This document shows positions 1 to 64,000 of a DNA stretch of 64,000 nt, piece after piece; positions within the stretch are counted from its first letter, which is position 1, and the number at the start of each line of letters is the position of its first letter. The stretch spans positions 129,845 through 193,844 of IMG/VR virus record IMGVR_UViG_3300028666_000023, one strand, 5' to 3'. The translations under genes were made by a program, and so were the position numbers. The notes under the pieces were generated by a model that searched no databases, was not told where the DNA came from, and saw only the letters and a list, made by a program, of their open reading frames with translations. The DNA comes from a virus.

Positions 1-155
1 CCGTTCATCTCGCTGCCCGGCGGAAGGGTTGGATTCCTAGAAGCGAGTCCCCAACGCTGCGTCTTGCCGACAGCAGCCATGACCTCACCGCACTCCTCGA
101 CGAGGTAGCCGAGCTTCGTTGCTGTCGTATGCGGGTAGTACTTTGTTATGTCCAT
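1..155 (-). CDS. MazG-like nucleotide pyrophosphohydrolase, N-terminal part (cut by window edge)
   Basis: Reading the minus strand from the ATG at 155 gives about 51 codons that run off the left edge without a stop. The N-terminus has LVEECGEV, the E-E-x-x-E metal-binding signature of the MazG/dUTPase-like all-alpha pyrophosphohydrolases, followed by a phage-type KTQRWGL segment. Such enzymes hydrolyse (d)NTPs to monophosphates and are common in large phages. A GGAG sits 5 nt before the ATG. A terminator (173-208) separates it from the HNH gene upstream. The metal-binding helix that should follow is outside the window, so the family call rests on one motif. Confidence 0.6.
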   Translation of the reverse strand, partial: MDITKYYPHTTATKLGYLVEECGEVMAAVGKTQRWGLASRNPTLPPGSEMN

Positions 156-172
156 GCCATCTCCTCAGATGC

Positions 173-208
173 AAAAAAGAAGGCGCGCCGATCGCTCGAC
201 GCGCCTTC
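173..208 (-). terminator. Intrinsic terminator after HNH/tmRNA unit
   Basis: On the minus strand a 9 bp perfect stem, GAAGGCGCG / CGCGCCTTC, closes a 12 nt loop and is followed by six T residues. It lies between the HNH gene (ends 320) and the MazG-like gene (starts 155). The 209-319 stretch before it contains no convincing gene. Confidence 0.85.
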
Positions 209-319
209 ATGAAAGATCCGCACCGCCGCCCGGCTTCATCGGATGGGTCCCAAGTCACCCTGTCCTCTGCCGAGCAGCGGCACTTCCCGTTCGTCGGAGG
301 CGCACCTCCTTCACGGGCT

Positions 320-679
320 TCATCTGTACAGCGCGTTCACCTCTCGGTGCGCCTTGCGGCACGCATCACAACGGCACTTCCAACGCGGGCTGGTGTACCG
401 TGTGTTGACGCCATGAGGAGGCGCTGCTTCCTGACTCGTCTTCTCCTGATGGCAGTCGTGGCAAAGAATTTGGCACTTGGCCAGTTCCTTTGCTCTGCGT
501 TTCGGAGACCACGACCACACCTTATGATCAATCTTCGTTGCGCGATTGACGTGGTCGACCTCGAGACGATCAGAGGAACCACACTGCTTGCAGACCTTGC
601 CTCGTAAGAAGTCGGCTCGGTTCTTCGCAACCCACTCGCGCTGATACGTCCGCTGTCTTTCTGGATCTTTGTATCCCAT
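320..679 (-). CDS. HNH endonuclease (free-standing homing type)
   Basis: This is a 119 aa protein with the treble-clef HNH pattern: CKQCG near residue 30, DHVN about 13 residues later (D-H of the first motif), and CHDCH near residue 75. A second C-x-C-x-x-C cluster lies near the C-terminus. The family nicks or cuts DNA and spreads by homing. The ATG at 679-677 shares its A with the last base of the encoded CCA of the tmRNA, so the ORF begins exactly where the tmRNA ends. No Shine-Dalgarno is visible. An in-frame extension upstream to 793 exists but would run antisense-free through the tmRNA itself and is rejected. Confidence 0.85.
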   Translation of the reverse strand: MGYKDPERQRTYQREWVAKNRADFLRGKVCKQCGSSDRLEVDHVNRATKIDHKVWSWSPKRRAKELAKCQILCHDCHQEKTSQEAAPPHGVNTRYTSPRWKCRCDACRKAHREVNALYR

Positions 680-1023
680 GGTGGACCCGGCGGGTACTGC
701 CCCCGCGTCCGACAAGTGCCCAACAACATCCTCTGTCACGTGCGTAGTCGCTGTATCCCCAGCGACTGAGTCCCGTCGATTCGGCAACGGCACCTACTCT
801 TCTTCGATTCCTCACTGCTGATGGCGAAGTACATCAGTCAGCCAGCTCTGTGGGTTGGCACCGGCTTCGCTACTAGAGCACCTTGCTAGCCGATGGCTCA
901 GGCCGCTTGCGCGACGAGGGCGGTTGCGTTGTCGTTCGCAACTGACGTTGCCCGTTTGAATGGACCGGGCGCCACTGCACGCAGATGTCGTCTTCTTCTA
1001 GCCGTCGAATCTATTTCGGGCCC
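679..1023 (-). ncRNA. ssrA: tmRNA (transfer-messenger RNA), one-piece
   Basis: The minus strand shows every part of a tmRNA. The acceptor stem is GGGCCCG (1023-1017) pairing with CGGGTCC (689-683), 7 bp with one G-U, followed by A and an encoded CCA (681-679). The conserved GATTCGACGG block is at 1011-1002. A tag reading frame (939-898) starts at resume codon GCG after CAGTT and reads ANDNATALVAQAA then TGA, matching the AND-x-A...AA form of ssrA tags. The 3' part has GAGGATGT and CGGACGCGGG as in E. coli tmRNA. P2 pairing (CGTGC with GCACG, TCTG with CAGA) is present. The T arm is GCGGG/CCCGC with loop GGCAGTA, which departs from the usual TTCRANY. It rescues stalled ribosomes with SmpB; no smpB is seen here. 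It starts 5 nt after the stop of the 1029-1202 gene, so it is probably co-transcribed and then processed. Confidence 0.93.
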
Positions 1024-1028
1024 TTACT

Positions 1029-1202
1029 TCAAACCACTCGTGGTTCTATCTTCTTCCTCCTCTTGTCACAAGGACAACCGTTGTTCTCCTTTCTGTTGAT
1101 GCCGCACTCCTCGCAGAACGGTCCGTTGGGGAGCTGTCCGTGGCAATCGCAGTGGAAGTCCTCCGCGCCACACTGGGAACAGTAGAGCGGCTCGTCGCTC
1201 AC
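1029..1202 (-). CDS. Small zinc-ribbon protein
   Basis: This 57 aa protein starts at a GTG that overlaps the upstream stop as GTGA. It contains CSQC (residues 8-11), HCDC, CEEC and CPC, six or more cysteines in 40 residues, so it is a likely metal-binding ribbon, and it ends in a basic tail. The longer ATG reading from 1394 would overlap the neighbour almost completely and has shadow-like composition. Function is unknown. It lies directly in front of the tmRNA. Confidence 0.7.
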   Translation of the reverse strand: MSDEPLYCSQCGAEDFHCDCHGQLPNGPFCEECGINRKENNGCPCDKRRKKIEPRVV

Positions 1203-1486
1203 TTGCGCACCCGGCGCCGGCCCTTCATGTTGCCGAGCGCGAGGAGGAACATCTTCGCGACGAACTGGCAGTGCCGCTTGCCTTCTTTGCGGTCGTCGGT
1301 TTCCGCCAGGGTGAAGTACTGGACGCCGACACGGAAGAAGGTCTTGTACGTCACGCGACGACCCCACTTGAAGGTCTCCACGTAGACGGCCCACGTCTTC
1401 TGTTTCTTCTGCACCTGCTTGGCCGCGCGCGTGGCACTCGCAAGCCGTTCGAGCTCATGTTCGATCGGCGATGTGACCTTCTTCAT
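1199..1486 (-). CDS. Unknown small basic protein
   Basis: The 95 aa product begins with a charged helix (residues 1-30, KKVTSPIEHELERLASAT) and continues with a basic, aromatic segment rich in K, F and V. No family is recognised. Its ATG overlaps the stop of the sigma factor gene and its own stop overlaps the next start, so translation is probably coupled. Confidence 0.65.
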   Translation of the reverse strand: MKKVTSPIEHELERLASATRAAKQVQKKQKTWAVYVETFKWGRRVTYKTFFRVGVQYFTLAETDDRKEGKRHCQFVAKMFLLALGNMKGRRRVRK

Positions 1487-2310
1487 CAGTCTTCTTCTTC
1501 GTGGTCGTACCCCATGAACCTCTTCAGAGTGCCGAGCATCTGCGTCTTCATGTGGGAGATCTGTTGATCGGTCTTCTTCATCTTCTTTGCGAGCAGGCCC
1601 GTCGATGTGATCTGGGGATGGTCGTTCGTTCCGAAGACGTGGTTGAAGAGCGTGTGCATCTCGGGCTTCTGGGGGAAGAGATCGTGCAGCGACTTCGACG
1701 CCACAGCGATCTGCTCGTCCTCGAAGCTCGGGAAGTGGTCGTCCATCCCCTCGAGCGAGCTCGCCGGAACGTCACGACGTTGTGCCTTCAACACGGTGTC
1801 GATTCGCTTGGCAGAGATGTTCTGGAACTCTTGTTCCCCGCTCGACTGCAGATGTGACGCGATCTCCGTGCTCGTCGGCTCGCGCCCGTACTGCTCGGTG
1901 AGCTCCTCCTTCGCCACGTTGATGGGCGTGATGAGCGCAGCCTGGCCCGCGGGGATGTAGGCCATGTTCTGGTTCTTGAGGTTGTACCGCTGCGCCTTGC
2001 GGAGGCGGTAGTTCACGTGCGTGTTGAGAGACGCGCCCTTGTTCGGGTCGTACGTCTCGAGCGCGTTGATGAAGTGCTTCTGGAGCTCTCCCTTGAATGC
2101 GCTCTCCGGCGCCGCGTGCGGCGCGCGGTAGTGCCGCATGCGCATCTGCATGAGCGGCTCGTACGCTTTGAGCAGGGGCTCGAGGTGCTCGGGCTTGCGC
2201 GTCTTGTACCAGCGCTTCCAGAGATCGAGCTCCTGCTCCTTTCGGTCAGCCTTCGCGGCTTCCTTCGCTTGGAGGTGAACCTCCAACGGATTCGGTTTGC
2301 GCGCTGCCAT
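1486..2310 (-). CDS. Sigma-70-like RNA polymerase sigma factor
   Basis: The 274 aa protein has a region-2-like stretch (FINALETYDPNKGASLNTHV, then LRKAQRYNL), a region-3-like stretch ending YGREPTSTEIASHL, which is the classical REPT-x-x-EIA signature, and a C-terminal helix-turn-helix segment (KMKKTDQQISHMKTQM) at the place of region 4. It would direct host RNA polymerase to phage promoters. The start at 2310 (MAARKPN) is chosen because the ORF upstream of it is arginine/serine-rich shadow and overlaps the neighbour. Its first 65 nt overlap the end of the 2246-2731 gene. It lacks an obvious region 1.1. It is a candidate reader of the repeated GGGATAAGA motif at 17.6-20.9 kb. Confidence 0.8.
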   Translation of the reverse strand: MAARKPNPLEVHLQAKEAAKADRKEQELDLWKRWYKTRKPEHLEPLLKAYEPLMQMRMRHYRAPHAAPESAFKGELQKHFINALETYDPNKGASLNTHVNYRLRKAQRYNLKNQNMAYIPAGQAALITPINVAKEELTEQYGREPTSTEIASHLQSSGEQEFQNISAKRIDTVLKAQRRDVPASSLEGMDDHFPSFEDEQIAVASKSLHDLFPQKPEMHTLFNHVFGTNDHPQITSTGLLAKKMKKTDQQISHMKTQMLGTLKRFMGYDHEEED

Positions 2311-2731
2311 CTTCGTTCCCTTCCAGTTTGAGATAGATCGAGTCGTGGATTTGGTGCTCGATACTAACTTTCTTGCCGAGTATCTGAAGAGTGTCCGCCA
2401 ACGGCCCCGACTGCAGAAGGAAGCCGGAGATGCTCCCCGACAATGCGGACTTCTCAACCGCCTTCTGGAAAGCCTCCATGTGTGCGTGCTTCTGCAACTC
2501 CTCGAGCACCTCCGTCGCCCCCACACCGCGTGCGATCGCGAGCTTGAGGACCGTGCTCTGCGACAGGAGTCCACGCATAGCGAGCTTCTGGTACGGAGCG
2601 ATGTCGAAGGGGAGCGGGCGCAGGATGGCGAGCTCCGTCGCCGCGAGCTCCTCGAGCTCCTTCTGTTGTTTGTTCCAGGTCGCGTAGTCCTTGGCGTTCT
2701 TCAAAGCCCAGCGAACGGTGTGCTTCTTCAT
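2246..2731 (-). CDS. Unknown 161 aa protein
   Basis: The protein is mostly helical and leucine/alanine rich, for example ELEELAATELAILRPLPFD near residue 30, with an acidic serine-rich tail. No family is recognised. The ATG at 2731 overlaps the upstream stop as ATGA. Its 3' end overlaps the sigma factor start by 65 nt in another frame. Confidence 0.65.
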   Translation of the reverse strand: MKKHTVRWALKNAKDYATWNKQQKELEELAATELAILRPLPFDIAPYQKLAMRGLLSQSTVLKLAIARGVGATEVLEELQKHAHMEAFQKAVEKSALSGSISGFLLQSGPLADTLQILGKKVSIEHQIHDSIYLKLEGNEDGSAQTESVGGSPPSEGSREG

Positions 2732-3054
2732 TGGTTGATCTTTGCAGCTACCAGATAGGACCCGGGCCCTGTTGCCTTGATGCGGTACGTTCCGTCTTTG
2801 CCCTTGGTGCCCGTGATGAGCACCGTGTCTCCGGGGCCCAGACTCTGGTCGACCCCAAGCAAATCGAACTCACCCTCGCGGTTCGGACCGTCCAACATCT
2901 CCCACTCGACCGTGGGCTTGCCGATGACGATGTTCTCGATCTTGGCGAGCTCACGAGCGGTGCGCTTCCAGCGCTCGCGTTCGATCCAGCGCTTCCAGCG
3001 ACGTTCTTCTTTCTCTTCGCGTCGCTGCTGTGCGGCGCGACGAGATGCTGCCAT
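2728..3054 (-). CDS. Unknown protein with basic coiled N-terminus and beta C-terminus
   Basis: The first 40 residues are a strongly charged R/E/K helix; residues 55-108 look like a small beta-barrel (GDTVLITGTKGKDGTYRIKA). No family is recognised. The ATG shares a base with the stop of the upstream gene (position 3054), which suggests translational coupling. Confidence 0.65.
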   Translation of the reverse strand: MAASRRAAQQRREEKEERRWKRWIERERWKRTARELAKIENIVIGKPTVEWEMLDGPNREGEFDLLGVDQSLGPGDTVLITGTKGKDGTYRIKATGPGSYLVAAKINQ

Positions 3055-3482
3055 CAGACGAAGCCGATGGTCTTCATGACCTTGTCGGTCAGCGTCTCGT
3101 CGGCGGCCGTCTTCTCTCGTCCACGCTGAAGCATCGGCGAGTGCGGGTGCCCTTCGCGCGCGTTGGCGAAGAACTCGGACATCTCTTTCTGCTCGGCGGG
3201 CGCGGTGGTCTTCGGGCTGTCGAAGAGGCGATCGATCATCTCGCCGCGGCCGTTGTGCGCCTCGCGTTCGACAGCGGTGCCGTGGACAGCCGCATCATCG
3301 TTCTTGCTGACTGGCGGCTTGTCTCCCCATTTCGCGTCGAGCGTGCCCGGCTTGCGCCCCTCGGGCGGAGGATAGACGTCGCCGCGGCCCTTGTTGCTCT
3401 GGTCCTCGTTGTTCTCGATGCGACCATCGTCCGAAGCCGTCTTCGCGCGGATCAAGTCCAGTGCCGTCATCATGCCTCCCAT
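3054..3482 (-). CDS. Unknown hydrophilic protein
   Basis: The 142 aa product is polar and probably disordered (GRGDVYPPPEGRKPGTLDAK), with a C-terminal REKTAADETLTDKVMKTIGF helix. It contains the K-T-A tripeptide seen repeatedly in virion proteins here. I place the start at the ATG at 3482, with GGAGG 7 nt upstream overlapping the previous stop, rather than the ATG at 3509. Confidence 0.6.
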   Translation of the reverse strand: MGGMMTALDLIRAKTASDDGRIENNEDQSNKGRGDVYPPPEGRKPGTLDAKWGDKPPVSKNDDAAVHGTAVEREAHNGRGEMIDRLFDSPKTTAPAEQKEMSEFFANAREGHPHSPMLQRGREKTAADETLTDKVMKTIGFV

Positions 3483-3483
3483 T

Positions 3484-3846
3484 CTAGCGCCTCCCGAGAC
3501 CGGCACCAAGCGAACCGAGCAGCAGCTTCAACCGCCCGAGTTCTTCGTCAGCCTTGATGCGCCGGGCAACCTCGAGCTTCAGCGCTTGCTTCGTCACTTC
3601 GTGCTCGGCCTTTTCCTTGTGATAGTCGTCGCGCAGCACGGTCAGCACTTCACCCTGGAAGTCCTCCTCGCCGTAGATGCGGAAGCCGGCCTTCAGCTTC
3701 TTCTCGATCTTCTCCCACAGCTCCTCGTTCGCGTACTGCCCGTGCAGCTGACACTCGACCTGGAAGGTGCCGTCCTCGAGCTGCCGCGAATGACTCGCCG
3801 AAAGAGCGAACGAGATGCTCGGAACCTTCTCTTCTGAATCAACCAA
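3484..3846 (-). CDS. Unknown protein with coiled-coil C-terminus, TTG start
   Basis: The 120 aa product has a beta-rich first half (FQVECQLHGQYANEELWEKI) and a long charged helix from about residue 75. The start is a TTG at 3846: a GGAGG lies exactly 6 nt upstream, and the start overlaps the stop of the previous gene. The ATG at 3915 would overlap that gene much further and adds shadow-like sequence. Function unknown. Confidence 0.6.
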   Translation of the reverse strand: MVDSEEKVPSISFALSASHSRQLEDGTFQVECQLHGQYANEELWEKIEKKLKAGFRIYGEEDFQGEVLTVLRDDYHKEKAEHEVTKQALKLEVARRIKADEELGRLKLLLGSLGAGLGRR

Positions 3847-4402
3847 AGACCACCTCCTCGATGGAGATTTCCCCCACCACGATTCCAACTGCGCGCGAGA
3901 CGCCCTCGAAGCCATGACCCTTTGAGGCGCACTCCTTCTGCGCGAATTCGAAGAACGCTTCGGCCGCGCGCTCGGCGAAGGTTTTCACGACGTCGGCGCG
4001 CTCGCTGAGCATGCCATCGTTGAAGAGCTCGAAGCAGAGAGCGAGATCGAGAGCCTTCTGCGCACGTTGCACGTGCCCCGTCTGCGCGTTGTCCGACCAA
4101 CCCCTCAAGATCTGCTGCTCGGCAGTCTGCAGCGTGAGCATCTCATGCTCTTGGCGGAGGTCGGCGATCGTTTGTTTCAACGAGCGTTGTTGTGCTGGAC
4201 GGCCGAGCACAGCGTTCGCCGTTGTAGCGACGGCGAGCGCCATGCGCACGCCGGTCTTGCGGACGATGAACTCCTCGGCGCTGCCGGTGTTGAGCCACTT
4301 CGTTGCGAACTCGCGGATGACACCGCTCGTTGTGTCAGAGTGCATACCGAAGTCGGCATCATTGAGTAGCAAAAGAGAGAGCTTGCAGGTGAATGGACAC
4401 AC
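3839..4402 (-). CDS. Unknown helical protein, GTG start
   Basis: The 187 aa product is helical, with alanine-rich segments (MALAVATTANAVLG near residue 55; TFAERAAEAFFEFAQKE near residue 145). The GTG at 4402 has GGAGG 5 nt upstream. Upstream of that lies GGAATAAGA, the same element found before the plus-strand cassettes, so this gene may have its own promoter inside the end of its neighbour. Confidence 0.65.
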   Translation of the reverse strand: MCPFTCKLSLLLLNDADFGMHSDTTSGVIREFATKWLNTGSAEEFIVRKTGVRMALAVATTANAVLGRPAQQRSLKQTIADLRQEHEMLTLQTAEQQILRGWSDNAQTGHVQRAQKALDLALCFELFNDGMLSERADVVKTFAERAAEAFFEFAQKECASKGHGFEGVSRAVGIVVGEISIEEVVFG

Positions 4403-4408
4403 GGTTTC

Positions 4409-4426
4409 CTCCGTGGTTCTTATTCC
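4409..4426 (-). promoter_or_regulatory. Minus-strand copy of the GGxATAAGA / GGAGG start-associated motif
   Basis: The minus strand reads GGAATAAGA, then about 5 nt, then GGAGG, then 5 nt to the GTG of the 3839-4402 gene. This is the same order and spacing as at 19148-19176 on the plus strand. The upstream GCAA-type half is not evident here. Confidence 0.45.
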
Positions 4427-4737
4427 TCGGAGGTCTTCCTGGTAGCCCAACCGACAAACTGCACGTAGTCGTGGAAAGTACAACCGGTGCCAGGGCACAC
4501 GTAGCTCGGTGAGAGCGTGCCGTCGGGCGAAACCGAATGGATCTTCCTGGAGATGCGGCACGTGTGCCCGAGGGGGCACGTCGAGAAGGCCAAGTCTTCT
4601 CCGCAGACGCGCGCCCAGCGCTCGTCCCCGGTCTTGGCGAGGACCTCTTCATACGTCGGCGCGTAGTCCCACGTCTTCGGTGTCGGCAGCACCCCATGGT
4701 CGGGGATGCGCTGGTCGCCGCGCGTGAACTCGATCAC
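4420..4737 (-). CDS. Unknown protein with Cys pairs
   Basis: The 105 aa product has four cysteines in its second half (STCPLGHTCRI ... YVCPGTGCTF), spaced as C-x5-C and C-x4-C, so it may bind zinc. The ATG overlaps the stop of the upstream gene as ATGA. No family is recognised. Confidence 0.65.
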   Translation of the reverse strand: MIEFTRGDQRIPDHGVLPTPKTWDYAPTYEEVLAKTGDERWARVCGEDLAFSTCPLGHTCRISRKIHSVSPDGTLSPSYVCPGTGCTFHDYVQFVGWATRKTSEE

Positions 4738-5684
4738 GTCAGGTCTTGCGGCGCGCGCCCACCGATGCTGCCCTTGAACGCACCGGCGATGCCCGAGCCG
4801 AAGTGCGGGCCCTTGGGCTTCGCAATCTGCGCGATCGACGGCCCCGGTCCAGAGAGCTTCGGTGCACCGACAGACTTCGCTGCCGAGGGTGCACCGCCGA
4901 GCGTCGGGCTCACGCCCATGATGCCGCCCGCGGCGCCCATCTTCTCACGCAGCGTCGCGACGAACTTCGCCATCTCCTCGACGGGCATCGAGTACTTCGA
5001 CTTCTTGAAGTCGCTCTGGTTGTACGTGACGTAGTCCGGCAGCATGTCGCCGTCCTTCTCCTTGGACTTCTTCGCCACGGGCGCAGGGTCGAACGCGAGA
5101 TCGAGGTCGCTGCGCTTCTGGATGGGGCTCTGTAGGTCCGGAGCTGCGAACGAGGGGATGTCGCTCGCCATCATGAAGTTCCCGCGCGTGGGCGCGCCGG
5201 CCGCTTGCTTGCGCTTCTGCACCACCGACTGGAGGTTCGGCGCAAGGAACCCGGGCGCGGAGCTCGCCTGCGAAGGGATGCTCGGGTTGAGGGGGTAGGA
5301 GTACTGGCTCGTCGTGAACGCGTGCTTCGCGATCGGCGCGACCTTGTCGATGAGCTTCTCGAGCCCGCGCTTGCCCGCGAGGTACGCCGGCGTGAGACCG
5401 GGAATCGGCACCCCCTGCATCGGGATGATCTCCGGGTTCTTGATGCCCACGGAGGCCACGCTCTTCAGCGCACCGGCGATGCGCGGCGTGAACGTCTTGT
5501 CGGCCGCGCGATCGACCGCCGCCTGCGCGGGGCCCTGCAGCTTGCCGAACGCGTTCTCGACTCCGTGCTGAAGACCCGCGAGCTCGTCGGGCGAACGCTT
5601 GCGCATCAGCAGCCGCGGCGTGTTGGGCACGTCAGTGGCGCCGAGGCGCACGAGCCGTTCGATGAGCGCGTCCTTCTCCATCAC
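4734..5684 (-). CDS. Putative virion-associated protein
   Basis: The 316 aa product starts MMEKDALIERLVRLGATD and has a short basic N-terminal block (PRLLMRKRSPDELAGLQ), then proline/alanine/serine-rich low-complexity sequence with glycine-rich C-terminus. Composition and neighbours (a run of similar proteins up to 8.7 kb after the baseplate genes) suggest a virion or injected protein. No domain is recognised. Confidence 0.6.
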   Translation of the reverse strand: MMEKDALIERLVRLGATDVPNTPRLLMRKRSPDELAGLQHGVENAFGKLQGPAQAAVDRAADKTFTPRIAGALKSVASVGIKNPEIIPMQGVPIPGLTPAYLAGKRGLEKLIDKVAPIAKHAFTTSQYSYPLNPSIPSQASSAPGFLAPNLQSVVQKRKQAAGAPTRGNFMMASDIPSFAAPDLQSPIQKRSDLDLAFDPAPVAKKSKEKDGDMLPDYVTYNQSDFKKSKYSMPVEEMAKFVATLREKMGAAGGIMGVSPTLGGAPSAAKSVGAPKLSGPGPSIAQIAKPKGPHFGSGIAGAFKGSIGGRAPQDLT

Positions 5685-6313
5685 TTCTTCTTTTTCATGG
5701 CGGCGTCATGCTCGCCCTCGCGCTTGCCCACGTGATAGAGCGCCGCGCCGGAGGCGATGCCGCCCACGCCGCGCGCGATCTCGCGCGTGTCTCCATGCGC
5801 GACGCCCGACCCTGCCTCAATCGCCGGGCCGATGCGGTGCTTCAGAAAACCGTGCACGCCCTGAAGGCCATGCTCGAGTGCGCTCCGCGCCACATCTTTC
5901 GCATCCGCGCCCTTGCTCAAACCGGAGGACATCGGGGAGTCGGTCATGGCGCCGGGGGACGGGGCGTACTCGCCGACGTGCTCCTGGTTCATGAACTTCT
6001 TGAGCTTGCCATACTCGGCCTTGCGATCGAGCTGCCGCGCGACGAGCGGGATGGCACCCATTCCGATAGCGCCGCCGACCGCCCCCGCGAGCGCGCCGCG
6101 CCGCGTGGGGAGTGCGCCATGCTCGAGGGCGTTGCCGAGGAGCCTGGTCCCAGCGCCCGCGGCAGCACCGAGCGCGCCGTAGCGACCGACCTGCCCGAGC
6201 GTCGGCTTGCTCTGGTCGATCGCATCGAGCTTCTCGAGGGAGCGGTGGGCCTCCTCAGCGCTGACCGCGCCAAGCTTCTCGAGCTCGTCGAAGAACGCGT
6301 CGATCGGCAGCAT
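5681..6313 (-). CDS. Putative virion protein with N-terminal DEL-x-KL tag and glycine zippers
   Basis: The 210 aa product begins MLPIDAFFDELEKLG, one of four neighbouring proteins with this N-terminal signature. Residues 40-90 are glycine/alanine rich (GALGAAAGAGTRLLG, GALAGAVGGAIGMGAIP), a glycine-zipper pattern typical of proteins that insert into or cross membranes. Ends in a lysine run. The ATG shares base 6313 with the previous stop region. An injected or tail-tip role is an inference. Confidence 0.6.
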   Translation of the reverse strand: MLPIDAFFDELEKLGAVSAEEAHRSLEKLDAIDQSKPTLGQVGRYGALGAAAGAGTRLLGNALEHGALPTRRGALAGAVGGAIGMGAIPLVARQLDRKAEYGKLKKFMNQEHVGEYAPSPGAMTDSPMSSGLSKGADAKDVARSALEHGLQGVHGFLKHRIGPAIEAGSGVAHGDTREIARGVGGIASGAALYHVGKREGEHDAAMKKKK

Positions 6314-6876
6314 CAGTGGCCTCCGGCGAGACCGCCGAGCGCGGGGGCCGCGAGCACACCGAGACCCGCGATCTCCGACAGCGGCTTGGCCGCGTGCGGC
6401 AGCACCTGACGCTTCTTCACGCCCTCGGAGCTGTAGTCGCCGTGGAGGCCCGCGCGCAGATGCGCCTGCGCCTCGTCGAGGCTCGGGGCCGCGAGGATGC
6501 CGAGCCCGGCGAGCTCCGCCTTGTGCGCGCCCGCGCCTTGCGCGAGCGGCGCGAGGGACTTCATGAGCCCACCGACGCCGGCCTCCTTGATCGCCTCAGC
6601 GAAGGCTGCCTTGTCGAGCATGTCGGGGTACTTCTGTTTGATCTTCGCGCGCACGGCGGCGAGGTCGGCCGAGTCGTGGTGCATCTTCGCGAAGCCGAGC
6701 GCGGAGCGCGCGTGCTGGCGATCGGGGATGGGGTACGCCTCCTCACCCGTGTTCGACTTCTTCGCCTTCACCGCGAAGTCCTTGCCGGGGAGCTTGTCGC
6801 GCGCGCTCTCGGTGAGCTCGCCCGCGATCTTGGAGAGCTCGTCGCGGCAGGACTGGATGCTGGTCAAATCGAACAT
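6313..6876 (-). CDS. Putative virion protein with DEL-x-KIA tag
   Basis: The 187 aa product starts MFDLTSIQSCRDELSKIAG. Residues 35-85 (YPIPDRQHARSALGFAKMHH ... AKIKQKYPDML) resemble a small recurrent phage domain in which a PIPD-x-x-HAR-x-AL motif is followed by a VRAKI-x-x-KYP motif. The C-terminus repeats AGLGILAAPSLDEAQAHL and AGLGVLAAPALGG, an internal duplication. The start at 6876 has GAGGA upstream; the ATG at 6906 overlaps the preceding gene. Confidence 0.6.
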   Translation of the reverse strand: MFDLTSIQSCRDELSKIAGELTESARDKLPGKDFAVKAKKSNTGEEAYPIPDRQHARSALGFAKMHHDSADLAAVRAKIKQKYPDMLDKAAFAEAIKEAGVGGLMKSLAPLAQGAGAHKAELAGLGILAAPSLDEAQAHLRAGLHGDYSSEGVKKRQVLPHAAKPLSEIAGLGVLAAPALGGLAGGH

Positions 6877-6883
6877 GACTTCC

Positions 6884-8122
6884 TCACCTGAAGAACTTGC
6901 CGACACGTGCGAGCATACCAGGAGCCTTGGCCGCGACCGAGTGTTCTGCGGATTGCAGTGCTCCGCCGACGGCGCCGCCGAGTGAGGGGGCCTTCTTCAT
7001 CAAGTTGAAAGGCGCCGCGGTCCCCATGGACTGAACGGTGTGCGCGGTAGTTCCAGACGCCGCGAGCGCAGGTCGAGCAGCGGGCAGCGCTGCACGTTGG
7101 GGGACAGCCGTTCGAACGTCGTCTACGCCACCCCCGCCGAGATGTTGTGCCGGTGGTGCCGTGGTCGGCGCGGCCTTCTGGATGTTCATCTGCGGGTTGA
7201 ACACCTCCTTGCGGAGAGCTCCGACGTTCGCGTTCTGGCCGGGGTCGGCGCCGAACCGGCTGTCGCCCTTCGGTGCGTACGTGTGCAGCGAATCCAGCGC
7301 GTGGTTCGCCTGCCCTTCCGTGTGCGGCAAGAAGTCGAGCACCTTCGGACCTTGGGGGGAGTTCACGACGTTCCCCCAGTTGGTGCCGAGACTCCCTGAG
7401 GAGTTTCGGATCTTGGTGGTGTCCATCATGTGGTGGCCCTGCGCCTCCATCGGATTGACCACCGTCTCGTTGACCTTGTTGACCGCGCCCATGTACTGGT
7501 CGCGAGGGTTGCTGTAGACCGCGCGCCCGTTGGCCTCGGCCTTCTGGCCGCGCAGGTCGGAGATGCCGGGCACGTACTCGTGGAAGGACGTCGAGCGTTG
7601 TAGTCCCCCTGCACCATGTGTCTCGTGACCGTACATCGCAGGCACCATGCTCTTCGCCTCGGGCGAGAGAGAGCGCGCTTGGTCGGTCATCTGCTGTTTG
7701 TGCTCGAGGAGCTTCGGCGTGAACTCCCCCTGAGACACGGGGCTGTCGGGTTTGTACAACTTGCGCGCGACGTAGCCACTCTGGTTCACCTCACCCGTCG
7801 AGGGCACTGCCTTGCGTCCCATCATCAGGTCGACGCCGGCTTCCGCTCCACCAGGAGAGATGTCCTTCAGCTGACGCGGCTTGAGTCCGAGGTCGCCGTA
7901 GCCCTTGGCGATCTGGTCGGCTCCTGCTTGGTTGCCCGCTGCATTCGCCGCCTGCCACTCCTTCACCGCGCGCGTCGCTGCGATCTTCGACCCAGGCGCC
8001 ATCTTGATGGTCGCCATGCGCGGCGCGAGCGTCGTCAGCGCGTTGTTCGGACGGAGCTCCCCGGGTGTGGCGATCTTCGCGAGCTCGCTCTCGAAGGCGC
8101 TCTTGATGCTGTCGAGGTTCAT
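6884..8122 (-). CDS. Putative virion protein with ESELAKIA tag
   Basis: The 412 aa product begins MNLDSIKSAFESELAKIATP. The middle (residues 100-260) holds a region around SPEAKSMVPAMYGHETHG, HEYVPGISDLRGQKAEANG and HHMMDTTKIRNSSGS that looks like a folded domain; the order of conserved H, D and N residues recalls a kinase-like or toxin-like fold (GNVVNSPQGPKVLDFLPH), but I cannot name the family. The C-terminus is alanine/proline rich. It may be an injected effector. Confidence 0.6.
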   Translation of the reverse strand: MNLDSIKSAFESELAKIATPGELRPNNALTTLAPRMATIKMAPGSKIAATRAVKEWQAANAAGNQAGADQIAKGYGDLGLKPRQLKDISPGGAEAGVDLMMGRKAVPSTGEVNQSGYVARKLYKPDSPVSQGEFTPKLLEHKQQMTDQARSLSPEAKSMVPAMYGHETHGAGGLQRSTSFHEYVPGISDLRGQKAEANGRAVYSNPRDQYMGAVNKVNETVVNPMEAQGHHMMDTTKIRNSSGSLGTNWGNVVNSPQGPKVLDFLPHTEGQANHALDSLHTYAPKGDSRFGADPGQNANVGALRKEVFNPQMNIQKAAPTTAPPAQHLGGGGVDDVRTAVPQRAALPAARPALAASGTTAHTVQSMGTAAPFNLMKKAPSLGGAVGGALQSAEHSVAAKAPGMLARVGKFFR

Positions 8123-8634
8123 GCGTGCCCGCTCGGGTGGTTCATGGCACCGATGTCGCTCGAGTGTTGCCCGAGACCGGTGACCGTCGTTGCGTTCTCT
8201 CGCTGGTCGTATCGATCGACGGTGTTCACGTCGTCCAGGCTCGGGACGTCACCCTTCTTGCGTGGCTTTTTTGCTTCCGCAAACCCAGGTGTCTCACCGC
8301 CAGGGATGGGCCCGGGTCCCTCCGCGTAGACGCTGCCCTGCAGGGAACCATACTTCTGCTCGAGGGGAATCATCTCCCCCCGCGTGGGCCCGTCCCCCGA
8401 ATGCTTCTTCGCTTTGGCGGCGCCGGGGTCGTCCACGCTGCCCGCCGCGGTGTCCTGGGGGTTTCCCTGAGAATCCGCCCCCTTGTAGAGCTCGCCGCGC
8501 TTGTCCTTGTCCAACAGCTTGTCCACTGAAATGGGACGGCGCCCCTCCCGCGACTTCGTAATATCCATGTGGCTCTCCGCGAAGGCGATCTTCGAAAGCT
8601 CGTCGTAGAACGCGGAGAGAACTTTGCCGTCCAC
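8119..8634 (-). CDS. Putative virion protein with YDELSKIA tag
   Basis: From a GTG at 8634 the 171 aa product begins (M)DGKVLSAFYDELSKIAF, which puts the shared tag at the same distance from the N-terminus as in the three following genes. The ATG at 8685, with AGGAG 7 nt upstream, is an alternative and would overlap the divergent 8678 start. The rest is polar and proline/glycine rich (LLDKDKRGELYKGADSQGN). Function unknown. Confidence 0.55.
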   Translation of the reverse strand: MDGKVLSAFYDELSKIAFAESHMDITKSREGRRPISVDKLLDKDKRGELYKGADSQGNPQDTAAGSVDDPGAAKAKKHSGDGPTRGEMIPLEQKYGSLQGSVYAEGPGPIPGGETPGFAEAKKPRKKGDVPSLDDVNTVDRYDQRENATTVTGLGQHSSDIGAMNHPSGHA

Positions 8635-8677
8635 GACTGGAGTGTACCGCGGGCACGGAACGTGCGGAAGAGCGGAC

Positions 8678-8881
8678 ATGCTCATCGTCGGACTCCTCGC
8701 CCTCATCATCTGCGTCGTCGGTCTGATCTTCTATCTCGCGTTCAATGCGATGTCGCGCGCGGCGTGGGTAGAAGTCTTCCGCATCATGTTCGCGATGGGG
8801 CTGCTCGCCTTTCTCATCGGCTCAGGGATGCAGAGCTGTTCCGTCGGAACAACCGGCGCGACCACCACAATCCACCACTAG
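8678..8881 (+). CDS. Small membrane protein
   Basis: This 67 aa protein is the only plus-strand gene in its region. It has two strongly hydrophobic segments (residues 2-22, LIVGLLALIICVVGLIFYLA, and residues 33-48, FRIMFAMGLLAFLIG). It ends with a short polar tail containing Cys. Its stop overlaps the stop of the convergent 8878-11955 gene by 4 nt. Holin-like size and topology are possible, but there is no lysis gene next to it, so I do not assign a function. Confidence 0.65.
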   Translation: MLIVGLLALIICVVGLIFYLAFNAMSRAAWVEVFRIMFAMGLLAFLIGSGMQSCSVGTTGATTTIHH

Positions 8882-11800
8882 CCGAGAACGGCTCGAGCGG
8901 TCTGCAGCTGCGCGACAAATTGAAGAACAGCGCGCTGCTTGCGCTCGCGTGTGTCGCCGCGTTGCGCCGCCGTGCTCCCGCGTTGGATGCCCGTGATGTT
9001 CGTGATGTCCGGGTTCACGAGCCCGAAGAGGTCGTTGTAGGGACCGAACGCGCGCGAGTGGAATCCCTCGATGCCCTTCACGACGTTGATGCCGTCGGCG
9101 TCGAGTGCGAGATCGCTGGAACCGAACATGTCGTACATGCTGGCGATGGGGCGCCACGTGTAGTTCCGGATGAACTCGTCCACGTCGAAGCCGTTCGCGC
9201 GGATGTACGAGTACGTCTGAACTAGGAATTCAACCGCGTCTTGGATCGACGAGCCGTTGTCGAGCGCGAGGAGTCCGGCCTCGAGCCCGCGCGGGTCGTC
9301 GGCGTCGACCGCCTGTTGTACTTTCTGCAGCGCCTGCTCCGCGGTGTCGTACGAGACGCCGACTGACCCGCCGTTGGTGCCGGAGACCTGCTGCTGGTCG
9401 GTGATGGAGCCGGTGAAGAAGAACTCCTGGTACGCCTTGCCGATGAGCGAGGGGTGCCAGATGTCGCCGTACCAACCCGGGCGGATGTACTCCTCCGCGG
9501 GCAGGTCCACCTTCTGTTTCGTGTAGCGCGGCACGGACTCGGTGACGCGGAACGCGCGGAACTGCACCACGGTGGTGGGGTTGCCGAGGAGCGTCACGAC
9601 GTCCGGTCCGTACGAAGAGGCGGGCAGGGAGAGACCGACGGGGACGTTGATCTTCGACGCCGTCGTCCCCGCGATCGGCGGACCCTGATAGTACGGCAGC
9701 TTCTGCCCGGTGGTGACGTCCTGCGCCTTGTACGCCGAGGTCGTCTCCTGCACCGCGGTGATGGTGCCGAGGTTCGGTCCGAGGCTGCCGATGGTCGGCG
9801 GGTTGATCGCCGAGACGACGGTGACGCGCGAGGCATCGGTGGACGCGCGCTTCTGCACTGTCTGGTCCGGGCGGATGACGCCGAGGAATTCAACGCTCTC
9901 TTCGTACTGCCGCGCGTAGCTGCAGTTGAGGTTCGTCGAGCCACCGCTCTGGCTGACGGAGTGCTCGACCTCGGTGAAGTTGGCGAGGAAGTGCGTGCCC
10001 ATCAGGGCGTGCATCTCTTCGGGAGCGACGTCACCCGTTGCGCCGGCGGCCTGGTTGATCAACTGCTGGCGAAGCGCGAGCGCCTCCGCGTTGACGTACT
10101 TGTCGATGACGAGGCCGGGGAAGCCGGGGGCGATGTACGGATTGAACTTTCCCGTGACCTGCATCGTGCGCGCGGCGAAGCGGTACTTGAAGTAGAGGAA
10201 GTTGCAGGAGCGCTGCGCCAAGCCGATCTTGGGCGGCCCGCCACCGTCGACTGAGCCCGAACGTGCGGCGAAGATGTTGAGCTCCCCCATCTTCTCGAAG
10301 ACGGGCAGGATGCCGGTGAAGAGCTCGTGGTCGAGGAGGTCGTTCGACAGGATGGCCTGGAGCTCACGGCTCCCGCTCTTCAGCGTGAAGCCTTTCGGCG
10401 CGAAGTAGAACTGGTCGAAGAGCTCGTCCTCGCCGAAGAACTCGTCGTTCGTCTTGAGGAGCAACCGTGTGGGCTCTGTGAGGAACGCGCGCGAGTACTG
10501 CATGTCCCGGTAGTTCTCGGGGAACATGACGTTGCAGCGTGGCGGCGCGGAGAACCAGACGTCGGGGCGGAAGATCTGCGAGTTGAGCCGCGCCGGCTGC
10601 GTCACCTTCGCCGAGGACACGACGATGAAGCCAGCAGCGAGCTGGAGCTGTGCGGCTGCGTTGTTGAGCGGCGTGGTGATAGACGCGATGATCGACGCCG
10701 ACGCACCCGGCTGCCACTTCTTCGCGGCGGCCTGCGCCTGATCGAGCGAGGTCGACGCCGAGGCGTAGTACGACTTCGCCTGCTGCACCTGCGGCTGCGT
10801 GATGCGCGTGGCGGTGTCCCGGCAGGTCGCGCGCATGTTCGAGATGATCGTCTGCAGCGTCGCCGCGCCGAGCAAGCTCACCCCCGCTTGATCGGGCTGC
10901 GTGTTGAGGAGCTTCTGCGCGTTGTCGATCGACTGCAGGAGGCCGTCCGCCGTCGTTGCGATGAACGCGTTCTGTGGATCGGAGCGCACGCTCTTGCGCG
11001 TCACGCCGGACGGAGTGTTCCCCGTGCCCGGCACGTACCGCGGGCAGCACTGTGCGTAGGTCTCGTGGAAGATGATGCCCATCAGCGCGTTGATGGACTG
11101 CCGGATGGAGACCTGCTGCCCGAGGCCGCCGAGCGTGCGTCCGAGGAGGGAGTCGTAGCCGGCGGCGAGGAGGCGGAATGCAGTGGGGTCAGCCTCGTAC
11201 GCGGTGATCATCTGCGTAATGTGCAGCTTGAGCTCCGCGATGGAGAAGAAGATGTTCTCGCCGGCGAACTGCTTGCCCTCGAAGTAGCTCCCGCCGATCG
11301 CCTCGAGCACATGCACGATGCCGCCGAGCAGGCCCTTGAGGTTCGGGTATTGCACCGAGGGGGTCTGGAAGATGCGCAAAATCGCCGAGCCCTCGTCCTC
11401 GAGGAAGTCGGTGAAGAGGTTCGTCGAGCCGCCGGAGAACATCGCCTTGAGGCCCGGCCCGAAGAGGTCGGTGTTGTTCCACTGGTAGGCGTAGTCCCAG
11501 TAGTTCGACCAGTCCATGCACTGCAGGACGAGCGAGCGTTGTGACGCGCTCTTCGTCCACTGGAAGCCAACCATCTCGCCGCCGAAGAGGAGCTTGTAGT
11601 GGTCGTTCTCGATGTCCTGCAGGACGTTCTTGTCCCCAACATCGCCCGACGAACCGTTCACGATCGTAGTCGAGCCCTGCTGACCCTGCTGGTAGTCAGA
11701 CGGCGACTGGTTCGTGTTGCTGTTCGTGGCCGTTTTCGTGACTGGAAACGGAGAGGCGGCTTCGGCGAAGTCGTAGAAGTAGAGATGGACGAGCGTGCGC

Positions 11801-11955
11801 GGCAGGAGCTTCGTACCCTCGGGCAGCGGCGGGAGCTGGATGGAGCACGCCGCTGGCGCGTTCGGCGTGACCTGCACGGTCGCGGCGATGACGGGGACCT
11901 CCACGCCCTCGAGAAAGAGTCGAAGGCGCAGCCTCTGTGCGTACCCACCAGCCAC
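8878..11955 (-). CDS. Large tail/baseplate protein (candidate baseplate hub)
   Basis: The 1025 aa protein is the last large gene of the tail block after the tape measure. The N-terminus is beta-rich (RLRLFLEGVEVPVIAATVQV, then VTPNAPAACSIQLPPLPEG, LVHLYFYDF), as in phage hub proteins; residues 130-200 are rich in Trp and Tyr (DWSNYWDYAYQWNNTDLFG). A helical Ala/Gln-rich stretch lies near 400-440. The C-terminal 60 residues return to a polar linker plus helix. Assignment as baseplate hub rests on size, position and beta character only. Confidence 0.6.
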   Translation of the reverse strand: MAGGYAQRLRLRLFLEGVEVPVIAATVQVTPNAPAACSIQLPPLPEGTKLLPRTLVHLYFYDFAEAASPFPVTKTATNSNTNQSPSDYQQGQQGSTTIVNGSSGDVGDKNVLQDIENDHYKLLFGGEMVGFQWTKSASQRSLVLQCMDWSNYWDYAYQWNNTDLFGPGLKAMFSGGSTNLFTDFLEDEGSAILRIFQTPSVQYPNLKGLLGGIVHVLEAIGGSYFEGKQFAGENIFFSIAELKLHITQMITAYEADPTAFRLLAAGYDSLLGRTLGGLGQQVSIRQSINALMGIIFHETYAQCCPRYVPGTGNTPSGVTRKSVRSDPQNAFIATTADGLLQSIDNAQKLLNTQPDQAGVSLLGAATLQTIISNMRATCRDTATRITQPQVQQAKSYYASASTSLDQAQAAAKKWQPGASASIIASITTPLNNAAAQLQLAAGFIVVSSAKVTQPARLNSQIFRPDVWFSAPPRCNVMFPENYRDMQYSRAFLTEPTRLLLKTNDEFFGEDELFDQFYFAPKGFTLKSGSRELQAILSNDLLDHELFTGILPVFEKMGELNIFAARSGSVDGGGPPKIGLAQRSCNFLYFKYRFAARTMQVTGKFNPYIAPGFPGLVIDKYVNAEALALRQQLINQAAGATGDVAPEEMHALMGTHFLANFTEVEHSVSQSGGSTNLNCSYARQYEESVEFLGVIRPDQTVQKRASTDASRVTVVSAINPPTIGSLGPNLGTITAVQETTSAYKAQDVTTGQKLPYYQGPPIAGTTASKINVPVGLSLPASSYGPDVVTLLGNPTTVVQFRAFRVTESVPRYTKQKVDLPAEEYIRPGWYGDIWHPSLIGKAYQEFFFTGSITDQQQVSGTNGGSVGVSYDTAEQALQKVQQAVDADDPRGLEAGLLALDNGSSIQDAVEFLVQTYSYIRANGFDVDEFIRNYTWRPIASMYDMFGSSDLALDADGINVVKGIEGFHSRAFGPYNDLFGLVNPDITNITGIQRGSTAAQRGDTRERKQRAVLQFVAQLQTARAVLG

Positions 11956-13685
11956 TAGATTGTGACTCCCGTGGTGTTGGTCTGGCTGACGTTGCCGTCG
12001 GGCCCGATGAAGAAGTCGTGCGAGTCGGTGATCGGCGTGAAGGGCGTCAGCGTGCCCGACACGATGGCCATGGAGAAGAGCGTGGGCGAACCGCCGACGT
12101 TGATCGACGCGCCCGCACCCGAGCTGGCGTACCCACCGCTCGTCGAGAAGCCGCTTGCACCCGCCTGGAAGTTCGGGCCGCCGATGTACTGCTGCAGCAC
12201 GGGTAGTCCGGTGCCGCCGCTGGAGCTCGCGACCGCAGCCGCGCCGACGCCGTTCGATTGCACACCACCCGGGCTCGCGCCGACGGTAACGGGGGAGCCA
12301 ACCTCGGAGGAGTAGCCGCCGGGGATGCCGCCGCCGGCACCCTGCCCGCCGATGACGCCGCCGGAGACGGGAACGCCGTTGCCGTAGACCGGCGCGCCTG
12401 CCGAGGCGCTCACCCCCACGGCCGCGTTCTGCTGCGCCTGCGCTTGGATCGACGAGGTGAAGGACGGCGAGCCGGTGAAGCTGCCAGTGAAGCCGAGGCC
12501 GCCGTTGATGCCGCCGAACGAGTTCGAGGAGAAGCCCGACACGCCGAAGCTCGCGCCAAGTCCAATGCCCCCGAAGAGGCCGAAGGGCACGAACGCTCCG
12601 AAGAAGGGGAGCATACCGAGGTCGCCGAAGGTCAGCGGGTCGTTGATGTCCGCGCCGAAGAAGTCCGCCTGCTGCACGAGCGTCTGCTGCAGGTCGGTCA
12701 CCTCCGAGTTGATGTCCGTCGGGCTGTACGTCGGCGCCGTCGGGGGCAGGAGCGCGGTGTACTCGTCCACGTTGTCGGAGATGAGGCCACGCAACGGAAG
12801 GGTCCGTCCCTGTCCCGTCTGCACCGCCTCGGCAGCGTTCTGCAGGATCTCATCGATGCTCGGGTTGCCTGTCGAAGTGACGCCCTGTTGGAGAGCCTGC
12901 GTGAGGCTTGAGGCGCCACCGAAGCCGCTCGCCTGCTGCGCGGCACCCTGCTGGGCTTGCTGAAGGGCGGCGGCCTCTTGAAGAGAGGCGTTGCCGGCGG
13001 CGCTGATGATCGCCTGCCCCGCCGTCGAGATGTCCGCGGTCGTGAGCGAGACATCCGCAGGCAGGTTCACGCTCGCGCGCACGGGGAATTCCGGCGCACC
13101 AACGAAGCTGAGGTTCTGGTAGTTCGTGATGTAGAGGCGGAACGACAGGTTCACGCTGAGCGGATTCATCGAATCCTTCTCCGCCTGCGCGAGGAGCATG
13201 TACCCCTCCACAACCGTGTCGTCGTAGAACAAGTACGTGCGCGCTCCGCGCTCGACACTCTTCGTACCGCGGAAGAACGTGTTGTAGTTCTCCCAGAACT
13301 CCGCCTCCCAGTTGAAGTCGTTCGAGTTCACGAGCACCGCGGTCACGTCGATGAAGCGGGGCGACTCACCAAAGAAGAAGATGTACGGCTCGCCGAACGT
13401 CTCCACGATCTGGTGCTTCTCCATCCGTGCTTCCTTCACGGCCTGCAGGATGAAGTTCGAGTACTGCGTGGTCTCGCCGTTCTGAGAGCCCGAGTCGATC
13501 AGCTTCAGCTCCGTGCCGTCGGACTGCACCACCTTGATGATGGCGTACGTGTCCTCTTTGATCTCGAGACCGCGCAGCGGTCGGCGCGCACGGTCCGTGC
13601 CCGCACGACGTGCAACCCCGTTCCCAGACTGGTTGTTGAAGACCTGGGTGAACGCGTCGGTAGAGAGCTCGATGAAGACGCTCAT
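11955..13685 (-). CDS. Baseplate/tail protein with glycine-rich middle
   Basis: The first 220 residues of this 576 aa protein form a compact domain (ETFGEPYIFFFGESPRFIDV, NDFNWEAEFWENYNTFFRGT, LFYDDTVVEGYML) characteristic of a conserved tail protein of large phages located beside the tape measure. Residues 330-500 are glycine/serine/phenylalanine rich (GLFGGIGLGASFGVSG), a flexible linker. The C-terminus is a short beta segment. Stop and start overlap with neighbours, so it is translated in one unit with the hub candidate. Role inferred from position. Confidence 0.6.
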   Translation of the reverse strand: MSVFIELSTDAFTQVFNNQSGNGVARRAGTDRARRPLRGLEIKEDTYAIIKVVQSDGTELKLIDSGSQNGETTQYSNFILQAVKEARMEKHQIVETFGEPYIFFFGESPRFIDVTAVLVNSNDFNWEAEFWENYNTFFRGTKSVERGARTYLFYDDTVVEGYMLLAQAEKDSMNPLSVNLSFRLYITNYQNLSFVGAPEFPVRASVNLPADVSLTTADISTAGQAIISAAGNASLQEAAALQQAQQGAAQQASGFGGASSLTQALQQGVTSTGNPSIDEILQNAAEAVQTGQGRTLPLRGLISDNVDEYTALLPPTAPTYSPTDINSEVTDLQQTLVQQADFFGADINDPLTFGDLGMLPFFGAFVPFGLFGGIGLGASFGVSGFSSNSFGGINGGLGFTGSFTGSPSFTSSIQAQAQQNAAVGVSASAGAPVYGNGVPVSGGVIGGQGAGGGIPGGYSSEVGSPVTVGASPGGVQSNGVGAAAVASSSGGTGLPVLQQYIGGPNFQAGASGFSTSGGYASSGAGASINVGGSPTLFSMAIVSGTLTPFTPITDSHDFFIGPDGNVSQTNTTGVTI

Positions 13686-13957
13686 TAGATCACCAGGTTG
13701 CTCTTGATGAGGACGTCGCGAAAGTTGCGCGCGGGCGTGAGGCCCGCGAAGGGCTCACCCTGCTGAAGGGCGAACGCCTCCGCCTTCACGAGGTTGGCGT
13801 GGCAGTCGTCGATGGTGATCTTGTCGCGCAGCGTGAGCGTGTAGAGGCGGCCGTTCTTCCGAATGACCGTCTTCACCTCGGTGCGGCAGGGAGTACAACC
13901 CGGCGGGAGACCGAAGGGCACCGCACCCTCGACGAACAGAAGAGACTTGGCGCTCAT
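13685..13957 (-). CDS. Small tail-associated protein
   Basis: The 90 aa product has a Cys pair (PPGCTPCRTEVKTVIRKNGR) and a beta-rich middle (LYTLTLRDKITIDDCHANL). It lies between the tape measure and the baseplate genes with 4 nt overlaps on the upstream side, where small baseplate or tail-tip proteins are usually encoded. No family is recognised. Confidence 0.6.
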   Translation of the reverse strand: MSAKSLLFVEGAVPFGLPPGCTPCRTEVKTVIRKNGRLYTLTLRDKITIDDCHANLVKAEAFALQQGEPFAGLTPARNFRDVLIKSNLVI

Positions 13958-16900
13958 TTCTTCTTGGTCTCCGGGTCGGCTTCGTTGAGTCGCTTGATCT
14001 CGTCTGAGGTGGCACCGGTGTGCTTCGCAATGAGCTCCAACATCGAGTTGGCCTTGTGCGTGAGCTTCACCTGCTCGGCACCGAAGGGGTCTCGCGCTTC
14101 TGCTTCCGCCTTCGAGACTTCTTCCTTGTGCTTCTTGACGCCCTCGTCCTCTTGCAGGCCCTTCATCGCCTGCGCCAGCTTCATATTGCTACCACTCTTG
14201 AAGGCGTCCTGGATGTTTTTGATGGTCTTGGGATCGGTGACGCCGGCCATCGCTGCGAGGCCGTTCTCGTCCATCGCTGCGAGCTCCTTCCCGGAGAGCC
14301 CCAAGCCGAGCTCCTGGTTGAGGACGCCCTTCAGGCCACCGCGGCGCTCGCGCTTCAACCGTCCGGCCATGCCCGCGGTAAACAGAAGGTCTTGCCCCTG
14401 CGCTGTGCCGGCGAGCTTGCCGCCGTACTGGAGCGCTTCCTTCTCGGAGAGCAGGCCGATCGCGTTAGATTGGTCCTGCATGAGGGACTGCGCGCGCTCG
14501 AGATCTCCAGACTTCTCCGCCTCCGCGATCGCGGCGGCGCGCTGCATCACGGAGAACTTGCCACCGTCGCCGGTCAGCTTGTGGCTCACGGCGTCGTAGA
14601 CACCAGAGTTCACCATGCGCTTGACGTCAGCAGCGCCTTGGACGCGGAAGCGACGGCGCGCTTCTTCTTGGTCGCGCTTCTGCTGCGCATCGACGTTCCC
14701 CGCCATCAACCCCAGCATCGGACGGCCCGCTTCGACCTGACGCTTCTCGAGATCGGTCATCTTCTTGGTGTCGCCGCCGGTGCGCTCCAAGATCTCCATC
14801 GCGTCCGAGCCCTGCAACATGCGCTTGTACTCTTGGAAGTTCGTTCCCTTCTCGCCGACGTCGAGGGCTGCCTGCTGGACGCGATCGCGCGCGTTGGCGC
14901 GCTCGGCAGGATCGGCGCTGAGAAGGCCCGATGCCATGTCGCGGAACTCCTTCCCCTTGTAGAAGTCGCCCGCTGCCTGCTCCGTCTGGTACGAGCCCGT
15001 GAGCTTGCCGACCAAGTCCACCGCCGCGGTGCGCGCGTGCTCTGCTGCCGACTTGCTCCCGCCGAACTTCAGCAGGCCAAGGGGTCCGAGAAGACCTGCG
15101 GTGAGGCTCGAGGCGTACGAACCGGCCATCCCAGCGGCCACCTTCTCACCACGCGAGCGACTGTCGCGCACGCCCATCGCCTTCGCCCACGCACGGTTCT
15201 CTTCCGTGACGCTGGAGAAGCCACCCGGCGCCGCGGTCCCCGGAAGACCGCCCGGCGCGTTGTAGTTTGCGAGGAGACCAGACCCTTCACCCACGCCAGC
15301 GGCGCGTTCGACTTGCCCGATGATGGCTGCCTTCTCTTCGGGGCTGTGCGCTGCGCGGAGCCGCGCGGCCGTGATGGGGTCGGACTGCTCGAGGGCAGCT
15401 TGGATCGACACCACGCGGGAGTCGCCTGAGCCGCCGACGCCGAAGACGTAGGCGCTTCGGATCTTGTCGCGCGTCGCCGCGCTCATGGTGAACGAGCCAC
15501 TCGTCTCGTACGCGGACCGCGCGGTGGCGATCGACTGCAGCTTGTCCTGCATCTGCTGCGAGTTCATCCCGCGGAGGTCGAAGCCCGCGCGCTGCATCTG
15601 GGAGACGCCACTCTCGCCGGCGACGACCCATGAGAGACCGCGCCCGACGGCGCCAGGTACGTCGCCACCGGAGAACAGGGATCCTCCGCGGCCGTTCCAG
15701 CCTGCCATGACGTTGTCTCCGAAGTCCCCGGAGACGCCACGGCGCATCTGACGCGCGAAGTCCAGCCCTTGCGCCCGTCCGCCGAGACCGAAACCTCCGC
15801 CCGAACCAGCGAAGCGGCTGCGTCCGCCACCGCCGAGACCGAGGTTGGCCGCGCCGTGCTTGCCGGCGGCACCACCGACCTGCATCTGCCGCATGGAATC
15901 GTCGAGGTCTTTCGAGAACGTCTCGACGTACGTCCCGAAGAGGTCATTCATGAAGCTGTCGATCGCTTCGGAGCCCGAGTTGAAGACGTCCTGGCCGACC
16001 TTCTGCAGCTTGCCGTTCACGATCTCGCGCGCCTGCTCGTAGCGCTGCTTGATGCCGGACACGCCCTGCATCTTGCGCTGCTGCGCGAGGCCCTGGAAGT
16101 AGTTGTCCTGGCGCTCGGAGGACTGCATCTCGCGCATGATGGCGGGCATGTTGTTCGCCATCTTCACCGCGGCATCCATTTCGTCGCGGCCCATCCCGAG
16201 CTGACGCTGCGCGAAGAGCATCGAGCGATCGTCCATCTCGTTGATGTTGATGCCCTTGCTCGCCGCCCACTCGTTGAGCTGGATGGCAGGGAGGAATGCG
16301 CCGAAGCGCGCCATCGCCGCGCCGCGTAGACGACCCTCGTTGCGGATGAAGTTCGCGCGGTTCACCGGCGCACCGGCGCCCGTGACGTGCGATCGATCGG
16401 CCCCCATCGTCTCCTGGATGCCCATCCCACCGGCCAAGATCTGCTGCACCGCCGATTCGTCGAGGGTGCCGTTCTTCCCCGCCATGGAGGCTAGCGCGCG
16501 CCGACCGCGCCCGCTCTGGAGCCAGCTCCCCGCGCGCTGCATCTGACTCGAGGCGAAGGCCTGACGTCCCTCGGCACCCGTGAGACCGGTCGCGTTGTAG
16601 ATGTCCTCCTCTGAAAGGACGCCCATCTGCTGCGCGGTGCCGATCTGACCGATGGTGCGGATGCCCGCCATCGCTCCTTGGCTTCCGAGGCCTCCGATGG
16701 AGCGGGAGATCTGGGAGCCGATGCTCGCCGCGCCCGTCACTTCGCTCATGGCGAGGTTGCCGGACACGCTCGCCGATCGAACTGCGTTCGTGAACCGCCC
16801 CACGTGGTTCATCCCGAAGACGCCGGACTGCTTCGCGGCCGCGGCGAACTCCATCGCCCCCTCGAGTGTGGTCCCGAGGTCCTTCGCCATGGTCTTCAGC

Positions 16901-17532
16901 GTGCCGACCATGTCCTTGAAGCGGCGGGTGAACTCCTGGACGTCGCGCACCCCCTGGGCGAGGCCCATCGTCGACATCTTGCCAGCGAGCTGCGTGAGCT
17001 CGCCCATGGAGGTGATCTCCCCTCCCGGACCGAACTGCTCGGTCATGCCGCGCATCATGCCGCCGATTTGGCTCATGTCACCGCGCCCGAAACCGCTCCC
17101 ACCGTGCTGGTTCCTGAACGAGTACGACCCCCGGAGGGTCTGATTCAGGTCCATTTGCTGCCCCATGCCCTGATACATCTGCTGGCCGGCGTAGTGGATG
17201 CCTGCTCCCGCTGCCATCAGAGGGAGAGCAACCGCTCCACCCGCTGCAACCGCGCCGCCGAGGCCTGCGCCCGCGCCGAAGGCACCCAAGCCAGCCCTCA
17301 AACCGAGGGACATGGGGTCCAAACCGAGCATGCCCATCGCGCCGGAGAGCATCGGAGCGCCCACCGAGCTCGCGCGGTTGGCCGCCCCGCTCATCATCGC
17401 GTCTGCGCCGGCCCCGTTCTGCCCGCCGTAAACACCCCCCTGCCCGATGGCAGACGAGTAGGCCATGCGATTCATCGATGCCTGAGTGAACGCGCCGTTC
17501 ATCTGCGCGATCTCGGCGGAGGACATCGGCAT
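13954..17532 (-). CDS. Tail tape measure protein
   Basis: At 1192 aa this protein has the usual tape measure make-up: glycine/alanine-rich hydrophobic N-terminal region (residues 40-110, GLGGAVAAGGAVALPLMAAG), then long helical segments (QEFTRRFKDMVGTLKTMAKD, YFQGLAQQRKMQGVSGIKQR) with high Gln, Met and Ala, and a charged helical C-terminus. It acts as a ruler for tail length and is often injected with DNA. At about 0.15 nm per residue it would set a tail near 180 nm. The ATG lies at the foot of a hairpin (17530-17548). Confidence 0.8.
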   Translation of the reverse strand: MPMSSAEIAQMNGAFTQASMNRMAYSSAIGQGGVYGGQNGAGADAMMSGAANRASSVGAPMLSGAMGMLGLDPMSLGLRAGLGAFGAGAGLGGAVAAGGAVALPLMAAGAGIHYAGQQMYQGMGQQMDLNQTLRGSYSFRNQHGGSGFGRGDMSQIGGMMRGMTEQFGPGGEITSMGELTQLAGKMSTMGLAQGVRDVQEFTRRFKDMVGTLKTMAKDLGTTLEGAMEFAAAAKQSGVFGMNHVGRFTNAVRSASVSGNLAMSEVTGAASIGSQISRSIGGLGSQGAMAGIRTIGQIGTAQQMGVLSEEDIYNATGLTGAEGRQAFASSQMQRAGSWLQSGRGRRALASMAGKNGTLDESAVQQILAGGMGIQETMGADRSHVTGAGAPVNRANFIRNEGRLRGAAMARFGAFLPAIQLNEWAASKGININEMDDRSMLFAQRQLGMGRDEMDAAVKMANNMPAIMREMQSSERQDNYFQGLAQQRKMQGVSGIKQRYEQAREIVNGKLQKVGQDVFNSGSEAIDSFMNDLFGTYVETFSKDLDDSMRQMQVGGAAGKHGAANLGLGGGGRSRFAGSGGGFGLGGRAQGLDFARQMRRGVSGDFGDNVMAGWNGRGGSLFSGGDVPGAVGRGLSWVVAGESGVSQMQRAGFDLRGMNSQQMQDKLQSIATARSAYETSGSFTMSAATRDKIRSAYVFGVGGSGDSRVVSIQAALEQSDPITAARLRAAHSPEEKAAIIGQVERAAGVGEGSGLLANYNAPGGLPGTAAPGGFSSVTEENRAWAKAMGVRDSRSRGEKVAAGMAGSYASSLTAGLLGPLGLLKFGGSKSAAEHARTAAVDLVGKLTGSYQTEQAAGDFYKGKEFRDMASGLLSADPAERANARDRVQQAALDVGEKGTNFQEYKRMLQGSDAMEILERTGGDTKKMTDLEKRQVEAGRPMLGLMAGNVDAQQKRDQEEARRRFRVQGAADVKRMVNSGVYDAVSHKLTGDGGKFSVMQRAAAIAEAEKSGDLERAQSLMQDQSNAIGLLSEKEALQYGGKLAGTAQGQDLLFTAGMAGRLKRERRGGLKGVLNQELGLGLSGKELAAMDENGLAAMAGVTDPKTIKNIQDAFKSGSNMKLAQAMKGLQEDEGVKKHKEEVSKAEAEARDPFGAEQVKLTHKANSMLELIAKHTGATSDEIKRLNEADPETKKK

Positions 17533-17550
17533 GGGGTGAAAACCTCACCC
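17530..17550 (-). promoter_or_regulatory. Hairpin over the tape measure ribosome binding site
   Basis: On the minus strand GGGGTGA and TCACCCC are separated by 5 nt, and the second arm runs into the ATG of the tape measure gene. The GAGG that would serve as Shine-Dalgarno is at the end of the first arm and in the loop, so folding would hide it. Confidence 0.5.
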
Positions 17551-17581
17551 CATACTAGAGGCCAAAAGTAGCCTCCGCAAA

Positions 17582-17621
17582 GGCAAATTTAGGGCCCTTG
17601 GAGGGATAAGGATCTTGGAGG
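17582..17621 (+). promoter_or_regulatory. Bipartite promoter-like motif, copy 1
   Basis: GGCAAATTT (17582-17590), 12 nt, GGGATAAGGA (17603-17612), then CTTGGAGG (17614-17621), 7 nt before the ATG at 17629. Six copies with the same arrangement precede the plus-strand genes of this region. I read it as -35/-10 elements fused to the ribosome binding site, giving a very short leader. Confidence 0.65.
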
Positions 17622-17628
17622 CATTACA

Positions 17629-17916
17629 ATGAACAACATGAACTCTTCTGAGGGTCCCAAGAGCGGCGTCTTCATGGCCGCGAAAGAGCTCTTCTCCCTG
17701 CCCATCCCGGACGAGGACTACGGCAAGGAGTTCCCCCTCGACGCGACCATCCCGTCGCGATGCAGCTGCTGCGACAAGAAGTACAACAACGACGAGTTCC
17801 TCGCGCTCCCGGTCCCCAAGGGCTCCGAAGGCGCGTGGTTCTACCCCGCCGCCGAGGTCGAGTTCGCGATCCGCGAATGCACCTGCGGCAACAGGCTCGC
17901 CCGCCGGGTGGTCTGA
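17629..17916 (+). CDS. Small Cys-rich protein, first plus-strand cassette
   Basis: The 95 aa product has CSCC near residue 45 and CTC near residue 83 (RCSCCDKKYNNDEF ... ECTCGNRLARR), so a zinc-binding fold is likely. It stands alone between promoter motif copy 1 and a perfect terminator. GGAGG is 7 nt from the ATG. No family is recognised. Confidence 0.75.
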   Translation: MNNMNSSEGPKSGVFMAAKELFSLPIPDEDYGKEFPLDATIPSRCSCCDKKYNNDEFLALPVPKGSEGAWFYPAAEVEFAIRECTCGNRLARRVV

Positions 17917-17922
17917 GGGAGA

Positions 17923-17949
17923 AGTAGGGGTGAAGGACCCCTACTTTTT
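17923..17949 (+). terminator. Intrinsic terminator
   Basis: AGTAGGGG / CCCCTACT, an 8 bp perfect stem with a 7 nt loop, followed by TTTTT. It ends the first plus-strand cassette. Confidence 0.92.
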
Positions 17950-17961
17950 AGCCTCCAAACA

Positions 17962-18001
17962 GGCAACTTTCCCATCCCAGTAGGGATAAGACCTTTGGAG
18001 G
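17962..18001 (+). promoter_or_regulatory. Bipartite promoter-like motif, copy 2
   Basis: GGCAACTTT (17962-17970), 12 nt, GGGATAAGA (17983-17991), CTTTGGAGG (17993-18001), then 8 nt to the ATG at 18010. Confidence 0.65.
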
Positions 18002-18009
18002 CAACCAAC

Positions 18010-18576
18010 ATGAACTTCAAATCAACAGCACTTGTACTCTTCGGCATTCTCATCGCCTGCGGAAGCAGCGCCGTCGGGGGTACCGACGACGCCAAAGCAG
18101 ACAACCAGTGCACCTGCACCGGCGAAAAGGGAGCTCAAGGAGCGCCTGGTCTCGACGGCGCACAAGGCCCGGCGGGTGCGCCCGGCGCGGCAGGACCCGA
18201 GGGACCCCAAGGTCCGCAGGGACTTCAAGGAGCCGAGGGCCCGCAAGGGGTTCAAGGACCCCAAGGCGCGCAGGGTGCGGCCGGGAAGGACGGCACCATC
18301 ACTTCGAAGACCGCGCTCTACGCCGTGCAGAGCAGCGTGACCGTCCCCGCCAACAGCGGTGCGACGGTGAAGGCTGCGTGCAGCGACGCCAACGACATCC
18401 TTCTCAGCGGCAGCTGCTGGGGAGGTGGTTCGCTGGGGCAGAACCCGGTGGCCCAGAGCTACCCGGAGAACGTCGCGACGACGTCGCTCACGGCCGACTG
18501 GTACTGCGACGGCGTCAACGCGAGCTCGTCGAGCTTCCAGCTCACCGCCACGGCTGTCTGCGTGTCGGTCCCCTGA
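18010..18576 (+). CDS. Collagen-like lipoprotein
   Basis: The 188 aa product starts with a lipoprotein signal (basic/polar MNFKST, hydrophobic [11 protein letters not shown], lipobox L-I-A-C at residues 14-17). After a short linker, about 19 Gly-X-Y triplets follow ([19 protein letters not shown] and on, roughly residues 40-97), forming a predicted collagen triple helix. A C-terminal 85-residue domain has three Cys and beta character ([20 protein letters not shown]). It should be anchored in the host membrane or outer membrane, not in the virion. It has its own promoter motif and terminator, as expected for an accessory gene acting on the host surface, for example in exclusion of other phages; that role is inference. 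The ATG at 17995 is out of register with the GGAGG and was not used. Confidence 0.85.
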
Positions 18577-18583
18577 AGGGGAG

Positions 18584-18612
18584 ACAAGAAGGGGAGGAGC
18601 CCTTCTTGTTTT
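18584..18612 (+). terminator. Intrinsic terminator
   Basis: ACAAGAAGGG / CCCTTCTTGT, a 10 bp perfect stem with a GAGGAG loop, then a T run. It closes the collagen-like lipoprotein gene. Confidence 0.92.
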
Positions 18613-18619
18613 AGCTACC

Positions 18620-18660
18620 AGCAAATTCGCCTGTGTCTCCAGGGATAAGAGCTTTGGAGG
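18620..18660 (+). promoter_or_regulatory. Bipartite promoter-like motif, copy 3
   Basis: AGCAAATTC (18620-18628), 13 nt, GGGATAAGA (18642-18650), CTTTGGAGG (18652-18660), 7 nt to the ATG at 18668. Confidence 0.65.
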
Positions 18661-18667
18661 CTTCAAC

Positions 18668-18835
18668 ATGGAAAAGCAACGCCGAATGGACATCTTGCAA
18701 GTGATGAAGGAAGAAGAGTCGCGCGGAGGGATGCCGTATCATCAGACCAGGATGTGCCTGTCTGACGAGCTACCCGAGGGAGACTTCTTCGAGCTGCCAC
18801 GTCGGTGGGTCGACCCGCCGAAGGAGAAGAAGTGA
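18668..18835 (+). CDS. Unknown 55 aa protein
   Basis: Short, charged product (MEKQRRMDILQVMKEEESRG) with no recognised domain. The start is fixed by promoter motif copy 3, whose GGAGG is 7 nt upstream. Its TGA shares one base with the next ATG (TGATG), so the two genes are translationally coupled. Confidence 0.65.
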   Translation: MEKQRRMDILQVMKEEESRGGMPYHQTRMCLSDELPEGDFFELPRRWVDPPKEKK

Positions 18836-19083
18836 TGCGATTCAGGGACCAACTGAAGGATGACTTGATGCGACTGCCCGAGATCGAGAAGGCGATCAAG
18901 GAGTCGGCGCGTCACATCCTGCTGGTAAAGACGTTGGCCGATGCCGACCCCGCCGCGCCGAAGGGTGTGCGCGAGGGCCTCGAGGAGAACCTCGAAGAGC
19001 ACCGTCGGCAGCTCGCGGACATCCGTGAGATCCGCCGGCAGCTCCCCGAGAAGTACCTCGTAGGCAGCGGCGGCGACGCATGA
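18835..19083 (+). CDS. Unknown coiled-coil protein
   Basis: The 82 aa product is almost entirely a charged helix (LPEIEKAIKESARHILLVKT, then EENLEEHRRQLADIREIRRQ). It is the second gene of a two-gene cassette and is followed at once by a terminator. Function unknown. Confidence 0.65.
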   Translation: MRFRDQLKDDLMRLPEIEKAIKESARHILLVKTLADADPAAPKGVREGLEENLEEHRRQLADIREIRRQLPEKYLVGSGGDA

Positions 19084-19087
19084 AGTG

Positions 19088-19113
19088 GGGGTCCTCCGGG
19101 ACCCCTTCTTTTT
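19088..19113 (+). terminator. Intrinsic terminator
   Basis: GGGGTCC / GGACCCC with a 4 nt loop, followed by TTCTTTTT. It ends the two-gene cassette. Confidence 0.85.
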
Positions 19114-19124
19114 AGCCTCCCATC

Positions 19125-19169
19125 CCGTAATTCCAGGCCTCCCGGCAGGAATAAGAAGGATGAAGGAGG
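19125..19169 (+). promoter_or_regulatory. Promoter-like motif, copy 4 (divergent)
   Basis: CCGTAATTCC replaces the GCAA box; 14 nt on comes GGAATAAGA (19148-19156), then AAGGAGG (19163-19169), 6 nt before the ATG at 19176. It is the weakest match of the plus-strand set. Confidence 0.5.
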
Positions 19170-19175
19170 CTACGT

Positions 19176-19475
19176 ATGTCAGACATCATCAAAGGCGAGA
19201 CACTCGCCAAGGGTCAGGTTGTTCTCATCCCGGTTGAAGTTCCCATGGCGTCAGGCCGGGTACTCGCAGGGTTCGTGTTCATCGCATCGCTCGGCATCCT
19301 GGGCGCGGCGGTGGCATACAATGCCGGTCGCGAGGACGGGCAGAACGAAGAGCGTCGCATCTTCGAGCGCGAGCTGCAGGCGCGCATGAAAGCAGTCGAG
19401 GAGAAAGCCGACGCTCGGGTGGAAGAAATCCGCCGCGAGCGCGGCAGTCCTAGGCAGCACGAGGCGCGGACGTGA
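19176..19475 (+). CDS. Single-pass membrane protein with cytoplasmic or periplasmic coiled coil
   Basis: The 99 aa product has one hydrophobic segment (residues 30-48, AGFVFIASLGILGAAVAY) followed by a long charged helix (ERRIFERELQARMKAVEEKA). The layout recalls i-spanin or inner-membrane lysis accessory proteins but also many other phage membrane proteins. Its stop overlaps the following GTG. Confidence 0.65.
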   Translation: MSDIIKGETLAKGQVVLIPVEVPMASGRVLAGFVFIASLGILGAAVAYNAGREDGQNEERRIFERELQARMKAVEEKADARVEEIRRERGSPRQHEART

Positions 19476-19747
19476 TCTTCATGGTCCTCGCCGCCGGCGC
19501 CCTCGTGGGCGTGGTGACGAAGCTGGCGGCACCGGTGCGAAAGCTCCGGGCCGCCACGGACATGATGGCGGGGTTGAAACGAGGGGAGATGAAGCAGCCG
19601 ATGCGTCTCGAGCTGCTGCTGTCCCTCGAGCAGTTCGACCGCCTCATGGGCGATCGCGAGGTGGAGCTCGCGTTCATCGAGATGTCCGCTCTCAGACGGA
19701 CGGGCGCAGTACCGGTCTGCCACGAGTGTGGCGGAGCCTGCGTGTGA
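19472..19747 (+). CDS. Small membrane-associated protein
   Basis: Starts at a GTG overlapping the upstream TGA (GTGA). The 91 aa product has a short hydrophobic N-terminus (MVLAAGALVGVVTKLA) and a C-terminal C-x-x-C (VCHECGGAC). An internal ATG at 19481 is an alternative start. It forms a cassette with the previous gene. Function unknown. Confidence 0.55.
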   Translation: MIFMVLAAGALVGVVTKLAAPVRKLRAATDMMAGLKRGEMKQPMRLELLLSLEQFDRLMGDREVELAFIEMSALRRTGAVPVCHECGGACV

Positions 19748-19897
19748 AACACGCGCGGGATCGAGGAACAAGAAAGATGTGGGGGTTCTACGGAGGCAAC
19801 GTGGAAGGAAAAGAACCGTCTCTCAAGCATTCACTTTTCAACGAGCTGCGGGAGGTCGGTCTGTCGCTGGAAACACCGGAGGCAGACACCCCGAGGC

Positions 19898-19938
19898 AGC
19901 AAAAACGCCACGGAAACAGGGATAAGAACACTGGAAGG
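19898..19938 (+). promoter_or_regulatory. Bipartite promoter-like motif, copy 5
   Basis: AGCAAAAAC (19898-19906), 12 nt, GGGATAAGA (19919-19927), then CTGGAAGG (19931-19938). It lies 52 nt before the ATG at 19990, further than in the other copies. The 19748-19989 stretch otherwise holds no separate gene I can support. Confidence 0.6.
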
Positions 19939-19989
19939 AAAGTAGTTGTGCTTCCAACCAGGGAAAACAAACAGGAGGAATCAGTCATC

Positions 19990-20277
19990 ATGAACCAGCC
20001 CAGCACGAACGAGAACCAGCCGACGTCGACCTCGAGCATCGAGACGGCAGCGGCCAGGATCGGTGAGTCCCTGCAATCGGACATGACCCACGCGGTGCGC
20101 GAGATGCACACCCTGCGGCGTCGATTCGAAGAGCAGCACTCGCTGAAAGCGGAGTTGATCCGCGGTGGCGCCATGTTCGCCTTGATCACCGGTGCGGTGG
20201 TCGCGGGCGGCTTGGTCGTCAACAAAGTCATCACGCGCGGTCAGCCGGACTTCCCCGCCGGCAAACCGACGAAGTGA
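19990..20277 (+). CDS. C-terminal-anchored membrane protein
   Basis: The 95 aa product has a polar N-terminus, a helix (MTHAVREMHTLRRRFEEQHS) and one hydrophobic segment near residues 60-78 (GAMFALITGAVVAGGLVVNK). AGGAGG precedes the ATG by about 10 nt. In-frame GTG codons at 19948 and 19744 would lengthen it; the one at 19948 sits where the ribosome site of motif copy 5 would place a start, so the N-terminus is uncertain. Confidence 0.6.
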   Translation: MNQPSTNENQPTSTSSIETAAARIGESLQSDMTHAVREMHTLRRRFEEQHSLKAELIRGGAMFALITGAVVAGGLVVNKVITRGQPDFPAGKPTK

Positions 20278-20285
20278 CGGACAAG

Positions 20286-20316
20286 AAAGAGGCCGCTTCG
20301 CGGCGTGCCTCTTTCA
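20286..20316 (+). terminator. Intrinsic terminator with UUCG loop
   Basis: AAAGAGG ... CCTCTTT with an inner CCGC-TTCG-CGG stem-loop. A second, stronger terminator follows at 20396-20467, and no gene lies between the two. Confidence 0.75.
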
Positions 20317-20395
20317 CTACATCCGGAGGCTCATCCAGAAGAACTACGTGAGAGCCATGCCATCACGCCTCCAGGCCTCTGACTCTCACTTCGCG

Positions 20396-20467
20396 CGCGC
20401 CCAGCCCCCTCAGTTTTCCACCCGGCTCCTTCCCGTGGTCTTTCCTGAGGGGGTCGGGCGCGTTTTT
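20396..20467 (+). terminator. Long intrinsic terminator
   Basis: Arms CGCGCCC + CCCCCTCAG (20396-20413) pair with CTGAGGGGG + GGGCGCG (20445-20462), with one 2x2 mismatch, followed by TTTTT. The 31 nt loop contains a further CCAC/GTGG stem. It insulates the next gene from all upstream plus-strand reading. The whole 20278-20574 stretch holds these two terminators and no gene. Confidence 0.85.
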
Positions 20468-20574
20468 AGCTACCGGGCTGGGTCAGATGTTGTTGTCAAG
20501 ATCGTCATGTTCTTTTTACTTGCAGTACTGATCCCCCGACCGTACTTTTACCTCAAGAAGAAAGGAGCCCGCCC

Positions 20575-20859
20575 ATGTCTCTCGATCCCGTTCTGTTCGA
20601 CATCCCCCAGTTCGAGACTGCCAACGAGGCGGTCCTCTTCTGCTACGAGAAGATGCGCGAGTTCGACATGAAGTCGGAGATGAACCGCATCCGCGGCATG
20701 CTCCCCATCAACAAGCCGAGTCTCGCGCGCGCCGTTCTGCGCGAGCTGCTCTTGATGCGTCCGACCATCAAGCTGCGCGTCGTCGCCACGTACATGGACG
20801 TCGCGATCGGGGCGCTTCAACACGCTCTGTCGCAGCCGGTCTTCCTCGCCGCGAGCTGA
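20575..20859 (+). CDS. Unknown helical protein
   Basis: The 94 aa product is helical (MREFDMKSEMNRIRGMLPIN, LARAVLRELLLMRP) and ends hydrophobic. AGGAG is 6-7 nt before the ATG. Unlike the other plus-strand genes here it lacks the GGGATAAGA motif; a TTGTCA at about 20496 could be part of a host-type promoter, but the -10 is poor. No family is recognised. Confidence 0.65.
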   Translation: MSLDPVLFDIPQFETANEAVLFCYEKMREFDMKSEMNRIRGMLPINKPSLARAVLRELLLMRPTIKLRVVATYMDVAIGALQHALSQPVFLAAS

Positions 20860-20881
20860 AACAGCCGCGTGCCGTGTCAGT

Positions 20882-20920
20882 AGCAAACCGGACAGCCTCC
20901 AAGGGATAAGAGTCTTGGAG
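20882..20920 (+). promoter_or_regulatory. Bipartite promoter-like motif, copy 6
   Basis: AGCAAACCG (20882-20890), 12 nt, GGGATAAGA (20903-20911), then CTTGGAG (20914-20920). CTCCAAG and CTTGGAG form a 7 bp inverted repeat around the ATAAGA core in this copy. Confidence 0.65.
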
Positions 20921-20950
20921 AGGATTGATGCCTCTCCAGGAGGCTGCGAC

Positions 20951-21604
20951 ATGCATTGTTTCGAGCTTGGTCAGACAGTTCAGAAGGGACTGCTGCTTCA
21001 ACGCGATCCACACGCGTACATCACTACGCCCGAAGGGAGTTGCGCAACTCTCGTTCTGGCGAAGGACATCAGCGACCCTGCGGACCGCATCCCGAAGTAC
21101 ATCCAGTCCCCCCTACGTCTGAAGTTCGCCGAGATGGAGATCGGCAACGGCGTGATCGTCCTGAAGAGGGACTACCGTAGGCACCAGCGCCATCGGCACA
21201 AGGTGTCCGCGCTCGTGCGTGTGCATACGGCTGGAGGTGCGGGTGGGGTCGCGCGGCTCCTCGCGAGCTCATTCGACGAGATCGTGCTGGGCAGGAGTCC
21301 GAGGGAAGAAGTGGGCAGGAACTACCACAAGTTCCCGCCAGCGGGCGTCCACCCGTTCTGCGACAACGAGCATCTGAAGAAGGTGCGTGAAGGAGTGGAG
21401 ATTCTGGACGTGCTTATGCTTATGCAGCCTGGCGCAGGGTTCCGCATTCATCGAACTGGAGATTTGAAGGACCAGTTCGGGGAGAGCGAGAGCGCGCAGA
21501 TTGCAGTTCGATGGTCTGGGTACTCGATGACGGCGCGTGGTTACGACGACCGGATTCCTGTGCTCAATCCCTTGCCGGAGGCGCTGCCGGTGGCAGCAGA
21601 ATGA
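20951..21604 (+). CDS. Unknown 217 aa protein
   Basis: No family is recognised. The sequence is mixed alpha/beta (YIQSPLRLKFAEMEIGNGVI, KVSALVRVHTAGGAGGVARL). I place the start at the ATG at 20951 because GGAGG lies 7 nt upstream; the TTG at 20915 and the ATG at 20928 are alternatives nearer motif copy 6. The gene is closed by a terminator that also lies inside the opposing 21541-21975 gene; the two genes overlap tail to tail by 64 nt. Confidence 0.65.
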   Translation: MHCFELGQTVQKGLLLQRDPHAYITTPEGSCATLVLAKDISDPADRIPKYIQSPLRLKFAEMEIGNGVIVLKRDYRRHQRHRHKVSALVRVHTAGGAGGVARLLASSFDEIVLGRSPREEVGRNYHKFPPAGVHPFCDNEHLKKVREGVEILDVLMLMQPGAGFRIHRTGDLKDQFGESESAQIAVRWSGYSMTARGYDDRIPVLNPLPEALPVAAE

Positions 21605-21975
21605 TTTTGGGAAGCGGCCTTACTCGAGGAGGCCGCTTCCTTTTTCTTAGCCTCTCTCGGCTTGCGCTCGGGAGAGAGCCCGTCGATCTTCTTGCCGATC
21701 TGCTCGAGGAGCGCGCTGATGGTGCGCCTGCACGGCTCACAGAGGTCGACGAACTCCACCTTGCGCGGTACGGCGGGGATGTGGTTCCCAGTTCCGATCG
21801 AACCCTCCTCGAGGATGAGCGCAGTGAAGGCGGGAGTCGGTATCGTGCCGGTCCACGTCTGCGGTTGGAGGTTCGTCACTCCACCGGCGACGGAGAAGCT
21901 CGGCTCGAAGATGGGCTTCTCCTCCACGCGCTTGCAGCGATCGCAGTGCACCTTCCGAACGTCTTGAGTCGTCAT
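21541..21975 (-). CDS. Zinc-finger-like protein
   Basis: The 144 aa product has CDRC (residues 11-14) and CEPC (about 80-83), a likely split zinc site with a beta-rich segment between. The C-terminal 45 residues are low-complexity K/A/S sequence encoded over the terminator and the end of the opposing gene. It is the last gene of the leftward 37-21.5 kb operon. Confidence 0.65.
   Translation of the reverse strand: MTTQDVRKVHCDRCKRVEEKPIFEPSFSVAGGVTNLQPQTWTGTIPTPAFTALILEEGSIGTGNHIPAVPRKVEFVDLCEPCRRTISALLEQIGKKIDGLSPERKPREAKKKEAASSSKAASQNHSAATGSASGKGLSTGIRSS
21609..21645 (+). terminator. Intrinsic terminator, embedded in the opposing coding region
   Basis: GGAAGCGGCC / GGCCGCTTCC, a 10 bp perfect stem with an 11 nt loop and TTTTT. 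On the minus strand the same DNA encodes part of a K/E/A/S-rich tail of the 21541-21975 protein. Confidence 0.9.
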
Positions 21976-22151
21976 GTTCCTTCTCCTTCCACTCCTGGAA
22001 CCTTCGTTCTGTTCTTCTCGTGCATGAGGAAGTAACAGAAGGTCTTTACGATCGCGCGCTCCGGGCGCACGATGGGACCGTTGCCCCTCTGCTGGAACCA
22101 GGAGTCGAACTCTGCGATGAGTGAGTTGATCTTCTCTTCTTCTGTCGTCAT
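21972..22151 (-). CDS. Unknown 59 aa protein
   Basis: Begins MTTEEEKINSLIAEFDSWFQ. Its ATG (22151-22149) overlaps the ATG of the divergent acetyltransferase gene (22150-22152) in a CATG palindrome. Stop/start overlap with the next gene is ATGA. Function unknown. Confidence 0.6.
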   Translation of the reverse strand: MTTEEEKINSLIAEFDSWFQQRGNGPIVRPERAIVKTFCYFLMHEKNRTKVPGVEGEGT

Positions 22152-22557
22152 GGACTCCTCGATTCGAAAGGCCTCAGCGGCCGACCTCGAGCGCCTCGTG
22201 GAACTCGAGGGGATGTTGTTCGACAACGCCCTCAGCGAGCGCCGCTTCGAGCTCGAGATGTCGCTCGGCGCCTGCTACGTGATCGGCACACCCGTCGTCG
22301 CTTACGCGCTCGTGCGCCCCGACGGTCCCGCGCTCCTCGACCTGATGCGCCTCGGCGTTCTGCCGACGCGACAGGGAGAAGGACTGGGGAAGAGACTCCT
22401 GCAGCATGTCCTCGCGCTCGGGAAGTCGGTCGTGCTCACCGTGCTCAAAGAGAACGCGCGGGCGCGCGCTCTCTACAAGGCACACGGGTTCAAGACCGTG
22501 GGCGTGTTACCCTCGGGGGTCGCGCTGGTGCAGCTTTGTCCATCGGCGAACGGGTGA
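22150..22557 (+). CDS. GNAT-family N-acetyltransferase
   Basis: The 135 aa product has the GNAT order: N-terminal SSIRKASAADLERLVELEG, a central beta strand (VVAYALVRPDGPALLDLMRL), the acetyl-CoA loop LPTRQGEGLGKRLLQ (Q/R-x-x-G-x-G/A pattern), and a C-terminal ENARARALYKAHGFKTVG, the typical alpha4-beta7 motif. It transfers an acetyl group to an unknown amine. It is isolated on the plus strand, head-to-head with 21972-22151 and tail-to-tail with 22490-22723 (68 nt overlap), and has no clear Shine-Dalgarno, as would be expected of a recent insertion. Confidence 0.85.
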   Translation: MDSSIRKASAADLERLVELEGMLFDNALSERRFELEMSLGACYVIGTPVVAYALVRPDGPALLDLMRLGVLPTRQGEGLGKRLLQHVLALGKSVVLTVLKENARARALYKAHGFKTVGVLPSGVALVQLCPSANG

Positions 22558-22723
22558 ACTGCGCGCCGCAGCCCTGGCACTGGTGGACTTCTTTGCCGTT
22601 GGGAAGACGGACGGGGATCGCGAGGCGCTGACACTTCATGCAGCGGATGCGGGCGACACCGCCCTCCTGCTGCTTGGTGATGACGTTGCCCTTGGCGTCG
22701 CGCGTGCCGCGGATGATTTTCAT
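22490..22723 (-). CDS. Zinc-ribbon protein
   Basis: The 77 aa product has CMKC (about residues 28-31) and CQGC (about 49-52) in a rubredoxin-knuckle arrangement typical of zinc ribbons, with an Arg/Pro-rich tail that is encoded opposite the acetyltransferase gene. DNA, RNA or protein binding is possible. Confidence 0.7.
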   Translation of the reverse strand: MKIIRGTRDAKGNVITKQQEGGVARIRCMKCQRLAIPVRLPNGKEVHQCQGCGAQFTRSPMDKAAPARPPRVTRPRS

Positions 22724-23112
22724 GGCCCATCGCCTCCGAAGATGACCGGTGCGTCCTCGTCGGGCGACACGATGGTCTTTGTGGGGGGAGTCGGGGCGGC
22801 GGCTTGCTCTTCCTTCGCGCCGAGCTCCTTCAAGTACTGCTGCAAGTAGTAGCCGAAGTCGACCCGGCCGTCCTTGGATTCGACGAGGCCGTGACCGTGG
22901 CTGTGCAGCGTCGAGATGACCTCCTCGAGGACGTTCACCTTGATCTCCAACACCTTCATGGTGTCCGAGAAGATCTGCGTGTTCTTGTCGAGCGCAGACT
23001 CGAGCTTGCTGACTCGCCTACTCAGCGCCTCGATCTGGAGATCCTGATTGGTCTTGCGAGACCTTCTTTCGGCGCCGACGGCGCCGCGGTTCTTTTTCTT
23101 GCTCTCCGGCAT
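22720..23112 (-). CDS. Coiled-coil protein
   Basis: The 130 aa product has a basic N-terminus (KKKNRGAVGAERRSRKTNQD) and a heptad-rich helix from about residue 27 to 70 (LSRRVSKLESALDKNTQIFS), then a polar tail. Its 5' end overlaps the upstream gene by 95 nt in another frame. Function unknown. Confidence 0.65.
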   Translation of the reverse strand: MPESKKKNRGAVGAERRSRKTNQDLQIEALSRRVSKLESALDKNTQIFSDTMKVLEIKVNVLEEVISTLHSHGHGLVESKDGRVDFGYYLQQYLKELGAKEEQAAAPTPPTKTIVSPDEDAPVIFGGDGP

Positions 23113-23422
23113 TCTCCTGGTTCTCCGCTTTGTGTTCGAGGAAAGGTGGCTTCAACTGGGATGTCTCCACCCAGTGGAAGCGCTCCAACTGCCCGCGGAG
23201 AGATGCCTCCCACGCCTGCAGCTGCTCGAGCCTTTCCCTCAACGAGTCCTGCGTAACCTCACTCTCCATGCGAGAGAGGTACGCGCTGTGCAGCACTTCC
23301 TTCGGTGACGAACCATCGCTGACGAGGTCCGACAACGTCTTGCGCATCATCCACTCGACGAACTCGTGCTCCAACGCAAGGGAGCGAAAGGTTCGGGGGG
23401 TTGACTGTTGTTCTGCGCTCAT
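23018..23422 (-). CDS. Unknown helical protein
   Basis: The 134 aa product is helical (SLALEHEFVEWMMRKTLSDL; LRERLEQLQAWEASLRGQL) and ends in a basic stretch (KEPRRRRRRKK) encoded where it overlaps the next gene by 95 nt. No family is recognised. Confidence 0.6.
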   Translation of the reverse strand: MSAEQQSTPRTFRSLALEHEFVEWMMRKTLSDLVSDGSSPKEVLHSAYLSRMESEVTQDSLRERLEQLQAWEASLRGQLERFHWVETSQLKPPFLEHKAENQENAGEQEKEPRRRRRRKKVSQDQSGSPDRGAE

Positions 23423-23441
23423 GGGCGTTTCCCAGCATACC

Positions 23442-24107
23442 TCAGGCCGTAAGGAGGGAGTAGAACCGTTTCTCGAGGTCGGCTCCGTTGGCCGTGTCCT
23501 TGATGATGTTCCTGAGCGGGTAGATGATCAAGTCCCGTTTCGTACGGACCTTCGCCAGCTGCTCTCCGCCCAGCTGACGCTGCTGCTCGAGCGTCGCGGC
23601 GACGCGGAGATCTTTACGCGGTTGCTTCACGTAGATGTCCGCCGAGTTCTTCAGACGCGCGAAGTACTTCACGAGGAGTTGCGCCCAGCCCTGCATCGTG
23701 AGAACCGCGAGCACCTCGCCGTGCACTTGATCTCCCTTCCACACGCGTTTGCAATCCGGGCAAACGAGATGGCCGTAGCCCTGCGAGCTGCCGCCGATGA
23801 TGCCGCTGCACGTGCCCATCTTGAGCTTCGTTGCCGGGCACTCGTAGACCTTCTCGTCACCGCCGCCGTGAAGCTTCGAGCCCGACTCCCAGAGGGAGAG
23901 AGCGCCAGGGAACGCCTTGTGAATGGAGCGGCGGTAGCTGAAGAAGAGCTCGATCTTGTACTTCGCGAGTCCTTGCGTCTCGAGGAGCTTGTCGAGCGCC
24001 GCCTTCGACTTCTCGAGTTTGTCCTTGTCCTCATCGCTGAGGACTGGGGCGTTCTCGATGGAGTTGTCCTCTCCCCACTTGATCTCGCTGGAAACCTTCG
24101 GCATCAC
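23442..24107 (-). CDS. Unknown protein with zinc-binding cysteines
   Basis: The 221 aa product has cysteines at YECPATKLKMGTCSG and LVCPDCKRVW, four Cys in about 30 residues, around the middle of an otherwise helical protein. The C-terminus is a basic helix set (KVRTKRDLIIYPLRNIIKDT). Double ATG start; stop of the upstream gene overlaps it. No family is recognised. Confidence 0.65.
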   Translation of the reverse strand: MMPKVSSEIKWGEDNSIENAPVLSDEDKDKLEKSKAALDKLLETQGLAKYKIELFFSYRRSIHKAFPGALSLWESGSKLHGGGDEKVYECPATKLKMGTCSGIIGGSSQGYGHLVCPDCKRVWKGDQVHGEVLAVLTMQGWAQLLVKYFARLKNSADIYVKQPRKDLRVAATLEQQRQLGGEQLAKVRTKRDLIIYPLRNIIKDTANGADLEKRFYSLLTA

Positions 24108-24577
24108 CCACCCGCGTTCTTCTGTGCAACCGCCAGCGGTCCAACGGGAACCGAACCCGACGCGCCCGCGCCGCGCGCGCCGCCCGCGGTGCTGTTCCGA
24201 TGCGCCTTCGAACCAGGCATCGGCATCTCGGTCACCTCGGTGCGCGCCGTAGCCGGCGCCGTCTGGATGATGTTCACGACGTCGGCGAAGTACTGCGCGA
24301 CGTTCTCACCTTGGAGGATGATGCGCCAGCCGAAGACGAGCGGACTGTCTTCCGTCTTGATGAAGAAGTCCTTCGAGATGTCGATCGTCCACGGACGCCT
24401 GAAGGCTGCCTTGAGGAGGCGGTGCATCACGAGCTGCCAATTGCCCATGTTGCGGCCGTCGTTGCCAAGGCGGATGCGCCCCATGATGCGCAGGCGGTTC
24501 GGCTCCTCGGTCTCGATGACCATTTCGTAGCCGCACTTCTGGAAGAGGGCTTGGTAGATGTCGTTGCGCGTTGTCAT
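24104..24577 (-). CDS. Unknown 157 aa protein
   Basis: The first 105 residues form a folded alpha/beta domain (YQALFQKCGYEMVIETEEPN, RPWTIDISKDFFIKTEDSPL); the tail is glycine/alanine/proline rich. ATGA overlaps on both sides. No family is recognised; it might be a virion protein by tail composition, but its neighbours are operon genes of unknown role. Confidence 0.6.
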   Translation of the reverse strand: MTTRNDIYQALFQKCGYEMVIETEEPNRLRIMGRIRLGNDGRNMGNWQLVMHRLLKAAFRRPWTIDISKDFFIKTEDSPLVFGWRIILQGENVAQYFADVVNIIQTAPATARTEVTEMPMPGSKAHRNSTAGGARGAGASGSVPVGPLAVAQKNAGG

Positions 24578-25062
24578 GAGGGGGCTCCGGGCTCCTCGGT
24601 GGAGGCGTGACAGATCATGAAGGCCTTCGTCTCATCGAAGAAGAGCTCGCGTACGCGGTCGAAGAAGACGCGCACGCCAGCGCTCTGAAGGAACGAGCTG
24701 CCGTTGGTGAGCAACGCTTCGATCGATTCGCCGCGCCACGGGATGATGTATTCCCCGAGCTTGGTCTTACCGAACGTGACGTTGAAGTCCGTCACCACTC
24801 CCTCGTCTTCGACGTGCATGACGCCAGCGGTCGACGTCTCGAAGTACTGCTTGAGAGCGTCGAGGTCCGTCTCGCGAACCACGACGTAGCCCTCGCTCTC
24901 GATCGCCGTCGCAATGATCGTCGCGCACGTGTCGAGATCCTTCGGCTCTTCGGTCTCCGCGTCCGTGGGGATGACCGGGCTGAAGCGCTTCATCTCGGCG
25001 AGCGTCTCCTTGCTGATGAGACCGGTCTTGAGGACTGCTTCGATCATGGGCTTAGAGGACAT
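24574..25062 (-). CDS. Unknown 162 aa protein
   Basis: Mixed alpha/beta product (CATIIATAIESEGYVVVRET, GVRVFFDRVRELFFDETKAF). The start is placed at the ATG at 25062, since the ORF above it overlaps the neighbour with shadow-like composition. Function unknown. Confidence 0.65.
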   Translation of the reverse strand: MSSKPMIEAVLKTGLISKETLAEMKRFSPVIPTDAETEEPKDLDTCATIIATAIESEGYVVVRETDLDALKQYFETSTAGVMHVEDEGVVTDFNVTFGKTKLGEYIIPWRGESIEALLTNGSSFLQSAGVRVFFDRVRELFFDETKAFMICHASTEEPGAPS

Positions 25063-25606
25063 TCGGTACCTGGGGGAGCTTGGGGATGCACAACTTGTAG
25101 GCTTTCTGCGTGTCGATGAGAGCCGCGTCTCTCGAGAAGCCCGCGCAGAGGATGAGCGTCTCGTCCTCGATGAGGCGGTCGCTCCAGAACGGAAGACCGA
25201 GCAGCGCGTCTCGATCAACGATGGAGCGCGACGTACTCTCTGCCATCCACGCCCAGACGTTCGAGTTCGGACTGCCGGCGAAGCCGCAGGGGTGGAGCTT
25301 GTCGTCGGAGGCGAGCGCGAAGAGCTGACAGAGCGCGACGGCTGCGTTGATCGACGGCGTCGGGAACTCCATCACGCGGCTGTTACGGATGACCGCGTAG
25401 GGCTCCAGCGTTTCGAAGTCCATCTGGAGCTCCTGCACTGGCGCGTCCTTCGGGGTGAAGAAGCGGTACGAGACTTCTCCCTTGCCGGAGATCTCAATCT
25501 TCTGCACGTTCGGCAGCTTCAAGATTGCGCGGATGGCGTGCAGGAAGCCGTCGAGCCCCGTCGACTTCGGGACTTCGATCTTCTCGTTGTGCTCCTGGTA
25601 ATCCAT
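25052..25606 (-). CDS. Unknown 184 aa protein
   Basis: Alpha/beta product (GFLHAIRAILKLPNVQKIEI, EVSYRFFTPKDAPVQELQMD) with a later helix rich in Ala and Leu. Its ATG at 25606 overlaps the stop of the ribbon-helix-helix gene. It overlaps the next gene by 11 nt. No family is recognised. Confidence 0.65.
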   Translation of the reverse strand: MDYQEHNEKIEVPKSTGLDGFLHAIRAILKLPNVQKIEISGKGEVSYRFFTPKDAPVQELQMDFETLEPYAVIRNSRVMEFPTPSINAAVALCQLFALASDDKLHPCGFAGSPNSNVWAWMAESTSRSIVDRDALLGLPFWSDRLIEDETLILCAGFSRDAALIDTQKAYKLCIPKLPQVPNVL

Positions 25607-25809
25607 CAAATCTGCTCCGGCTCTGGGATCGCCTCGTCCTCGAAGCGCAGCCCGTTTTGCACGTGCTCGCTGTTCTTCTCCCCCACGACCCACTCCGAAA
25701 GCAGCGACGCTACGACGGACGCGACGGAGACGCCTTTCTTCTTGGCGTACTTCTTCGCGTCCTCGAGCAGCGCTGCCTCGAGGCGGACGTTGAGGCGAGC
25801 GTCACGCAT
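25606..25809 (-). CDS. Ribbon-helix-helix DNA-binding protein (CopG/Arc-like)
   Basis: The 67 aa product has a short strand RLNVRLEAALLEDAKKYAKK followed by KGVSVASVVASLLSEWV, the strand-helix-helix layout of the RHH fold. Such proteins are dimeric repressors, often of their own operon. No toxin partner is evident next to it. It could bind the 31385-31405 palindrome, but that is untested. Confidence 0.65.
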   Translation of the reverse strand: MRDARLNVRLEAALLEDAKKYAKKKGVSVASVVASLLSEWVVGEKNSEHVQNGLRFEDEAIPEPEQI

Positions 25810-26059
25810 CTTGGACGAACTTCAGCGCATCGAGGTAGTCCCGCAACCCGGGGATGCCCCCGTACCTCTGGCAGAGGAAGTCGATGACCTCGTCGTGGGC
25901 CCAGTCCAACGTGTCATCGTCCATCGTCTTGCCGACGAGCTTGGGGCCCATGTGCTTCTCGATCTCCTTCTTGACGGTGGAGTCGAGCCCGATGAACGTC
26001 GGCGCCCACATGAAGTTGAACTCGACTTCGCCTGGGCCGGTGCGCGTGATGAGGCGCAT
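25802..26059 (-). CDS. Unknown 85 aa protein
   Basis: Product begins MRLITRTGPGEVEFNFMWAP. It is mixed alpha/beta and acidic in the middle (DDDTLDWAHDEVIDFLCQRY). The ATG at 26059 shares a base with the upstream stop. Function unknown. Confidence 0.6.
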   Translation of the reverse strand: MRLITRTGPGEVEFNFMWAPTFIGLDSTVKKEIEKHMGPKLVGKTMDDDTLDWAHDEVIDFLCQRYGGIPGLRDYLDALKFVQDA

Positions 26060-26439
26060 CAGTGCGTCTCCTTCGACGTCGTTCCGAGGATGTTCTTCAC
26101 GAAGTCGGTTTCGAGAACCTGCGCTCGATCTTCGTCTCCGGGCTCGAGGCGAGCGCGGGGGGAAGGCGGGGTGCCACGCAGCTTCGGCAACGTAGTCGTG
26201 AGCCACCGGTCTTCGTGCGCCCCCCGCTCGGCTTCCGAAAGACGTTCCCACTGCTGGCGGCGGTACTCGAGAACAAGCGCGTGGACGCGCAGACCCACCC
26301 AAGCGAACGCGCGACGCCACCATGACTTGCGGAAAGCGGCTTCGTGTTTCTCCCGGAGCATGACGCGCATGCGATTCACCGCGGAGCTCAACTGCCGCGT
26401 GACCTCCGCCTCGATATACTGTCTCGTCTGATCGTCCAT
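26059..26439 (-). CDS. Unknown basic helical protein
   Basis: The 126 aa product is helical and rich in Arg and Trp (FRKSWWRRAFAWVGLRVHAL), perhaps membrane- or nucleic-acid-associated. No family is recognised. Confidence 0.6.
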   Translation of the reverse strand: MDDQTRQYIEAEVTRQLSSAVNRMRVMLREKHEAAFRKSWWRRAFAWVGLRVHALVLEYRRQQWERLSEAERGAHEDRWLTTTLPKLRGTPPSPRARLEPGDEDRAQVLETDFVKNILGTTSKETH

Positions 26440-26440
26440 G

Positions 26441-26773
26441 TCAGTCCTCGATGATCTCGTAGAGGATGTCCCGCTCTTGGATGAGGGCGATGTCCTTGTC
26501 GATCTGCTGCAGGACGCGCTGGAGCGTCTTGCCGTTCAACGTCTCGAAGTTCGCGCGGAAGAACGCGACCTTCATCCCCGGCGTCGCCTCCATCGGGATG
26601 ATCTTCCCCTTCTTGGAGGTGCGGCCCGGACCCGTCTCCACGATGACGCCTGTTCGCACCGCGTCCTCCTGACTCGGCGGAACCCAGAGCTCTCCCGTCT
26701 TGGGCTCCGGAGGCTGGTCCAGCTTCACGACGATCCAGTCGTTGCGCGGGCGGACGGAGGAAGTGGCATTCAT
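26441..26773 (-). CDS. GroES-like co-chaperonin (Cpn10)
   Basis: The 110 aa product follows the Cpn10 pattern: N-terminal RPRNDWIVVKLDQPPEPKTG (R-P-x-x-D-x-x-V-V-x), a mobile-loop-like stretch GELWVPPSQEDAVRTG, then VIVETGPG, GMKVAFFRANFETL, and the C-terminal strand ALIQERDILYEII. Like T4 gp31 and other phage co-chaperonins it should cap host GroEL and help fold phage proteins, often the capsid protein. Start at 26773; the longer ORF upstream is shadow. No GroEL is seen in the window. Confidence 0.85.
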   Translation of the reverse strand: MNATSSVRPRNDWIVVKLDQPPEPKTGELWVPPSQEDAVRTGVIVETGPGRTSKKGKIIPMEATPGMKVAFFRANFETLNGKTLQRVLQQIDKDIALIQERDILYEIIED

Positions 26774-27129
26774 CCGATGTCCACCGAGTCGGTCGCCGGA
26801 ATGTCCTTCGGATCGACGGGCGCAGCGTCTGCCTTGAGCTTCTCTTGGATCTTGGAGAGCGCCTGCGCGAGCCACGTGTTCGGCGCGAGCGGCTTGAGCG
26901 TCGCGGCGAAGTTCTCCCCATTCGGCGGGAGGTACCACGTGCCGCTGGAGTCGAGCAGCGCGACGGTGCGGTGCTTGTTGCCTGCATCGTCCACGTACTC
27001 GATGGCGACGTTCTTCATCTCCATGTAGCCCGTCACCGAACGCGGCTGACCCGTGCCGGGCGAGAGCTGCCCCATCGGAATCCCCACGCCCACCGACCGC
27101 GCGCCCGCACCGCTTTCCATGTTAGACAT
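26770..27129 (-). CDS. Unknown 119 aa protein
   Basis: Product begins MSNMESGAGARSVGVGIPMG; the middle has an EYVDDAGNKHRTVALLDSSG beta segment and the C-terminus is polar. The ATG at 27129 follows GGAGAAAGACG and overlaps the previous gene by 8 nt. Function unknown; it is coupled to groES. Confidence 0.6.
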   Translation of the reverse strand: MSNMESGAGARSVGVGIPMGQLSPGTGQPRSVTGYMEMKNVAIEYVDDAGNKHRTVALLDSSGTWYLPPNGENFAATLKPLAPNTWLAQALSKIQEKLKADAAPVDPKDIPATDSVDIG

Positions 27130-27841
27130 CGTCTTTCTCCTTGTTGTACTTGTCGAACTTGAGTTGTAGTTCCCGACGCCCAATCCAGGGACGGCCTTCG
27201 TTCCAGGGCCGCGGGAAGTAGAACGCTTCGAGCGTCGTGCGCTCCAGCAAGTAGCGCGTGCTGACGGAGCCCCAGCGCTCCCAACAGCGCACGAGGATGC
27301 GGCACTTGCACTTCTTCGCACATGCGAACGCTGTGCTGAAGATCTCCCCCACGCGGTCGGGGTCAGCCAAGAGGCCCGGTGTGGTGAAGGGGCTCCAGAA
27401 GCCGCAGCCTGGGCACTCGAGCTCGTGCGCGCGCACGCGGAAGTAGAGATCGTCGCCGAAAGCCTCTGCGAGGACATCGGTGCCGATATGGAGGGGGGCT
27501 GGAACGATCGGCACGTCGCGTTGTTTCGCGCGCCGCTCCGCCGTCGAAGGGCTCGCGGTGGTGTACGTCATCGCCGACACGGCGGCGACGGGGTCGTTGC
27601 GAATCAGCGCCACCGTCTCGGGGTCGAGCTTGTAGGGGACGAGGCCCTCTCGGTCGGTGCGCTCGATGAAGACGTCGACCTCGGGGAAGTGGCGGAGCTC
27701 GTCGCAGAGCCGGGAGATCATTTGCGGGAAGGACATGCCGGTGAAGCCACGCGTGTAGCGAACCACGCCGCCCTCTGACATGAGGATGCCACTCGAGGTC
27801 TCGGCGCCAGCGTCGCGCTTGTAGGAGAGGGTGATTTTCAC
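27122..27841 (-). CDS. Unknown protein with Cys cluster, GTG start
   Basis: The 239 aa product starts at a GTG (27841) overlapping the upstream TGA, with GGAG 8 nt upstream. Residues 20-70 are beta-rich; the second half contains ECPGCGFWSPF and CAKKCKCRILVRCWE, a likely zinc site. No family is recognised. Confidence 0.65.
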   Translation of the reverse strand: MKITLSYKRDAGAETSSGILMSEGGVVRYTRGFTGMSFPQMISRLCDELRHFPEVDVFIERTDREGLVPYKLDPETVALIRNDPVAAVSAMTYTTASPSTAERRAKQRDVPIVPAPLHIGTDVLAEAFGDDLYFRVRAHELECPGCGFWSPFTTPGLLADPDRVGEIFSTAFACAKKCKCRILVRCWERWGSVSTRYLLERTTLEAFYFPRPWNEGRPWIGRRELQLKFDKYNKEKDDV

Positions 27842-28317
27842 AGCGTCTTCTCCACGCGCGCGACGGCGCTCGACGGTCGAACGACGCGGTACGCGACCGC
27901 GCCATCGGGCGCAGCGCCGAGGTAGATCTTGGTGCCGTCCCAGAGCTCGAGGTACTCGACGAGCGCACGCGTCGAGCCGAGAACGTTCCTGCCTTGGATC
28001 TTGCGCATCGGCTGAGCGCGCATGAGCTCCGTGAGTGCCTCGACGGTGCAGTTCTGTTCGTCGGGGAAGCCGAGTCCCTCGAAGAGCTGGAAGGCTTCCT
28101 GCGCGGTGAGATCGCGGAGCTCCATCAACGAGAGGGCGCGGACGTCGGCCTCGTGCTCCAACATGCCGCGCATGCTCCCCTCGCATCGCGGGCAGATGTA
28201 CCTGTCCGGCCAGAAGTGGGAATGCCGCCCGATGAGAGAGTCGATCTCTCCCGCTTCCTTCACGCTCGGAAGTACGCGCACGGCGAGCGCGCACGGGATG
28301 CAGACGATGACGATCAT
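27838..28317 (-). CDS. Unknown protein with N-terminal hydrophobic and CxxC segments
   Basis: The 159 aa product begins MIVIVCIPCALAVRVLPSVK and has YICPRCEGSM near residue 42. The C-terminal half is alpha/beta (VLGSTRALVEYLELWDGTKI). Function unknown. Confidence 0.6.
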   Translation of the reverse strand: MIVIVCIPCALAVRVLPSVKEAGEIDSLIGRHSHFWPDRYICPRCEGSMRGMLEHEADVRALSLMELRDLTAQEAFQLFEGLGFPDEQNCTVEALTELMRAQPMRKIQGRNVLGSTRALVEYLELWDGTKIYLGAAPDGAVAYRVVRPSSAVARVEKTL

Positions 28318-28985
28318 ATAGAGCCGACCCCGTCTTCGTCCTGGTTGCTCTGCCCGACGATGGCTTGGGGATCTGCGGTGCCCTCGCGCGCCTGCACGAT
28401 GGGGTAACCGTACTCGTCCTTCGGCACGTGCTTCGAGAACGCGTTCGGGGTGATCTTCCCGTCCTTGATGAGCCGCTTGTAGTGCTGCGTGCTCACCGGT
28501 GCGACGTGGCCGTCGGGCAGCTGCGACTTGGGCTCTGGTGCAGGCGGCGGGACGAGCTGCTCCTTCACCAAGGCCATGGCGGCTTTCTCGGTGGTGCTGA
28601 GCGGCGCGGCCTTCTTTTTTTTGCCTGGCTTCTTCGCCGGTGTCTTCTTGGCCTGTGGTGCGACGTCGCCGCCGAACTCACGCACGACTTGGTGCTCCGT
28701 CTCTTCGATCACGACCGCTGGTGCTGGAGGTTCTTCCTCCTCCGCGGCGGGCTCGTCGTTGAAAGGCTCGTCCGGTTCGGTCACCACCTCACCACTCTCG
28801 ACATCGGCGGCTGCGGGAGGCGAACCGTTCTCGTCGATGTCCTCCGAGATGATCGCCGCGGCGACGTTCTCATCCACCGGTGCCCGCACACGACGGCCAC
28901 TCGGCAGCTCGAAGACAACGAACGTCATCGTCTTGCGCGAGCGGAGATTCATCTCCTGGAGAATCTGAACGACTTGGACTTGCAT
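28314..28985 (-). CDS. Unknown protein with acidic and lysine-rich low-complexity middle
   Basis: The 223 aa product has a small N-terminal domain (MQVQVVQILQEMNLRSRKTM, then FVVFELPSGRRVRAPVDENV), an acidic proline-rich stretch, a basic KKTPAKKPGKKKKAAP block near residue 140, and a C-terminal helix with HYKRLIKDGKITPNAFSKHV, which resembles a short DNA-binding helical module. Start at the ATG at 28985. Function unknown. Confidence 0.6.
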   Translation of the reverse strand: MQVQVVQILQEMNLRSRKTMTFVVFELPSGRRVRAPVDENVAAAIISEDIDENGSPPAAADVESGEVVTEPDEPFNDEPAAEEEEPPAPAVVIEETEHQVVREFGGDVAPQAKKTPAKKPGKKKKAAPLSTTEKAAMALVKEQLVPPPAPEPKSQLPDGHVAPVSTQHYKRLIKDGKITPNAFSKHVPKDEYGYPIVQAREGTADPQAIVGQSNQDEDGVGSI

Positions 28986-29305
28986 CACCGCACCGGAGGA
29001 GGGGGCTGTTGGTTGGAACGGGCGCGATCGGCGTCGGCCGTCTTCTGTTTCTTCAAAAGCTCCCCGAGCTGTGAGGCGATGACGACGAGGTGCTTGCCGC
29101 TGCGATGCATCGACACGAGCTCCATGCAGTTGGCCCACTGCTGGTCTTTGTAGTCCGGGCCGTCGGGCGGAAGGATGAACGCCATGCATGCTGCGCTGCA
29201 CGGACGGTCGGCGTCCTTGAAGCAGTAGAGACCGGTCTCCTTGCGGATGTTCGGGTGATGGAGGTGCGGAGAGGCTTCCATGCCGGGAGGGATGTGCTGC
29301 GTCAT
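28985..29305 (-). CDS. Unknown protein with Cys motif
   Basis: The 106 aa product has YCFKDADRPCSAACMAF and NCMELVSMH; four Cys within 40 residues suggest a metal site. The C-terminus is polar and proline rich. The ATG at 29305 overlaps the previous stop. Confidence 0.6.
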   Translation of the reverse strand: MTQHIPPGMEASPHLHHPNIRKETGLYCFKDADRPCSAACMAFILPPDGPDYKDQQWANCMELVSMHRSGKHLVVIASQLGELLKKQKTADADRARSNQQPPPPVR

Positions 29306-29694
29306 ACGGACTTCTTCACCCTTTCTCGTTCGAGCTCCTGCCGCGTTTGCAAGATCGACGTGCAGACCGCGCGCGCAACGCCGCCCATGTACCTGGCGAA
29401 GACCTTCGGGTCCGGGGGCGTGTCGAGGAAGCCCCACTTCATGAGCACGGCGCCGAGGCCGATCGCGAGCGTCTCCATGGAGAGGAACGCGCGCATGTCG
29501 TTGAAGAAGTGTTTGAACGTCTCTTCCTGGCTCCCCATGTCGTGGGAGAAGTGGAAGGTCGCGAGGTCTTCGACCTTCCCCTTCCAGTTACAGATGTTGC
29601 AGGACGCATCCCCGCCTGCGAGCGGCGACGCTTTCACATCAGCGCCGCCACACGCGGGACAGAACCTTGCTTTGTCGTTGGTCGAAGTGTTCAT
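29302..29694 (-). CDS. Zinc-ribbon protein with helical C-terminus
   Basis: Residues 12-38 hold CPACG ... CNICNWKG, a standard zinc ribbon; the rest is helical (HFSHDMGSQEETFKHFFNDM). 130 aa. Function unknown, one of many zinc-ribbon genes in this operon. Confidence 0.7.
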   Translation of the reverse strand: MNTSTNDKARFCPACGGADVKASPLAGGDASCNICNWKGKVEDLATFHFSHDMGSQEETFKHFFNDMRAFLSMETLAIGLGAVLMKWGFLDTPPDPKVFARYMGGVARAVCTSILQTRQELERERVKKSV

Positions 29695-30038
29695 ACGGGG
29701 ATCGTCTTGCCGAGCTTGTTGTAGAGGGCGTTCATGTCCTTCCGAGACCGCGGTGGACCGGAGCTCTCGATGACCTTCGTCTTGAGGCGGCTCCTAATCT
29801 TGTTCGGCTGACTCCAGAGCGGCGCGATGGAGAACCCACCGGCACCGCGCTTGATCTCATCCTGCAAGATCTTGATGGTGTCCTTCTTGTCTCGCTGCTT
29901 CGCAGTATCGAGCCAAGGGAACGCGGTCTTCATGTACTCATCGAAGGCGTTGGGCGCTTCCTCCTTGTTGATGAATGCGGTTGCGAGCGCTCTTAGGCGT
30001 GCGTGCTCCACGTACTCTCGCTTGAGCAGGAACGCCAA
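29691..30038 (-). CDS. Unknown 115 aa protein, TTG start
   Basis: Helical basic product (KREYVEHARLRALATAFINK; DTIKILQDEIKRGAGG). The start is a TTG at 30038 with GGGAG 9 nt upstream. The 89 nt upstream contain a hairpin, GCGAGCAG / CTGCTCGC, and no gene. Confidence 0.6.
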   Translation of the reverse strand: MAFLLKREYVEHARLRALATAFINKEEAPNAFDEYMKTAFPWLDTAKQRDKKDTIKILQDEIKRGAGGFSIAPLWSQPNKIRSRLKTKVIESSGPPRSRKDMNALYNKLGKTIPV

Positions 30039-30080
30039 AAGGATAGACTCCCGAGGTGACCCTTTGGAGGGTGGCTCGCG

Positions 30081-30115
30081 CAGAGTCGCGAGCAGTAGAC
30101 CTGCTCGCGCCCAGC
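30081..30115 (-). other. Intergenic hairpin
   Basis: GCGAGCAG and CTGCTCGC (8 bp, 5 nt loop) lie in the 89 nt between the 30128-31366 and 29691-30038 genes. There is no T run behind it, so it is more likely an mRNA processing or stability element than a terminator. Confidence 0.4.
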
Positions 30116-30127
30116 CCTCGGGGGTCT

Positions 30128-31366
30128 CTAGCCATTTCCCAAGTTGTCCATCACGAAGAGCTTGCGAACTCGGATGTCGAACCAGAAGTAGTTCACACCG
30201 ATGCTCGCGAGCATGTGGAAGGGAAGCTTCACGACCCGCTGGAACTTCGCTTGGAAGAGGTCGGAGTCGAAGTGCCCCGTGGCATCGTGATAGTCCGGCA
30301 GCGGGTTGTTGTTGATCGCGTGGAGCCCCGCGGCGAGCGTCATGAGGGAGAACTTGTCGAGCAAGTAGCGCTCGCTGACCTCGACGCCTTGCGACTCCTT
30401 CATGATGAGGCGCTTCAACTCGAGGTCGTCGTCGCCGCTGAGCGAAGCGAACGTCGCCTCGAACTTGCCCGGGATGATGGGCACACGCTGCGTGACGAAG
30501 TTCTGCACGATGAGGTCGTCGATGGCCATCGGCGTGCAGCGTGACTCGATGATCTTCCTCTGGTCCTCGTTGTTGATGATGTCCTTCATCATCACTTCGC
30601 GGAGGGTGTTGAGGTCGAAGTCGTCCATGTTCTTGGCGACCTCGGCGATCGTCTTTGCCGGATTCGCGTCCGCCACCGGACCGTCCTTGGGAGAGTTGCC
30701 CAAGCGACCTGCTGCGCCGGCCGGTCCCGCGGCTGCTTCGTTCATCACGCGCTTCTCGTCCTCTGCGCGCTGCGCTGCATTGGGATCGCCACCCTGTTGG
30801 AGCGCGGCAAGCTTCTGCCAGTCCTCCATCGAGGTCTTCTTCGGCGCGCCCGCGGGACCACCGCTGGCAATCTGCTGCGGCAGGAGCCTCTGCTTCCCGC
30901 GGATGATGCCGTACTTGTACGCGAGCGCTGGTTGCGCGACTGCGTACATCGAGCCGTGCCCGTTCTGGAACGCGGGGTCCTTTCGCGCTTCTTCCGGCAG
31001 AAGGTCTGCGGGGAGAAGACCGGGAGGGAGCGCGGTGGGAGAGGGCTTGGCAGGGGTGGGCGAAGCGATCGCGCCGACCGGCGCAGCGCCTTGGAAGATC
31101 GAGCTCGGCGCTTGGCCCTGGTGACGCTCTCGGTTGGCTTGGTCGGCCATCGGGAGATTCCCGCTGGGCTCAGCGTCGAGGCGCGGGATGGGGGGCGTGG
31201 GACCTCCCGCAGTGGGCGTTTGGTACTTCGGCGGACCGCGGCGCGCGGCCATGTCCGCGGCGTGTTTGATCGCCCGCGGGTCGGTGACACCTGGCGCGAT
31301 GACCGGCGGCCCGAAGGTCGTCGGATTCGCAAGGTCTTTCTTCACTTCGGGGTCGTCGCGTTTCAT
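30128..31366 (-). CDS. Unknown 412 aa protein, possibly structural
   Basis: The first 170 residues are proline/alanine-rich low complexity (PPKYQTPTAGGPTPPIPRLD). From about residue 240 there is a folded helical domain (MDDFDLNTLREVMMKDIINN; DDLIVQNFVTQRVPIIPGKF; LLDKFSLMTLAAGLHAINNN) that may be a phage tail-assembly or coat-like domain; I cannot name it. A 21 bp palindrome lies just upstream of its start, so it may be controlled apart from the genes before it. Confidence 0.6.
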   Translation of the reverse strand: MKRDDPEVKKDLANPTTFGPPVIAPGVTDPRAIKHAADMAARRGPPKYQTPTAGGPTPPIPRLDAEPSGNLPMADQANRERHQGQAPSSIFQGAAPVGAIASPTPAKPSPTALPPGLLPADLLPEEARKDPAFQNGHGSMYAVAQPALAYKYGIIRGKQRLLPQQIASGGPAGAPKKTSMEDWQKLAALQQGGDPNAAQRAEDEKRVMNEAAAGPAGAAGRLGNSPKDGPVADANPAKTIAEVAKNMDDFDLNTLREVMMKDIINNEDQRKIIESRCTPMAIDDLIVQNFVTQRVPIIPGKFEATFASLSGDDDLELKRLIMKESQGVEVSERYLLDKFSLMTLAAGLHAINNNPLPDYHDATGHFDSDLFQAKFQRVVKLPFHMLASIGVNYFWFDIRVRKLFVMDNLGNG

Positions 31367-31384
31367 TCGACTCCTTGTACGCCG

Positions 31385-31405
31385 GATGTACGTCTAATGT
31401 ACATC
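31385..31405. promoter_or_regulatory. Perfect 7+7 bp palindrome upstream of 30128-31366 (operator candidate)
   Basis: GATGTAC, 7 nt, GTACATC, located 19 nt before the ATG at 31366 in a 73 nt gap with no gene. Size and position suit a repressor dimer, for example the ribbon-helix-helix protein at 25.7 kb. Confidence 0.45.
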
Positions 31406-31439
31406 GCGGAGGGTTGAGTAGCTAGAAAAAAGAAGTGGG

Positions 31440-31826
31440 TCAGCTGACCTGCTTCATGAACGTGTCGAGGAGCTCCTCGCGCGTGAGACCGTCTGGGACC
31501 TTGTCGAGGTGCCCGAGCCAGAGGTCGCGGATGGTCGGCGGCGCGGCGTGGGGGACGTAGGTCCCGCGCTTGATGAGGATGTGGAGGCCCTTGCCGACGA
31601 TCGTGTTCTGCCCCTCGCGGTTGCGAAAGAACGAGTCGAGCGGGAAGAGGTCCTGCAGGAGCATCCCCTGAAGAACGAGCAGGCCCGCTGCCTGCGAGAG
31701 CAGGAGCTCGGGGATGAAGATCTGCGTCCAGGCGAACGGTTCTACGAAGCGCTGCATGTGGAGCTCGCGCGTCTTGGCGATGTGGCCATTCCATCCACCG
31801 CCGACGAGCTCGATGCACGAGGCCAT
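31440..31826 (-). CDS. Unknown 128 aa protein
   Basis: Product begins MASCIELVGGGWNGHIAKTR and continues as a helical hydrophobic protein (QIFIPELLLSQAAGLLVLQG). The ATG overlaps the upstream TGA as TGATG. No family is recognised. Confidence 0.6.
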   Translation of the reverse strand: MASCIELVGGGWNGHIAKTRELHMQRFVEPFAWTQIFIPELLLSQAAGLLVLQGMLLQDLFPLDSFFRNREGQNTIVGKGLHILIKRGTYVPHAAPPTIRDLWLGHLDKVPDGLTREELLDTFMKQVS

Positions 31827-32080
31827 CACTCGCTCGGAATCTTGTTCCACCCGACGGGGCCCGTGGGCTTCTTCGGCTCGGGGGCTTTCACGATCTTCAT
31901 CTTGTGGCGCTTGCACATCGGACAACGAGCGACTGCTGGGCATGACGAATCCTCCGGCACGATCATTCCGAGCGTCCACCCAGCGTTCACCGGATGCTCG
32001 ATTGTGAGCTTGCCGCAGCAGCCCGGATGCGAGCACTGGAGAACGAACTCCTGGAAGATCGGGTTGACGAGTTTAGGCAC
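31826..32080 (-). CDS. Zinc-binding protein, GTG start
   Basis: From a GTG at 32080 the 84 aa product has QCSHPGCCGKL and RCPMCKRHKM, a four- or five-Cys ribbon. The ATG at 32158 would overlap the previous gene by 86 nt and is less likely. Function unknown. Confidence 0.6.
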   Translation of the reverse strand: MPKLVNPIFQEFVLQCSHPGCCGKLTIEHPVNAGWTLGMIVPEDSSCPAVARCPMCKRHKMKIVKAPEPKKPTGPVGWNKIPSE

Positions 32081-32414
32081 CGCTGCCTTCTTTCTTTCGA
32101 GCTTCTTTTCGCTCGGCGAGTTGAACGATCGCCTCGAGTACTTCTTTCTTCGAAGCATCTGGCGCGAGGCCGGTGTCGCTCAAGTGCAGCTTCTGCTCGC
32201 ACGCGGCGACGCGGATGGCCTCGCGCAGGAGGAGCTGCAGCATCTTGAGCTCGTTCGAGAGGCGCGATTCGACACGCTCTGCGATCGCACAGCAGTTCCC
32301 ACAGAGGAAGACGCCGTCGAAGAACTTCGCCACCTCGGGGCGAACGTTCTTCCGGCAGTTCACGCACGGGAGGCCTTCAGCGACTCGAGGGTCCACGCCA
32401 GCGCACCTGTCCAT
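32073..32414 (-). CDS. Zinc-ribbon protein with helical C-terminus
   Basis: CVNC (about residues 17-20) and CGNC (about 38-41) form a zinc ribbon; a long helix follows (LSNELKMLQLLLREAIRVAA). 113 aa. It overlaps the upstream gene by 38 nt. Function unknown. Confidence 0.65.
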   Translation of the reverse strand: MDRCAGVDPRVAEGLPCVNCRKNVRPEVAKFFDGVFLCGNCCAIAERVESRLSNELKMLQLLLREAIRVAACEQKLHLSDTGLAPDASKKEVLEAIVQLAERKEARKKEGSGA

Positions 32415-32604
32415 CGAAGGAGAGAGTTTTCACGATGCGGTTCGGCAAAGTGAGGCAGGCGTTGCTGACGTTGACGAGCGTCAGCTGCCCTTCGTTCCAC
32501 GCGCCGCGCATGATCTCCTGCTCAAGAAGCTGGCGCGGCATATCGGGAAAGACATACCGCGCACCAAGCAGCGTTTCAATCTCCACGCTCGTGAGGTCAG
32601 CCAT
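32377..32604 (-). CDS. Unknown 75 aa protein
   Basis: Begins MADLTSVEIETLLGARYVFP. Mixed alpha/beta product without a recognised family. Overlaps both neighbours by a few to 38 nt. Confidence 0.55.
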   Translation of the reverse strand: MADLTSVEIETLLGARYVFPDMPRQLLEQEIMRGAWNEGQLTLVNVSNACLTLPNRIVKTLSFDGQVRWRGPSSR

Positions 32605-32833
32605 CCTTCAACCACTCCCCCAGGCCGGCCGAGGGCTCGGCGAAGGCCTGTCGGTCGCGGAGCAGTGCAGCATCGCGATCGAGCTTGTTGTGGAGCTCCC
32701 GCAGCTGAGCGCAGAGAGCCGCGAGATCGTCCGAGAGATACTCCGTTGAGTGGTCGACCACGAGCTGTGCCTGCACGACCGCTGCCTCGGCGATCTTCAG
32801 CTGCTCTCGAATGGTCTGCTCGCTCGAGGTCAT
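32597..32833 (-). CDS. Unknown helical protein
   Basis: The 78 aa product is one long helix pair (EQLKIAEAAVVQAQLVVDHS; DLAALCAQLRELHNKLDRDA). The ATG at 32833 overlaps the HNH stop as ATGA. Function unknown. Confidence 0.6.
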   Translation of the reverse strand: MTSSEQTIREQLKIAEAAVVQAQLVVDHSTEYLSDDLAALCAQLRELHNKLDRDAALLRDRQAFAEPSAGLGEWLKDG

Positions 32834-33324
32834 GCCCAAAGCTCACCACGAAGGATCTTGCTGACGACGGTCTGCGTGATGCCGAACCTCTGTGCGAGCT
32901 CCTTCTGTGTGGGACCACTACGTGTTGTTCCTCGTCCTCCACGAACGTAGAGGGCACGAATGTGCTGGGCGTCCTTCTCCATCAGCTTGGAGTTGCCGTT
33001 CTGTTCCCCAGTAGCCGGTGCGGTAGGACCACCGCGGTAAGTGCGCCCCTTTCGTGCCTTGTCGGTCATGTTGTCTTGCGCCGAACCAATGAACAGATGG
33101 TCGTGGCGGACACAGGGTGGGTTGTCACATCTGTGCAGAACGGACATGCCTTCTGGGATTGGTCCGTTCTCCAACTCCCAAGCCACGCGATGCGCTCCCA
33201 GCTGCCGACCGCTCAACTTGAACTGCCCGTAACCTGCTCGGTTACACGCACCGGACCAGGTCCAACAGCCCGCGCTCTTCCGGACCTTGGCCCAAAAGCG
33301 TTCCGCGTGGTCAGGGGTTGACAA
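32830..33324 (-). CDS. HNH endonuclease with C-terminal helix-turn-helix, TTG start
   Basis: The 164 aa product has GCWTWSGACNRAGYGQFKL, HRVAWELENGPIPEGMSVLH, then RCDNPPCVRHDHLFIGSAQD, the HNH_3-type nuclease core (H-x-C-x-x-P-x-C ... N/H), followed by a TQKELAQRFGITQTVVSKIL helix-turn-helix for target binding. The TTG at 33324 has GGAGG exactly 6 nt upstream and overlaps the stop of the previous gene by 14 nt; the 33420 ATG is rejected for that reason. This is a free-standing homing endonuclease inserted into the operon. Confidence 0.85.
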   Translation of the reverse strand: MSTPDHAERFWAKVRKSAGCWTWSGACNRAGYGQFKLSGRQLGAHRVAWELENGPIPEGMSVLHRCDNPPCVRHDHLFIGSAQDNMTDKARKGRTYRGGPTAPATGEQNGNSKLMEKDAQHIRALYVRGGRGTTRSGPTQKELAQRFGITQTVVSKILRGELWA

Positions 33325-33718
33325 AGAAATCCTCCAATTTGCTCCAGCCGACGAGGCCGGCGGGATCTTGGGTGACCATGATGTTGACCGCGTTGGAGGT
33401 CCGCGCGGCGACCAGGGCAATCACGTCGGACTTCGCGATGGGCCGCGTGAGCAGCTGCAAGAAGTACTGCAGCGACGGCGGCCACGTCTCCGGAAAGCGG
33501 ATGCCCGGCGGCAGCGGCGCCGTCGGGTCCTGCCACCGGATGAAAAGCGAGGACCGCGTGATGTCGTTGTCCTGCTCGATCTCCAACAAGAACGCGTCGA
33601 GCACGTTCGCCTGCTGCTGGTCGATGGAGTTGTCTGGGTTGACGGTACTCCGCCGCGCGAGCGAGATGAGCGCTTCGTACTGTTCCAGCGTCAGGGAGAT
33701 CGAGCTCGGTGCGGTCAT
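33311..33718 (-). CDS. Unknown 135 aa protein
   Basis: Product begins MTAPSSISLTLEQYEALISL; helical first half, mixed second half (RFPETWPPSLQYFLQLLTRP). No family is recognised. The HNH start lies inside its 3' end. Confidence 0.6.
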   Translation of the reverse strand: MTAPSSISLTLEQYEALISLARRSTVNPDNSIDQQQANVLDAFLLEIEQDNDITRSSLFIRWQDPTAPLPPGIRFPETWPPSLQYFLQLLTRPIAKSDVIALVAARTSNAVNIMVTQDPAGLVGWSKLEDFFVNP

Positions 33719-33730
33719 GGTGGGAAAGTA

Positions 33731-34396
33731 CTACCGAACCGCGTCGAGAGCTATGCCGACGTGGACGGCCAGGTCCTCGAGCGACGCGTTGTTCTCGAGG
33801 ACGATGCGGAACAGCTTCTCGTCGATGCCGAGCAGCTCCGTCTCGCTCCGATGCTGGCCCGCCGTGCCGCCCAAGCCCGCGACGTTGCGCGTCAGCTTCC
33901 ACACCATCCCACCGGCTGCGCGGATGGCATCGACCTCGTTCTGGAAGCGGACGTCGGAGATGACGACGCCGGCGGCGGTCGATTCCACCAGCGAGGGACG
34001 AAGTCCTTGCTGCGCGGTGTACCTGACCGCGCCGAGGTCGCCGACAGCGAGCAGCGTCTTCGCGACGCGGAGCGCGTAGTCGACCCACACATTCGGGTAG
34101 CAGTTGCGCCCCCACTCGGAGCCGAGCTGCTGGAGGGCGAAGCGCGGCGTGAGGTACTCGTCGCCGATGTGGTCGAGGAACTCGTTCTCGATCTTGCGCC
34201 GGAGGTACCGCTCGTCGGGCGCGTTACGCTTCTCGCTCGGGCCCCAGAGCTGCTCGTCGGTGAAGGCGAAGACGTCCTTGCAGATGCGCTTGAGCGGATC
34301 TGCGAACGCGACCTTCACGAAGTTGTGGTCCCGGACGAAGATGTCCGCGACCGTGTCTTTGCCGCTGCCGGCCACTCCCAAAAGTCCGATGATCAT
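33731..34396 (-). CDS. Deoxynucleoside monophosphate kinase
   Basis: The 221 aa product starts MIIGLLGVAGSGKDTVADIF: a P-loop (GVAGSGKD) of the dNMP kinase type (compare T4 gp1). LKRICKDVFAFTDEQLWGPS follows, as in these kinases, and VVISDVRFQNEVDAIRAAGG carries the conserved DVRF-x-NE motif. It phosphorylates dNMPs for phage DNA synthesis and partners in function with the dCMP deaminase 1 kb upstream and MazG at the left edge. Confidence 0.88.
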   Translation of the reverse strand: MIIGLLGVAGSGKDTVADIFVRDHNFVKVAFADPLKRICKDVFAFTDEQLWGPSEKRNAPDERYLRRKIENEFLDHIGDEYLTPRFALQQLGSEWGRNCYPNVWVDYALRVAKTLLAVGDLGAVRYTAQQGLRPSLVESTAAGVVISDVRFQNEVDAIRAAGGMVWKLTRNVAGLGGTAGQHRSETELLGIDEKLFRIVLENNASLEDLAVHVGIALDAVR

Positions 34397-34648
34397 CTAG
34401 TCCCACCTGTCGTTGTCGAACGCGTCGCCACGCGAGCGTTCTTCATCGTCTTCGATCTTCTCCATCGCTGACTTCGCGACGAACTTCCAGCCCTCGTAGA
34501 GAACAGCTGGGTGCCCGACTTGGACACCCAGCTTCTTTGCGTAGTCGAACGCCCAGTCCGGGACGCCGTCCTTCCACGCGCTGTGCTCGTCGAGGTACTT
34601 CAAGTCTTCGAAGACCTCTTCGTAATCCGGCTCGCTCGCCGCGCTCAT
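34397..34648 (-). CDS. Unknown acidic 83 aa protein
   Basis: Product begins MSAASEPDYEEVFEDLKYLD and is rich in D/E and aromatics. It ends next to the dNMP kinase start with no gap. Function unknown. Confidence 0.6.
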   Translation of the reverse strand: MSAASEPDYEEVFEDLKYLDEHSAWKDGVPDWAFDYAKKLGVQVGHPAVLYEGWKFVAKSAMEKIEDDEERSRGDAFDNDRWD

Positions 34649-34968
34649 CCCGCCTTCAGCTCTTTTGCGCGGGCGGGTGGTGGCGTCCAGCCCGCCTCGA
34701 GCGCTTTCTTTTCCCACGACTGCAACCCCTTCGGTTTTACCGGGAACGCTCCGGTGAACCGGCAGTGATAACACGTGGCGGTCGGACACGGATTGCTGTA
34801 CGTCGTGCCGTGGTCCTTCTCCTCGGAGGCCGGGTTGTCCTCGGGATCACACTCGCAGATGAACCCCTCGCATTCATCGAGGGAGCGGTACTTGCACTCT
34901 CCCTTGCCGTGTCCGTGCGGCTCGGCGCCGCACTTCGGACACTTGAACTCGAAGGCGAGCTCGCCCAT
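34645..34968 (-). CDS. Zinc-binding protein with multiple Cys pairs
   Basis: The 107 aa product has KCPKCGAEPHGHGKGEC, GFICECDPED and CPTATCYHCRF, at least eight Cys, so two zinc sites are likely. The ATG at 34968 overlaps the previous stop. Function unknown. Confidence 0.65.
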   Translation of the reverse strand: MGELAFEFKCPKCGAEPHGHGKGECKYRSLDECEGFICECDPEDNPASEEKDHGTTYSNPCPTATCYHCRFTGAFPVKPKGLQSWEKKALEAGWTPPPARAKELKAG

Positions 34969-35354
34969 CAGTGCTTGCCCTTGCCGACCGCGTAAGCCTG
35001 CGAGGTGTTCGTGAAGCGCTCTTTCCAACCCCAGTCGTCCATCACGTACTGCGAGTACTCCTGCGTCGTGATGATGACCGTCTTGTCGATGCTCATCTTG
35101 AGCATGCCGACGACGCGGTCGTAGTCCTTCGTATGGTCTTCGGGAACGTCGAGCTGGATGAAGTGCGGAACTTCCTCGTCGGACTCCGCGAGGGCGAGCT
35201 TCTTCTTGAGGTCCTCGAGGAGCGCGCGGCGGTAGCCGGCGTGCGCTTCTTTGAAGTCCGTCTCGTGCTGAGCGCGGTTCTTCTGGAGCTCTTTGATGAG
35301 GTCGTCCTTGTTCACTTCGATGTGCTGGATGCCTTTGACGGTGTCAGGAGCCAT
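34968..35354 (-). CDS. Unknown 128 aa protein
   Basis: Helical N-terminal half (NKDDLIKELQKNRAQHETDF), beta-rich C-terminal half (VPHFIQLDVPEDHTKDYDRV; VIITTQEYSQYVMDDWGW). Start at 35354; it overlaps the deaminase gene by 11 nt. No family is recognised. Confidence 0.6.
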   Translation of the reverse strand: MAPDTVKGIQHIEVNKDDLIKELQKNRAQHETDFKEAHAGYRRALLEDLKKKLALAESDEEVPHFIQLDVPEDHTKDYDRVVGMLKMSIDKTVIITTQEYSQYVMDDWGWKERFTNTSQAYAVGKGKH

Positions 35355-35847
35355 GGGTCTTGTCCTTGTTGTACTGGAGGAGGGCATCGCGCGAGCGGGC
35401 CCAAGCTGCAGAGAGGTCGGTGTCGTCGGAGAGGAAGTGGTACGTCTGGATGGAGTTCGCCTCGAAGAGCACGAGGGAGTCGCGGAGGCGGTAGTCGTTT
35501 CGGTAGACGACCTTCTGTACGCCGCCGAGGTTGATGAGACGCTTCGCACACATGATGCAGGGCATGTGCGTGCAGAAGACGATCTTCTCGGTGCTGCGGG
35601 GGACGTCGCAGTTGATGACCGCGTTCTCCTCCGCATGGAGACAGCCGCAGTTGCCGACGGCTGCTTCGCCGTGGCGATCGCAGTCGTTCTTGCCGCCGGC
35701 GACGTTGCCGTTGTACCCAACAGCGAGCACCTTGCGGGCATCGGGCGTCACGATCGCGCAGCCCACCTGGAGCCGCACGCAGGTCGAGCGCTCTGCCATC
35801 ATCTCGGCGAGGCGCATGTAGATGTGTTGGAAAGACGGACGGGACAT
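35344..35847 (-). CDS. Deoxycytidylate (dCMP) deaminase
   Basis: The 167 aa product has the zinc-deaminase signature: HAEENA (residues 71-76, catalytic His and Glu) and PCIMCAK (96-102, the two Cys ligands), plus the family's N-terminal RSTCVRLQVGCAIV and YNGNVAGG. It converts dCMP to dUMP for dTTP synthesis. Extra Cys and His (NDCDRHGEAAVGNCGC) match the second zinc site of T4-type dCMP deaminases. Confidence 0.92.
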   Translation of the reverse strand: MSRPSFQHIYMRLAEMMAERSTCVRLQVGCAIVTPDARKVLAVGYNGNVAGGKNDCDRHGEAAVGNCGCLHAEENAVINCDVPRSTEKIVFCTHMPCIMCAKRLINLGGVQKVVYRNDYRLRDSLVLFEANSIQTYHFLSDDTDLSAAWARSRDALLQYNKDKTHGS

Positions 35848-36161
35848 CAGAGGACTCCTCGGTTCTCGAGAGCTTCACGCAGCACTTCGCGCGCATAGTC
35901 GCAGGCACGTCGTTGAATTGCCCACGTCTGCGCCTTGCCCTGCAGCGACGCCCCAAAGACGCGCTGCCGGGAGAAGTAGGATTCGAAGGTCTTCGGTTGC
36001 CCGTCCTTCGTCCTGTAGTGGATGACCACCGCGAACTCGCGCAGTCCTTCCTTGGGCACGATCTCCACCTTGTCGGCGGCCGTACCTCGCCTGATGACAT
36101 CGAGCCAGCCCTGCATCTGATCGATGAGGACCTTCATCAGAAGAACATCGCGACCGCTCAT
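35847..36161 (-). CDS. Unknown 104 aa protein
   Basis: Mixed alpha/beta product (DVIRRGTAADKVEIVPKEGL; EFAVVIHYRTKDGQPKTFES). The ATG at 36161 follows GGAGTGACC. Between it and the next gene, 36184-36199 holds a CGCGGG / CCCGCG hairpin but no gene. Function unknown. Confidence 0.6.
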   Translation of the reverse strand: MSGRDVLLMKVLIDQMQGWLDVIRRGTAADKVEIVPKEGLREFAVVIHYRTKDGQPKTFESYFSRQRVFGASLQGKAQTWAIQRRACDYAREVLREALENRGVL

Positions 36162-36244
36162 GGTCACTCCGTAGCTATGAGAACGCGGGCGTACCCGCGC
36201 GCCACGGCGACCGGTTGCTCGATCGCCGCGGCAACACGGAAACG

Positions 36245-36982
36245 TCAGCTCTGGGATGCGCCGCCTTCGAAGGCCGCCTTCATCTCACCGATCTTCTTGT
36301 CCTGGGCGTGGTCCTCTTCGGTCCAGTTCGAGGTGTCCGTCACACCGTTCGTGTGCTCGGGTTCCGACTCCGGCGGGGTGTCCGTGTCGACCGGCGCCTC
36401 GGCCTTCGTGACGGCCTTTGCCGACACGTTCACGCGGGGGCGCGCGATGCGCTCCTTGCGGGAGATCGCCGGCGTCGAGTTCGCCTGCTCTTCGGGCTTG
36501 TCGGCGATGCTCGAGTTCGCGATGTACTCGAGGGCCGCCGTGTTGAGGATCTCCGCCTCGAGCTTCGAGTCGAGCGGCTGCTTGCCCGCGAACGTCGACA
36601 GCACCTGCGCGGCCGCGTGCTGACGCATGACGCGCGCGTCGGTCGACGGCGCCGCATCGCGCGAGCCTCGGCTCGCCTGCGCGACCGGTTGGCGCTTCGC
36701 CTTGGTCGACTTGTGTGCCGGAGCAGCCTTGGTCTTCGCGGCGACTTTCTTCGCTGCCTTCTTCGGAGCAGCCTTCGCCTTCGGAGCGATCTTCTTGGCG
36801 GCCTTCTTGGGAGCTGCGACGCCGAAGAACTTGTCGATCTCCGCGCGGGCCTTGTCCTTGTCCGCGTTCGACAGGTCTTGCGACTTGCCGACCGCGCGGC
36901 GCGCGCCCGTCGCGTTCTTGTACTTCTTCGCTCGGAGGTTCTGCAGGAAGCTCGGGAGCGTCATCTTCTCGTAGTTGTTCAT
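36245..36982 (-). CDS. Histone H1-like, lysine/alanine-rich nucleoid protein
   Basis: The 245 aa product has a small N-terminal helical domain (YEKMTLPSFLQNLRAKKYKN; DKDKARAEIDKFFGV) and then a K/A/P repeat region (PKKAAKKIAPKAKAAPKKAA, residues 58-100), as in histone H1 C-terminal tails and bacterial AlgP/HU-tail proteins. The C-terminal half is polar and acidic. It could coat DNA or act as a nucleoid or packaging protein. GGAGAAGG precedes the ATG at 36982. A TTGACA lies 93 nt upstream. Confidence 0.65.
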   Translation of the reverse strand: MNNYEKMTLPSFLQNLRAKKYKNATGARRAVGKSQDLSNADKDKARAEIDKFFGVAAPKKAAKKIAPKAKAAPKKAAKKVAAKTKAAPAHKSTKAKRQPVAQASRGSRDAAPSTDARVMRQHAAAQVLSTFAGKQPLDSKLEAEILNTAALEYIANSSIADKPEEQANSTPAISRKERIARPRVNVSAKAVTKAEAPVDTDTPPESEPEHTNGVTDTSNWTEEDHAQDKKIGEMKAAFEGGASQS

Positions 36983-37049
36983 ATCCTTCTCCTGGTTGTG
37001 CTGCTCGCGCCACCAGCGTCGGGGCGCGGCCATGCACGATGTTGAACGA

Positions 37050-37080
37050 AAAGTACTACTACCCGTGTTCTAGTTGTCAA
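37050..37080 (-). promoter_or_regulatory. Sigma-70-like promoter candidate
   Basis: On the minus strand TTGACA (37080-37075) is followed after 16-17 nt by TAGTACT. It overlaps the stop of the small membrane protein gene and would start transcription before the H1-like gene and the long leftward operon. The -10 is imperfect. Confidence 0.4.
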
Positions 37081-37272
37081 CTACAACTTCTCGTACTTCT
37101 GAAGTAGGCGAACAACTCCGAGTAGACCGAAGCCGACGAGTGGCAAAACACCCAGCGTGACGAGCGTCGTGCGCTCAGGGCCAGATTGAAACTCGCAGGA
37201 GATGAGCAGCACGATCGGTGCTGCCATCAAGAAACCAGCTGCAGACTCGCGGAGCAGTTCTCTCATCAACAA
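37081..37272 (-). CDS. Small membrane protein
   Basis: A 63 aa protein with two hydrophobic segments (AAGFLMAAPIVLLISC and LVTLGVLPLVGFGLLGVVRL). The start is a TTG at 37272 with GAGGA about 6 nt upstream, or the ATG at 37266. It is divergent from the lipoprotein gene. Function unknown. Confidence 0.6.
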   Translation of the reverse strand: MLMRELLRESAAGFLMAAPIVLLISCEFQSGPERTTLVTLGVLPLVGFGLLGVVRLLQKYEKL

Positions 37273-37289
37273 TCGTATTCCTCGGTTGG

Positions 37290-37316
37290 CCTAAGGAGTT
37301 GAGGCCGGGATACAAT
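37290..37316 (+). promoter_or_regulatory. Promoter candidate for lipoprotein-protease cassette
   Basis: TTGGCC, 17-18 nt, GATACAAT, 10 nt before the ATG at 37324. GGGATACAAT resembles the GGGATAAGA cassettes but lacks the GCAA box, so it may be a host sigma-70 type promoter with a very short leader. Confidence 0.45.
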
Positions 37317-37323
37317 TGCCCGC

Positions 37324-37647
37324 ATGCACAAGTACATCCTGCTCGTTCCACTTCTTCTCGGCTGCCCTCCGCAGCCGACGCCCCCCACCCCCGATGCAGA
37401 CGCGATGACCGCGCCTGACGCTGCTTCCGAAGCTGCGCCCGCTCCGGCGGATGCTTGCGGCCGCGCGGAGCAGAACCTCCTCAAGCTCCAGTGCAAGGAC
37501 CAGCGCGGCATCGTCATCGGTGCGCCGAACCTCCACGGAGTTCCGTGGGCTCAGATCTGCCGAGACAACAAGGCGAACGGCGTCGACATGAAGCCGGAGT
37601 GCCTCGTGACCAAAACCAACTGCGGAGGAGTCGAACAATGTCGCTGA
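37324..37647 (+). CDS. Cys-rich lipoprotein
   Basis: The 107 aa product has a lipoprotein signal (MHKYILLVPLLLGC, lipobox L-L-G-C, Cys14), a proline/alanine-rich linker (residues 15-43) and a small domain with six Cys (DACGRAEQNLLKLQCKDQRG ... CRDNKANGVDMKPEC ... NCGGVEQC). It should be exported and anchored in the envelope. Its 3' end overlaps the protease gene by 10 nt, so the two are probably made together. Confidence 0.8.
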   Translation: MHKYILLVPLLLGCPPQPTPPTPDADAMTAPDAASEAAPAPADACGRAEQNLLKLQCKDQRGIVIGAPNLHGVPWAQICRDNKANGVDMKPECLVTKTNCGGVEQCR

Positions 37648-38480
37648 GCGAACCGGTCAAGGTCCTTCGGGGTTACCTCCCCGGCAAAACGATGACGCCG
37701 GAGATCCGCGCAGCCGTTGGGCCCGCGCGTCTCTTCGCTGACGTCCACACGAAGTTCGTCGCCAAAGCTGCGCCCCTCGCGCAGGACGGCGTCGACTACG
37801 ACATTCCGTTCGAGCCGCCGGCGTACGACCAGGGCGACATCGGCAGCTGCGTGCTCAACGCGACGTGCGGCGCCTACAACATGGTGCTCGGCGTCGAGCG
37901 CTCGGCGCAGGTCATGCTCTCGCGCCTCTTCTTGTACTGGTTGTGCCGCGAGCAGATGGGCACGCTGGACTCGGACAGCGGCACGTACACGCACCTCGCC
38001 GTCGATCGCGTCGGCAAGATCGGCGTCTGCCAAGAGGCCATGTGGTACTACGACGACTCGATGCTGTACGTGGTCCCGTCGCCGGACTGCTACCCGGCGG
38101 CGAGCGACAACAAGGCGACCGCGTGGTTCCAGATCGTGGACCCGACGGGCGCGGGCCAACCGACGCGTCTCGACCAGCTCGAGGCGGCAGTTCGCTCGAA
38201 CCACCCGGGCATCTTCGGCACGCCGTGCTCGCAGGCCATCATGCAGTACCAAGCGGGCCAGGTGCTGGGGATCCCGGACGCGTCGGGAATCATCGGCGGC
38301 CACTCCATGGTGGTCACCGGCGTCCACTACATCAACGGCAAGCGCGTCTGGCGCATCCGCAACTCGTGGAGCCCGTCGTACGGCGACAACGGCCACCTCC
38401 TCATCGACGACGACTGGATGGGATGGCCGGAGCTCGACGACATCTGGGTGCTGTCGCGCGCCGACGCGCTCATGTTCTAG
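37638..38480 (+). CDS. Papain-fold (C1-like) cysteine protease
   Basis: The 280 aa product has the papain catalytic order: oxyanion Gln65 in YDQGDIGSCVLNATCGAY with nucleophile Cys71, His222 in GGHSMVVTGVH, and Asn242 in RNSWSPSYGDNGHLLI. It lacks a signal peptide and a pro-domain of normal size (only about 60 residues precede the active site). It cleaves peptides; substrate unknown. Host-targeted or envelope function together with the co-encoded lipoprotein is inference. Papain-type enzymes are unusual among phage products. A terminator follows. Confidence 0.88.
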   Translation: MSLSEPVKVLRGYLPGKTMTPEIRAAVGPARLFADVHTKFVAKAAPLAQDGVDYDIPFEPPAYDQGDIGSCVLNATCGAYNMVLGVERSAQVMLSRLFLYWLCREQMGTLDSDSGTYTHLAVDRVGKIGVCQEAMWYYDDSMLYVVPSPDCYPAASDNKATAWFQIVDPTGAGQPTRLDQLEAAVRSNHPGIFGTPCSQAIMQYQAGQVLGIPDASGIIGGHSMVVTGVHYINGKRVWRIRNSWSPSYGDNGHLLIDDDWMGWPELDDIWVLSRADALMF

Positions 38481-38501
38481 TTCCAGCGCCGAAACTGAAA
38501 C

Positions 38502-38540
38502 AGGGCCATTCCTATTCAAGTGGGGATGGCCCTTTTCTTT
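38502..38540 (+). terminator. Intrinsic terminator
   Basis: GGGCCAT / ATGGCCC with a 16 nt loop, followed by CCTTTTCTTTTCT. It ends the protease gene. Confidence 0.8.
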
Positions 38541-38557
38541 TCTGCTACAACGACTGC

Positions 38558-38998
38558 ATGGCTGGCAAAGTGAGCCGGTTCACGCGCCGTTTCTTCATGA
38601 CGCTCGAGGGAGATGAAGCGTTCCTCCTCGACGTGCTCGTGGGGATGATGAAGCGCGAGCTCAAGAAGAAGCGTGGTGGACTTTCGCAGCCCGAAGTCTT
38701 CGCCGCCGTCCTCAAGGCGTACTGCATGGAACACGCGAACGACATCGCGGAGGAGCTCGTCGATGCATCACAACGGGAGCAGTTCTGGAAAGCCGTTCAA
38801 TCCGGACGAGTCGTATCCAAACTTCCGCGCGCCCATCGCGCCGGAAGTAGTGGCCAAGCCCGACTTCCAGAGATTCCCGACGGTCGAGGAGCTCCTCGAC
38901 ATGAAGAACCCACACCCATTCCTGCGCCTCGCGGAGCCACCTCCCCCGCGTCCGGCATCGTTCGGGCTCCTTCAGGAACTCCTGGGCGGGCGGCTTGA
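38558..38998 (+). CDS. Unknown protein; second half overlaps the next gene
   Basis: The first 70 residues look like a real helical protein (FMTLEGDEAFLLDVLVGMMK; LSQPEVFAAVLKAYCMEHAN). The last 78 residues overlap the 38763-39299 gene in another frame and have shadow-like Arg/Pro/Ala composition, so either a long true overlap or a lost earlier stop is possible. TACAAC before the ATG may be a -10. Confidence 0.5.
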   Translation: MAGKVSRFTRRFFMTLEGDEAFLLDVLVGMMKRELKKKRGGLSQPEVFAAVLKAYCMEHANDIAEELVDASQREQFWKAVQSGRVVSKLPRAHRAGSSGQARLPEIPDGRGAPRHEEPTPIPAPRGATSPASGIVRAPSGTPGRAA

Positions 38999-39299
38999 TG
39001 TTCTCGTGACCGATGCGGCGCTTCATCCCGAGCGCTACGACGCGGACACGAAGGAGCTCCTGGAGGAACTCGGCGACGACATGACGAAGGTGCAGAAGCT
39101 GGACATCACCCAGCAGCACATCTTGAACCGCGCGGTCATCGACTACGCGGCGTGCAAGCCGAAGGGCACGCCCGCCTCTCCGAAGAAGCCGGTGCCGAAG
39201 AAGCCGACGCAGACTGTGCTCGAGAAGATGGAGCACGGCGACGAGGAAGACCCGGGGAAAGAACCCGGCGGCGTGATGTCCAGCTACTGGTGGCTCTAA
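38763..39299 (+). CDS. Unknown 178 aa protein
   Basis: GGAGGAG lies 7 nt before the ATG at 38763. The product has a proline-rich N-terminus and a helical middle (ASFGLLQELLGGRLDVLVTD; TKVQKLDITQQHILNRAVID), then a basic proline-lysine segment (PASPKKPVPKKPTQTVLEKM). No family is recognised. Confidence 0.7.
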   Translation: MHHNGSSSGKPFNPDESYPNFRAPIAPEVVAKPDFQRFPTVEELLDMKNPHPFLRLAEPPPPRPASFGLLQELLGGRLDVLVTDAALHPERYDADTKELLEELGDDMTKVQKLDITQQHILNRAVIDYAACKPKGTPASPKKPVPKKPTQTVLEKMEHGDEEDPGKEPGGVMSSYWWL

Positions 39300-39302
39300 A
39301 CT

Positions 39303-39340
39303 AAAAGGCCAGCGCTCCGAAGAACGCTGGCCTTTCTTTT
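39303..39340. terminator. Bidirectional intrinsic terminator
   Basis: AAAGGCCAGCG / CGCTGGCCTTT, an 11 bp perfect stem with a 10 nt loop, A-rich on one side and T-rich on the other. It serves the convergent plus-strand 38.8-39.3 kb gene and the minus-strand 39.4 kb virion gene. Confidence 0.88.
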
Positions 39341-39359
39341 GGGTTGTACTGGGACGAGA

Positions 39360-40061
39360 TCAGACTTCGCCGAGGACCAAGATCTTCGTCGGGTCGTACT
39401 CGTAGTACACCGCGTAGTTGTGGCCCGCGTTCGGCGCCGAGTTCGGGATGTACGTGTTGTTCGTCGTGTCGATGACACCGGCGGTCGGCGTCGCGTGATC
39501 GACGTACTCGCGGAAGGGCGGGAGCGACGTCGTCGAGCCCGTGCGGATGAGCGCGTCCAGCTTGAGGCCGAGGACGACGCCCGTGCCAACGATCGTGGTG
39601 CCTGCGGTGCCGGTGCCGCCCGTGAACACGAGCGAGGTGATCGAGCTCCAGGCCTTCACGCCGGTACCGGCGCCTGACGTGAGCGCGATGGTCTCCGTCT
39701 GCGCTTGGCCCGCCGCGTTGAGACCCGTAACCGCACAGGACGTGGGGCAGGTCGCGTCCGCGTTGGACGTGATGACGAGGTTGCGCGCGCCGGTCGCGAA
39801 CGGGTTGAGGACGCCGTTCGCCGCGGTGTACGTCACCGGTCCGTTCGTCGTCGCGACGGAGTGCAGGACGCCGTTCGAGACGGCGGCGATGGGAGCGAAG
39901 AACTCCTCGACGGCGATCGCGACCATCGGGCCGAGGAGGCCTTGGATCGCGCGCCAGAGCTCGCCGAACTCGCCCTTCTGTCCGTGCCCGCCTTGCGCGA
40001 GGTGCTTGTGGATGGGGCCTTGGTTGTTGAAGAGGCCAGAGCCAATCGTCGGTGCGGTCAT
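39360..40061 (-). CDS. Putative virion protein
   Basis: The 233 aa product is beta-rich with many Thr, Ser and Gly (NLVITSNADATCPTSCAVTG; IALTSGAGTGVKAWSSITSL), typical of tail or decoration proteins. N-terminus is polar/glycine rich. It is the last gene of the leftward structural block. No family is recognised. Confidence 0.6.
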   Translation of the reverse strand: MTAPTIGSGLFNNQGPIHKHLAQGGHGQKGEFGELWRAIQGLLGPMVAIAVEEFFAPIAAVSNGVLHSVATTNGPVTYTAANGVLNPFATGARNLVITSNADATCPTSCAVTGLNAAGQAQTETIALTSGAGTGVKAWSSITSLVFTGGTGTAGTTIVGTGVVLGLKLDALIRTGSTTSLPPFREYVDHATPTAGVIDTTNNTYIPNSAPNAGHNYAVYYEYDPTKILVLGEV

Positions 40062-40085
40062 TGTCGTCGTCTCCTAACGGCGGCG

Positions 40086-40781
40086 TTACTGAGGTACTCC
40101 CCACTGGTTTACCGTCGATGCGGGGGCTTCCGCAAGTCCCCCGCCGCCATAAACGGGAGAGCCTGCACGTTGTCGTCCTAGTTCTCCCGTCGCGGTGTGG
40201 ACTGCCTTGTTGGCGAGCCACCCGGCTCCGAGAGTTCCTCCTACGAGGGCGAGGTTGCCCTTCAAGCCGAGCGGCCCGAGGAGCTTGCTCTTCGCGGCGC
40301 CGAGCAGTCCAGGAGCGGCAGCTGCGGACGTCGCAGCTGCGGGAGCTTTGCTGAGCGCGCCGCCGACTGCACCGACGGCTTTCTGCCCGACGCTCTTGAT
40401 CGCCGGCATGACGCCCGAGAGCATCGAGCCGATGCCCGCTTCTTTCGCGAGCTCGACACCAGAGGCCACTGCGATCGCGGCGAGGCGAACCATGCCCTCG
40501 CTGTAGCCGAGCGGCATGCCTTCCGGCGCGAACATCGGGACGGGCGTGTGGCGGAGCGCGCCCGCGCTCTGGGACATGGCGAGCATCGCAGCCATGCGCT
40601 CGGCGTCGTCGACTGCCTTGTCCTTGTCGTGGATCTTCTTCTCTTGTCGTTGACCCGAAAGGGACATCTCTCCGGCGATGAGCGCAGGAAGGAGCCGCTC
40701 GAGAAGCGACTCGGCCGTCTTCTGCTCGAAGACGTCGCGCGTCCCGTAGTGGCTCATCAAGCGTTCGTTCGGAGTGTTCAT
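40086..40781 (-). CDS. Putative virion protein with glycine/alanine-rich C-terminus
   Basis: Helical N-terminal half (AESLLERLLPALIAGEMSLS); residues 130-200 are alanine/glycine rich (VGQKAVGAVGGALSKAPAAA). 231 aa. Composition and place in the structural block suggest a virion or injected protein. Confidence 0.6.
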   Translation of the reverse strand: MNTPNERLMSHYGTRDVFEQKTAESLLERLLPALIAGEMSLSGQRQEKKIHDKDKAVDDAERMAAMLAMSQSAGALRHTPVPMFAPEGMPLGYSEGMVRLAAIAVASGVELAKEAGIGSMLSGVMPAIKSVGQKAVGAVGGALSKAPAAATSAAAAPGLLGAAKSKLLGPLGLKGNLALVGGTLGAGWLANKAVHTATGELGRQRAGSPVYGGGGLAEAPASTVNQWGVPQ

Positions 40782-41023
40782 TCAGGCTTCGGAGGAGAAG
40801 TACTGTTGCGCCTCGATAGTAACTCACAAACGTCCGAAACCCTAACAACCGTGTTCTTCTGAACGCGCTTGAGGGAGTCGATCGCCGCGGCGACTTTCGG
40901 GTCAACGCCAGGACTCGTGTGTTCTTCTTCCCCGTCGTAGTCGAGGCCTTCGAGCTCGTCGGCCTTCAGGATTGCTTCAGCATCCCCTCGAGCCTTCCGA
41001 GGTGCCTGTTCATTTCCCGCCAT
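40778..41023 (-). CDS. Unknown 81 aa protein
   Basis: Polar, acidic product (AILKADELEGLDYDGEEEHT) with a C-terminal helix. It overlaps the upstream gene by 58 nt and the next start by 4 nt. Function unknown. Confidence 0.55.
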   Translation of the reverse strand: MAGNEQAPRKARGDAEAILKADELEGLDYDGEEEHTSPGVDPKVAAAIDSLKRVQKNTVVRVSDVCELLSRRNSTSPPKPE

Positions 41024-41493
41024 TGTTCCTCCTGACCCTTTACGAATTCTGCGAAGGCTTCGTTCTTGGTGTAGCGCGCACCCTTCTCCCGCAAGCGCTC
41101 GAGGTTCTTTCGGATCTCTGAGAGCTCGCGCCGAAGATCTTCGAGCGGATCAGGGCGACTGCCTCGTTCTGCTGTGATGGCCGCGCGGATGGCTTTGTCT
41201 TCTTCGAGCTCGTTCTTGATGGTGTTGAGCTCGAGGAGCCAACCTGCGTTGTTCGCCTTGTACTGGTCGATGTGCTCCTGCAGCGCAGTGAGATGCGATT
41301 GGTGTGCCTCTTCGAGGGTCTCGAGACGCTCGAGGAGCTCTACACTTTCGCGAGCGTCCTTCTTCGCAGCCAGCAACTGTTTTGCGTCAACGAGTTGCTT
41401 CGCGCGGCGGTACTTCAGCCACGAGCCGAGGAAGCCAGCTCCGCCGCTGCCAAGGACCGTCAGGCCGTGTTCGATGAGGACTCCAACGTCCAA
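40966..41493 (-). CDS. Coiled-coil protein with N-terminal membrane-like segment
   Basis: The 175 aa product has a short hydrophobic N-terminus (VGVLIEHGLTVLGSGGAGFL) and then an almost continuous charged helix to the end (ESVELLERLETLEEAHQSHL; RRELSEIRKNLERLREKGAR). The layout would fit an i-spanin or a structural fibre; neither is proven. Confidence 0.6.
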   Translation of the reverse strand: MDVGVLIEHGLTVLGSGGAGFLGSWLKYRRAKQLVDAKQLLAAKKDARESVELLERLETLEEAHQSHLTALQEHIDQYKANNAGWLLELNTIKNELEEDKAIRAAITAERGSRPDPLEDLRRELSEIRKNLERLREKGARYTKNEAFAEFVKGQEEQWREMNRHLGRLEGMLKQS

Positions 41494-41530
41494 GCTTCAC
41501 CTCGACGCGCAAGCATGACACACGTCTACG

Positions 41531-41923
41531 TCAGCCGGCGATCCAAACCCTGAGCTGACAAGACGCCGTGAAGTCGATGGAGAGCGACGTGATGCCGGCG
41601 GCGGGATTCGGACTCATGAGGATGATGAACCCGCCGGGCGTGAGCTCGATCGGGTGCGTCGAGTCGCCGTTGAAGTGCAGCAGCACGGGCGCGGCACCGG
41701 TCTGCGCGTCGTAGCGCACGGCCACGAGCTTCGCCCCCGGAGAGCCCGTGGTGCCGAACGGCACGACCTCGGTACCGGAGGTGATGAGGTTGAGGAGCTG
41801 CCCCGGCTGCGACGAGATGACGTTCGCCGCCGAGTTGAACGGAACTTGGTCCGGCGACAACGACGGGTCAGCTGGGATGAGCAGCTGCCCGGTGAAGGAG
41901 ATCGGTGTCGGAGTCGCCGTCAT
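41531..41923 (-). CDS. Putative small virion protein, beta-rich
   Basis: The 130 aa product (ISFTGQLLIPADPSLSPDQV; KLVAVRYDAQTGAAPVLLHF; SLSIDFTASCQLRVWIAG) has the look of a small jelly-roll or tail-associated virion protein. It follows the tube-like gene by 12 nt. Confidence 0.6.
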   Translation of the reverse strand: MTATPTPISFTGQLLIPADPSLSPDQVPFNSAANVISSQPGQLLNLITSGTEVVPFGTTGSPGAKLVAVRYDAQTGAAPVLLHFNGDSTHPIELTPGGFIILMSPNPAAGITSLSIDFTASCQLRVWIAG

Positions 41924-41935
41924 CGCGAGCTCCTA

Positions 41936-42694
41936 TCAGGAGCCGGGGATGCCGGGGAACGTCGCGTTCGCGCCGCCTGCGTTGCCCGACGTCGTGTTGG
42001 AGATGAGGGTGAGGGCTGCGACCGCGACGGGGACCGCGCGCTCGAACTGAACCGCCACCGACTCCTGGATGAGAACGCCCTGCGCGTCGGTCGCCCACGA
42101 GTGGTTCGGCAGGTAGCAGGCCTCGAAGTACACCGCAGCCAGGGTGTCCTGGTTGATGTCGCGGATGTACATCAGCATGCCGATCGGCTGCGCGAACAAG
42201 TCCGAGGCGAGGTTGACGTAGATGTTCTCGTAGCCCGGCGGGATGATGACGTCGTGGGGGTTCGACATCGCCTGCGCGCCCGCGTTCGGGAACATCGCCG
42301 GCACCACCGTCGGCGGGATGAGGTCCTGGTAGTACGCGTACAGAATCCGGAGCAGCGACGCACCGTGGTAGTAGATGCGGCCCAGCCCGAGCTGGCCCAC
42401 CGTACGACCGGCGATGAAGTAGCTGCGCTCCGACCCGATCTCGAAGATGCGGGAGAACTGACGCGTGTGGGAGAGGTTGAAGTTCTGGACGATGCCGACG
42501 GGGAACACGATCTGGTTCGCCGCCTGTCCGTTGCCCGCAACCGCACCAGCCACCGCGGCCGCGCCGCCGATGTTGGCCAGACGAGGCGGCCCCGCCGCGA
42601 GCATCGTGAAGCCCGCGTTCGCGTAACGCCCGTCTACGAGACCAGCCTGGACGTACGAAGTGTACGGGGACCAGTCGCTGAAGTTGCCTGCCAT
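41936..42694 (-). CDS. Tail tube-like protein
   Basis: The 252 aa product lies just downstream of the sheath gene, where tail tube genes lie. FNLSHTRQFSRIFEIGSERS, then YFIAGRTVGQLGLGRIYYHG and LLRILYAYYQDLIPP follow a pattern recurrent in tube-type proteins of large myoviruses. A glycine/alanine-rich insertion is near residues 42-60. Identification by sequence pattern and gene order. Confidence 0.65.
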   Translation of the reverse strand: MAGNFSDWSPYTSYVQAGLVDGRYANAGFTMLAAGPPRLANIGGAAAVAGAVAGNGQAANQIVFPVGIVQNFNLSHTRQFSRIFEIGSERSYFIAGRTVGQLGLGRIYYHGASLLRILYAYYQDLIPPTVVPAMFPNAGAQAMSNPHDVIIPPGYENIYVNLASDLFAQPIGMLMYIRDINQDTLAAVYFEACYLPNHSWATDAQGVLIQESVAVQFERAVPVAVAALTLISNTTSGNAGGANATFPGIPGS

Positions 42695-42698
42695 CGTC

Positions 42699-42926
42699 TC
42701 ACTCCTTCACGGGGGCAGTGTAGCTGCCACCCAGGCTCTCGTACATTCTCACAACGTCGTTTGGGCTGATGCTCTCGGCAATCTTGAGCAGCTCGAGATC
42801 TGCACCCGCCAGCTTGTGCAGCGCGATCGCATCGACGCCCGAAAGCTGCGCCAGTCCACCGGAGCGCTCCTGCAGTGAGGAGCGACCGATGGCGTCGGCG
42901 GCGAGCTTGCGGAGATCGATGTCCAT
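42699..42926 (-). CDS. Unknown 75 aa protein between sheath and tube
   Basis: The product is helical (MDIDLRKLAADAIGRSSLQE; AIALHKLAGADLELLKIAES). Its ATG shares a base with the sheath stop (TAATG), so it is coupled to the sheath gene. Its IALHKLAG and ELLKIAES echo the L-x-K-I/L-A pattern seen in other virion proteins here. Confidence 0.65.
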   Translation of the reverse strand: MDIDLRKLAADAIGRSSLQERSGGLAQLSGVDAIALHKLAGADLELLKIAESISPNDVVRMYESLGGSYTAPVKE

Positions 42927-45900
42927 TAGATCGTGAGCGTGAGGCGGATGTAGTTGCAGGGGAAGGGCACGTCGAGAACGACGTCCACGAGAACCGTGTC
43001 CGGCGCGCTCGTGTCCTGGATGATGTTGTTCAGCTGCGCCCCGATGAGCACACCGGACTCCGTGAGGAACCCGAGCAAGCCCTGGATGACGTGGCCGAGC
43101 GAGTCGAGGAAGCCCTGCGTGATGTTGAAGCGGCCGATGAAGTTGCGCAGGCCGCTGCGGAGGAACTTCGCGGTGAAGTCGACGATCTTCGTGATCGAGT
43201 CCGTGCGGGTCTCGATCGACGACATGTCCGTCGTCAGCGCCATGCGCGAGATGAGCGGGGTGCTCGGCGCGTCCTGGACGATGATGTACGTGCCGCCCGC
43301 CGCCATCACGTTCAGCTGCGGGTTCGAGAACGTGTCGTTCGAACCGATGACGCGCGTGAAGCCCGTCATGGGGAAGTTCGTGAACGACTGCTGCGGCGGC
43401 TGGTTCGCAATCATGCCGACGATCGCCGCCGACATGTAGAAGCCGTCGAGGATCTGCTCGATGCCGTTGATGGTCGCAGCGCACTGGTCGGGGAAGACCG
43501 ACCACACGCGGCGGTTCGCGAAGCCCTGCGAGGTCTGCTGCACCGCGAGGGCCTTGCCGTCTTTGTCCGGCGTGCCGTCGACCAAGACGAGCGCGGCGCC
43601 GCGGATGCGGACCGCGAAGGCCTGATCGATGAGCGGCGTCGGAAGGGTCGTCGTCGCGTAGTACGCGTCGTCGTTCTCGCCCGGCAGGAAGCCCGACGTC
43701 TTCAGCGAAACGACGCTGCCGACGACGTTGATGACGTTGTACTTGTTGCCGTCACCGACGTCGAGGTAGATGCCCGCGCTCGTGATGTACGGACCCACGC
43801 CCGAGAGGTTGTGGGCCATGAGCAGCTGGCCGAGGTTCGCGACACCGGTGTCGAACTGGTTCGACGTCGTGTTCGTGTTGCCGTCCGTGCCGCTCGCGAC
43901 GAGGCCGTCGAGCTTGTTCGTCGGCACCGGCTCGTTGATGAGCACGATGCGCTCGCCCTTGTTCTCGGGCGCGCTCATGAACGTGACGTGCGTCGCCAAG
44001 ATCTGGAAGACCGCGTCCTCGTGGGTCATCGGCGCGATGCCGTAGACCTCGTAGCCCTCGAGGAACGTCGCCGCGCGCGTGAACGCGTCGACCGTGCCGA
44101 AGGGCTCGTTGCCGCTCGTCTGGTCGATGCCGAGGCCGGTGACCTGCACGCCCGGCGAGTTCTGCAGCGCGAACCACAGACCGAGACCGAGGGGGTTGTC
44201 CGCGTCGAGCGGTGCGAGCTGCGACTCGAGCGTCGGGATGTCGCTGAAGCGCAGGAGGCCGGGGTTCATCGCGAGCGCCGTCACGTCGAGGCGGACGGCC
44301 TTGTACGCGACGTACATCTGCGCTTGTGCGGGGGACGCGATCGCGGTGCCTTGCGAGTTGCGGATCAAGTCCGGCTTGAGCTGCAGGTTGCCGACGCCAT
44401 CGACGACGAGGTTCGGCGTCGGGCGCGTCACACCGATCGTGGCGCTCTCGATGTTGAGGTTCGCCGCGATGATGTAGTAGGCGCTGCCGACGTTCGAAGA
44501 GATCGGCACCGACTTGTTGATCTTGAGCTGGCTCGTGTTGCCGCCCGGCGCGACCTGCACGATGGTGGCGTACTGGTTGCCGTCCACGTAGAGGACGTCG
44601 CCCGGTGCGGGCACGAACGCCTGGCCGCGCGAGGTGACGCCGGCAGTGAGGAAGAGCTCGGCGAGCGCGGTGCCACCGACGACCTTCACGATCGACTCTT
44701 GGCCGAGGAGCGTGTTCGTGAGGACGAGGTGCGTCGAGCCGTCGATCGTCGCCAAGATCTTGCCGCCCGCGGCCGCGCCGAGGAGTGCGTTGATCTGGGA
44801 GAGGATGGCGCCCGACGAGCTCGCGCTCAGGAAGGAGACCGTCTGCGGACCGTTGTAGCCGTCGTCCACGATGAGCGTGTGCCCATCCGTGACGGACGTG
44901 ATCGCATTCGTGCCCGTCACCTGACCGGAGCCCGGCGACGTCGTGAAGTTCTGACCCGGGAAGCTGAGCAGCGTGGTGAGCGCCGTCCCGTTGCCGCTGT
45001 CGATCGCCGTCACCGCCGCGGTGCCGGTCACCGTCGAGACGGAGAGACCGAGGGTCGCTGCTGCCGAGCCGGAGACCACCGACGCGGTCGCGAGCGCGCT
45101 GAGGAGCAACGTCGCGATCGACAGGTGGTGCGGCGCACCAGAGTCTTCGCTCGCGAACGCGACCTGGCCGATGACTCCGTTGATCTGGTCGATGTAGCCC
45201 TGGAGCGTGATGCTCGGGACGAACGTCGTCGTGAGGTTCGAGCCGCCGTTGAACGCGAGGACGAGCGTCTGCCCGTCGAGCGTGCCGGCGGAGCCGGTGT
45301 GCGCGCCAGCCGACAGACCGAGGTTCGTGTTCGCGGTACCGCTGCCGATGGTGAGCGTTCCCGTGCTCGGCGTGCGGCTCGTGAGGACGAGCTTGTTGCC
45401 GCCGCTGCCGCCTTGGACCGCCGTGATCGTCGGCCACTGCGTCTGAATCGCGGCGAGGAGTGCGGCTTCGCTTGCCGCGTTGCCCGTGCCGACGAGGTTC
45501 AGCGTGGTGAGGCCCGCGCCGTCCACGTTGAGGATGATGGTCTCGCCGTTGAGCGAGCCGCCGCCGCCGTAGAGGCCCGCGTTCGTGATGTCCGCCGTGC
45601 CGGAGAACGTCGCTTCGGTCGCGAGCGTGATCGTCGTGAGGTCGACCGAGCCGTGGAGGATGGCCGCGAGGGCGATGCCGTTCGAGAGGAACGACTGCGT
45701 GCGCAGCACTTCCATCAGCGCGGAGCCGGTCGTGCCTCCGAAGAACAAGAACGCGCGCTCGGTGTCCGTGTCGACTTCGAGCTGCGCGATGTTGTGGTTC
45801 GGGTCCGGGAGGTTGATCTCCGGGATGAGGAGCGCATCCTGCGCGTACGTCGGCTCGCCGACGTACAGCTTGCCCGGTCCGATGCCGAACGCGGCGAGCA

Positions 45901-46375
45901 CCGCGCCCGACGTCGACTTGTCGACGAAGATCGACTGGAACTGGTCGGTCGCGAGCGAGCGGAGACGCCACTGCGTCGTGCCCACGAGCTCCGCAGTGAA
46001 GCCCGTGATGTTGTTGTCGCTGAAGGCCTCGAGGACCGTAGCGACGATCTGCGAGGGCGACAGCGGCGAACCCACGAAGTCGATCTCCAGGTTCGGGCCG
46101 TTGTTGAGCGACACGACGAGCTTGAGACCATCCAGACCCGCGTACACCGGCGGCGAACCCGTCGCGGCCTTCGCGAGGAAGAACGCGGGGAGCGGCACGA
46201 GCGCTTCGCTGTTGATCGTCTGCCCACCAGTCGCCGTCGTCGTGAGGACGTCGACCACTTGGCGGCACACACCGAGGACGGTCGGAACGAGCGTCGGAGT
46301 GATGACAGTCGGAGTGACCGACTGAAAGACTTGAATGACCTCGACGCCCGGCCTCGGGAGTTCTGCAGTCGACAT
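42926..46375 (-). CDS. Tail sheath protein, very long, with repeated beta modules
   Basis: The 1149 aa product starts with ELPRPGVEVIQVFQSVTPTV, the N-terminal PGV-x-V motif of contractile tail sheaths, and ends with a typical sheath C-terminal domain (IVDFTAKFLRSGLRNFIGRF; DTVLVDVVLDVPFPCNYIRL). Between them four related beta-rich modules occur at about residues 80-165, 275-355, 366-445 and 497-580 (pattern: D/N-G-x-T-L/I-x-L, an alpha helix with x-I-x-x-I-N, then x-L-V-L-T, then LGLS). Usual sheaths have 400-700 residues, so this one is enlarged by surface domains. It proves a contractile tail. Confidence 0.85.
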   Translation of the reverse strand: MSTAELPRPGVEVIQVFQSVTPTVITPTLVPTVLGVCRQVVDVLTTTATGGQTINSEALVPLPAFFLAKAATGSPPVYAGLDGLKLVVSLNNGPNLEIDFVGSPLSPSQIVATVLEAFSDNNITGFTAELVGTTQWRLRSLATDQFQSIFVDKSTSGAVLAAFGIGPGKLYVGEPTYAQDALLIPEINLPDPNHNIAQLEVDTDTERAFLFFGGTTGSALMEVLRTQSFLSNGIALAAILHGSVDLTTITLATEATFSGTADITNAGLYGGGGSLNGETIILNVDGAGLTTLNLVGTGNAASEAALLAAIQTQWPTITAVQGGSGGNKLVLTSRTPSTGTLTIGSGTANTNLGLSAGAHTGSAGTLDGQTLVLAFNGGSNLTTTFVPSITLQGYIDQINGVIGQVAFASEDSGAPHHLSIATLLLSALATASVVSGSAAATLGLSVSTVTGTAAVTAIDSGNGTALTTLLSFPGQNFTTSPGSGQVTGTNAITSVTDGHTLIVDDGYNGPQTVSFLSASSSGAILSQINALLGAAAGGKILATIDGSTHLVLTNTLLGQESIVKVVGGTALAELFLTAGVTSRGQAFVPAPGDVLYVDGNQYATIVQVAPGGNTSQLKINKSVPISSNVGSAYYIIAANLNIESATIGVTRPTPNLVVDGVGNLQLKPDLIRNSQGTAIASPAQAQMYVAYKAVRLDVTALAMNPGLLRFSDIPTLESQLAPLDADNPLGLGLWFALQNSPGVQVTGLGIDQTSGNEPFGTVDAFTRAATFLEGYEVYGIAPMTHEDAVFQILATHVTFMSAPENKGERIVLINEPVPTNKLDGLVASGTDGNTNTTSNQFDTGVANLGQLLMAHNLSGVGPYITSAGIYLDVGDGNKYNVINVVGSVVSLKTSGFLPGENDDAYYATTTLPTPLIDQAFAVRIRGAALVLVDGTPDKDGKALAVQQTSQGFANRRVWSVFPDQCAATINGIEQILDGFYMSAAIVGMIANQPPQQSFTNFPMTGFTRVIGSNDTFSNPQLNVMAAGGTYIIVQDAPSTPLISRMALTTDMSSIETRTDSITKIVDFTAKFLRSGLRNFIGRFNITQGFLDSLGHVIQGLLGFLTESGVLIGAQLNNIIQDTSAPDTVLVDVVLDVPFPCNYIRLTLTI

Positions 46376-46388
46376 CAGGGAGTTCCTT

Positions 46389-47381
46389 TCACACCTTCAG
46401 CGTGGCAATCACGTCAGTTTCGCTGCTCTCAGGCGATTGTTCCACACTGCTGCTCTGTATGGGAATAGTTCGCCCCCCGATTGCAGGCGCGCGGACAGCG
46501 GGCGAGTTCGGCCGCGAGCCTCGTACTGTCACCAGCTGCGCAGGATTGAGCGGGTGCGGGACGAGCGGAAGTTGTGGCGGACCCTCTCCAGGATTCGGAG
46601 TATTCCCGTAGACGTCGCTCGCGAGCGGCGCGTACGGAGGCGGTCGGAAGCCTTGTACTTGTACTGGGAGGTTCACGCCGGCGGAGCTGATGGGCCCGCC
46701 GCGGCCCCCAGACGTGAGCTGCATCTCCTCGATCTGTCGCATGCGCAAACGGATCTGCATCTGCAGGTTCTGGATGATGGGCCGGTTGAGCGGCGTGACT
46801 TGCGAGGTTCGGTAGAACTGGAAGGGACAAGTAACCGCGGTGGAGAAGTACTCATCCGCGCTGTCCGCAGCCACGAGCGAGCCGGCAGAAGTAGGGGAGC
46901 CGATCGCCGGCATGCGACCGATCTCGAAGAAGCCCGCTGCCATCAAGAGCTCGCGATGAAGCCAGAGTTGTTCTGCACAGACCCATGCGAGGAACTCCGT
47001 CTCGAGCGAGATGCGCGACAGGCAGTTGATCGTCATCGTGCCGGGGACAAGAACGGACTTCGTCTTCGTGCCGGTGGCTTGATTGAGCTCCAGCATGTCG
47101 TCGAGGCCGAGGGAATAGAACTGCACCGGTCCGCGCGTGATGGAGATCGCCGGACGCGAGCCCATCGTCGAGTCCTTCACCGGGCTCTCGTTCGTGATGT
47201 AGATCTCCGAGACGTCCTGCGTGTCCTCGGGCGACCAGTGATAGTTTCCGGGCATCGCAGCGCCGAAGAGTCCCTGCAGGAACCCGACGAAGAGCGAACG
47301 CGCGTGCTCGAGAGGCGAGTACTTGAAACTATCGCGCGGGAACGCCCCGCTCGGGGCTGTCGTGGGAACCTTCGCCGACAC
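46389..47381 (-). CDS. Neck/tail-completion candidate
   Basis: The 330 aa product has a conserved-looking folded part (residues 60-220: AISITRGPVQFYSLGLDDML; LVPGTMTINCLSRISLETEF; AWVCAEQLWLHRELLMAAGF; PFQFYRTSQVTPLNRPIIQN) seen beside sheath genes in large phages, and a proline-rich C-terminal tail. A tail terminator or neck role is inferred from place and pattern. Confidence 0.6.
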   Translation of the reverse strand: MSAKVPTTAPSGAFPRDSFKYSPLEHARSLFVGFLQGLFGAAMPGNYHWSPEDTQDVSEIYITNESPVKDSTMGSRPAISITRGPVQFYSLGLDDMLELNQATGTKTKSVLVPGTMTINCLSRISLETEFLAWVCAEQLWLHRELLMAAGFFEIGRMPAIGSPTSAGSLVAADSADEYFSTAVTCPFQFYRTSQVTPLNRPIIQNLQMQIRLRMRQIEEMQLTSGGRGGPISSAGVNLPVQVQGFRPPPYAPLASDVYGNTPNPGEGPPQLPLVPHPLNPAQLVTVRGSRPNSPAVRAPAIGGRTIPIQSSSVEQSPESSETDVIATLKV

Positions 47382-47688
47382 GTTGACTCATTTCTTTCTG
47401 CTGCTGACCCTGCGCCAAATTGTACGCGAGGCCGAGGCCGGCACCAAGGATGGGGGCGGCAGTGAGCAGCGTGGAGTGCGGGATGGGCTTGCCCGTGAAG
47501 TGTTGCACGGCCTTGTCAGCGTAGTGCGCAACGCCCGCACCTGCGAGCGTACCGAGTCCCATGCCGCCAACGCCCTTCAAAACCGCCTTCAATCGACGCT
47601 TGTTCGCGCTCTCCTCATCGGCTTCAGCCAATTTCAAGATCGCGCGCGCGTCATCACTGGGGAGGTAGTCGAGGAGGGTAGGTCTCAC
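47329..47688 (-). CDS. Putative virion protein with glycine zipper, GTG start
   Basis: From a GTG at 47688 (GTGA overlap with the upstream stop) the 119 aa product has an N-terminal helix (SDDARAILKLAEADEESANK) and two Gly/Ala-rich hydrophobic segments (KGVGGMGLGTLAGAGVAHYA; AAPILGAGLGLAYNLAQG). Overlaps the next gene by 53 nt. Confidence 0.6.
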   Translation of the reverse strand: MRPTLLDYLPSDDARAILKLAEADEESANKRRLKAVLKGVGGMGLGTLAGAGVAHYADKAVQHFTGKPIPHSTLLTAAPILGAGLGLAYNLAQGQQQKEMSQRVGEGSHDSPERGVPAR

Positions 47689-48584
47689 GGCGGGGGCCTC
47701 TTGGCGGGGAACAGACTCATGATGCCCGGGAAGCTGTCGTCGAGGAAGGCTTCGAGGTTCTGCGGGTTCGTGAAGTTCCTCTGGGGCGTGATCCACAAGT
47801 CCTTCAGTGCTTGGTCGAGTACGAGAGGAATCCTGAACTCGATGTCGCGTTGTTCTACCTCGTGCAGTTGTACTTCCTGATGCACGGACGCGCGCGCCTT
47901 CTCCGTCTGCGTGGCGGACACCACGCGCCAGCGTCGGTTCTCCGCCTCGATGATCACGTCGCGCGGCTTCACCGGAGGGAAGAACGCAAAGCGGCCGGTG
48001 GTGTTCACCTGCTGCGTCGAGCCGACGCTCATGTTCTGTTCCGTCTTCGGCGCGGGGTCGATCTGCAGGAACGTCTCGATGGGATGCATGTAGCCGCGCA
48101 CCCACGTCGTGTCGAAGCACGTGAGGCAGTTCGAGCGCACCTTCGATCGCAGCTGCGGGTTCCAACACGAGCAGCGCTGGCCGAACGTGCGCACCGGAAG
48201 AACCCACGCGCGCCGACCTGCGAACTCCTTCATGAGAAGCTGCATCCGCTTGCGGAGCTCGATCGCGATGAGGTCCGGGTCCGGGTCGTGCGACGACGGA
48301 CCGAAGTCCTTCTTGTCCCCCGACGGCACGTGCGTGACGCGGATGACGTAGTAGTACGTTCGCCAGCGGTGCCCGGCGACGAGGATGTTGTCGATGAAGA
48401 CGTACTGGTCGGAGAGCGGGATGGCGATCGGCTCGAACGGCCCGCTTGGTCCCTCGCTGCGCAAGACCGTGTACGTGTAGTCGAGGATGTCCTCGGAAGA
48501 GGGAGCGAGCTCCCAGGAGATCTCGTGGAAGTCGACGTCGAGCGACCTCACGCGGATCGAGCGGACGTCGATCGAGACGGGCAC
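47685..48584 (-). CDS. Virion protein with fibronectin-III-like N-terminus and zinc site
   Basis: Residues 1-90 have an Fn3-like order (IRVRSLDVDFHEISWELAPS; YTYTVLRSEGPSGPFEPIAI; HRWRTYYYVIRVTHVPSG). A C-x-C-W ... CLTCF cluster follows near residues 137-157, then a beta domain (NRRWRVVSATQTEKARASVH). It may sit at the head-tail joint or neck. 299 aa. Confidence 0.65.
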   Translation of the reverse strand: MPVSIDVRSIRVRSLDVDFHEISWELAPSSEDILDYTYTVLRSEGPSGPFEPIAIPLSDQYVFIDNILVAGHRWRTYYYVIRVTHVPSGDKKDFGPSSHDPDPDLIAIELRKRMQLLMKEFAGRRAWVLPVRTFGQRCSCWNPQLRSKVRSNCLTCFDTTWVRGYMHPIETFLQIDPAPKTEQNMSVGSTQQVNTTGRFAFFPPVKPRDVIIEAENRRWRVVSATQTEKARASVHQEVQLHEVEQRDIEFRIPLVLDQALKDLWITPQRNFTNPQNLEAFLDDSFPGIMSLFPAKRPPP

Positions 48585-48585
48585 G

Positions 48586-49734
48586 TTACTCCTGCGGGAT
48601 GCCCCGGATGAGACGCTCCGTCATCGCCATCTTCGGCTGGCCGAACATGTTGCGCTTCGCGAAGTCCATCGGGTTCGGCGGCGCGAGCGACGGCGTCGTC
48701 ATGGACGGGTTCATGGACGGCATCGTAGCGCGTCCGCCCGGCGCCGGCGCGCCACCACCAACGAGGCCCTTCGCCTTGTCGACGAGTCCCCCGCCGTAGC
48801 TCTTCGCTGCACCGAGGAGGCTCTGCCCACCCTGCATGTTCTTGGCGATGCCGCCCGCCGCACTGCCAGCACCGGCGCCGAGCGCCGCGCCGCCAACCGC
48901 TCCCGAGAGACGGTGACCTTCACCGCCAGCGAGCGCGCCACCCGCGGCGCCGATCGCAGCACCGGTGAGCGCGGGGTTCTTCGCTGCGAAGCCGATCGCC
49001 TTTCCAGCCATCGGAGCGGCCTTTCCGAGAAGCCCGGCGATCGCGCCGAGGCCTCCCGCTTCCTTCGCGAGGAGCTGACCAGCTGCAACCGCGACCTTGC
49101 GGAGCTCGATCTGGTGCGCGTCGCCGCGCGCGAGCTCACGCCCGAGATTGTCGGCGAACGCCCACTTCTCGCTGTTACGCGCGTGCTGCAGGAAGAAGAC
49201 CGCGGTCGCCGAGGCGGTCTTGCCGCCGACGATGCCCTGCGAGTTGTCCTGCACGCCCTCGGCGGGAACAGCACCCATGGCACCAGCGCCTTGCGCGGGA
49301 GCGTCGGGGCCCGCTTGCGGGGGCGGTGGAGACATCGGTGCGCCGGCCATGCCCGCTTGCTCCTTCGCGAGTTGGAGCTCGAGGAGACGACGCTGGAGAC
49401 GGATCTTGTCCTTCATGTCCCACACCTGATCTTCTTCGCGACCGCGCGCGCGCATCTCCTCGCGGCGCTGCATGCTCAGCATGTCCGCCTGAATCTCTTG
49501 CTGCTCGAGGGCGATCGCCTGGTCCATGAGCGGCGAGCCCTGGAACTGCGTGATCCACGAGTGGTAGCTGTCGTCCTTGCACTCGGGCGTGGCGAAGGCG
49601 GTCTTCACCGAGCCGACGTGCGCGAGCTTCGAGAGGTCCTCGTCCGGAAGCTGCCGAAGAAGCTCTTCGATGTCGCCGACGAACGTCGTGCGCTTCTGCA
49701 CTTGGTACGCGTGCTTCAGGAAGGTGTCCAACAT
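48586..49734 (-). CDS. Putative virion/injected protein with glycine-zipper region
   Basis: The 382 aa product has an N-terminal helical part (DIEELLRQLPDEDLSKLAHV), a charged coiled segment (IALEQQEIQADMLSMQRREE), a proline/alanine linker, and a long Gly/Ala-rich hydrophobic region (residues 230-310, GAAIGAAGGALAGGEGHRLS). It contains GGKTASATAVFFLQ, the recurrent K-T-A-S motif. Confidence 0.6.
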   Translation of the reverse strand: MLDTFLKHAYQVQKRTTFVGDIEELLRQLPDEDLSKLAHVGSVKTAFATPECKDDSYHSWITQFQGSPLMDQAIALEQQEIQADMLSMQRREEMRARGREEDQVWDMKDKIRLQRRLLELQLAKEQAGMAGAPMSPPPPQAGPDAPAQGAGAMGAVPAEGVQDNSQGIVGGKTASATAVFFLQHARNSEKWAFADNLGRELARGDAHQIELRKVAVAAGQLLAKEAGGLGAIAGLLGKAAPMAGKAIGFAAKNPALTGAAIGAAGGALAGGEGHRLSGAVGGAALGAGAGSAAGGIAKNMQGGQSLLGAAKSYGGGLVDKAKGLVGGGAPAPGGRATMPSMNPSMTTPSLAPPNPMDFAKRNMFGQPKMAMTERLIRGIPQE

Positions 49735-49743
49735 CGTCGTCTC

Positions 49744-51495
49744 CTACTTTCCTCGAATGGTCTTGATGTCGGAGGCCATGCCGCCGACATCGTCCTTGAT
49801 CGACTTGGCCGCGTTCACGAACGCGGGTCCGACGCGCGCGCCGGTTGTCGCGCCCAAGAGCGCGCCGGCCATCGTAGCAGCAGCTGGGTGCTTCGCGGCG
49901 TGCTCGCCGAGCGTGAGACGCCCGCGAGAGAGCGCGAGGCTCATCGCATCACCGGTCGTGCGCGCGTCGCCCTTGGCCTCGAGCTCCTGCACCTTCTGGC
50001 GCACGGGCTCGTTGCTCATCTGCGACTCGGCGAGTCCGAGGCCGCCGCCGATCAACCCGCCGACAGCGGCGTGCGGAGCGACGGCCTTGAGACCCGACAT
50101 TCCTTCGTGCATGGCGTTGCTGAGGAGGTCCCGAAGGGCTCCGACCTTCTCAGCTCCGACGAAAGGGAGTTGCACCCGCACGCTCGAGAGCGCTTCCTTC
50201 CCTGGCGAACGGCCAGAAGAACCGTCAGCCGGTTCCTTTTGGCTCATGCTGGTCGTCGGGCTCGGGTCCTGCTGCTGGCTCGTCGAAGAGCGCGCGCTGA
50301 CCTGATCGTCGCCGGTCGGTGCCGCGCTGTTCGGCGCGGTGCCGGGGCTCGGTGCTTGATCTGCCGCGCCTTGCGTCGGTGCCGGGCCGGAGCTCGGACC
50401 TGCTGCGGTTGAAGCCGCCGCGAGCGCGGCCTCGTTGCCGGAGAGCGACGGGGGATCGACGGAAGCGGCTTGGAGCAGCTGGCCGCGGAGCTGCTGGTAC
50501 GCGATGCGCATCGCTGCCGCGGCCTGCTGATTCTGCAGGACCTCGTCGTGCGCGGTCATCGCCGTGTTCGTCGCGTCCGCAACCTGCGCCTGATACTGCG
50601 CGAGCTGCGAGTCCGTCATCTGCTGCTTGGTCTCGAGCTGCTGCGCCTTCGTCTCGGCCTCTTGCTGCGCGGCTGTCGCGGCGGTGAGCGCCTCGCGCGC
50701 GTGCGCGAGCTGCGCCGCCATGGCCTGCGTGTCGGCCTCCTGCTCGGCGGCGAGGTACTGCTGCATCTCGGGGTCGAGCTGGGGTTCGACGGCGGGCGGC
50801 GACTGGAGGTTCTGCTGACCGGGCGGACCGCCAGTCGGGCTCGGCATCCCTTGTTGCGCGGGCATGCCTGCATCCTCGAGCGCGAGCTTGAAGGCCGAGG
50901 CCGCCTTGGTGTACGCGCGCTCGTCGTGTGCCTTGCCGGCGTGACGACCGAGGCCCGCGCCGACGTGCTGTCCGAGCGCAGCGCCCGCGATGTCGACCAT
51001 CGGGTTGCCCTTGCCGATCTTGTGCGCGGCTGCGGCGCCGGCGGCGAGACCTGCGATGCGACCGAGCGACGAGCCTGAGCGCTCTCCATGGCGGTGGCTC
51101 TCGCGTTCGAAGTGCGCCGCCGTGTTCGCTTCGCCGCGCGCCTTGCCCGCTTCCGCCGGCGAGGACTTCGACGCGTTCTTCCCCATCGCAGCGTTCGGGA
51201 GCTGCACCGGCGGCGCGGGCGCCATGACGGTGCCCTTCGACATCGGGGGGAGCTGCGAGGGTGAGCCGGGGTAGCCGGTCATCTCGTTTGCGCGCTTCAG
51301 ATGGCCGGGGGCCGTCACCGCGATCGCAGCGGCTTGCTTCAAGATCTCCGCGCGCTCTTCTTCCGGAAGCGTCTCGAGCTGAGCGAACGCCTCCCTCACA
51401 CTCGCGTTCTTCTCCCCGCCCTTCAGGCGAATGAAGAACGCGGCCGCCTCACCTTGAGGCAGCGGCTGTTGCAGGAACGTCTCGAGCTGATTCAT
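49744..51495 (-). CDS. Putative virion/injected protein, coiled coil and Gly/Ala rich
   Basis: The 583 aa product has an N-terminal helical domain (LETFLQQPLPQGEAAAFFIR), an A/G-rich segment around 130-175, a Gln-rich coiled coil at about 245-330 (AREALTAATAAQQEAETKAQ), a long Ala/Pro/Ser low-complexity stretch, and a hydrophobic zipper near the C-terminus (HAAVGGLIGGGLGLAESQMS). No enzyme motif is seen. Confidence 0.6.
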   Translation of the reverse strand: MNQLETFLQQPLPQGEAAAFFIRLKGGEKNASVREAFAQLETLPEEERAEILKQAAAIAVTAPGHLKRANEMTGYPGSPSQLPPMSKGTVMAPAPPVQLPNAAMGKNASKSSPAEAGKARGEANTAAHFERESHRHGERSGSSLGRIAGLAAGAAAAHKIGKGNPMVDIAGAALGQHVGAGLGRHAGKAHDERAYTKAASAFKLALEDAGMPAQQGMPSPTGGPPGQQNLQSPPAVEPQLDPEMQQYLAAEQEADTQAMAAQLAHAREALTAATAAQQEAETKAQQLETKQQMTDSQLAQYQAQVADATNTAMTAHDEVLQNQQAAAAMRIAYQQLRGQLLQAASVDPPSLSGNEAALAAASTAAGPSSGPAPTQGAADQAPSPGTAPNSAAPTGDDQVSARSSTSQQQDPSPTTSMSQKEPADGSSGRSPGKEALSSVRVQLPFVGAEKVGALRDLLSNAMHEGMSGLKAVAPHAAVGGLIGGGLGLAESQMSNEPVRQKVQELEAKGDARTTGDAMSLALSRGRLTLGEHAAKHPAAATMAGALLGATTGARVGPAFVNAAKSIKDDVGGMASDIKTIRGK

Positions 51496-51498
51496 CGG

Positions 51499-52020
51499 TC
51501 ACTCCAAAGTGTAGATGATGTGCGCGTTGTCGTTCGTGACGCCGGCCCACGTCCATGCCGGCGGAGTCGAGCTCGGCGGCGGCGCGTAGACCTTGCCCGC
51601 AGTGTTGACCGAGGTGTCGAAGCCGAGCAACGTTGCACCGGTGCTGGTCTTGTTGATCGTGACGCCGTTGGTAGGCGTGACCTCGATGATGGCGAGGCGG
51701 CCGTCGATCGCGAGGACCTTCACCGTGGCGAGCGCGGTCTCGATCTGCGCCTTGAGGTCGGACAGGAGCAGCGTGTTGATGTCGGGGTTGTTCGCCGCGA
51801 CCGACGTCGTGAAGGTCACGGTCGCAACGCTCGGCTGGACGAAGATCAACGTCTTGCCGACGAGACCCGCGATGCCGAGTCCGAGGTTGTTCGGGCTCCC
51901 GCCGTTGCCTGCTGGCTGCGAGCCGGCCATGGGGACGACTCGCGAGCCGAGCAGGCCACCATTGAGGAAGTGCTGGGCCTCGACGATGTCCTTGAACTTG
52001 TAGATCTTGTTGACGGACAT
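51499..52020 (-). CDS. Small virion protein built on the sheath-type beta module
   Basis: The 173 aa product (GLVGKTLIFVQPSVATVTFT; LKAQIETALATVKVLAIDGR; VTPTNGVTINKTSTGATLLG) has the same strand-helix-strand order as the four modules inside the tail sheath. It may decorate tail or head. Its ATG follows a terminator-free 7 nt gap after the HNH gene. Confidence 0.6.
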   Translation of the reverse strand: MSVNKIYKFKDIVEAQHFLNGGLLGSRVVPMAGSQPAGNGGSPNNLGLGIAGLVGKTLIFVQPSVATVTFTTSVAANNPDINTLLLSDLKAQIETALATVKVLAIDGRLAIIEVTPTNGVTINKTSTGATLLGFDTSVNTAGKVYAPPPSSTPPAWTWAGVTNDNAHIIYTLE

Positions 52021-52027
52021 TTTTCCC

Positions 52028-52675
52028 TCAGTTCAACTCCGCGGCTTCTACATTGTAGGACCCGCAGTCACTGCAACGGAAGCACGCGCCCTTGCCATGC
52101 TTACCTTGCCGCAGCTGCAGGTTCTTACTGCCGTTGTTTTGCTTGTCGCCGTCCTTGTGGTGAACGGTCTCATCGTCGCGCAGCGGGCGTCCCAGCTTTT
52201 GCGCCATCACCAGGCGGTGCTCGAGGCAGTAGCGGTTGGGACCGCCCGTCTTGATCTGCGCCATCTCGTAGAACGGGTGGTCGGGCGCCAGTTGCACGAG
52301 CACGTAGCCGCCCTCCGTCACGATGCGCCCACCCTTCCAAGCGTGATGACCCTCACCCGTTTGAAAGCCGGCGGGCCGTGCCTGCACACCCACCTTCTTC
52401 GCGTACTTGTTCACCGTGCGCCACGAGAGCTTCAACTGCTGTGCGATCTGCTGGAAGGATTTCCCAGACGTGTACATCTGTGAGATCTGCATCTTCTCCG
52501 CGTCGCTCAAGTAATCCCGACGCTTCTTGCGGAGAGGGACACCGAGACGACCAAGTGCATCGTACACAGTGTTCTTGTGAACTCCGTGCTGCGCCGCGAT
52601 CTTCTCCGGTTGTTCTCCGCGCAGGTACATGGTCTTGATGGTTTCGAGTTCGTCTGGTTGAAGGTGTCGTTGCAT
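52028..52675 (-). CDS. HNH endonuclease with two helix-turn-helix domains
   Basis: The 215 aa product has two N-terminal HTH units (TIKTMYLRGEQPEKIAAQHG; KMQISQMYTSGKSFQQIAQQ), then an HNH_3-type nuclease core (YCLEHRLVMAQKLGRPLRDD ETVHHKDGDKQNNGSKNLQL, with HH and N), and a C-terminal C-x-x-C (CFRCSDCGSYN). This is the usual layout of free-standing homing endonucleases. It sits between two structural genes, next to a palindrome at 52682-52706. Confidence 0.9.
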   Translation of the reverse strand: MQRHLQPDELETIKTMYLRGEQPEKIAAQHGVHKNTVYDALGRLGVPLRKKRRDYLSDAEKMQISQMYTSGKSFQQIAQQLKLSWRTVNKYAKKVGVQARPAGFQTGEGHHAWKGGRIVTEGGYVLVQLAPDHPFYEMAQIKTGGPNRYCLEHRLVMAQKLGRPLRDDETVHHKDGDKQNNGSKNLQLRQGKHGKGACFRCSDCGSYNVEAAELN

Positions 52676-52681
52676 GAAGTA

Positions 52682-52706
52682 AGCATAGCACCAAATACTA
52701 TGCTTT
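52682..52706. other. Inverted repeat next to the HNH gene
   Basis: AAGCATAG, 9 nt, CTATGCTT, a perfect 8 bp inverted repeat filling the gap between the upstream structural gene's stop and the HNH ATG. It might be a weak terminator, a homing-site remnant or a translation-control hairpin. AT-rich compared with its surroundings. Confidence 0.5.
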
Positions 52707-53206
52707 CAATAAGCCGCGTAGGTCGCGTTGACTGACCAGAGCTCGCTGTGAATGCCGGAGTTCGACGGCCCGAGGATCGAGCCGATGTTGATCGCCACCT
52801 TCACGCGCTGCTTCATCTGCTCCGTCTTCGCCATGAAGTACTGGAGCCACGACTGCACGAGAGCGGTCTTGTCGTTGACGCCGACGTTGATGCCGCCGTC
52901 GGAGTAGTTGATGTGGTTCCTCGTTTGAAGAAGACCGACCGACTCGAGGAGTGAGATGGTGGTCATGCGCAGGAGGAGGTTGTGCTGGTTCAACTGGAGG
53001 AGGTCCTCGAGCGACAGAATCGTGAAGTGCGGAGTGCCGTTGAAGTCGGCGAGTGCATCGAGCACTGCCCAGGCGACGATTCGATCGCTCGACTCCTCGC
53101 CCGACACGATGCGATTGAGCTCAGGGAAGTCCCGGTGGAACAAGCGGACCAACTGGACGAAGTCCCTGAAGGTCTGCGTCATGCCGGGAATTCCCTGGAG
53201 CGACAT
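52706..53206 (-). CDS. Putative head-completion/neck protein
   Basis: The 166 aa product is helical in its first half (FRDFVQLVRLFHRDFPELNR; DRIVAWAVLDALADFNGTPH) and beta-rich later (HINYSDGGINVGVNDKTALV). The size and place after the capsid group suit a connector or neck protein. No firm family. Confidence 0.6.
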   Translation of the reverse strand: MSLQGIPGMTQTFRDFVQLVRLFHRDFPELNRIVSGEESSDRIVAWAVLDALADFNGTPHFTILSLEDLLQLNQHNLLLRMTTISLLESVGLLQTRNHINYSDGGINVGVNDKTALVQSWLQYFMAKTEQMKQRVKVAINIGSILGPSNSGIHSELWSVNATYAAY

Positions 53207-53209
53207 CGA

Positions 53210-53536
53210 TCAGCCGTCCTTCTTGCTGCTCTTCGGGGGAAGAGAAGCCTTCGCCGGCTGCTTGTCGTCGGACTTGTCCATCGGAGCTGCCTTCGCGGCT
53301 TCTTCCGCCGCGCGCTTCGACGCGTCGGCGTAGCCCTTCGGCGGGGCCCCGAGCGCGAGAATGCCCATGTCGACGAGCTCGTTGATGCCGTCGAGCTTGG
53401 CCTGCACTGCGTCGTCGGGGAGATCGACGCTGGTGCCGGGGGACAAGAGCGCCTTGCCCACGCAGATGGTGTGACCGACGAGACCGCGCTGCTTGAGCTT
53501 CTTGGTCTCGACGTCGGAGATGTTGAAGACCTTCAT
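53210..53536 (-). CDS. Unknown 108 aa protein with lysine-rich tail
   Basis: First 70 residues form a small domain (MKVFNISDVETKKLKQRGLV; VGKALLSPGTSVDLPDDAVQ), followed by a charged alanine/lysine tail. Overlaps the previous stop as ATGA. It lies just after the capsid group, where head-associated proteins are common. Confidence 0.6.
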   Translation of the reverse strand: MKVFNISDVETKKLKQRGLVGHTICVGKALLSPGTSVDLPDDAVQAKLDGINELVDMGILALGAPPKGYADASKRAAEEAAKAAPMDKSDDKQPAKASLPPKSSKKDG

Positions 53537-54255
53537 TTGTTCCTCCGGCTCTTGCCTTTGCTTGAGGATACACCGGCGACGACTTCGGTGTCGCGCGTGT
53601 CTCCGGGCGGAGCGGTGTCGTCGTCGACTTCTTCGTCGTCACCGGATTCGGCGATCGCTTTCTTGAGCGCCCCCTCTTCAGCGGCGTCGAGGTCCTCGGC
53701 CTTCTTCTTGGCGGCTTCCTCTTCGGCCTGCTTGGCCTCGAGCGCGGCGCGGTCTTCCTCGGCCTTCTTCTCGAGGACGGCCGGGAGCTTGCCCGGGGGC
53801 AGGACCGCTGGCATGGAGCTCTGGTCGTCGCCGACGTACGGCGGGATGACCTCGCCGATGCCCTTGTTCTTGTCGTTTGCGATGCTGTCGAGCGGGAAGT
53901 TCGGCAGCGGCGGCGAAGGCAGGTTGGGAGTGACCTCGAGCGTCTCGACGTCGAGCTTGCTGCCGTCTGCGAGACGAACTTCGAGCAGGCCTGCCTTCAC
54001 ACGGCCCTTGATCTCCTCGAGGTGTTTCATGAACTGCGCCTCGCTGAGCGCGAGCGCGCGAGCGCGAACGATGCGGTGCTCACCTCCGCCGAGGTGCTGC
54101 TTCATACCGCGGTGAGACGCGGCGGCGTAACGCTGCGTGCGGTTGTGGCGGGAGCGCGAGGTGTTGTGGATGAAGTACTTCGGTTGCTCCGGCGGCGAAG
54201 TCTCCACGCCGTCTTCCGGCGCCTCGTCTTGATCTTGCACTTGGTCTTCGGACAT
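53533..54255 (-). CDS. Unknown 240 aa protein in the capsid group
   Basis: Acidic N-terminus (MSEDQVQDQDEAPEDGVETS), a basic segment (NTSRSRHNRTQRYAAASHRG), a small beta domain (AGLLEVRLADGSKLDVETLE) and a long charged helix (VLEKKAEEDRAALEAKQAEE). Probably a head-associated protein by place; no family is recognised. Confidence 0.6.
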   Translation of the reverse strand: MSEDQVQDQDEAPEDGVETSPPEQPKYFIHNTSRSRHNRTQRYAAASHRGMKQHLGGGEHRIVRARALALSEAQFMKHLEEIKGRVKAGLLEVRLADGSKLDVETLEVTPNLPSPPLPNFPLDSIANDKNKGIGEVIPPYVGDDQSSMPAVLPPGKLPAVLEKKAEEDRAALEAKQAEEEAAKKKAEDLDAAEEGALKKAIAESGDDEEVDDDTAPPGDTRDTEVVAGVSSSKGKSRRNK

Positions 54256-54282
54256 GACGTCTCCTGGTGGAATGCTGAAACG

Positions 54283-54316
54283 AAAAAGGCGGCACGGGTT
54301 TGAGGCCCGTACCGCC
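54283..54316 (-). terminator. Intrinsic terminator after the major capsid gene
   Basis: GGCGG-ACGGG pairs with CCCGT-CCGCC (11 bp with one mismatch, 7 nt loop), followed on the minus strand by TTTTT. It would reduce transcription of downstream tail genes relative to the capsid gene. Confidence 0.85.
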
Positions 54317-54340
54317 CTTCGGGCCCGAGGGCCTGGTTGC

Positions 54341-55471
54341 TCAGAACTGGGTGACGTTGGGGAACTTGAGCCCCGCGTCGACCTGGTTGTTCGGAGCGCC
54401 GAGCGAGTCCTCGCTGACCGGCACGAAGTTGGACAAGAGGCTGTCCGCGTTCGTGTTCGGGTTCGCGTCGGCCGAGTAGAGCTCGAGCTTGCGAACCGCG
54501 GCGATGTTGATGATCGCCATGCCGATGTCTTCCCACGCTTGGAACGTGATGACGTTGGCGATCTTGTCGATGTAGAACTTGGTGTTGTTCAGGACGTAGA
54601 ACTTCCCGAAGAACTCCGGCTTCGTGAAGACGTAGACGTTGCCTGCACGCAGGATGTCCGTCTTCACCGTACGGATGTACGAACGACCCATGAGGGTGTT
54701 GTACTTGAAGCCGTCGACCGCCGTCTCCGACTGGAGACGATCGCCGAAGTCCTCGACCGTCCACTGGAGGATGTCGTCCCAGTCGACCTCCGTCATGAGG
54801 AGGCGCTCCGAACGAAGGCGGTTGCCGTCGAGGAGCTTGAACAGGTTGACGAGGTCGGGGCGCTGGATCGGGCGCACCGTCGCGTCGTTGCCGGTCGCGT
54901 TGCGCGCGAGCTCGCCCTTGCGGATCGAGAACTCGACGACCGTGCCGGCCTGGAGCGACGACGCGTTGAGCGCGTGGCCGTTGCCGCCACCGTTCGACTG
55001 CGCCTGGAGCGCCTGGCATGCCGCCTCGACGTTCACCGTGAACTCGCGGTCCTCGACCTCTTGCAGGTCTTTGACCGAGTTTTCCTCGATGATCTTCGTG
55101 ATCGGCATCTCGTACGCGAGGAGCTCCTGCTCCGTCTTCTGGAAGACTTCCGAGGAGACGGTGAAGAAGCCGACTTCCGCCTTCGAACCGCGGATGAAGC
55201 GGGCCGTCGGCTGACCGCGGAACGAGATCGTGAGCGCGCGGCTTTGCGGCTCGACGTCCACGATCTTGACCAGCGTGTCGTGGTTGACGGAGCGCTGACA
55301 GTCGGTGCGCGTCACCTGCTCCGGGGGGATGATCTTGCGCGAGTAAGCAACCTCGCGAAGACGGTCACGGATGTACGACCCACCGTACTCCGCCATTTTC
55401 TCTTTACCCTCGCTCGAGCCGAGCTTCTGGGTGAAGAGTTCGTTCAGGACTCGTGCCGGAACTGCGCTCAT
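54341..55471 (-). CDS. Major capsid protein (HK97-fold candidate)
   Basis: The 376 aa product lies after protease, scaffold-like and decoration-like genes, is of the usual size, and is followed by a strong terminator. Features that suit HK97-type capsids are an N-terminal helical arm (VPARVLNELFTQKLGSSEGK), an E-loop-like beta region (TISFRGQPTARFIRGSKAEV), a spine helix (LVNLFKLLDGNRLRSERLLM) and a late beta segment (VYVFTKPEFFGKFYVLNNTK). Identification from pattern and gene order. Confidence 0.8.
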   Translation of the reverse strand: MSAVPARVLNELFTQKLGSSEGKEKMAEYGGSYIRDRLREVAYSRKIIPPEQVTRTDCQRSVNHDTLVKIVDVEPQSRALTISFRGQPTARFIRGSKAEVGFFTVSSEVFQKTEQELLAYEMPITKIIEENSVKDLQEVEDREFTVNVEAACQALQAQSNGGGNGHALNASSLQAGTVVEFSIRKGELARNATGNDATVRPIQRPDLVNLFKLLDGNRLRSERLLMTEVDWDDILQWTVEDFGDRLQSETAVDGFKYNTLMGRSYIRTVKTDILRAGNVYVFTKPEFFGKFYVLNNTKFYIDKIANVITFQAWEDIGMAIINIAAVRKLELYSADANPNTNADSLLSNFVPVSEDSLGAPNNQVDAGLKFPNVTQF

Positions 55472-55504
55472 GATGTTTCTCTCCTTTCCTTCTTGTTGTT
55501 CCGG

Positions 55505-56026
55505 TTACGAGCGCCAGCCCGAGATGAACCGGAGCTGACCGCCGTTGTTGGCCGGCAGCTTGGTGACGTACCCGATGATCGGGTCCGAGTTGACTCCGTT
55601 GTGACCGATGATGCCGACGTAGTTGCGGCCACCGATGGCGATGGTCGCGACCTTCAACGGCTGCAGGACGGTCGTGATCGCGGCGCCGCTGTTGTTCGTC
55701 GCCGTCGCATCGAAGATGCGGGTGTCGAACTCGTAGTCGCCACGGAAGAGGACGGGCATCTTGTGCAAGCTCATCGCCTGCACGTCGTAGCGCCCGCGCT
55801 CCGCGAAGAGCGGGAACGAGCGGACCGACGCGGCGGCCGAGCCCGAGGTGACGTCGCACGCGCGGATGATCTGGTAGCTCGAGTTGAGCGTCATCCACTC
55901 GCCGTCGACCAGCGCGACCGCGTTGAGCGGCTGCGCCAGCGTCGGGTCCGCGAGGGCGAAGTCTCGGCGTTGAATCGGCAGGATGTCCGAGACGGGGGTG
56001 AAGTTGATCTTCTGCACGGTCGACAT
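55505..56026 (-). CDS. Head decoration/capsid-stabilising protein candidate
   Basis: The 173 aa product is beta-rich (NAVALVDGEWMTLNSSYQII; VRSFPLFAERGRYDVQAMSL; FISGWRS end) and precedes the major capsid gene in the direction of transcription, the usual place of decoration proteins. No family is certain. Confidence 0.65.
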   Translation of the reverse strand: MSTVQKINFTPVSDILPIQRRDFALADPTLAQPLNAVALVDGEWMTLNSSYQIIRACDVTSGSAAASVRSFPLFAERGRYDVQAMSLHKMPVLFRGDYEFDTRIFDATATNNSGAAITTVLQPLKVATIAIGGRNYVGIIGHNGVNSDPIIGYVTKLPANNGGQLRFISGWRS

Positions 56027-56057
56027 GTTCTTTTCCTCCTACGAATGCTCGGAGCGG

Positions 56058-56420
56058 TCAGCCCGCGTCACCGAGAATGAACCGCTCCAAATCGTTCGAA
56101 CCGGAGGAATCCCCGCGTTCGTGGTTGCTCACCGAGCCGATCTTGGACCCCATGTCCGGACCGACCAGGTCAACAGCTTTTTCGATGGTGTCGAGCTTCT
56201 CAGCCGCCGTCTTCTGCAGACGGTCCGCGAGGTCTTCGACTGAGACGTCGAGCTCGATGCCCTTGCGGTGCATCTCCGACGCGATCTTCTCGGCGCGATC
56301 TTTCTTCTCCGTCGAGGCGAGCTTTTCCTCGAGCTCGTGGATGTACGCCTGTTGCCCCCGAAGCTGCGTTGCAGCGTCCGAGAGCACTCCGGCGATCTGC
56401 GCGTTGCTGACCTTGTCCAT
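56058..56420 (-). CDS. Coiled-coil head-associated protein
   Basis: The 120 aa product is mostly a charged helix (LRGQQAYIHELEEKLASTEK; KIASEMHRKGIELDVSVEDL) with a polar tail. It contains LQKTAAEKL. It may be part of the scaffold or core. Confidence 0.6.
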   Translation of the reverse strand: MDKVSNAQIAGVLSDAATQLRGQQAYIHELEEKLASTEKKDRAEKIASEMHRKGIELDVSVEDLADRLQKTAAEKLDTIEKAVDLVGPDMGSKIGSVSNHERGDSSGSNDLERFILGDAG

Positions 56421-56432
56421 CGTTCGTTCCTT

Positions 56433-57824
56433 TCAGGCGCGCGCGCCCGACTCCTTGTTCTTGTCCGCGTCGATCGACGCAGCGAGCTTGGAGAGCAGCG
56501 CGCTCGCGGCCGCCGTCTTCACCGACTCCCCCGCGGGCGGAGGTTGCTGGTCGACGCCCTCTGCCGAGGCGATCTTCGGCCCAGCTTGAGGAGTGTGGGA
56601 GAAGGCGACCTGGAGCGTCTTGTCGTGCTCCGCGCTCATGGCGGGCTCGGCGAAGTACTTCTTGAGGTCCTCTTTGCGGTTGGCGTACGCCTCGCCGCGC
56701 TTCAAGTCGATGGCGCCCTTGTTGGACATCACGTGTCCCGTCGGGCCCTGCGGCGCGCCGCCTGCCGGCTGCTGCGGGATGCGCTCGCCGCTCTCGACCG
56801 CTGCCGGAGGAACGGCCTTGCCGGCGGAGATCTGAGCCGGGTTGATCGCGTCCTCGGCCGCCTTCACACGACCCGCCATGTAGTCGGCGAGCGACGCTTC
56901 CTTGTTCTCCGGCTCGGACTTGTGCGCCTTCTCGGCCTCCTCGAGGCCTTTCTTCGCGGCGTCGAGACCCTCGGTCTCTTTCTTCTCGTGCTCGTCGGAC
57001 GCGAGCTTCGCGCGAACGAGGCCGACCACGCCAGCCGTCTTGCCGCCGTAGTTCTTCTCGATCTGCTTCTGGTGCTCGGCCGGAGCGTGATTGAGGTTCG
57101 TCTCGTTCTTCGTCGTGCCGTGCTCCGCGGGCAGGCCCTTCTCGGAGCCCGTGTGCATCGGGACGACGTGCACGCCCTGACCCTTGTGGTCGGGGAGCGT
57201 TCCGCTCGCGGTCGCCTGGCTCACGCCGGGCGGCGACGTCACGAGGTGCTCGCTGAGGTGGTACGGGCCGTGAAGGTCCGCGCCTTCCTTGATCTTGTCC
57301 GCCAAGAAATCGAGAGCGCTCGCGAGCTTCTCGACGTCCTGGTCCGACGCCTTCTTCTCCGACTTGTGCTTGTGTTCGCACTCGCTCATCGGACAGTCGT
57401 GCTCGGAGCACTTCTCGCCAGCGACCTTCGCCGTTTGGAGAGCGGCCTCGTGCGCGACGTTCACGTTCGCGCGGCGCGCGGACTCCGCCATCGCGGTCTT
57501 CACGAGGTCTTGCATCATCGGGCGGGCAATCGTCTTGGACATGATGGAGTGTTCTCCGGCAGAAGCTTTCTTGGGCAGCATCTCAGCACCGCGAGGGGGG
57601 AGCGACTTCTGTGCTGAAGCGCCCGCATCCGCGACTGGCGGAGTTCCTGTGTTGACTCGGGTGTAGTTCGTTCGCGGTGACAGACCTGCCGGCCCCTGCT
57701 TTCCGGGTGCCGGCGTTGGATCGATGGAGGGAGTGGGGAGCGGGGAGGCTGCGGACGCTCCGGTAGAAGATGGAGCTTCGGCGGGTGCCGCGCCCTTCTT
57801 CTGTAGAAATCCGGATTGCATCAC
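56433..57824 (-). CDS. Prohead core/scaffold-like protein with KTA motifs
   Basis: The 463 aa product is polar, rich in K, E, A and P, with little hydrophobic core. Several K-T-A or K-x-A sites occur: LVKTAMAESARR, LQTAKVAG, YGGKTAGVVG, GESVKTAAASALLSKLAASI. A Cys/His cluster (CSEHDCPMSECEHKH) is near residue 140. Composition and place between the protease and the capsid gene suggest a prohead core protein cut during head maturation. Confidence 0.6.
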   Translation of the reverse strand: MMQSGFLQKKGAAPAEAPSSTGASAASPLPTPSIDPTPAPGKQGPAGLSPRTNYTRVNTGTPPVADAGASAQKSLPPRGAEMLPKKASAGEHSIMSKTIARPMMQDLVKTAMAESARRANVNVAHEAALQTAKVAGEKCSEHDCPMSECEHKHKSEKKASDQDVEKLASALDFLADKIKEGADLHGPYHLSEHLVTSPPGVSQATASGTLPDHKGQGVHVVPMHTGSEKGLPAEHGTTKNETNLNHAPAEHQKQIEKNYGGKTAGVVGLVRAKLASDEHEKKETEGLDAAKKGLEEAEKAHKSEPENKEASLADYMAGRVKAAEDAINPAQISAGKAVPPAAVESGERIPQQPAGGAPQGPTGHVMSNKGAIDLKRGEAYANRKEDLKKYFAEPAMSAEHDKTLQVAFSHTPQAGPKIASAEGVDQQPPPAGESVKTAAASALLSKLAASIDADKNKESGARA

Positions 57825-57842
57825 AGCCTCCCATCGCTCAGC

Positions 57843-58610
57843 TCACTTCCACTGGACCGGGTACTTGGCGGCCTCGAGGAGCTCGAGGGCGCGGATGCCG
57901 ATCGCTTGTTCGTACGGCGCGGCTGCCGTCTTGGTCGTCTCGGGCGCGAGAGCGAGGGTGCGAACCGCGGCGATCTTCGCCTCGCAGTCCTTCTCGTCGA
58001 AGCCCGCTTCCTTCGCCATCGCGAGCGCGGCCTTCGCTGCGAGGTCGTCGAACGCCGAACCCGAGGCCTTCTTCTCCTCGTGCTCTTCCTTCTTCTCCTC
58101 GTGCTTCGGCGGCTCGTGTTTCTCGCCTTCGCTGTCCTTGTGCTCTTCCTTGCCCTTCATGTGGGCGGCGAGCGCCGGCGGGAGCTCGGCAGCCTTCTCG
58201 GCCGAGGCGATCTTGCGGAGCTCGTGGACGTACGCGTGGGCCATGATGCGGCCCATGGCGTCGGCCTCTTCGGCTCGCTTCGCCATCGCGTGCTTCTCCT
58301 CGTGCTCTTTCTTCGCGGCTTCTTCCTTCTTCTCTTCCTCTTTCTTCTCCTCGGAGGCCGTCTTGGCCGTCGGGGCGGCGGGGGCCGCAGGAGCCGCGGG
58401 GGCGGCGGCCGTCTTGGCCTGCGCGTAGCGCTCCGAGAAGTCGTTGTAGAGGGCCTGGACTTGGTCGTCCTTCATCGACTTGAGGTCGATGTTCTGCTCG
58501 GCGGCGAGCTTGCAGAAGAGATCGACCGTCGCTTGAGTCTCGAGGTCTTCTTGCGAGGCCGAAGCCGTCTTGGTGCCGTAGTACTCGGCGAGGAACGCGT
58601 CCATGCTCAT
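57843..58610 (-). CDS. Scaffold-like protein with KTA motifs
   Basis: The 255 aa product begins MSMDAFLAEYYGTKTASASQ and is rich in Glu, Lys and Ala, with a long charged middle (EEKKEEEKKEEAAKKEHEEK) and helices around it. K-T-A occurs four times (GTKTASAS, AQAKTAAAP, PTAKTASEE, TTKTAAAP). Highly charged helical proteins next to a prohead protease are typical internal scaffolds. Confidence 0.65.
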   Translation of the reverse strand: MSMDAFLAEYYGTKTASASQEDLETQATVDLFCKLAAEQNIDLKSMKDDQVQALYNDFSERYAQAKTAAAPAAPAAPAAPTAKTASEEKKEEEKKEEAAKKEHEEKHAMAKRAEEADAMGRIMAHAYVHELRKIASAEKAAELPPALAAHMKGKEEHKDSEGEKHEPPKHEEKKEEHEEKKASGSAFDDLAAKAALAMAKEAGFDEKDCEAKIAAVRTLALAPETTKTAAAPYEQAIGIRALELLEAAKYPVQWK

Positions 58611-58612
58611 GT

Positions 58613-60373
58613 TCAGATCCTCCGAAGGAGATTGTGGAAGTCCACGTGTTCCTCGACGGCGGCGCCGTCTCCACGGAGACGTTGTGCTGAAGGTTCTACC
58701 GACTTCTGGTCAGAACTGCAAACCGGGATTTCATCTCGGAAGGCGAGCTTCAGATAGTTGGCGGTGAGAGGAGTGAACAACTCCTCGGCTGACGCTGACG
58801 CGAGTTTGTTCAACTCGGTCGGTGCCACCGTCGCCATCAGGTCTTGCGTGTGAGGGATGAGATCCATGAGCCGGAGTCGGTATCCGTTGTAGGCAGCTCC
58901 TATCTTACGCAGTAGCGGAGAAGAAAGAGAAGAGGGCGAGCCCTTCTTTTCTTTGGGGGTCTCTCCGGTTACTACGACCCTCTTCTCGATGAACGGGCCA
59001 AGCGCAGAGCGTTCTCCCAGCAGCGGAAGAAGAAGGCGCGCGAGTCCGCCGGAGAAAGAAGAGGGTCCGAGAGCCATGTCTTCGATCTCGTCGGTCTTCG
59101 GAAAGCTGGCGTTCGCTCGATCGAGATGGTCGGCTTCCTCTCGTTTTCCGAGCTGGATGAGGATGATGCGCTGGAACTCACGCGGACGGAGAACAACGCC
59201 CAGTCCCCCGGTAGTCGAGAGGGCCGTCTCCGGAGAAACAGCTGCGAGGGCATCGAGAATCTCCTTCGGGAGATCGCCTTCATGCTTCGTCAGCAGCGGG
59301 ACCGCGCTGCCGGCGAACTGGCTCGGCACGGTGTCCTTCACGATCTCCGCGTCTTTCTTCTTGGCGAGCTTGCCGACGAACGCGACCTTCAACGGGTCGT
59401 CGATCGACGCGGTCTTCTCGTGTTCTTCTCCCGCATGGAAAGAAGACTCGAGCGCTTCTTCGTAGCCGAGCTTCTCCGCGAGCTGCGCTGACGGAAGCGA
59501 CCACATCTTGCCGCTGTCGGCGATCTTCATCATCACCTTGGCGGTCTTGTCCGCGCCGACGAAGACGAAGCTGATGTCGAAGAACTTCGGGTAGTCGTTG
59601 TAGACGAAGACCTTCCTGCCGTCGGGCAGGATGCGGTTCATCGAACGGCGCGCGTGGTCGCAGTAGTCGTGTCGAGTGATCGAGAGCCCGCGGATGCCGC
59701 CCTTGCCCTCGGACTTCAACCGCTTGTGCACCTCGAGCACCGCATCACCCGGCGTCTTGTGTCGATGCGGAGAGAACGTCGCCTGCGCTGCGCGGTACGC
59801 CTTCCAATCGAGGCAGATGCTGCAGGTGTCGTACGGCACCTTGCAGCCCATCGAAACGTCCACGTACTCGCCGGCCTTGAGTTTGTCCCAGACGCCGGTG
59901 CCGCCGTACTTCTCGCACTTGTCTTTGTCGACGCGCGCGACGAGCTCGACGCGCTTCATCTTCGGATGCCAGGCGGCGAGTTCTACTTCGCCGAACGCGC
60001 GCGACGCGTCCTTGTTCCGATGGTGCGCGTACGGGTGCGCGAAGTAGAACGTCGGGAAGCCGTAGCCCCAGTCCTTGGAGCGCGGCTTGTCGACGAGCGG
60101 ATTGCCCGTCCACGTGTCCGGCTTGTGGATGAGCGCAGCCTCGGGGAAGAAGTCGCCGTTGACGTTCGATCCCCACCACTCGCCGGCGCCCATGGCATTG
60201 AGCAAGACGTACTGCGCGTCGCTGCGCGGCCGGAGCGCGGAGATGTACTTCGACACTTCCGGCAGCAGCTGCGCGGACGCGCTCTTCTCGAACTCGGCGT
60301 CAGCCGGACTGAAGAGGGGGACGACGTTCGCCCCCGAAGGTCCAACGCCGGGAAAGAAGGCGACCTTGAGCAC
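58613..60373 (-). CDS. Prohead (head maturation) protease
   Basis: The 586 aa product has in residues 50-190 the pattern of the herpesvirus-type prohead proteases: a NVNGDFFPEA start, GFPTFYFAHPYAHHRNKDAS with candidate catalytic His113 or His117, FGEVELAAWHPKMKRVELVA, and KLKAGEYVDVSMGCKVPYDT with candidate nucleophile Ser174 (G-x-x-x-x-V-S-M-G replaces the common G-F-S-I-G). CSICLDW and further Cys form a probable zinc site, known from large-phage versions. The second half (residues 300-586) is low complexity with KTAS (EHEKTASIDD) and helices; it may be a fused scaffold or core domain. It would cut head proteins during maturation. Confidence 0.72.
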   Translation of the reverse strand: MLKVAFFPGVGPSGANVVPLFSPADAEFEKSASAQLLPEVSKYISALRPRSDAQYVLLNAMGAGEWWGSNVNGDFFPEAALIHKPDTWTGNPLVDKPRSKDWGYGFPTFYFAHPYAHHRNKDASRAFGEVELAAWHPKMKRVELVARVDKDKCEKYGGTGVWDKLKAGEYVDVSMGCKVPYDTCSICLDWKAYRAAQATFSPHRHKTPGDAVLEVHKRLKSEGKGGIRGLSITRHDYCDHARRSMNRILPDGRKVFVYNDYPKFFDISFVFVGADKTAKVMMKIADSGKMWSLPSAQLAEKLGYEEALESSFHAGEEHEKTASIDDPLKVAFVGKLAKKKDAEIVKDTVPSQFAGSAVPLLTKHEGDLPKEILDALAAVSPETALSTTGGLGVVLRPREFQRIILIQLGKREEADHLDRANASFPKTDEIEDMALGPSSFSGGLARLLLPLLGERSALGPFIEKRVVVTGETPKEKKGSPSSLSSPLLRKIGAAYNGYRLRLMDLIPHTQDLMATVAPTELNKLASASAEELFTPLTANYLKLAFRDEIPVCSSDQKSVEPSAQRLRGDGAAVEEHVDFHNLLRRI

Positions 60374-60379
60374 TGGGCA

Positions 60380-60892
60380 TTACCGCTTCTTCGCGCCCCC
60401 GCCCATCGCCTTGCCGAGCATCATCTGCCCGAGCGGGACGGCGGGACGGAGCTGGTCGCGGTGCGACAACGCTTCGGTGGCGACAGAACCGGCGACGCCG
60501 GTCGGCGCGCCGTCGACCATCTTCTTGACGTACGAGCTCGCGACGACGGGATCTTTGGTGAAGCCCGGGTTGAACGTGCGAAGCGTCGAGAACATCTGGT
60601 TCACGAGGCGGGGATCTTCCTGGTGCATCTGAGCGAGCTCGGCGTCGTACGCGAGCATCTGCTTGAAGTCGTTCGCCTTGGTCATGGCGTCCATGACCTT
60701 CTGCGCGGCGAGGCCAGCGAGACCGACGCCGCCTGCCATCGCCGCACCGCCGAGCGCGCCGCCGAGCGCGCGACCACCGAGGCTGCCCTTCAGGCCCGCC
60801 ATCATGTTACCGCCGAAGCTGCCCGCGTCCGCACCACCGAAGGCCTTCTTCTCGGTGAGGTACTCCGCGAGGGGGTTCTTCTCACTGGCCAC
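60380..60892 (-). CDS. Putative virion/head protein with glycine-rich segment
   Basis: The 170 aa product begins MASEKNPLAEYLTEKKAFGG, then has a Gly/Ala/Met-rich hydrophobic region (residues 27-62, GLKGSLGGRALGGALGGAAM) and a helical second half. Located between TerL and the protease. Function unknown. Confidence 0.6.
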   Translation of the reverse strand: MASEKNPLAEYLTEKKAFGGADAGSFGGNMMAGLKGSLGGRALGGALGGAAMAGGVGLAGLAAQKVMDAMTKANDFKQMLAYDAELAQMHQEDPRLVNQMFSTLRTFNPGFTKDPVVASSYVKKMVDGAPTGVAGSVATEALSHRDQLRPAVPLGQMMLGKAMGGGAKKR

Positions 60893-62084
60893 TTTCGACC
60901 TCGTACTTGTGCATGATGTTCTGTTTGGTGCCGGGGACTTGTTGAAGGGCGAAGTTGCCGGCGGCGCGGACGGGCGCGAGCGCGGGGTCGTGCTTCAAGT
61001 GGGTGTGTGCCTCGTTGGCCGCGGCTGCGATCGCGAGCTGCGGGGACCAATCGATCGCCTTGCCGACGACCTTGCCGGCCGTCTCACCCACGTGCTTCGA
61101 GACGAAAGGGGTCGCCGCGTCGGCTGCCCTCCTGGCGCCCTTGTTGGCCGCGCCGTAGATCTCGCCGAGAGTCGAGGCCTTCTTGATGAAGGTGTCCAGG
61201 TGGCCGACGTGAACGAGTGCTTCCTCGCGCGTCTCGCGCGCCTCGGCGAGCTTGTTCAACGTCTCGCAGAACTCCTGGAACTCCGCGATGAGCGGGTGCT
61301 TCACGTTGAGCGCGCGCGCCGATGCGGTCTTGTCGACCGACGCCGTCATCTGCTCGAGCGAGCGGAAGACTTCTTCGCGCAGCAGGCGCGGCGTCATGAG
61401 CTCGAACGCGACCTTGATGTAGTCGTTGCTCGGCGCGACCTGTTCCCACGCCTGGAGGATGTGGCCGAGCGGGACGCCGGCGAGAGAGGCCTGCTTCACC
61501 TCGTGGTAGACGCGCGAGCCGAGTTCGGCATACGCGATCTCGAGGCCGCTCATCTCCGACTGGAGGTGGGCCGCGTAGCCGGCGAGCTTGTCCTTCAGGG
61601 AGATCGCCTCGGAGAGCGGGTTCTCGTACGGGAGGGGCTCCGGCGCCGTCGAGCCGAAGAGCATCGCGAGCGCGCCTTCGTCGTGCGACGAGGCAGTCTT
61701 CTCCGAAGCTTCTTTCGGCGGGAAGTTGTAGTCCGAGTTGCCCGAGTCGAAGACGGTGCCGCCACCGCCGTCGTTGAGGTCCTTCAAGATCTCGGACGGG
61801 TCCGCCGGGCCACCGTGGAACTCGATGACGCGGTTGGGATTCCCTTCCTTCTTGAACTCCCCGAGGTACGCTGCTGTATTCGCGAACTCGATGACACGCT
61901 TCACTTGCTCGGGAGACAGATGAGCGGCCTTCACCATCGAGGTGACCGAGTCGGTCAGCGTCTTGTACTCGCCGGACTCCCAACGAGCAGCCGCCTGCTT
62001 GCCGAGCACCTCAAGGTGCTCGCCCGAGACGTTTCGCGCGTGCATCTGCTGAAGGAGTCCTTGCCCCGGGAGATCGTCGGACAT
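60882..62084 (-). CDS. Putative head/virion protein
   Basis: The 400 aa product is helical (TLTDSVTSMVKAAHLSPEQV; EFCETLNKLAEARETREEAL) with K-T-A-S sites (EKTASSHDEG, VDKTASARAL) and ends with an A/G-rich helix region. Start at the ATG at 62084; the 62102 ATG is a weaker choice. It precedes the protease gene group and follows TerL, where portal genes often are, but it shows no portal-like features. Confidence 0.6.
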   Translation of the reverse strand: MSDDLPGQGLLQQMHARNVSGEHLEVLGKQAAARWESGEYKTLTDSVTSMVKAAHLSPEQVKRVIEFANTAAYLGEFKKEGNPNRVIEFHGGPADPSEILKDLNDGGGGTVFDSGNSDYNFPPKEASEKTASSHDEGALAMLFGSTAPEPLPYENPLSEAISLKDKLAGYAAHLQSEMSGLEIAYAELGSRVYHEVKQASLAGVPLGHILQAWEQVAPSNDYIKVAFELMTPRLLREEVFRSLEQMTASVDKTASARALNVKHPLIAEFQEFCETLNKLAEARETREEALVHVGHLDTFIKKASTLGEIYGAANKGARRAADAATPFVSKHVGETAGKVVGKAIDWSPQLAIAAAANEAHTHLKHDPALAPVRAAGNFALQQVPGTKQNIMHKYEVESGQ

Positions 62085-62822
62085 GTCAGCAGAATAGACC
62101 AAGACGTCGAGCCGAGGAAGAAGCTACCGGAGGGTCTCGTCGACAGAAAGACGGCGGGGCGCATCCTCCAGTTCACGCACCCCAAGCTCACCAAGGAAGT
62201 ACGGCGCGAGGTTTTGGCTCCGGTCATGCATCCGGAGGACGCGCGCGCGGAGCTCTTCTCCGTCACCGACGTCGAGGCCCTCAAGCACGCGCGCAAGGAG
62301 CGGGCGCTCTCACCGCTCCAGACTCGCGTTCTTCTGATGCAGGCTCTCTCCGCTGCGCGGTCCGCCGAGGCGCAGGTGGCGGAGCTGAAGGCGCGGCTCG
62401 GTCTCGAGGTCTCCTTCCTCGATCGAAACGCTGCTGCCGTCGTGAGGCTCTACGAGGACCTGCAGACTCCATCCGCCGAACAGCTTCAGATTCCCTGGCT
62501 GCGGCACTGGGCGGGTGTCCTCGGCGCCGTCGACCACTACTACCTCAGCCTCGCGTCTACGGTGCTCAACACGGAGGAGCCGTGGCTGCCGCTCTTGAAC
62601 TTCGCGGCGGACACCGTGGCGCGTGTGCATCGCGAGTGCAGCGACACGTACGAGAATTCCCCTGCCTTCCGCGATGCCGTGCAGCGGTTTCAACTGGCGC
62701 AGAGGAACCTCTATGCGGTGAGCTTCCTCGCGTGCCGCGCGCGGCTCGGGATGGCGACCGTGAAGAAGCTCTTCCCCGACGGGCTCTCCGCAAAGAACCA
62801 GCTGACGCGGCTCCTCCAATGA
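62061..62822 (+). CDS. Isolated plus-strand gene, unknown (start uncertain)
   Basis: The C-terminal about 230 residues are clearly protein-like: KLPEGLVDRKTAGRILQFTH, LSPLQTRVLLMQALSAARSA, WLRHWAGVLGAVDHYYLSLA, LAQRNLYAVSFLACRARLGM. No family is recognised. No ATG or GTG lies near the expected start; a TTG at 62061 with AAGGAG just before it is the best choice and would overlap the divergent 60882-62084 start by 24 nt. The gene is flanked by minus-strand genes and closed by a 15 bp inverted repeat. Confidence 0.65.
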   Translation: MPREIVGHVSRIDQDVEPRKKLPEGLVDRKTAGRILQFTHPKLTKEVRREVLAPVMHPEDARAELFSVTDVEALKHARKERALSPLQTRVLLMQALSAARSAEAQVAELKARLGLEVSFLDRNAAAVVRLYEDLQTPSAEQLQIPWLRHWAGVLGAVDHYYLSLASTVLNTEEPWLPLLNFAADTVARVHRECSDTYENSPAFRDAVQRFQLAQRNLYAVSFLACRARLGMATVKKLFPDGLSAKNQLTRLLQ

Positions 62823-62828
62823 GGCTGG

Positions 62829-62866
62829 CTTGAATGGCTCTAAGGATCTTCTTAGAGCCATTCAAG
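62829..62866. terminator. Perfect 15 bp inverted repeat between convergent genes
   Basis: CTTGAATGGCTCTAA, 8 nt, TTAGAGCCATTCAAG. It lies between the plus-strand gene ending at 62822 and the terminase gene ending at 62877. It has no T run on either side, so it may be a factor-dependent terminator or RNA-processing hairpin. Confidence 0.6.
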
Positions 62867-62876
62867 TTCACGCCTC

Positions 62877-64000
62877 TCAGCCCTGGTCGACGGGCCCGCG
62901 GTAGAACGAACGGATCGCGCCCTGGCCGTCGACCTCTTTGAAGGGGGCAACGACATCCGGGCGCGGGATGAGGAGCATCGAGGCGAGGAAGCAGTAGAGC
63001 ACCGAGTGGAACGTGTCGTCGGGGCGATCGAGCTTGTGGTCGTACTGCAGCGTGCGGAGCTTGTTGTTGTACTCGCTGTAGATGTTGAGCATGTCGTTCG
63101 CGAACGGGTCCTCGAACTCTTCCCAGTTCGGGAACTCGATCTGCCGTCGCTTGATGGCGTTGAACACGTCGCTCATCACTTCGGTCCGCACGATCTGCCA
63201 TCGGCGGAAGTTCGGATTCCAGAAGACCTTCCGCTTGCCCTTCGGCAAGTACTGGTACTTGTGGACGCGCTTCGGTCCGAACTTGCGCGTGAGGCGATCG
63301 TTCGGGTAGTGGCCGCCGCCGTAGTCCGCTCCGATGAGGCGGGTGTTGAAGTACGAGATGAGCTCGATGATGCGCGCGAGCTGGATTTCGGGATCGACCT
63401 CTTCGCCTTGGAAGCGGTGGACGTAGAAGATGCGGAACTTCGAGTTCACGTACGTACCGAAGGAGATGACCGTGTACGTGTTCTCGCCCGTGCCCCAGTC
63501 GATGCCGCAGAAGACCGGGCTGCCCGCGCCGATGGCCTTGTACTTGGCGAGCTCCTCGATGCTCATGTGCACATCGACGTTGCTGCACGCGCGGACCTGC
63601 GCGCGCGTGAGCGGGCGGAGGCCTGAGTCGTACGAGATGCCGAGCACCTCGTTGTAGAAGCGCTGGCGGTCGTAGCGGCCGTAGTCGAGCATGATCTCGT
63701 CCCACGACCGCCAGGGCACCATCAACTGCGGGATGCGGTAGCTCTCGAAGATGCCGTCCTTCACGAACATCGCCCACTGCGAGTCCGGGTGCATCGGGTT
63801 GAGGAGCTTGCCGCAACGCTCGCAGCTCAGGCCGCGCTTCTGGATGTTCTTCTCCCCGAGGACGTTCCAGTAGCGACCGGCGCCGGCGGAGCTGCCGCAG
63901 CGATCGCACGGCACCATCCACTCGCCCATCGTCGACATCGGTTTGCCGCGCGCGGTGCCCGACCAGTAGTACTCGAGGGTGTTGTCGAGACTCTTGGGCA
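62877..64000 (-). CDS. Terminase large subunit, C-terminal part (cut by window edge)
   Basis: The frame stays open from the window end through the internal ATG at 63938 to the stop at 62877, so the start lies outside. SLDNTLEYYWSGTARG at the edge is the end of the ATPase part. CDRC ... CERC near 63.9 kb forms the zinc knuckle found in many large-phage terminases. The RNase H-like nuclease shows VFCGIDWGTGENTYTVISFG (first acidic residue), RLIGADYGGGHYPND (second) and RPDDTFHSVLYCFLASMLLI (third). It cuts concatemers and drives packaging. Confidence 0.85.
   Translation of the reverse strand, partial: PKSLDNTLEYYWSGTARGKPMSTMGEWMVPCDRCGSSAGAGRYWNVLGEKNIQKRGLSCERCGKLLNPMHPDSQWAMFVKDGIFESYRIPQLMVPWRSWDEIMLDYGRYDRQRFYNEVLGISYDSGLRPLTRAQVRACSNVDVHMSIEELAKYKAIGAGSPVFCGIDWGTGENTYTVISFGTYVNSKFRIFYVHRFQGEEVDPEIQLARIIELISYFNTRLIGADYGGGHYPNDRLTRKFGPKRVHKYQYLPKGKRKVFWNPNFRRWQIVRTEVMSDVFNAIKRRQIEFPNWEEFEDPFANDMLNIYSEYNNKLRTLQYDHKLDRPDDTFHSVLYCFLASMLLIPRPDVVAPFKEVDGQGAIRSFYRGPVDQG

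What the first reader, a model, noticed from the sequence alone, without database searches (positions are those of the whole stretch)
679..1023. A complete phage-encoded tmRNA with an odd tag and T-loop
The minus strand has an acceptor stem, GATTCGACGG block, tag frame, P2 pairing, GAGGATGT and T arm in the right order over 345 nt. The deduced tag (ANDNATALVAQAA) keeps the AND- start and -AA end but has VAQAA where most tags end in LAA, which could change how the tagged proteins are handled by ClpXP. The T-loop GGCAGTA lacks the usual TTC. The gene is embedded in a protein operon 5 nt after a stop codon rather than standing alone.
Basis: partly seen in the sequence, partly recalled or inferred. 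Interest (0 to 1): 0.85.

Follow-up and report, generated by a model that had tools for sequence, protein, structure and literature searches.

The report
Phage tmRNA gene beside HNH endonuclease
A large bacterial virus carries a complete copy of the RNA that bacteria use to rescue stuck ribosomes; its odd-looking parts turn out to be known or explainable variants, and it sits flush against a probable selfish DNA-cutting gene that may have brought it in.

Summary
ARAGORN misses it. Across seven large-phage tmRNAs, 25 of 35 stem pairs change on both sides; none of 500 shuffles reaches this. The two oddities are milder than claimed. The GGCAGTA T-loop is usual in alphaproteobacterial-type permuted tmRNAs, recurs in one-piece tmRNAs of Omnitrophota/Elusimicrobia MAGs and of other phages, and goes with a matching D-loop change, so the elbow looks like an alternative form, not a defect. 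The -QAA tag end is uncommon but also occurs in phage Phass-1 and in one bacterial genome (-LVAQAA). Terminase-related phages lack both genes where checked. Best reading: a working phage tmRNA that uses host SmpB, probably acquired with a tRNA-locus-type homing endonuclease. New member of a known kind; the tmRNA-HNH junction is the freshest part.

The parts
679..1023 (-). one-piece tmRNA gene
   Evidence: Rfam RF00023 89.6 bits, E=1.8e-33, model 1-374; covariation
1017..1023 (-). acceptor stem 5' strand GGGCCCG, with the G3-U pair
   Evidence: pairs 7/7 with 683-689
683..689 (-). acceptor stem 3' strand CGGGTCC, followed by ACCA at 679-682
977..992 (-). P2 5' strand (GACGACATC at 984-992, GCGTGC at 977-982)
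   Evidence: all 15 pairs standard here; P2 covaries across 7 phage tmRNAs
722..743 (-). P2 3' strand (GCACGT at 738-743, GATGTTGTT at 722-730)
950..975 (-). possible pseudoknot PK1 (GTGG/CCAT and GCCCG/CGGGC)
   Evidence: pairs form in this sequence; not supported by the alignment as made
898..939 (-). tag reading frame ANDNATALVAQAA and TGA stop; resume codon GCG at 937-939
   Evidence: translation
902..915 (-). hairpin GTCGC-GCAA-GCGGC over the tag end; the Q codon CAA lies in its loop
   Evidence: predicted fold
859..895 (-). PK2-region stem CATCGGCT/AGCCGGTG
   Evidence: covaries across phage tmRNAs in 7 of 8 pairs, 75% of cells paired
690..706 (-). T arm GCGGG-GGCAGTA-CCCGC, loop at 695-701
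320..679 (-). HNH endonuclease, 119 aa; the A of its ATG is the last A of the tmRNA
   Evidence: phrog_4234 E=1.8e-38; Pfam HNH 18.3 bits, below its 21.4 cut-off
1029..1202 (-). 57-aa cysteine-rich ORF (GTG start), stop codon 5 nt before the tmRNA
   Evidence: translation; no family match
1199..1486 (-). 95-aa ORF of unknown function, overlaps the next ORF by 4 nt
1489..2253 (-). sigma-factor-like gene, left-hand marker of the site compared with sister phages
   Evidence: phrog_351 E=5.9e-6; Sigma70_r3 24.1 bits, just below its cut-off; relatives in G005, G006, G009, G010

Best explanation
The locus encodes a genuine one-piece tmRNA of a tailed phage (193,844-bp IMG/VR contig). Most likely it is cut out of a longer transcript, charged with alanine through the G3-U acceptor pair, bound by the host's SmpB (no smpB was found on the contig), and used during infection to free stalled ribosomes and add ANDNATALVAQAA to the unfinished proteins. 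Its T-loop is an alternative elbow that goes with a changed D-loop. The gene was probably gained in this phage, in one block with the HNH endonuclease that starts on its last base, between a sigma-like gene and its downstream neighbour. Shown by sequence: the gene, its structure, the tag frame, the HNH overlap, and absence of the tmRNA at the same site in related phages. Inferred: processing, charging, SmpB use, tagging, and homing as the route of gain.
For: Full-length Rfam hit. Intact acceptor with G3-U, CCA, T arm, P2 and tag frame. Covariation over 7 phage tmRNAs: 93.4% of cells paired, 25 of 35 pairs with double-sided changes, 0 of 500 shuffles as high. D-loop/T-loop association. Same-strand tmRNA-HNH order in Gordonia phage RobinSparkles; 13 of 16 sampled HNH homologues beside tRNA or tmRNA genes. 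Related phages with the sigma gene lack the tmRNA there.
Against: No expression or biochemical data. No smpB on the contig, which may be incomplete. The Rfam score is lower than for typical bacterial tmRNAs (120-208 bits for most hits). PK1 is not supported by the alignment as made. The contigs of relatives may be incomplete, and the HNH search in them had no positive control.
Confidence: 0.85

Rival explanations
1. A decaying, non-functional tmRNA captured from a host, with a corrupted T-loop and tag.
For: ARAGORN does not recognise it; the score is below most bacterial tmRNAs; a second, degenerate-looking tmRNA copy does exist in other phages (L150, L152).
Against: All 7 acceptor, 5 T-stem and 15 P2 pairs are intact, the tag frame is open and ends in AA, CCA is encoded, and relatives show compensatory change, meaning selection on the fold.
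Confidence: 0.06
2. The tmRNA works, but its QAA tag redirects tagged proteins away from ClpXP, for example to spare phage proteins or use another protease.
For: In E. coli, ClpX binds the C-terminal LAA of the tag (PMC3968760); the tag here has Q in place of L.
Against: An LVAQAA end also exists in a bacterial genome (L210), so it can be a normal host-type tag. The third-last residue varies among related phage tmRNAs (Q, L, M, A). The Q codon lies in a GCAA hairpin loop, so RNA structure may explain it.
Confidence: 0.08
3. An alphaproteobacterial permuted tmRNA that was put back into one-piece order, which would explain the GGC T-loop.
For: The T-loop and part of the D-loop match RF01849-type tmRNAs.
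Against: The body shares motifs and spacing with other one-piece phage tmRNAs, two of which (L158, L410) have TTC loops; GGC loops also occur in unrelated one-piece bacterial tmRNAs.
Confidence: 0.04

Closest known systems
Large-phage one-piece tmRNAs L410, L158, L150/L152, L156, L420, L423 (IMG/VR)
   Same: Standard one-piece order, CAACCCAC motif, GTGANNGA-N21-GGAC spacing, ANDN tag start, covarying P2
   Different: T-loops differ (GGCAGTA, TTC or TGCAAT) and tags end in LAA, MAA or AAA; the five checked for tRNAs with Rfam have tRNA genes nearby, whereas the one tRNA ARAGORN found on this contig is far away
Standard tmRNA, Rfam RF00023
   Same: Full-length model match, acceptor with G3-U, P2, tag, T arm
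   Different: GGC T-loop and -QAA tag end; below ARAGORN's detection
Alphaproteobacterial permuted tmRNA, RF01849
   Same: GGC-type T-loop and AG D-loop
   Different: This gene is not permuted and the 5' acceptor strand lies upstream in a single 345-nt gene
Gordonia phage RobinSparkles tmRNA-HNH pair
   Same: HNH homologue directly 3' of a tmRNA on the same strand, same MGYKDP start
   Different: There 16 nt with a GGAGG separate the two; T-loop is TTC; the tag is long and ends in LAKA
Phage T4/T6 SegB, free-standing homing endonuclease of a tRNA cluster
   Same: Endonuclease gene tied to stable-RNA genes; biases inheritance and amplifies the region (PMC2988022, PMC13096335)
   Different: SegB is GIY-YIG and linked to tRNAs; this one is HNH and linked to a tmRNA; its activity is untested

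Membership tests
tmRNA (RF00023, standard form) | Full-length covariance-model match above the gathering score | tested here: met
   89.6 bits against a 47-bit cut-off, model 1-374
tmRNA (RF00023, standard form) | Seven-pair acceptor with G3-U and a CCA end | tested here: met
tmRNA (RF00023, standard form) | Long P2 helix joining tRNA-like and mRNA-like parts | tested here: met
   15 of 15 pairs in this sequence; covariation across 7 sequences
tmRNA (RF00023, standard form) | Internal tag frame starting at a resume codon, ending at a stop, with an AA-type C terminus | tested here: met
   ANDNATALVAQAA*
tmRNA (RF00023, standard form) | Pseudoknots PK1 to PK4 | tested here: inconclusive
   Candidate stems pair in this sequence; of those, only the PK2-region stem is supported by the alignment
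tmRNA (RF00023, standard form) | Usual TTC-type T-loop | tested here: not met
   GGCAGTA; common but not defining, since accepted tmRNAs also lack it
tmRNA (RF00023, standard form) | Alanine charging, SmpB binding, tagging activity | not testable with these tools
   needs biochemistry or expression in a laboratory strain
Alphaproteobacterial permuted tmRNA (RF01849) | Permuted order, 3' tRNA-like part encoded before the coding part | tested here: not met
   standard order, single 345-nt gene
Free-standing HNH homing endonuclease (gene at 320-679) | HNH nuclease sequence family | tested here: met
   phrog_4234 E=1.8e-38; Pfam HNH below its cut-off
Free-standing HNH homing endonuclease (gene at 320-679) | Absent at the same site in related phages (empty site) | tested here: met
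   G005, G009 and G010 keep the sigma gene but have other sequence after it; no HNH hit in 11 related contigs, without positive control
Free-standing HNH homing endonuclease (gene at 320-679) | Cleaves the empty site and biases inheritance | not testable with these tools
   needs cleavage and co-infection assays

The most novel reading that the evidence does not exclude
tmRNA and HNH gene form one mobile cassette in which the tmRNA fold is also the switch: the endonuclease's start codon begins on the tmRNA's last base and the stretch just before it is the acceptor stem, so making mature tmRNA destroys or hides the endonuclease message, while homing spreads a ribosome-rescue RNA between phages.
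Probability: 0.2. Interest if true: 0.62.

Novelty: new member of a known kind. Interest (0 to 1): 0.36.

Why it matters
It adds a structurally complete tmRNA from an uncharacterised large-phage lineage that ARAGORN overlooks. It points to a D-loop/T-loop rule under which GGC T-loops are an alternative tRNA-like elbow, which is directly testable. It also suggests that tmRNA genes, like phage tRNA genes, may travel with homing endonucleases, which would help explain their patchy distribution among phages (about 2% of genomes in PMC9004378).

Tried and rejected
A protein search with the sigma-like gene in viral contigs found no relatives; relatives were later reached through the terminase. Most large proteins of the window gave no PHROG match and the 1025-aa protein no match in the phage collection, so the host could not be named. 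Host inference from the LVAQAA tag was considered: one genome (G038) of 379 searched in its phylum has it, but its tmRNA is only 48% identical to this one and has a TTC loop, so it stays a lead. A de-permuted alphaproteobacterial tmRNA was rejected because the body resembles one-piece phage tmRNAs, some with TTC loops. The folding-energy z-score alone (-2.15) was not taken as proof.

Full report
Observation. Infernal with Rfam finds one RNA in the whole window, tmRNA RF00023, at 679-1023 minus, 89.6 bits, E=1.8e-33, covering model positions 1-374. It is also the only tmRNA found on the 193,844-bp virus contig. ARAGORN reports nothing. The elements read by eye are all present and pair as expected: acceptor GGGCCCG/CGGGTCC with a G3-U pair, P2 strands GACGACATC/GATGTTGTT and GCGTGC/GCACGT, T arm GCGGG-GGCAGTA-CCCGC, an encoded CCA, and a tag frame giving ANDNATALVAQAA followed by TGA.

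More than chance. Folding energy is only mildly unusual (z=-2.15). The strong evidence is comparative. A spacing signature (CAACCCAC, then GTGANNGA-N21-GGAC) brought together six distinct further large-phage tmRNAs; five were submitted to Rfam and all match RF00023, and the sixth, L158, matches it. On the seven-sequence alignment A1, 93.4% of stem cells pair, 25 of 35 pairs change on both sides (shuffles 11.2 +/- 2.1, 0 of 500 as high), and sliding the partners by one to three columns destroys the signal. The relatives were chosen partly on acceptor pairing, and the structure tested was derived from the window sequence, but P2 pairing was not a selection criterion and P2 is the best supported helix (8 of its 9 outer pairs have double-sided changes).

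The T-loop. GGCAGTA is rare among bacterial one-piece tmRNAs: a pattern scan of 84,980 species genomes gave 13 hits, about 10 of them genuine tmRNAs, mostly Omnitrophota and Elusimicrobia MAGs plus one labelled Deltaproteobacteria. That pattern was narrow, so the count is a lower bound. In alphaproteobacterial-type permuted tmRNAs the loop is the rule: the RF01849 consensus is GGCgGUA, and about 120 viral loci fetched with GGCAGTA are almost all permuted. Replacement of the two U by two G has been noted for the Reclinomonas mitochondrial tmRNA (PMC1168896). Tabulating D-loops against T-loops, 20 of 20 one-piece GGC genes and 97 of 103 permuted GGC genes have a TAG or CAG D-loop by the script's rule (the remaining six were not matched by it), while 31 of 34 one-piece TTC genes have a GG preceded by T or C. 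This fits the known tRNA elbow contact between D-loop position 18 and T-loop position 55 (general knowledge). The sequences are related and some loci are duplicates, so the Fisher p of 5.5e-12 is only descriptive, but the exchange also happens inside the small phage group: GGC in this phage, L150 and L420, TTC in L158 and L410, and a shorter TGCAAT loop in L156 and L423. I read the loop as an alternative elbow, not a defect. Whether this association has been published I could not establish.

The tag. Our tag ends in QAA. A third-last Q also occurs in gut phage Phass-1 (L005...VRQAA, read from the sequence) and in bacterial genome G038 (ANDNAREGLVAQAA), whose last seven codons differ from ours at three of 21 bases. 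In 379 genomes of that phylum no second case was found. Tags of the related phages end in LAA, MAA or AAA. The Q codon CAA sits in the GCAA loop of a predicted hairpin, so RNA structure is one simple reason for it. Effects on ClpXP are untested; E. coli ClpX binds LAA (PMC3968760).

Surroundings. Upstream on the same strand, a 57-aa cysteine-rich ORF ends 5 nt before the tmRNA. Downstream, a 119-aa HNH endonuclease (phrog_4234, E=1.8e-38) begins with an ATG whose A is the terminal A of the tmRNA. That this is the true start is supported by the same MGYKDP start in the homologue of Gordonia phage RobinSparkles, which lies 16 nt downstream of that phage's tmRNA on the same strand. Of 16 homologous loci inspected, 13 lie within about 200 nt of a tRNA or tmRNA gene (Lukilu, Salacia, Glaske16, RobinSparkles, Alice, Myrna, PD114, Yut2, Dandelion, ET08, Braelyn, Calm, CicholasNage); Phredrick, S-RIM14 and Sf-CH1b do not. 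No background rate was computed, and the sample is dominated by mycobacteriophages.

Acquisition. Eleven IMG/VR contigs carry a terminase 47-80% identical to the one at 62880-63938. None shows a tmRNA or this HNH gene (no positive control); several are fragments. In G005, G009 and G010 the sigma-like gene is conserved. In G005 the homologue of the gene at contig 128573-129745 follows about 75 nt after it; in G009 and G010 a different stretch of about 0.5 kb lies between. In this phage the interval of about 1.6 kb holds a 95-aa ORF, the 57-aa ORF, the tmRNA and the HNH gene. The simplest reading is gain of a block in this phage, though loss in the others is not excluded. SegB, a free-standing endonuclease of T4-type tRNA clusters, drives preferred inheritance of the tRNA region (PMC2988022) and amplifies tRNA genes against a defence system (PMC13096335). 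By analogy the HNH gene may mobilise the tmRNA; this is inference.

Function. No smpB was found on the contig, so the RNA would depend on host SmpB, AlaRS, EF-Tu and RNase P. Phage tmRNAs are a known kind: 402 of 18,146 phage genomes in one survey (PMC9004378) and 79 phage entries in the tmRNA database (PMC11915505). The gene is therefore a new member of a known kind. The tmRNA/HNH overlap and the D-loop/T-loop rule are the parts worth following.

Noticed in passing
L150 (minus strand, about 8.4-9.2 kb) and L152 (about 13.1-13.9 kb): Two tmRNA-like genes in tandem about 0.47 kb apart in one phage lineage; the first has no recognisable T arm and scores below the cut-off (G018).
   Followed up: partly
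L003 (2315-2764) and L006 (2249-2695): In two Erythrobacter phages an HslV/proteasome-like peptidase gene lies about 0.4-0.5 kb downstream of a permuted tmRNA: a tagging RNA near a protease gene.
   Followed up: no
window 4734-8709, minus strand: Several neighbouring proteins carry a similar short motif near the N terminus (FFDELEKLGA, CRDELSKIAG, FESELAKIAT, FYDELSKIAF), possibly a shared targeting or packaging signal.
   Followed up: no
L005 1096-1534: Gut phage Phass-1 (code-15 clade) has an unannotated one-piece tmRNA (RF00023, 77.9 bits) with a long tag ending in VRQAA.
   Followed up: partly
L007 8822-8929: A match to Rfam Atu_At1 (Rhizobiales sRNA, 64.1 bits) directly abuts the 3' end of a tmRNA-like gene with a GGCAGTA loop.
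   Followed up: no
L002 1413-1848: Mesorhizobium phage Cp1R7A-A1 carries an unannotated permuted tmRNA (RF01849, 112.2 bits), near a gene annotated as tRNA splicing ligase.
   Followed up: no

Follow-up and report, generated by a model that had tools for sequence, protein, structure and literature searches.

The DNA analysed here (the window) is a stretch of 64,000 nucleotides that runs from base 129845 to the last base, 193844, of a virus record, that of a 194-kb phage. Close to its beginning, on the minus strand, lie a tmRNA gene, an HNH endonuclease gene that starts on the last base of the tmRNA, and an intrinsic terminator (Table 1). Upstream of the tmRNA, an ORF at 1489-2313 (-) matches phage sigma factors weakly (phrog_351, E 4.8e-6). 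About 3.6 kb from the tmRNA, a cysteine-rich ORF at G000:C1:126378-126962 (-) (L012:9378-9962) looks as if it encoded a second HNH/endonuclease VII-type protein, unrelated to the first. The record holds only two other tRNAs, some 56 kb from the tmRNA at G000:C1:74154-74381 (-) (L009:15654-15881), one of which is missed by ARAGORN.

Table 1. Features of the tmRNA-HNH locus (window coordinates)
Feature	Position	Strand	Description
tmRNA gene	679..1023	-	345 nt; RF00023 full length; four phage relatives 55-61% identical
tmRNA tag reading frame	898..939	-	ANDNATALVAQAA*; resume codon GCG to stop TGA; read from sequence
T-arm	690..706	-	GCGGG-GGCAGTA-CCCGC; T-loop 695-701 non-canonical
3' acceptor strand	683..689	-	CGGGTCC; pairs with 1023-1017; G3.U70 alanine identity pair kept; from fold and sequence
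Encoded CCA	679..681	-	its A doubles as first base of the HNH ATG
HNH endonuclease ORF	320..679	-	119 aa, ATG to TGA ending at 320; phrog_4234; AlphaFold model
HNH/zinc core	449..592	-	C30xxC33...DH43...C69xxxC73xxxH77; invariant in 42 aligned relatives
Intrinsic terminator	179..208	-	13-bp stem then TTTTTT; only one found on the minus strand downstream of tmRNA and HNH

The tmRNA, the HNH protein and their junction

The tmRNA gene scores 89.6 bits against the RF00023 covariance model (gathering threshold 47) and covers the model completely, from position 1 to 374. Its tag frame is open and ends in a degron-like AA, the same form as in the four closest tmRNAs (L055-L058), whose tags start with ANDN and end with AA and a stop. 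The acceptor stem (GGGCCCG/CGGGTCC), which includes the G3.U70 pair that marks an alanyl tmRNA, forms together with the T-stem. The T-loop is unlike the consensus TTCRANN, and this is presumably why ARAGORN does not detect the gene. That the odd T-loop marks a pseudogene was considered and rejected, since tag frame, acceptor stem, G3.U70 and T-stem are all intact and T-loops with G54/G58 are found in other phage tRNAs. Judged by its sequence, this is a genuine and apparently functional phage tmRNA gene.

The four closest tmRNAs end in ACCG, ACTC, ACCG and ACGC respectively. As none of them encodes a CCA, the CCA of the window tmRNA may be a by-product of the HNH start codon. The earlier note had proposed comparing related tmRNAs with and without the HNH ORF; all four exist without it. 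Behind each of them (L055 from 488 onward (+), L056 from 3363 downward (-), L057 from 1024 downward (-) and L058 from 9267 onward (+)) we observed a hairpin, after which comes a terminator-like hairpin. The 3' arm of the first (GGTGGA) and the 3' end of the tmRNA (TCCACC) are complementary, so that this hairpin could compete with the acceptor stem.

Positions 54 and 58 of the T-loop covary in the array tRNAs of phages (loci L071-L221, n=515: T-A 484, A-T 13, G-G 8, A-A 7, other 3). From the sequences, this looks like the use of alternative 54-58 pairs, which may influence how the tRNAs are modified or whether tRNA finders detect them. The G-G type is seen in the window tmRNA and in a tRNA of locus L074 (GGCAGAG).

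The HNH ORF matches phrog_4234 (HNH endonuclease) in PHROGs over its full length (E 1.8e-38, residues 1-118, profile positions 1-120 of 130). It is filed under this family rather than under PF01844 HNH, for which it scores 18.3 bits against a Pfam gathering cut-off of 21.4; PF01844 matches at E <= 0.01 in 27 of its 42 relatives. The zinc and catalytic residues C30, C33, H43, C69, C73 and H77 are intact in the window protein and invariant across these relatives. The AlphaFold model (mean pLDDT 94.6) has a strand-strand-helix core (E39-43, E69-73, H74-84), and structure comparison matched it weakly to the HNH enzymes of the PDB (GmeHNH, Z 4.4; GVE2 HNH, Z 4.0); no sequence relatives were found there. 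The fold predicted by the model is that of a bba-metal HNH endonuclease, an assignment that rests mainly on motif and topology because the PDB matches are weak.

On the minus strand, base 679 belongs both to the tmRNA CCA (681-679) and to the HNH ATG (679-677), just as the earlier note had described, and the HNH gene starts 2 nt after the discriminator base N73. The overlap does not result from a wrongly chosen start codon, because the N-terminal M-x-Y-K-D of the family aligns with M1 of all relatives, including the ATG at 679, which is hence the conserved family start. Neither a Shine-Dalgarno (SD) sequence nor a -10 box was found before this ATG, and a scan for sigma-70-type sites only gave no promoter-like site near the tmRNA or the HNH gene. 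Furthermore, no terminator was found separating the two genes, no remnant tRNA was found between the HNH gene and the terminator at any useful score, and folding of the precursor gave no clear structure around the ATG.

The genomic niche of the HNH family

Two scans of viral contigs yielded 100 distinct relatives of the HNH protein, 96 of them usable; they are the best-scoring ones and not a random sample. A tRNA lies within 1.5 kb of the HNH gene in 69 of the 96, and in 44 a co-directional tRNA or tmRNA 3' end is found 0-60 nt upstream of the HNH start, the opposite arrangement being seen only twice. Annotated relatives sit within tRNA arrays of Mycobacterium phages of cluster C (LinStu, Salacia, Alice, Dandelion) and cluster M (PegLeg, SlimJimmy), of Streptomyces phages and of one Pectobacterium phage. 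Ordinary tRNAs precede most of these genes, and most fetched flanks contain no tmRNA; only three relatives of the 96 (L082, L152, L153) lie behind a tmRNA, with gaps of 20-27 nt. The earlier note had regarded HNH genes starting far from any tmRNA as evidence against its reading. Such genes are indeed the rule as far as tmRNAs are concerned, but they usually lie near a tRNA. The position of the HNH gene behind the tmRNA exceeds chance, the family being strongly tied to tRNA and tmRNA 3' ends. On these sequence grounds the window HNH is best described as a putative homing endonuclease of tRNA arrays that has settled at a tmRNA 3' end, and not as an obligate partner of tmRNA.

The flanking tRNAs are consistent with spread or amplification of a tRNA segment by homing: the tRNAs on either side of an HNH gene share their isotype in 11/30 cases, compared with 49/341 for other neighbours (p 0.004). 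A duplication of the tRNA around the nuclease gene is a possible origin of such flanks. In the 11 cases the two tRNAs differ in anticodon; the loci are L075, L078, L101, L102, L105, L113, L122, L130, L137, L154 and L203. At many loci, L089, L109, L130, L137, L142 and L144 among them, the HNH frame runs into the next tRNA gene, so that the C-terminus of the protein is translated tRNA sequence. We make no claim that T-loop changes confer immunity to the nuclease through loss of its cut site: non-canonical T-loops occur in 10/41 tRNAs just upstream of an HNH gene and in 67/510 elsewhere, figures that are suggestive at best and partly reflect mis-registered loops. Searches with the HNH protein and with the neighbouring sigma-like protein found no close relatives of the window phage, and hence no HNH-less allele (empty site) was seen; a search of a phage collection found no nucleotide relatives either.

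Expression of the HNH gene and the origin of the junction

Sorting the loci by the gap between the tRNA or tmRNA and the HNH start gave three classes, which were set after viewing the data. Where the gap is 10-22 nt, an SD match is present in 11/15 loci (1.1 expected). With gaps of 23-60 nt, a -10 box is present in 12/19 (2.2 expected), mostly 6-8 nt before the ATG, which is a leaderless layout. In the adjoining class (gaps of -1 to 9 nt), which includes the window, PegLeg, SlimJimmy and Phredrick, neither signal was found in any of the 15 loci, an absence that is partly forced, as tRNA sequence fills the space in question. Twelve loci have a gap of up to 4 nt, and here the HNH gene starts 1-6 nt past N73 (1 nt in PegLeg, L122, L202 and L212). 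The window thus has the anatomy of tRNA punctuation, with a start codon within a few nucleotides of N73 and neither SD nor promoter of its own.

The reading that we favour, with a probability of about 55%, is that a free-standing homing endonuclease of phrog_4234 lies behind a functional tmRNA and is made from the tmRNA precursor, most likely through a cut near the discriminator base. With no promoter, no terminator between the genes and a strong one after the HNH gene, the simplest reading is a single transcript carrying both genes and presumably ending at the common terminator (208-179). The HNH would be produced from this precursor because its ATG has neither ribosome site nor promoter of its own. 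The most likely route would be a cut near the discriminator base, leaving a nearly leaderless mRNA that begins CC-AUG, as in mitochondrial tRNA punctuation; after a cut directly behind that base, nucleotidyl transferase would restore the CCA of the tmRNA. Alternatively, the HNH could be translated from unprocessed read-through RNA.

The two routes are weighed differently by the window and by the family. An encoded CCA inhibits the RNase Z of many bacteria and favours exonucleolytic 3' maturation. Since the window tmRNA encodes its CCA, cleavage behind N73 may be inefficient at this locus, which somewhat favours the route through unprocessed RNA here. On the other hand, adjoining starts recur behind tRNAs that lack a CCA, which favours the cut at the discriminator base in the family. 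More generally, 3' maturation of the tRNA or tmRNA might create a leaderless HNH mRNA in a recurrent subset of phrog_4234 genes, tying nuclease output to maturation, with CCA and start codon competing for one base in the window; this generalization we put forward only tentatively.

As for its role, the nuclease most likely serves homing, by analogy with other endonucleases of phage tRNA regions: it would cut alleles of the tRNA or tmRNA region that lack the HNH gene and spread by copying of the segment, of which the niche and the dispersal over many tRNA isotypes are what is seen here.

It is quite conceivable, though not what we favour, that the junction is a coincidence of a compact array, the HNH gene having landed close behind the tmRNA with an overlap devoid of function; its translation would then begin weakly, with no SD, from within a long transcript. 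HNH genes begin no more than 1 nt from a tRNA end in 5/44 cases and other ORFs of the same loci in 7/60, which is about as often; this control, made up of mechanical ORFs that follow tRNAs and span 90 aa or more, is rough and biased to small gaps. The exact one-base overlap alone is hence not significant, as other array ORFs adjoin tRNA ends as often. At L070:1543-1876 (-), a different phage tmRNA is likewise overlapped by an unrelated ORF (MIPRKAIESLVRENNELK...), the A of the CCA being the A of the ORF's ATG; a pattern scan found no canonical tmRNA ending in CCATG. Against coincidence, the ATG occupies the start position conserved in the family, and adjoining HNH genes recur on separate branches of the HNH tree (L202, L212, L207, L109, L122, PegLeg, Phredrick and the window).

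Rather more doubtful is mutual exclusion, which the earlier note had raised and in which one precursor would give either tmRNA or HNH: a downstream cut followed by exonuclease trimming to the CCA would remove or break the HNH start, leaving unprocessed RNA as the only source of the nuclease. The shared base 679, the single common terminator and the lack of an SD or promoter for the HNH gene all fit this scheme, as does the encoded CCA with the exonucleolytic maturation that it favours. Exclusion would operate in a host that matures the tmRNA by trimming back from a cleavage point beyond the CCA; cleavage behind the discriminator base, by releasing an HNH mRNA almost without a leader, would defeat it. 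It is in any case not a common trait of tmRNA-HNH pairs, because the other three (L082, L152, L153) have gaps of 20-27 nt with an SD or a -10 box.

The earlier note had offered two origins for the junction, and neither stands as it was put. The first, a mobile unit in which tmRNA and HNH travel together between phages, is very unlikely, and as a general rule it is already largely refuted. The pair is kept together in the three tmRNA-associated relatives, whose HNHs form one clade (99/91) in a tree of 104 rows; the window HNH, however, lies elsewhere in the tree, and the tmRNAs of the three are only 45-47% identical to that of the window. No bootstrap tree unites all four HNHs, although the starred branches, taken by themselves, are compatible with a single origin. 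In addition, the closest relatives of the tmRNA lack the HNH, and most relatives of the HNH lie behind ordinary tRNAs, with no tmRNA in the fetched flanks. With separate HNH clades and such low tmRNA identity, the most direct reading of the sequences is that tmRNA and HNH came together on more than one occasion.

The second origin was insertion at the tmRNA 3' end as a classical insertion point. Part of this survives, as tRNA and tmRNA 3' ends are the niche of the family and related tmRNAs exist without the HNH; what does not is insertion in the manner of an integrase. The latter is highly improbable even though integration at tmRNA 3' ends is a known phenomenon and an element in ssrA has been reported (PMC2593044), for the ORF encodes an HNH nuclease and not an integrase, and a search of the record, including the part downstream of the HNH gene, found no att-like copy of the tmRNA 3' end (the longest further match being 12 nt, E 1.1).

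Comparison with known systems

The closest known counterparts are the HNHs found in the tRNA arrays of cluster C and cluster M mycobacteriophages, which belong to the same family as the window HNH (phrog_4234, 35-50% identity over the full length) and likewise sit just behind a tRNA gene, those of PegLeg and SlimJimmy starting 0-3 nt from the ends of a tRNA-Asp and a tRNA-Gln. The window differs from these arrays in that the partner is a tmRNA and no tRNA is nearby. SegB, from the tRNA region of T4/T6, resembles the window HNH in placement, being a free-standing homing endonuclease of phages whose gene lies together with tRNA genes. It is a GIY-YIG nuclease and thus of a different class. In a passage of PMC5966550 that cites Pope et al. 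2014, an HNH is given as the most widespread CDS of mycobacterial tRNA arrays. SegB is described as shown to spread or amplify a tRNA segment in passages of PMC13096335 and of PMC6409571 (citing Brok-Volchanskaya 2008), and for the HNH endonucleases of phage tRNA regions a role in spreading or amplifying the tRNA genes around them is assumed (PMC5966550, PMC6409571, PMC13096335).

In animal mitochondria ORFs adjoin tRNA genes, so that tRNA excision would leave leaderless mRNAs; the likeness of the window to this system is one of anatomy only. Leaderless mycobacterial genes (PMC4633059) have a layout like that of the phrog_4234 relatives with 23-60 nt gaps and a -10 box 6-8 nt before the ATG, whereas the window HNH has no such promoter.

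The comparison links an odd junction to a general rule, namely that a large phage HNH family starts directly behind tRNA-type genes, in three expression layouts. Should tRNA processing underlie the adjoining layout, bacterial viruses would have a counterpart of mitochondrial tRNA punctuation, and a selfish nuclease would be coupled to tRNA and tmRNA maturation. The cultured phages with this layout, PegLeg, SlimJimmy and Phredrick, provide a concrete set for the question. What is known, then, is the HNH homing endonuclease of tRNA arrays; what is new is its placement at a tmRNA 3' end with a one-base overlap, and the layout that this exposes.

Follow-up and report, generated by a model that had tools for sequence, protein, structure and literature searches.

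A clade of phage papain-like proteases inherited together with a six-cysteine lipoprotein

Several papain-fold proteases of bacteria, including SpeB (with Spi), the staphopains and the B. fragilis enzymes, are encoded adjacent to their inhibitors, some of which are predicted outer-membrane lipoproteins (PMC2873492). In B. fragilis, the predicted outer-membrane lipoproteins Bfi1B and Bfi4 lie beside C10 proteases, and the C10 protease gene bfp3 is carried on a prophage-like element (PMC2873492). A separate group of short C1A peptidases, exemplified by xylellain (PDB 3ois), occurs in bacteria and some Caudoviricetes, and acquisition of xylellain-type peptidases by Caudoviricetes has been published (PMC10380794).

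The locus described here lies in a 64,000-nucleotide stretch of DNA (the window), taken from the very end of a virus record of 193.8 kb, and encodes a small lipoprotein overlapping a papain-like protease. It resembles the Bfp/Bfi, SpeB–Spi and staphopain–staphostatin systems in combining a papain-fold protease with a small, co-transcribed adjacent protein. Those enzymes, however, belong to families C10 or C47 rather than C1A, and in B. fragilis the proteases, too, are predicted to be lipoproteins. The Bfi and staphostatin inhibitors are staphostatin-like, whereas the partner here is a predicted helical six-Cys domain whose model lacks the lipocalin-like β-fold. The protease matches xylellain in fold, catalytic Gln/Cys/His/Asn and size, but falls in a separate phage clade accompanied by a Cys-rich lipoprotein, which was found beside the protease at 0 of 80 loci of bacterial relatives. 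Llp of phage T5 and Rtp45 are likewise small phage lipoproteins with a disulfide and a periplasmic face (PMC9586334, PMC12685063); unlike the window lipoprotein, they are shorter, have one disulfide and are not described with a protease. No match between Llp, Cor or Rtp45 and the window lipoprotein was found in PDB sequences or folds, these families being too short and divergent for such searches to exclude a relationship. Phage lysis cassettes (holin, endolysin and spanins) are similar in that some of the pairs lie directly beside endolysin and TM/lipoprotein genes (L250, G062 and G064), but the pair adds a protease, and no endolysin was found near it in the window's phage. The lipoprotein family and its constant pairing look undescribed in the literature searched, whereas the protease type is already known.

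The overlapping gene pair and its products

The pair is flanked in the window by virion genes on one side and nucleotide-metabolism genes on the other. Its features are:

37311–37316, + strand: possible −10 element TACAAT, read from the sequence, 7 nt 5′ of the lipoprotein ATG; weak
37324–37647, + strand: lipoprotein ORF, 107 aa, with lipobox LLGC14, a Pro/Ala-rich linker (residues ~15–42) and a six-Cys domain modelled as helical (43–107)
37624–37628, + strand: GGAGG, a Shine–Dalgarno-like site for the protease, read directly, within the lipoprotein gene and 9 nt 5′ of the protease ATG
37638–37647, + strand: 10-nt overlap of the lipoprotein and protease frames; junctions compared with relatives
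37638–38480, + strand: xylellain-type papain-like cysteine protease, 280 aa, with Gln65, Cys71, His222 and Asn242, assigned by PF00112, a 3ois match and a structure model
38502–38540, + strand: terminator hairpin with a T-run, starting 22 nt past the stop codon of the protease; −26.3 kcal/mol, z −5.2

The coordinates of the 10-nt overlap between a six-Cys lipoprotein and the protease, as given in an earlier note on this DNA, proved exact. An ATG yielding the identical overlap is present in L002, L006, L007 and L008, and the overlap is 4 nt in L003. Transcription start signals are faint: a sigma-70 scan returned no full promoter for the pair, and if TACAAT is the −10 element of the lipoprotein gene, a near-leaderless transcript would result. 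TACAAT occupies the same upstream place in L006, as does TATCAT in L002 and L003. At the 3′ end, none of 200 shuffles folded as well as the hairpin at 38502–38540. Hairpins of other sequence lie directly 3′ of the protease in L006 (z −5.2), L007 (z −2.4) and L008 (z −1.9), while L002 and L003 have no hairpin there and carry an extra gene instead. A terminator pattern scan taken alone gave no excess over shuffles. Because the hairpin directly follows the protease, the lipoprotein and protease likely form a two-gene transcription unit that it closes. Both genes are under purifying selection (dN/dS of 0.15 and 0.13 in the L002–L003 comparison) and are therefore not a chance pair of ORFs. Downstream of the unit, two + strand ORFs (38558–38998 and 38763–39299) overlap by >230 nt in different frames, and both have counterparts in relatives.

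Two further sequence patterns were observed in the window. The repeat AGGGATAAG..CTTTGGAGGC occurs at 17602–17622, 17982–18002 and 18641–18661, just 5′ of three consecutive + strand genes; zero copies are expected in shuffles, and it is probably a shared promoter or ribosome-site element. An FxxELxKIA-like N-terminal motif is shared by several virion-region proteins (5681–6313, 6884–8122, 8119–8634, 56433–57542, 42699–42926 (− strand)). At residues 60–105 the motif was present in 0 of 66 genes, and it is possibly a capsid-targeting or processing signal.

The protease scored 42.6 bits (9.3e-11) against Pfam PF00112, above the curated cut-off of 20.7, and its best solved relative was xylellain, 3ois (1.9e-18; 27% identity). 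A structure model built from an alignment of 43 sequences (pLDDT 90.5, pTM 0.89) superposed on 3ois with a Z of 28.3 and an rmsd of 2.4 over 236 aligned residues, the next entry scoring a Z of 25.5. Gln65, Cys71, His222 and Asn242 are in register with 3ois, in agreement with the intact papain site claimed earlier, and are placed together in this confident papain-fold model. Among the 43 aligned proteases, Gln, Cys and His are invariant and Asn is conserved in ≥90%; the tetrad is intact in 14 of 15 proteases paired with a lipoprotein, the exception being L010, which lacks Asn. By inspection, the N-terminus has no hydrophobic segment and hence no visible signal peptide, as the earlier note had also read it. 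On alignment and modelling, the protein is a xylellain-type C1A peptidase, a known kind, with predicted proteolytic activity. Contrary to the earlier note, papain-type enzymes proved not to be rare in phages: at least 134 environmental viral contigs encode such proteases (one pattern set), and they have been reported in Caudoviricetes (PMC10380794). Isolated phages gave only distant proteases (FLC9 and LR756511, plus THSA-485A for a different query), and the lipoprotein was not found in them.

The type-II lipobox LLGC14 of the lipoprotein was identified by pattern, and lipobox-like sequences are present in the homologues too. Six further Cys follow (45, 57, 79, 93, 100 and 106), and all seven, lipobox and domain together, are invariant across 12 aligned upstream-type lipoproteins. 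Domain 43–107 was modelled as four short helices with pLDDT mostly over 90. Asp at position +2, after the lipidated Cys, is present in 0 of 15 homologous or analogous lipoproteins, which, judged solely by the E. coli rule, suggests a predicted outer-membrane location; the envelope-located partner that had been postulated agrees with both the lipobox and the +2 residues. The pair defines a lipoprotein family that has no entry in Pfam, PHROGs or NCBIfam: searches matched no Pfam or NCBIfam family and nothing convincing in PHROGs. No solved structure was matched in fold searches or PDB sequences, and no anti-phage defence model was hit. A pattern search of bacterial genomes, which cannot exclude presence, did not find the lipoprotein. 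Its only structural neighbours were two uncultured-phage proteins in BFVD (unnamed or 'Lipoprotein'), of which A0A6J5RT22, 'Lipoprotein' of an uncultured Caudovirales phage, shares its predicted fold (Foldseek E 0.014, prob 1.00). Across the six closest phages, identity to the window copy was 40–52% for the lipoprotein compared to 58–64% for the protease. The window encodes another predicted lipoprotein at 18010–18576 (+), with a collagen-like repeat (PF01391, 3.3e-10).

Co-inheritance of protease and lipoprotein

Sixteen distinct phage contigs have a Cys-rich lipoprotein beside their protease, with its homology unproven in one (L010). It lies upstream in 12 and downstream in four (L223, L241, L250 and L010), and protease identity among paired contigs falls to ~25%. 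The overlapping pair is kept in all of the closest relatives (L002, L003, L006, L007 and L008), and a search with the lipoprotein returned just the five contigs having close proteases. A final protease scan added L238, L241 and L250; in L196 and L238, one gene intervenes between protease and lipoprotein. Profiles of the upstream and downstream lipoproteins match each other (hhalign probability 97.1, E 5.9e-11), and domain-only scores surpassed every one of 500 shuffles in L223 and in L250, and 499 of them in L241. The downstream Cys-lipoprotein of L010 has no sequence support for homology (0.2 bits); its protease belongs to the paired clade.

The wider phage group was assembled as 44 contigs sharing the conserved virion protein encoded at window 41936–42694, termed the tube protein from its position adjoining a sheath-like gene. 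Twelve of these contigs encode the protease, and the lipoprotein search was positive in 11 of the 12; in the twelfth, G053, a lipoprotein homologue follows the protease on its downstream side at a distance of 8 nt. Together with the window's record, 13 contigs have both genes, 32 have neither and 0 have only one, a count in which many contigs are incomplete and which, given shared ancestry, does not amount to 45 independent trials. In G053 and G073 the pair is located elsewhere in the genome.

In a tree of 64 sequences, comprising 15 proteases with a Cys-rich lipoprotein neighbour and 49 viral or bacterial proteases without one, all 15 paired proteases form a single clade (SH-like 0.999; 57/60 bootstraps). 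An antisense control for Cys-rich lipoprotein neighbours gave one match in 96 viral loci. Functional coupling of protease and lipoprotein, which the earlier note had proposed with linkage in relatives as its test, is strongly supported: relatives keep both genes, a subset of them in the opposite order.

Lipoproteins of any kind made up 9 of 199 same-strand neighbours within two genes of xylellain-like phage proteases, compared to 3 of 341 in the background. A lipoprotein link general to all such phage proteases was nevertheless rejected, the six-Cys type being restricted to one clade. Beside another phage C1 protease, L009 encodes a predicted lipoprotein (L009:6681-7313, +) whose HCxxGxxR motif resembles that of tyrosine phosphatases; two more lipoproteins lie directly upstream of that protease.

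Lysis-gene context and candidate roles of the pair

Some of the pairs lie among lysis genes. An M15_4 endolysin was found in only 3 of 36 contigs of the phage group: G062 and G064, where the pair is less than 1 kb away, and G065, where the endolysin occupies the syntenic position with no pair there. The gene order in L250 is Amidase_2 endolysin, TM protein, helical lipoprotein, protease and Cys-lipoprotein. A small TM gene followed by a second helical lipoprotein of no assigned family is found near the protease in L010, L241, L250, L223 and L224, lying just upstream of it in L010, L241, L223 and L224; the two are possibly a spanin-like pair. Holin similarity of the TM genes was weak in L241 and L223 (E ~0.02). 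In the window's phage, the sole Amidase_2 is ~96 kb from the pair, and searches for GH24, GH19, GH25 and M15_4 found none; GH25 genes in the phages of L006 and L007 are also distant from the pair. A TM/coiled-coil gene with weak holin similarity (0.036) lies 2.5 kb away in the window (40966–41493). An o-spanin is paired, in a lysis cassette, with an inner-membrane coiled-coil spanin; the direct partner of the window lipoprotein is a protease. The suggestion of a lysis aid draws positional support from relatives with an M15 endolysin (G062, G064) or an Amidase_2 (L250) beside the pair, but none from the gene order of the window's own phage. A lysis-cassette location as a general trait of xylellain-like proteases was not retained, as an endolysin lay within ~3 kb in only a few other contigs, which is suggestive only.

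Our best explanation, put forward tentatively, is a lysis-stage envelope protease acting with a lipid-anchored six-Cys partner. The bicistronic, translationally coupled unit would give rise to a cytoplasmic protease and a periplasm-facing, lipid-anchored partner. Because it is made without a signal peptide, the protease would stay in the cytoplasm until holin-type permeabilisation and would then reach the envelope alongside the endolysin. There it could cut envelope proteins, for example tethers between outer membrane and peptidoglycan, surface proteins or receptors on debris, and the disulfide-stabilised lipoprotein, on its flexible Pro-rich linker, would bind it at the membrane. The both-or-neither pairing, the two gene orders, the single clade, the operon and the lysis-locus position in several relatives count in favour; the distant Amidase_2 of the window's phage and the separation of partner and unexported protease before permeabilisation count against. 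As for the partner, positioning or docking of the protease is a reasonable if tentative assignment, restraint (as inhibitor or immunity protein) a possible one, and an independent envelope task is somewhat unlikely. We lean slightly to docking because an unexported protease would meet a periplasmic inhibitor only after permeabilisation. More speculatively, the pair may represent a previously unrecognised proteolytic step in lysis or release, in which a clade-specific protease would work only with an outer-membrane-anchored lipoprotein that docks or restrains it at the host envelope; in function this would be comparable to spanins or a protease/immunity pair. To our knowledge, phage proteases acting on the host envelope have scarcely been described, and the pair offers a concrete, testable candidate for protein cleavage that serves lysis, the clearance of debris or lysate immunity.

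Other readings were weighed against this one. A protease–inhibitor (immunity) pair, in which the membrane-held lipoprotein keeps the protease from harming the infected cell or neighbouring cells, would follow the rule for several bacterial papain-fold proteases with adjacent, co-transcribed small inhibitors (Spi, staphostatins and Bfi) and is compatible with both-or-neither inheritance. It appears unlikely, as the predicted fold is helical rather than lipocalin-like as in staphostatins, and as the protease has no export signal, so that an inhibitor in the periplasm would leave the cytoplasm unprotected. A lipoprotein serving in superinfection exclusion or receptor blocking (Llp/Cor/Rtp45-like), beside a protease that separately strips receptors or surface proteins without contact between the two, has precedent in the small disulfide-containing exclusion lipoproteins T5 Llp and Rtp45 (PMC9586334, PMC12685063), which are not tied to proteases there. 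The faster divergence of the lipoprotein than of the protease would fit, but tight joint inheritance with one protease clade despite changed gene order suggests a direct partner, and we regard this reading as unlikely.

Action of the protease in the cytoplasm, on virion protein maturation or host takeover, with a lipoprotein adjoining only through shared transcription, would agree with the missing signal peptide and with the position between virion and nucleotide-metabolism genes. The protease is absent from 32 of the 45 contigs of the group (some incomplete) and is therefore not an essential virion maturase; such a role would also leave the constant lipoprotein unexplained, making it improbable. 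Passive synteny, with the two genes neighbours by descent and functionally unlinked, draws on a general gene order around the pair that is common to the six closest phages. The opposite gene orders, the other genomic sites in G053 and G073, the joint absence and the restriction to one clade make it very improbable.

In L179, L180 and L182, the site of the pair is occupied by a different 331-aa protein overlapping an 82-aa lipoprotein (L180:15426-16663, −). The larger protein had no Pfam match and contains, by eye, the papain-like motifs NDSVGDCV and NGHC. Judged from these motifs, the two proteins are possibly an analogous, non-homologous protease–lipoprotein pair.
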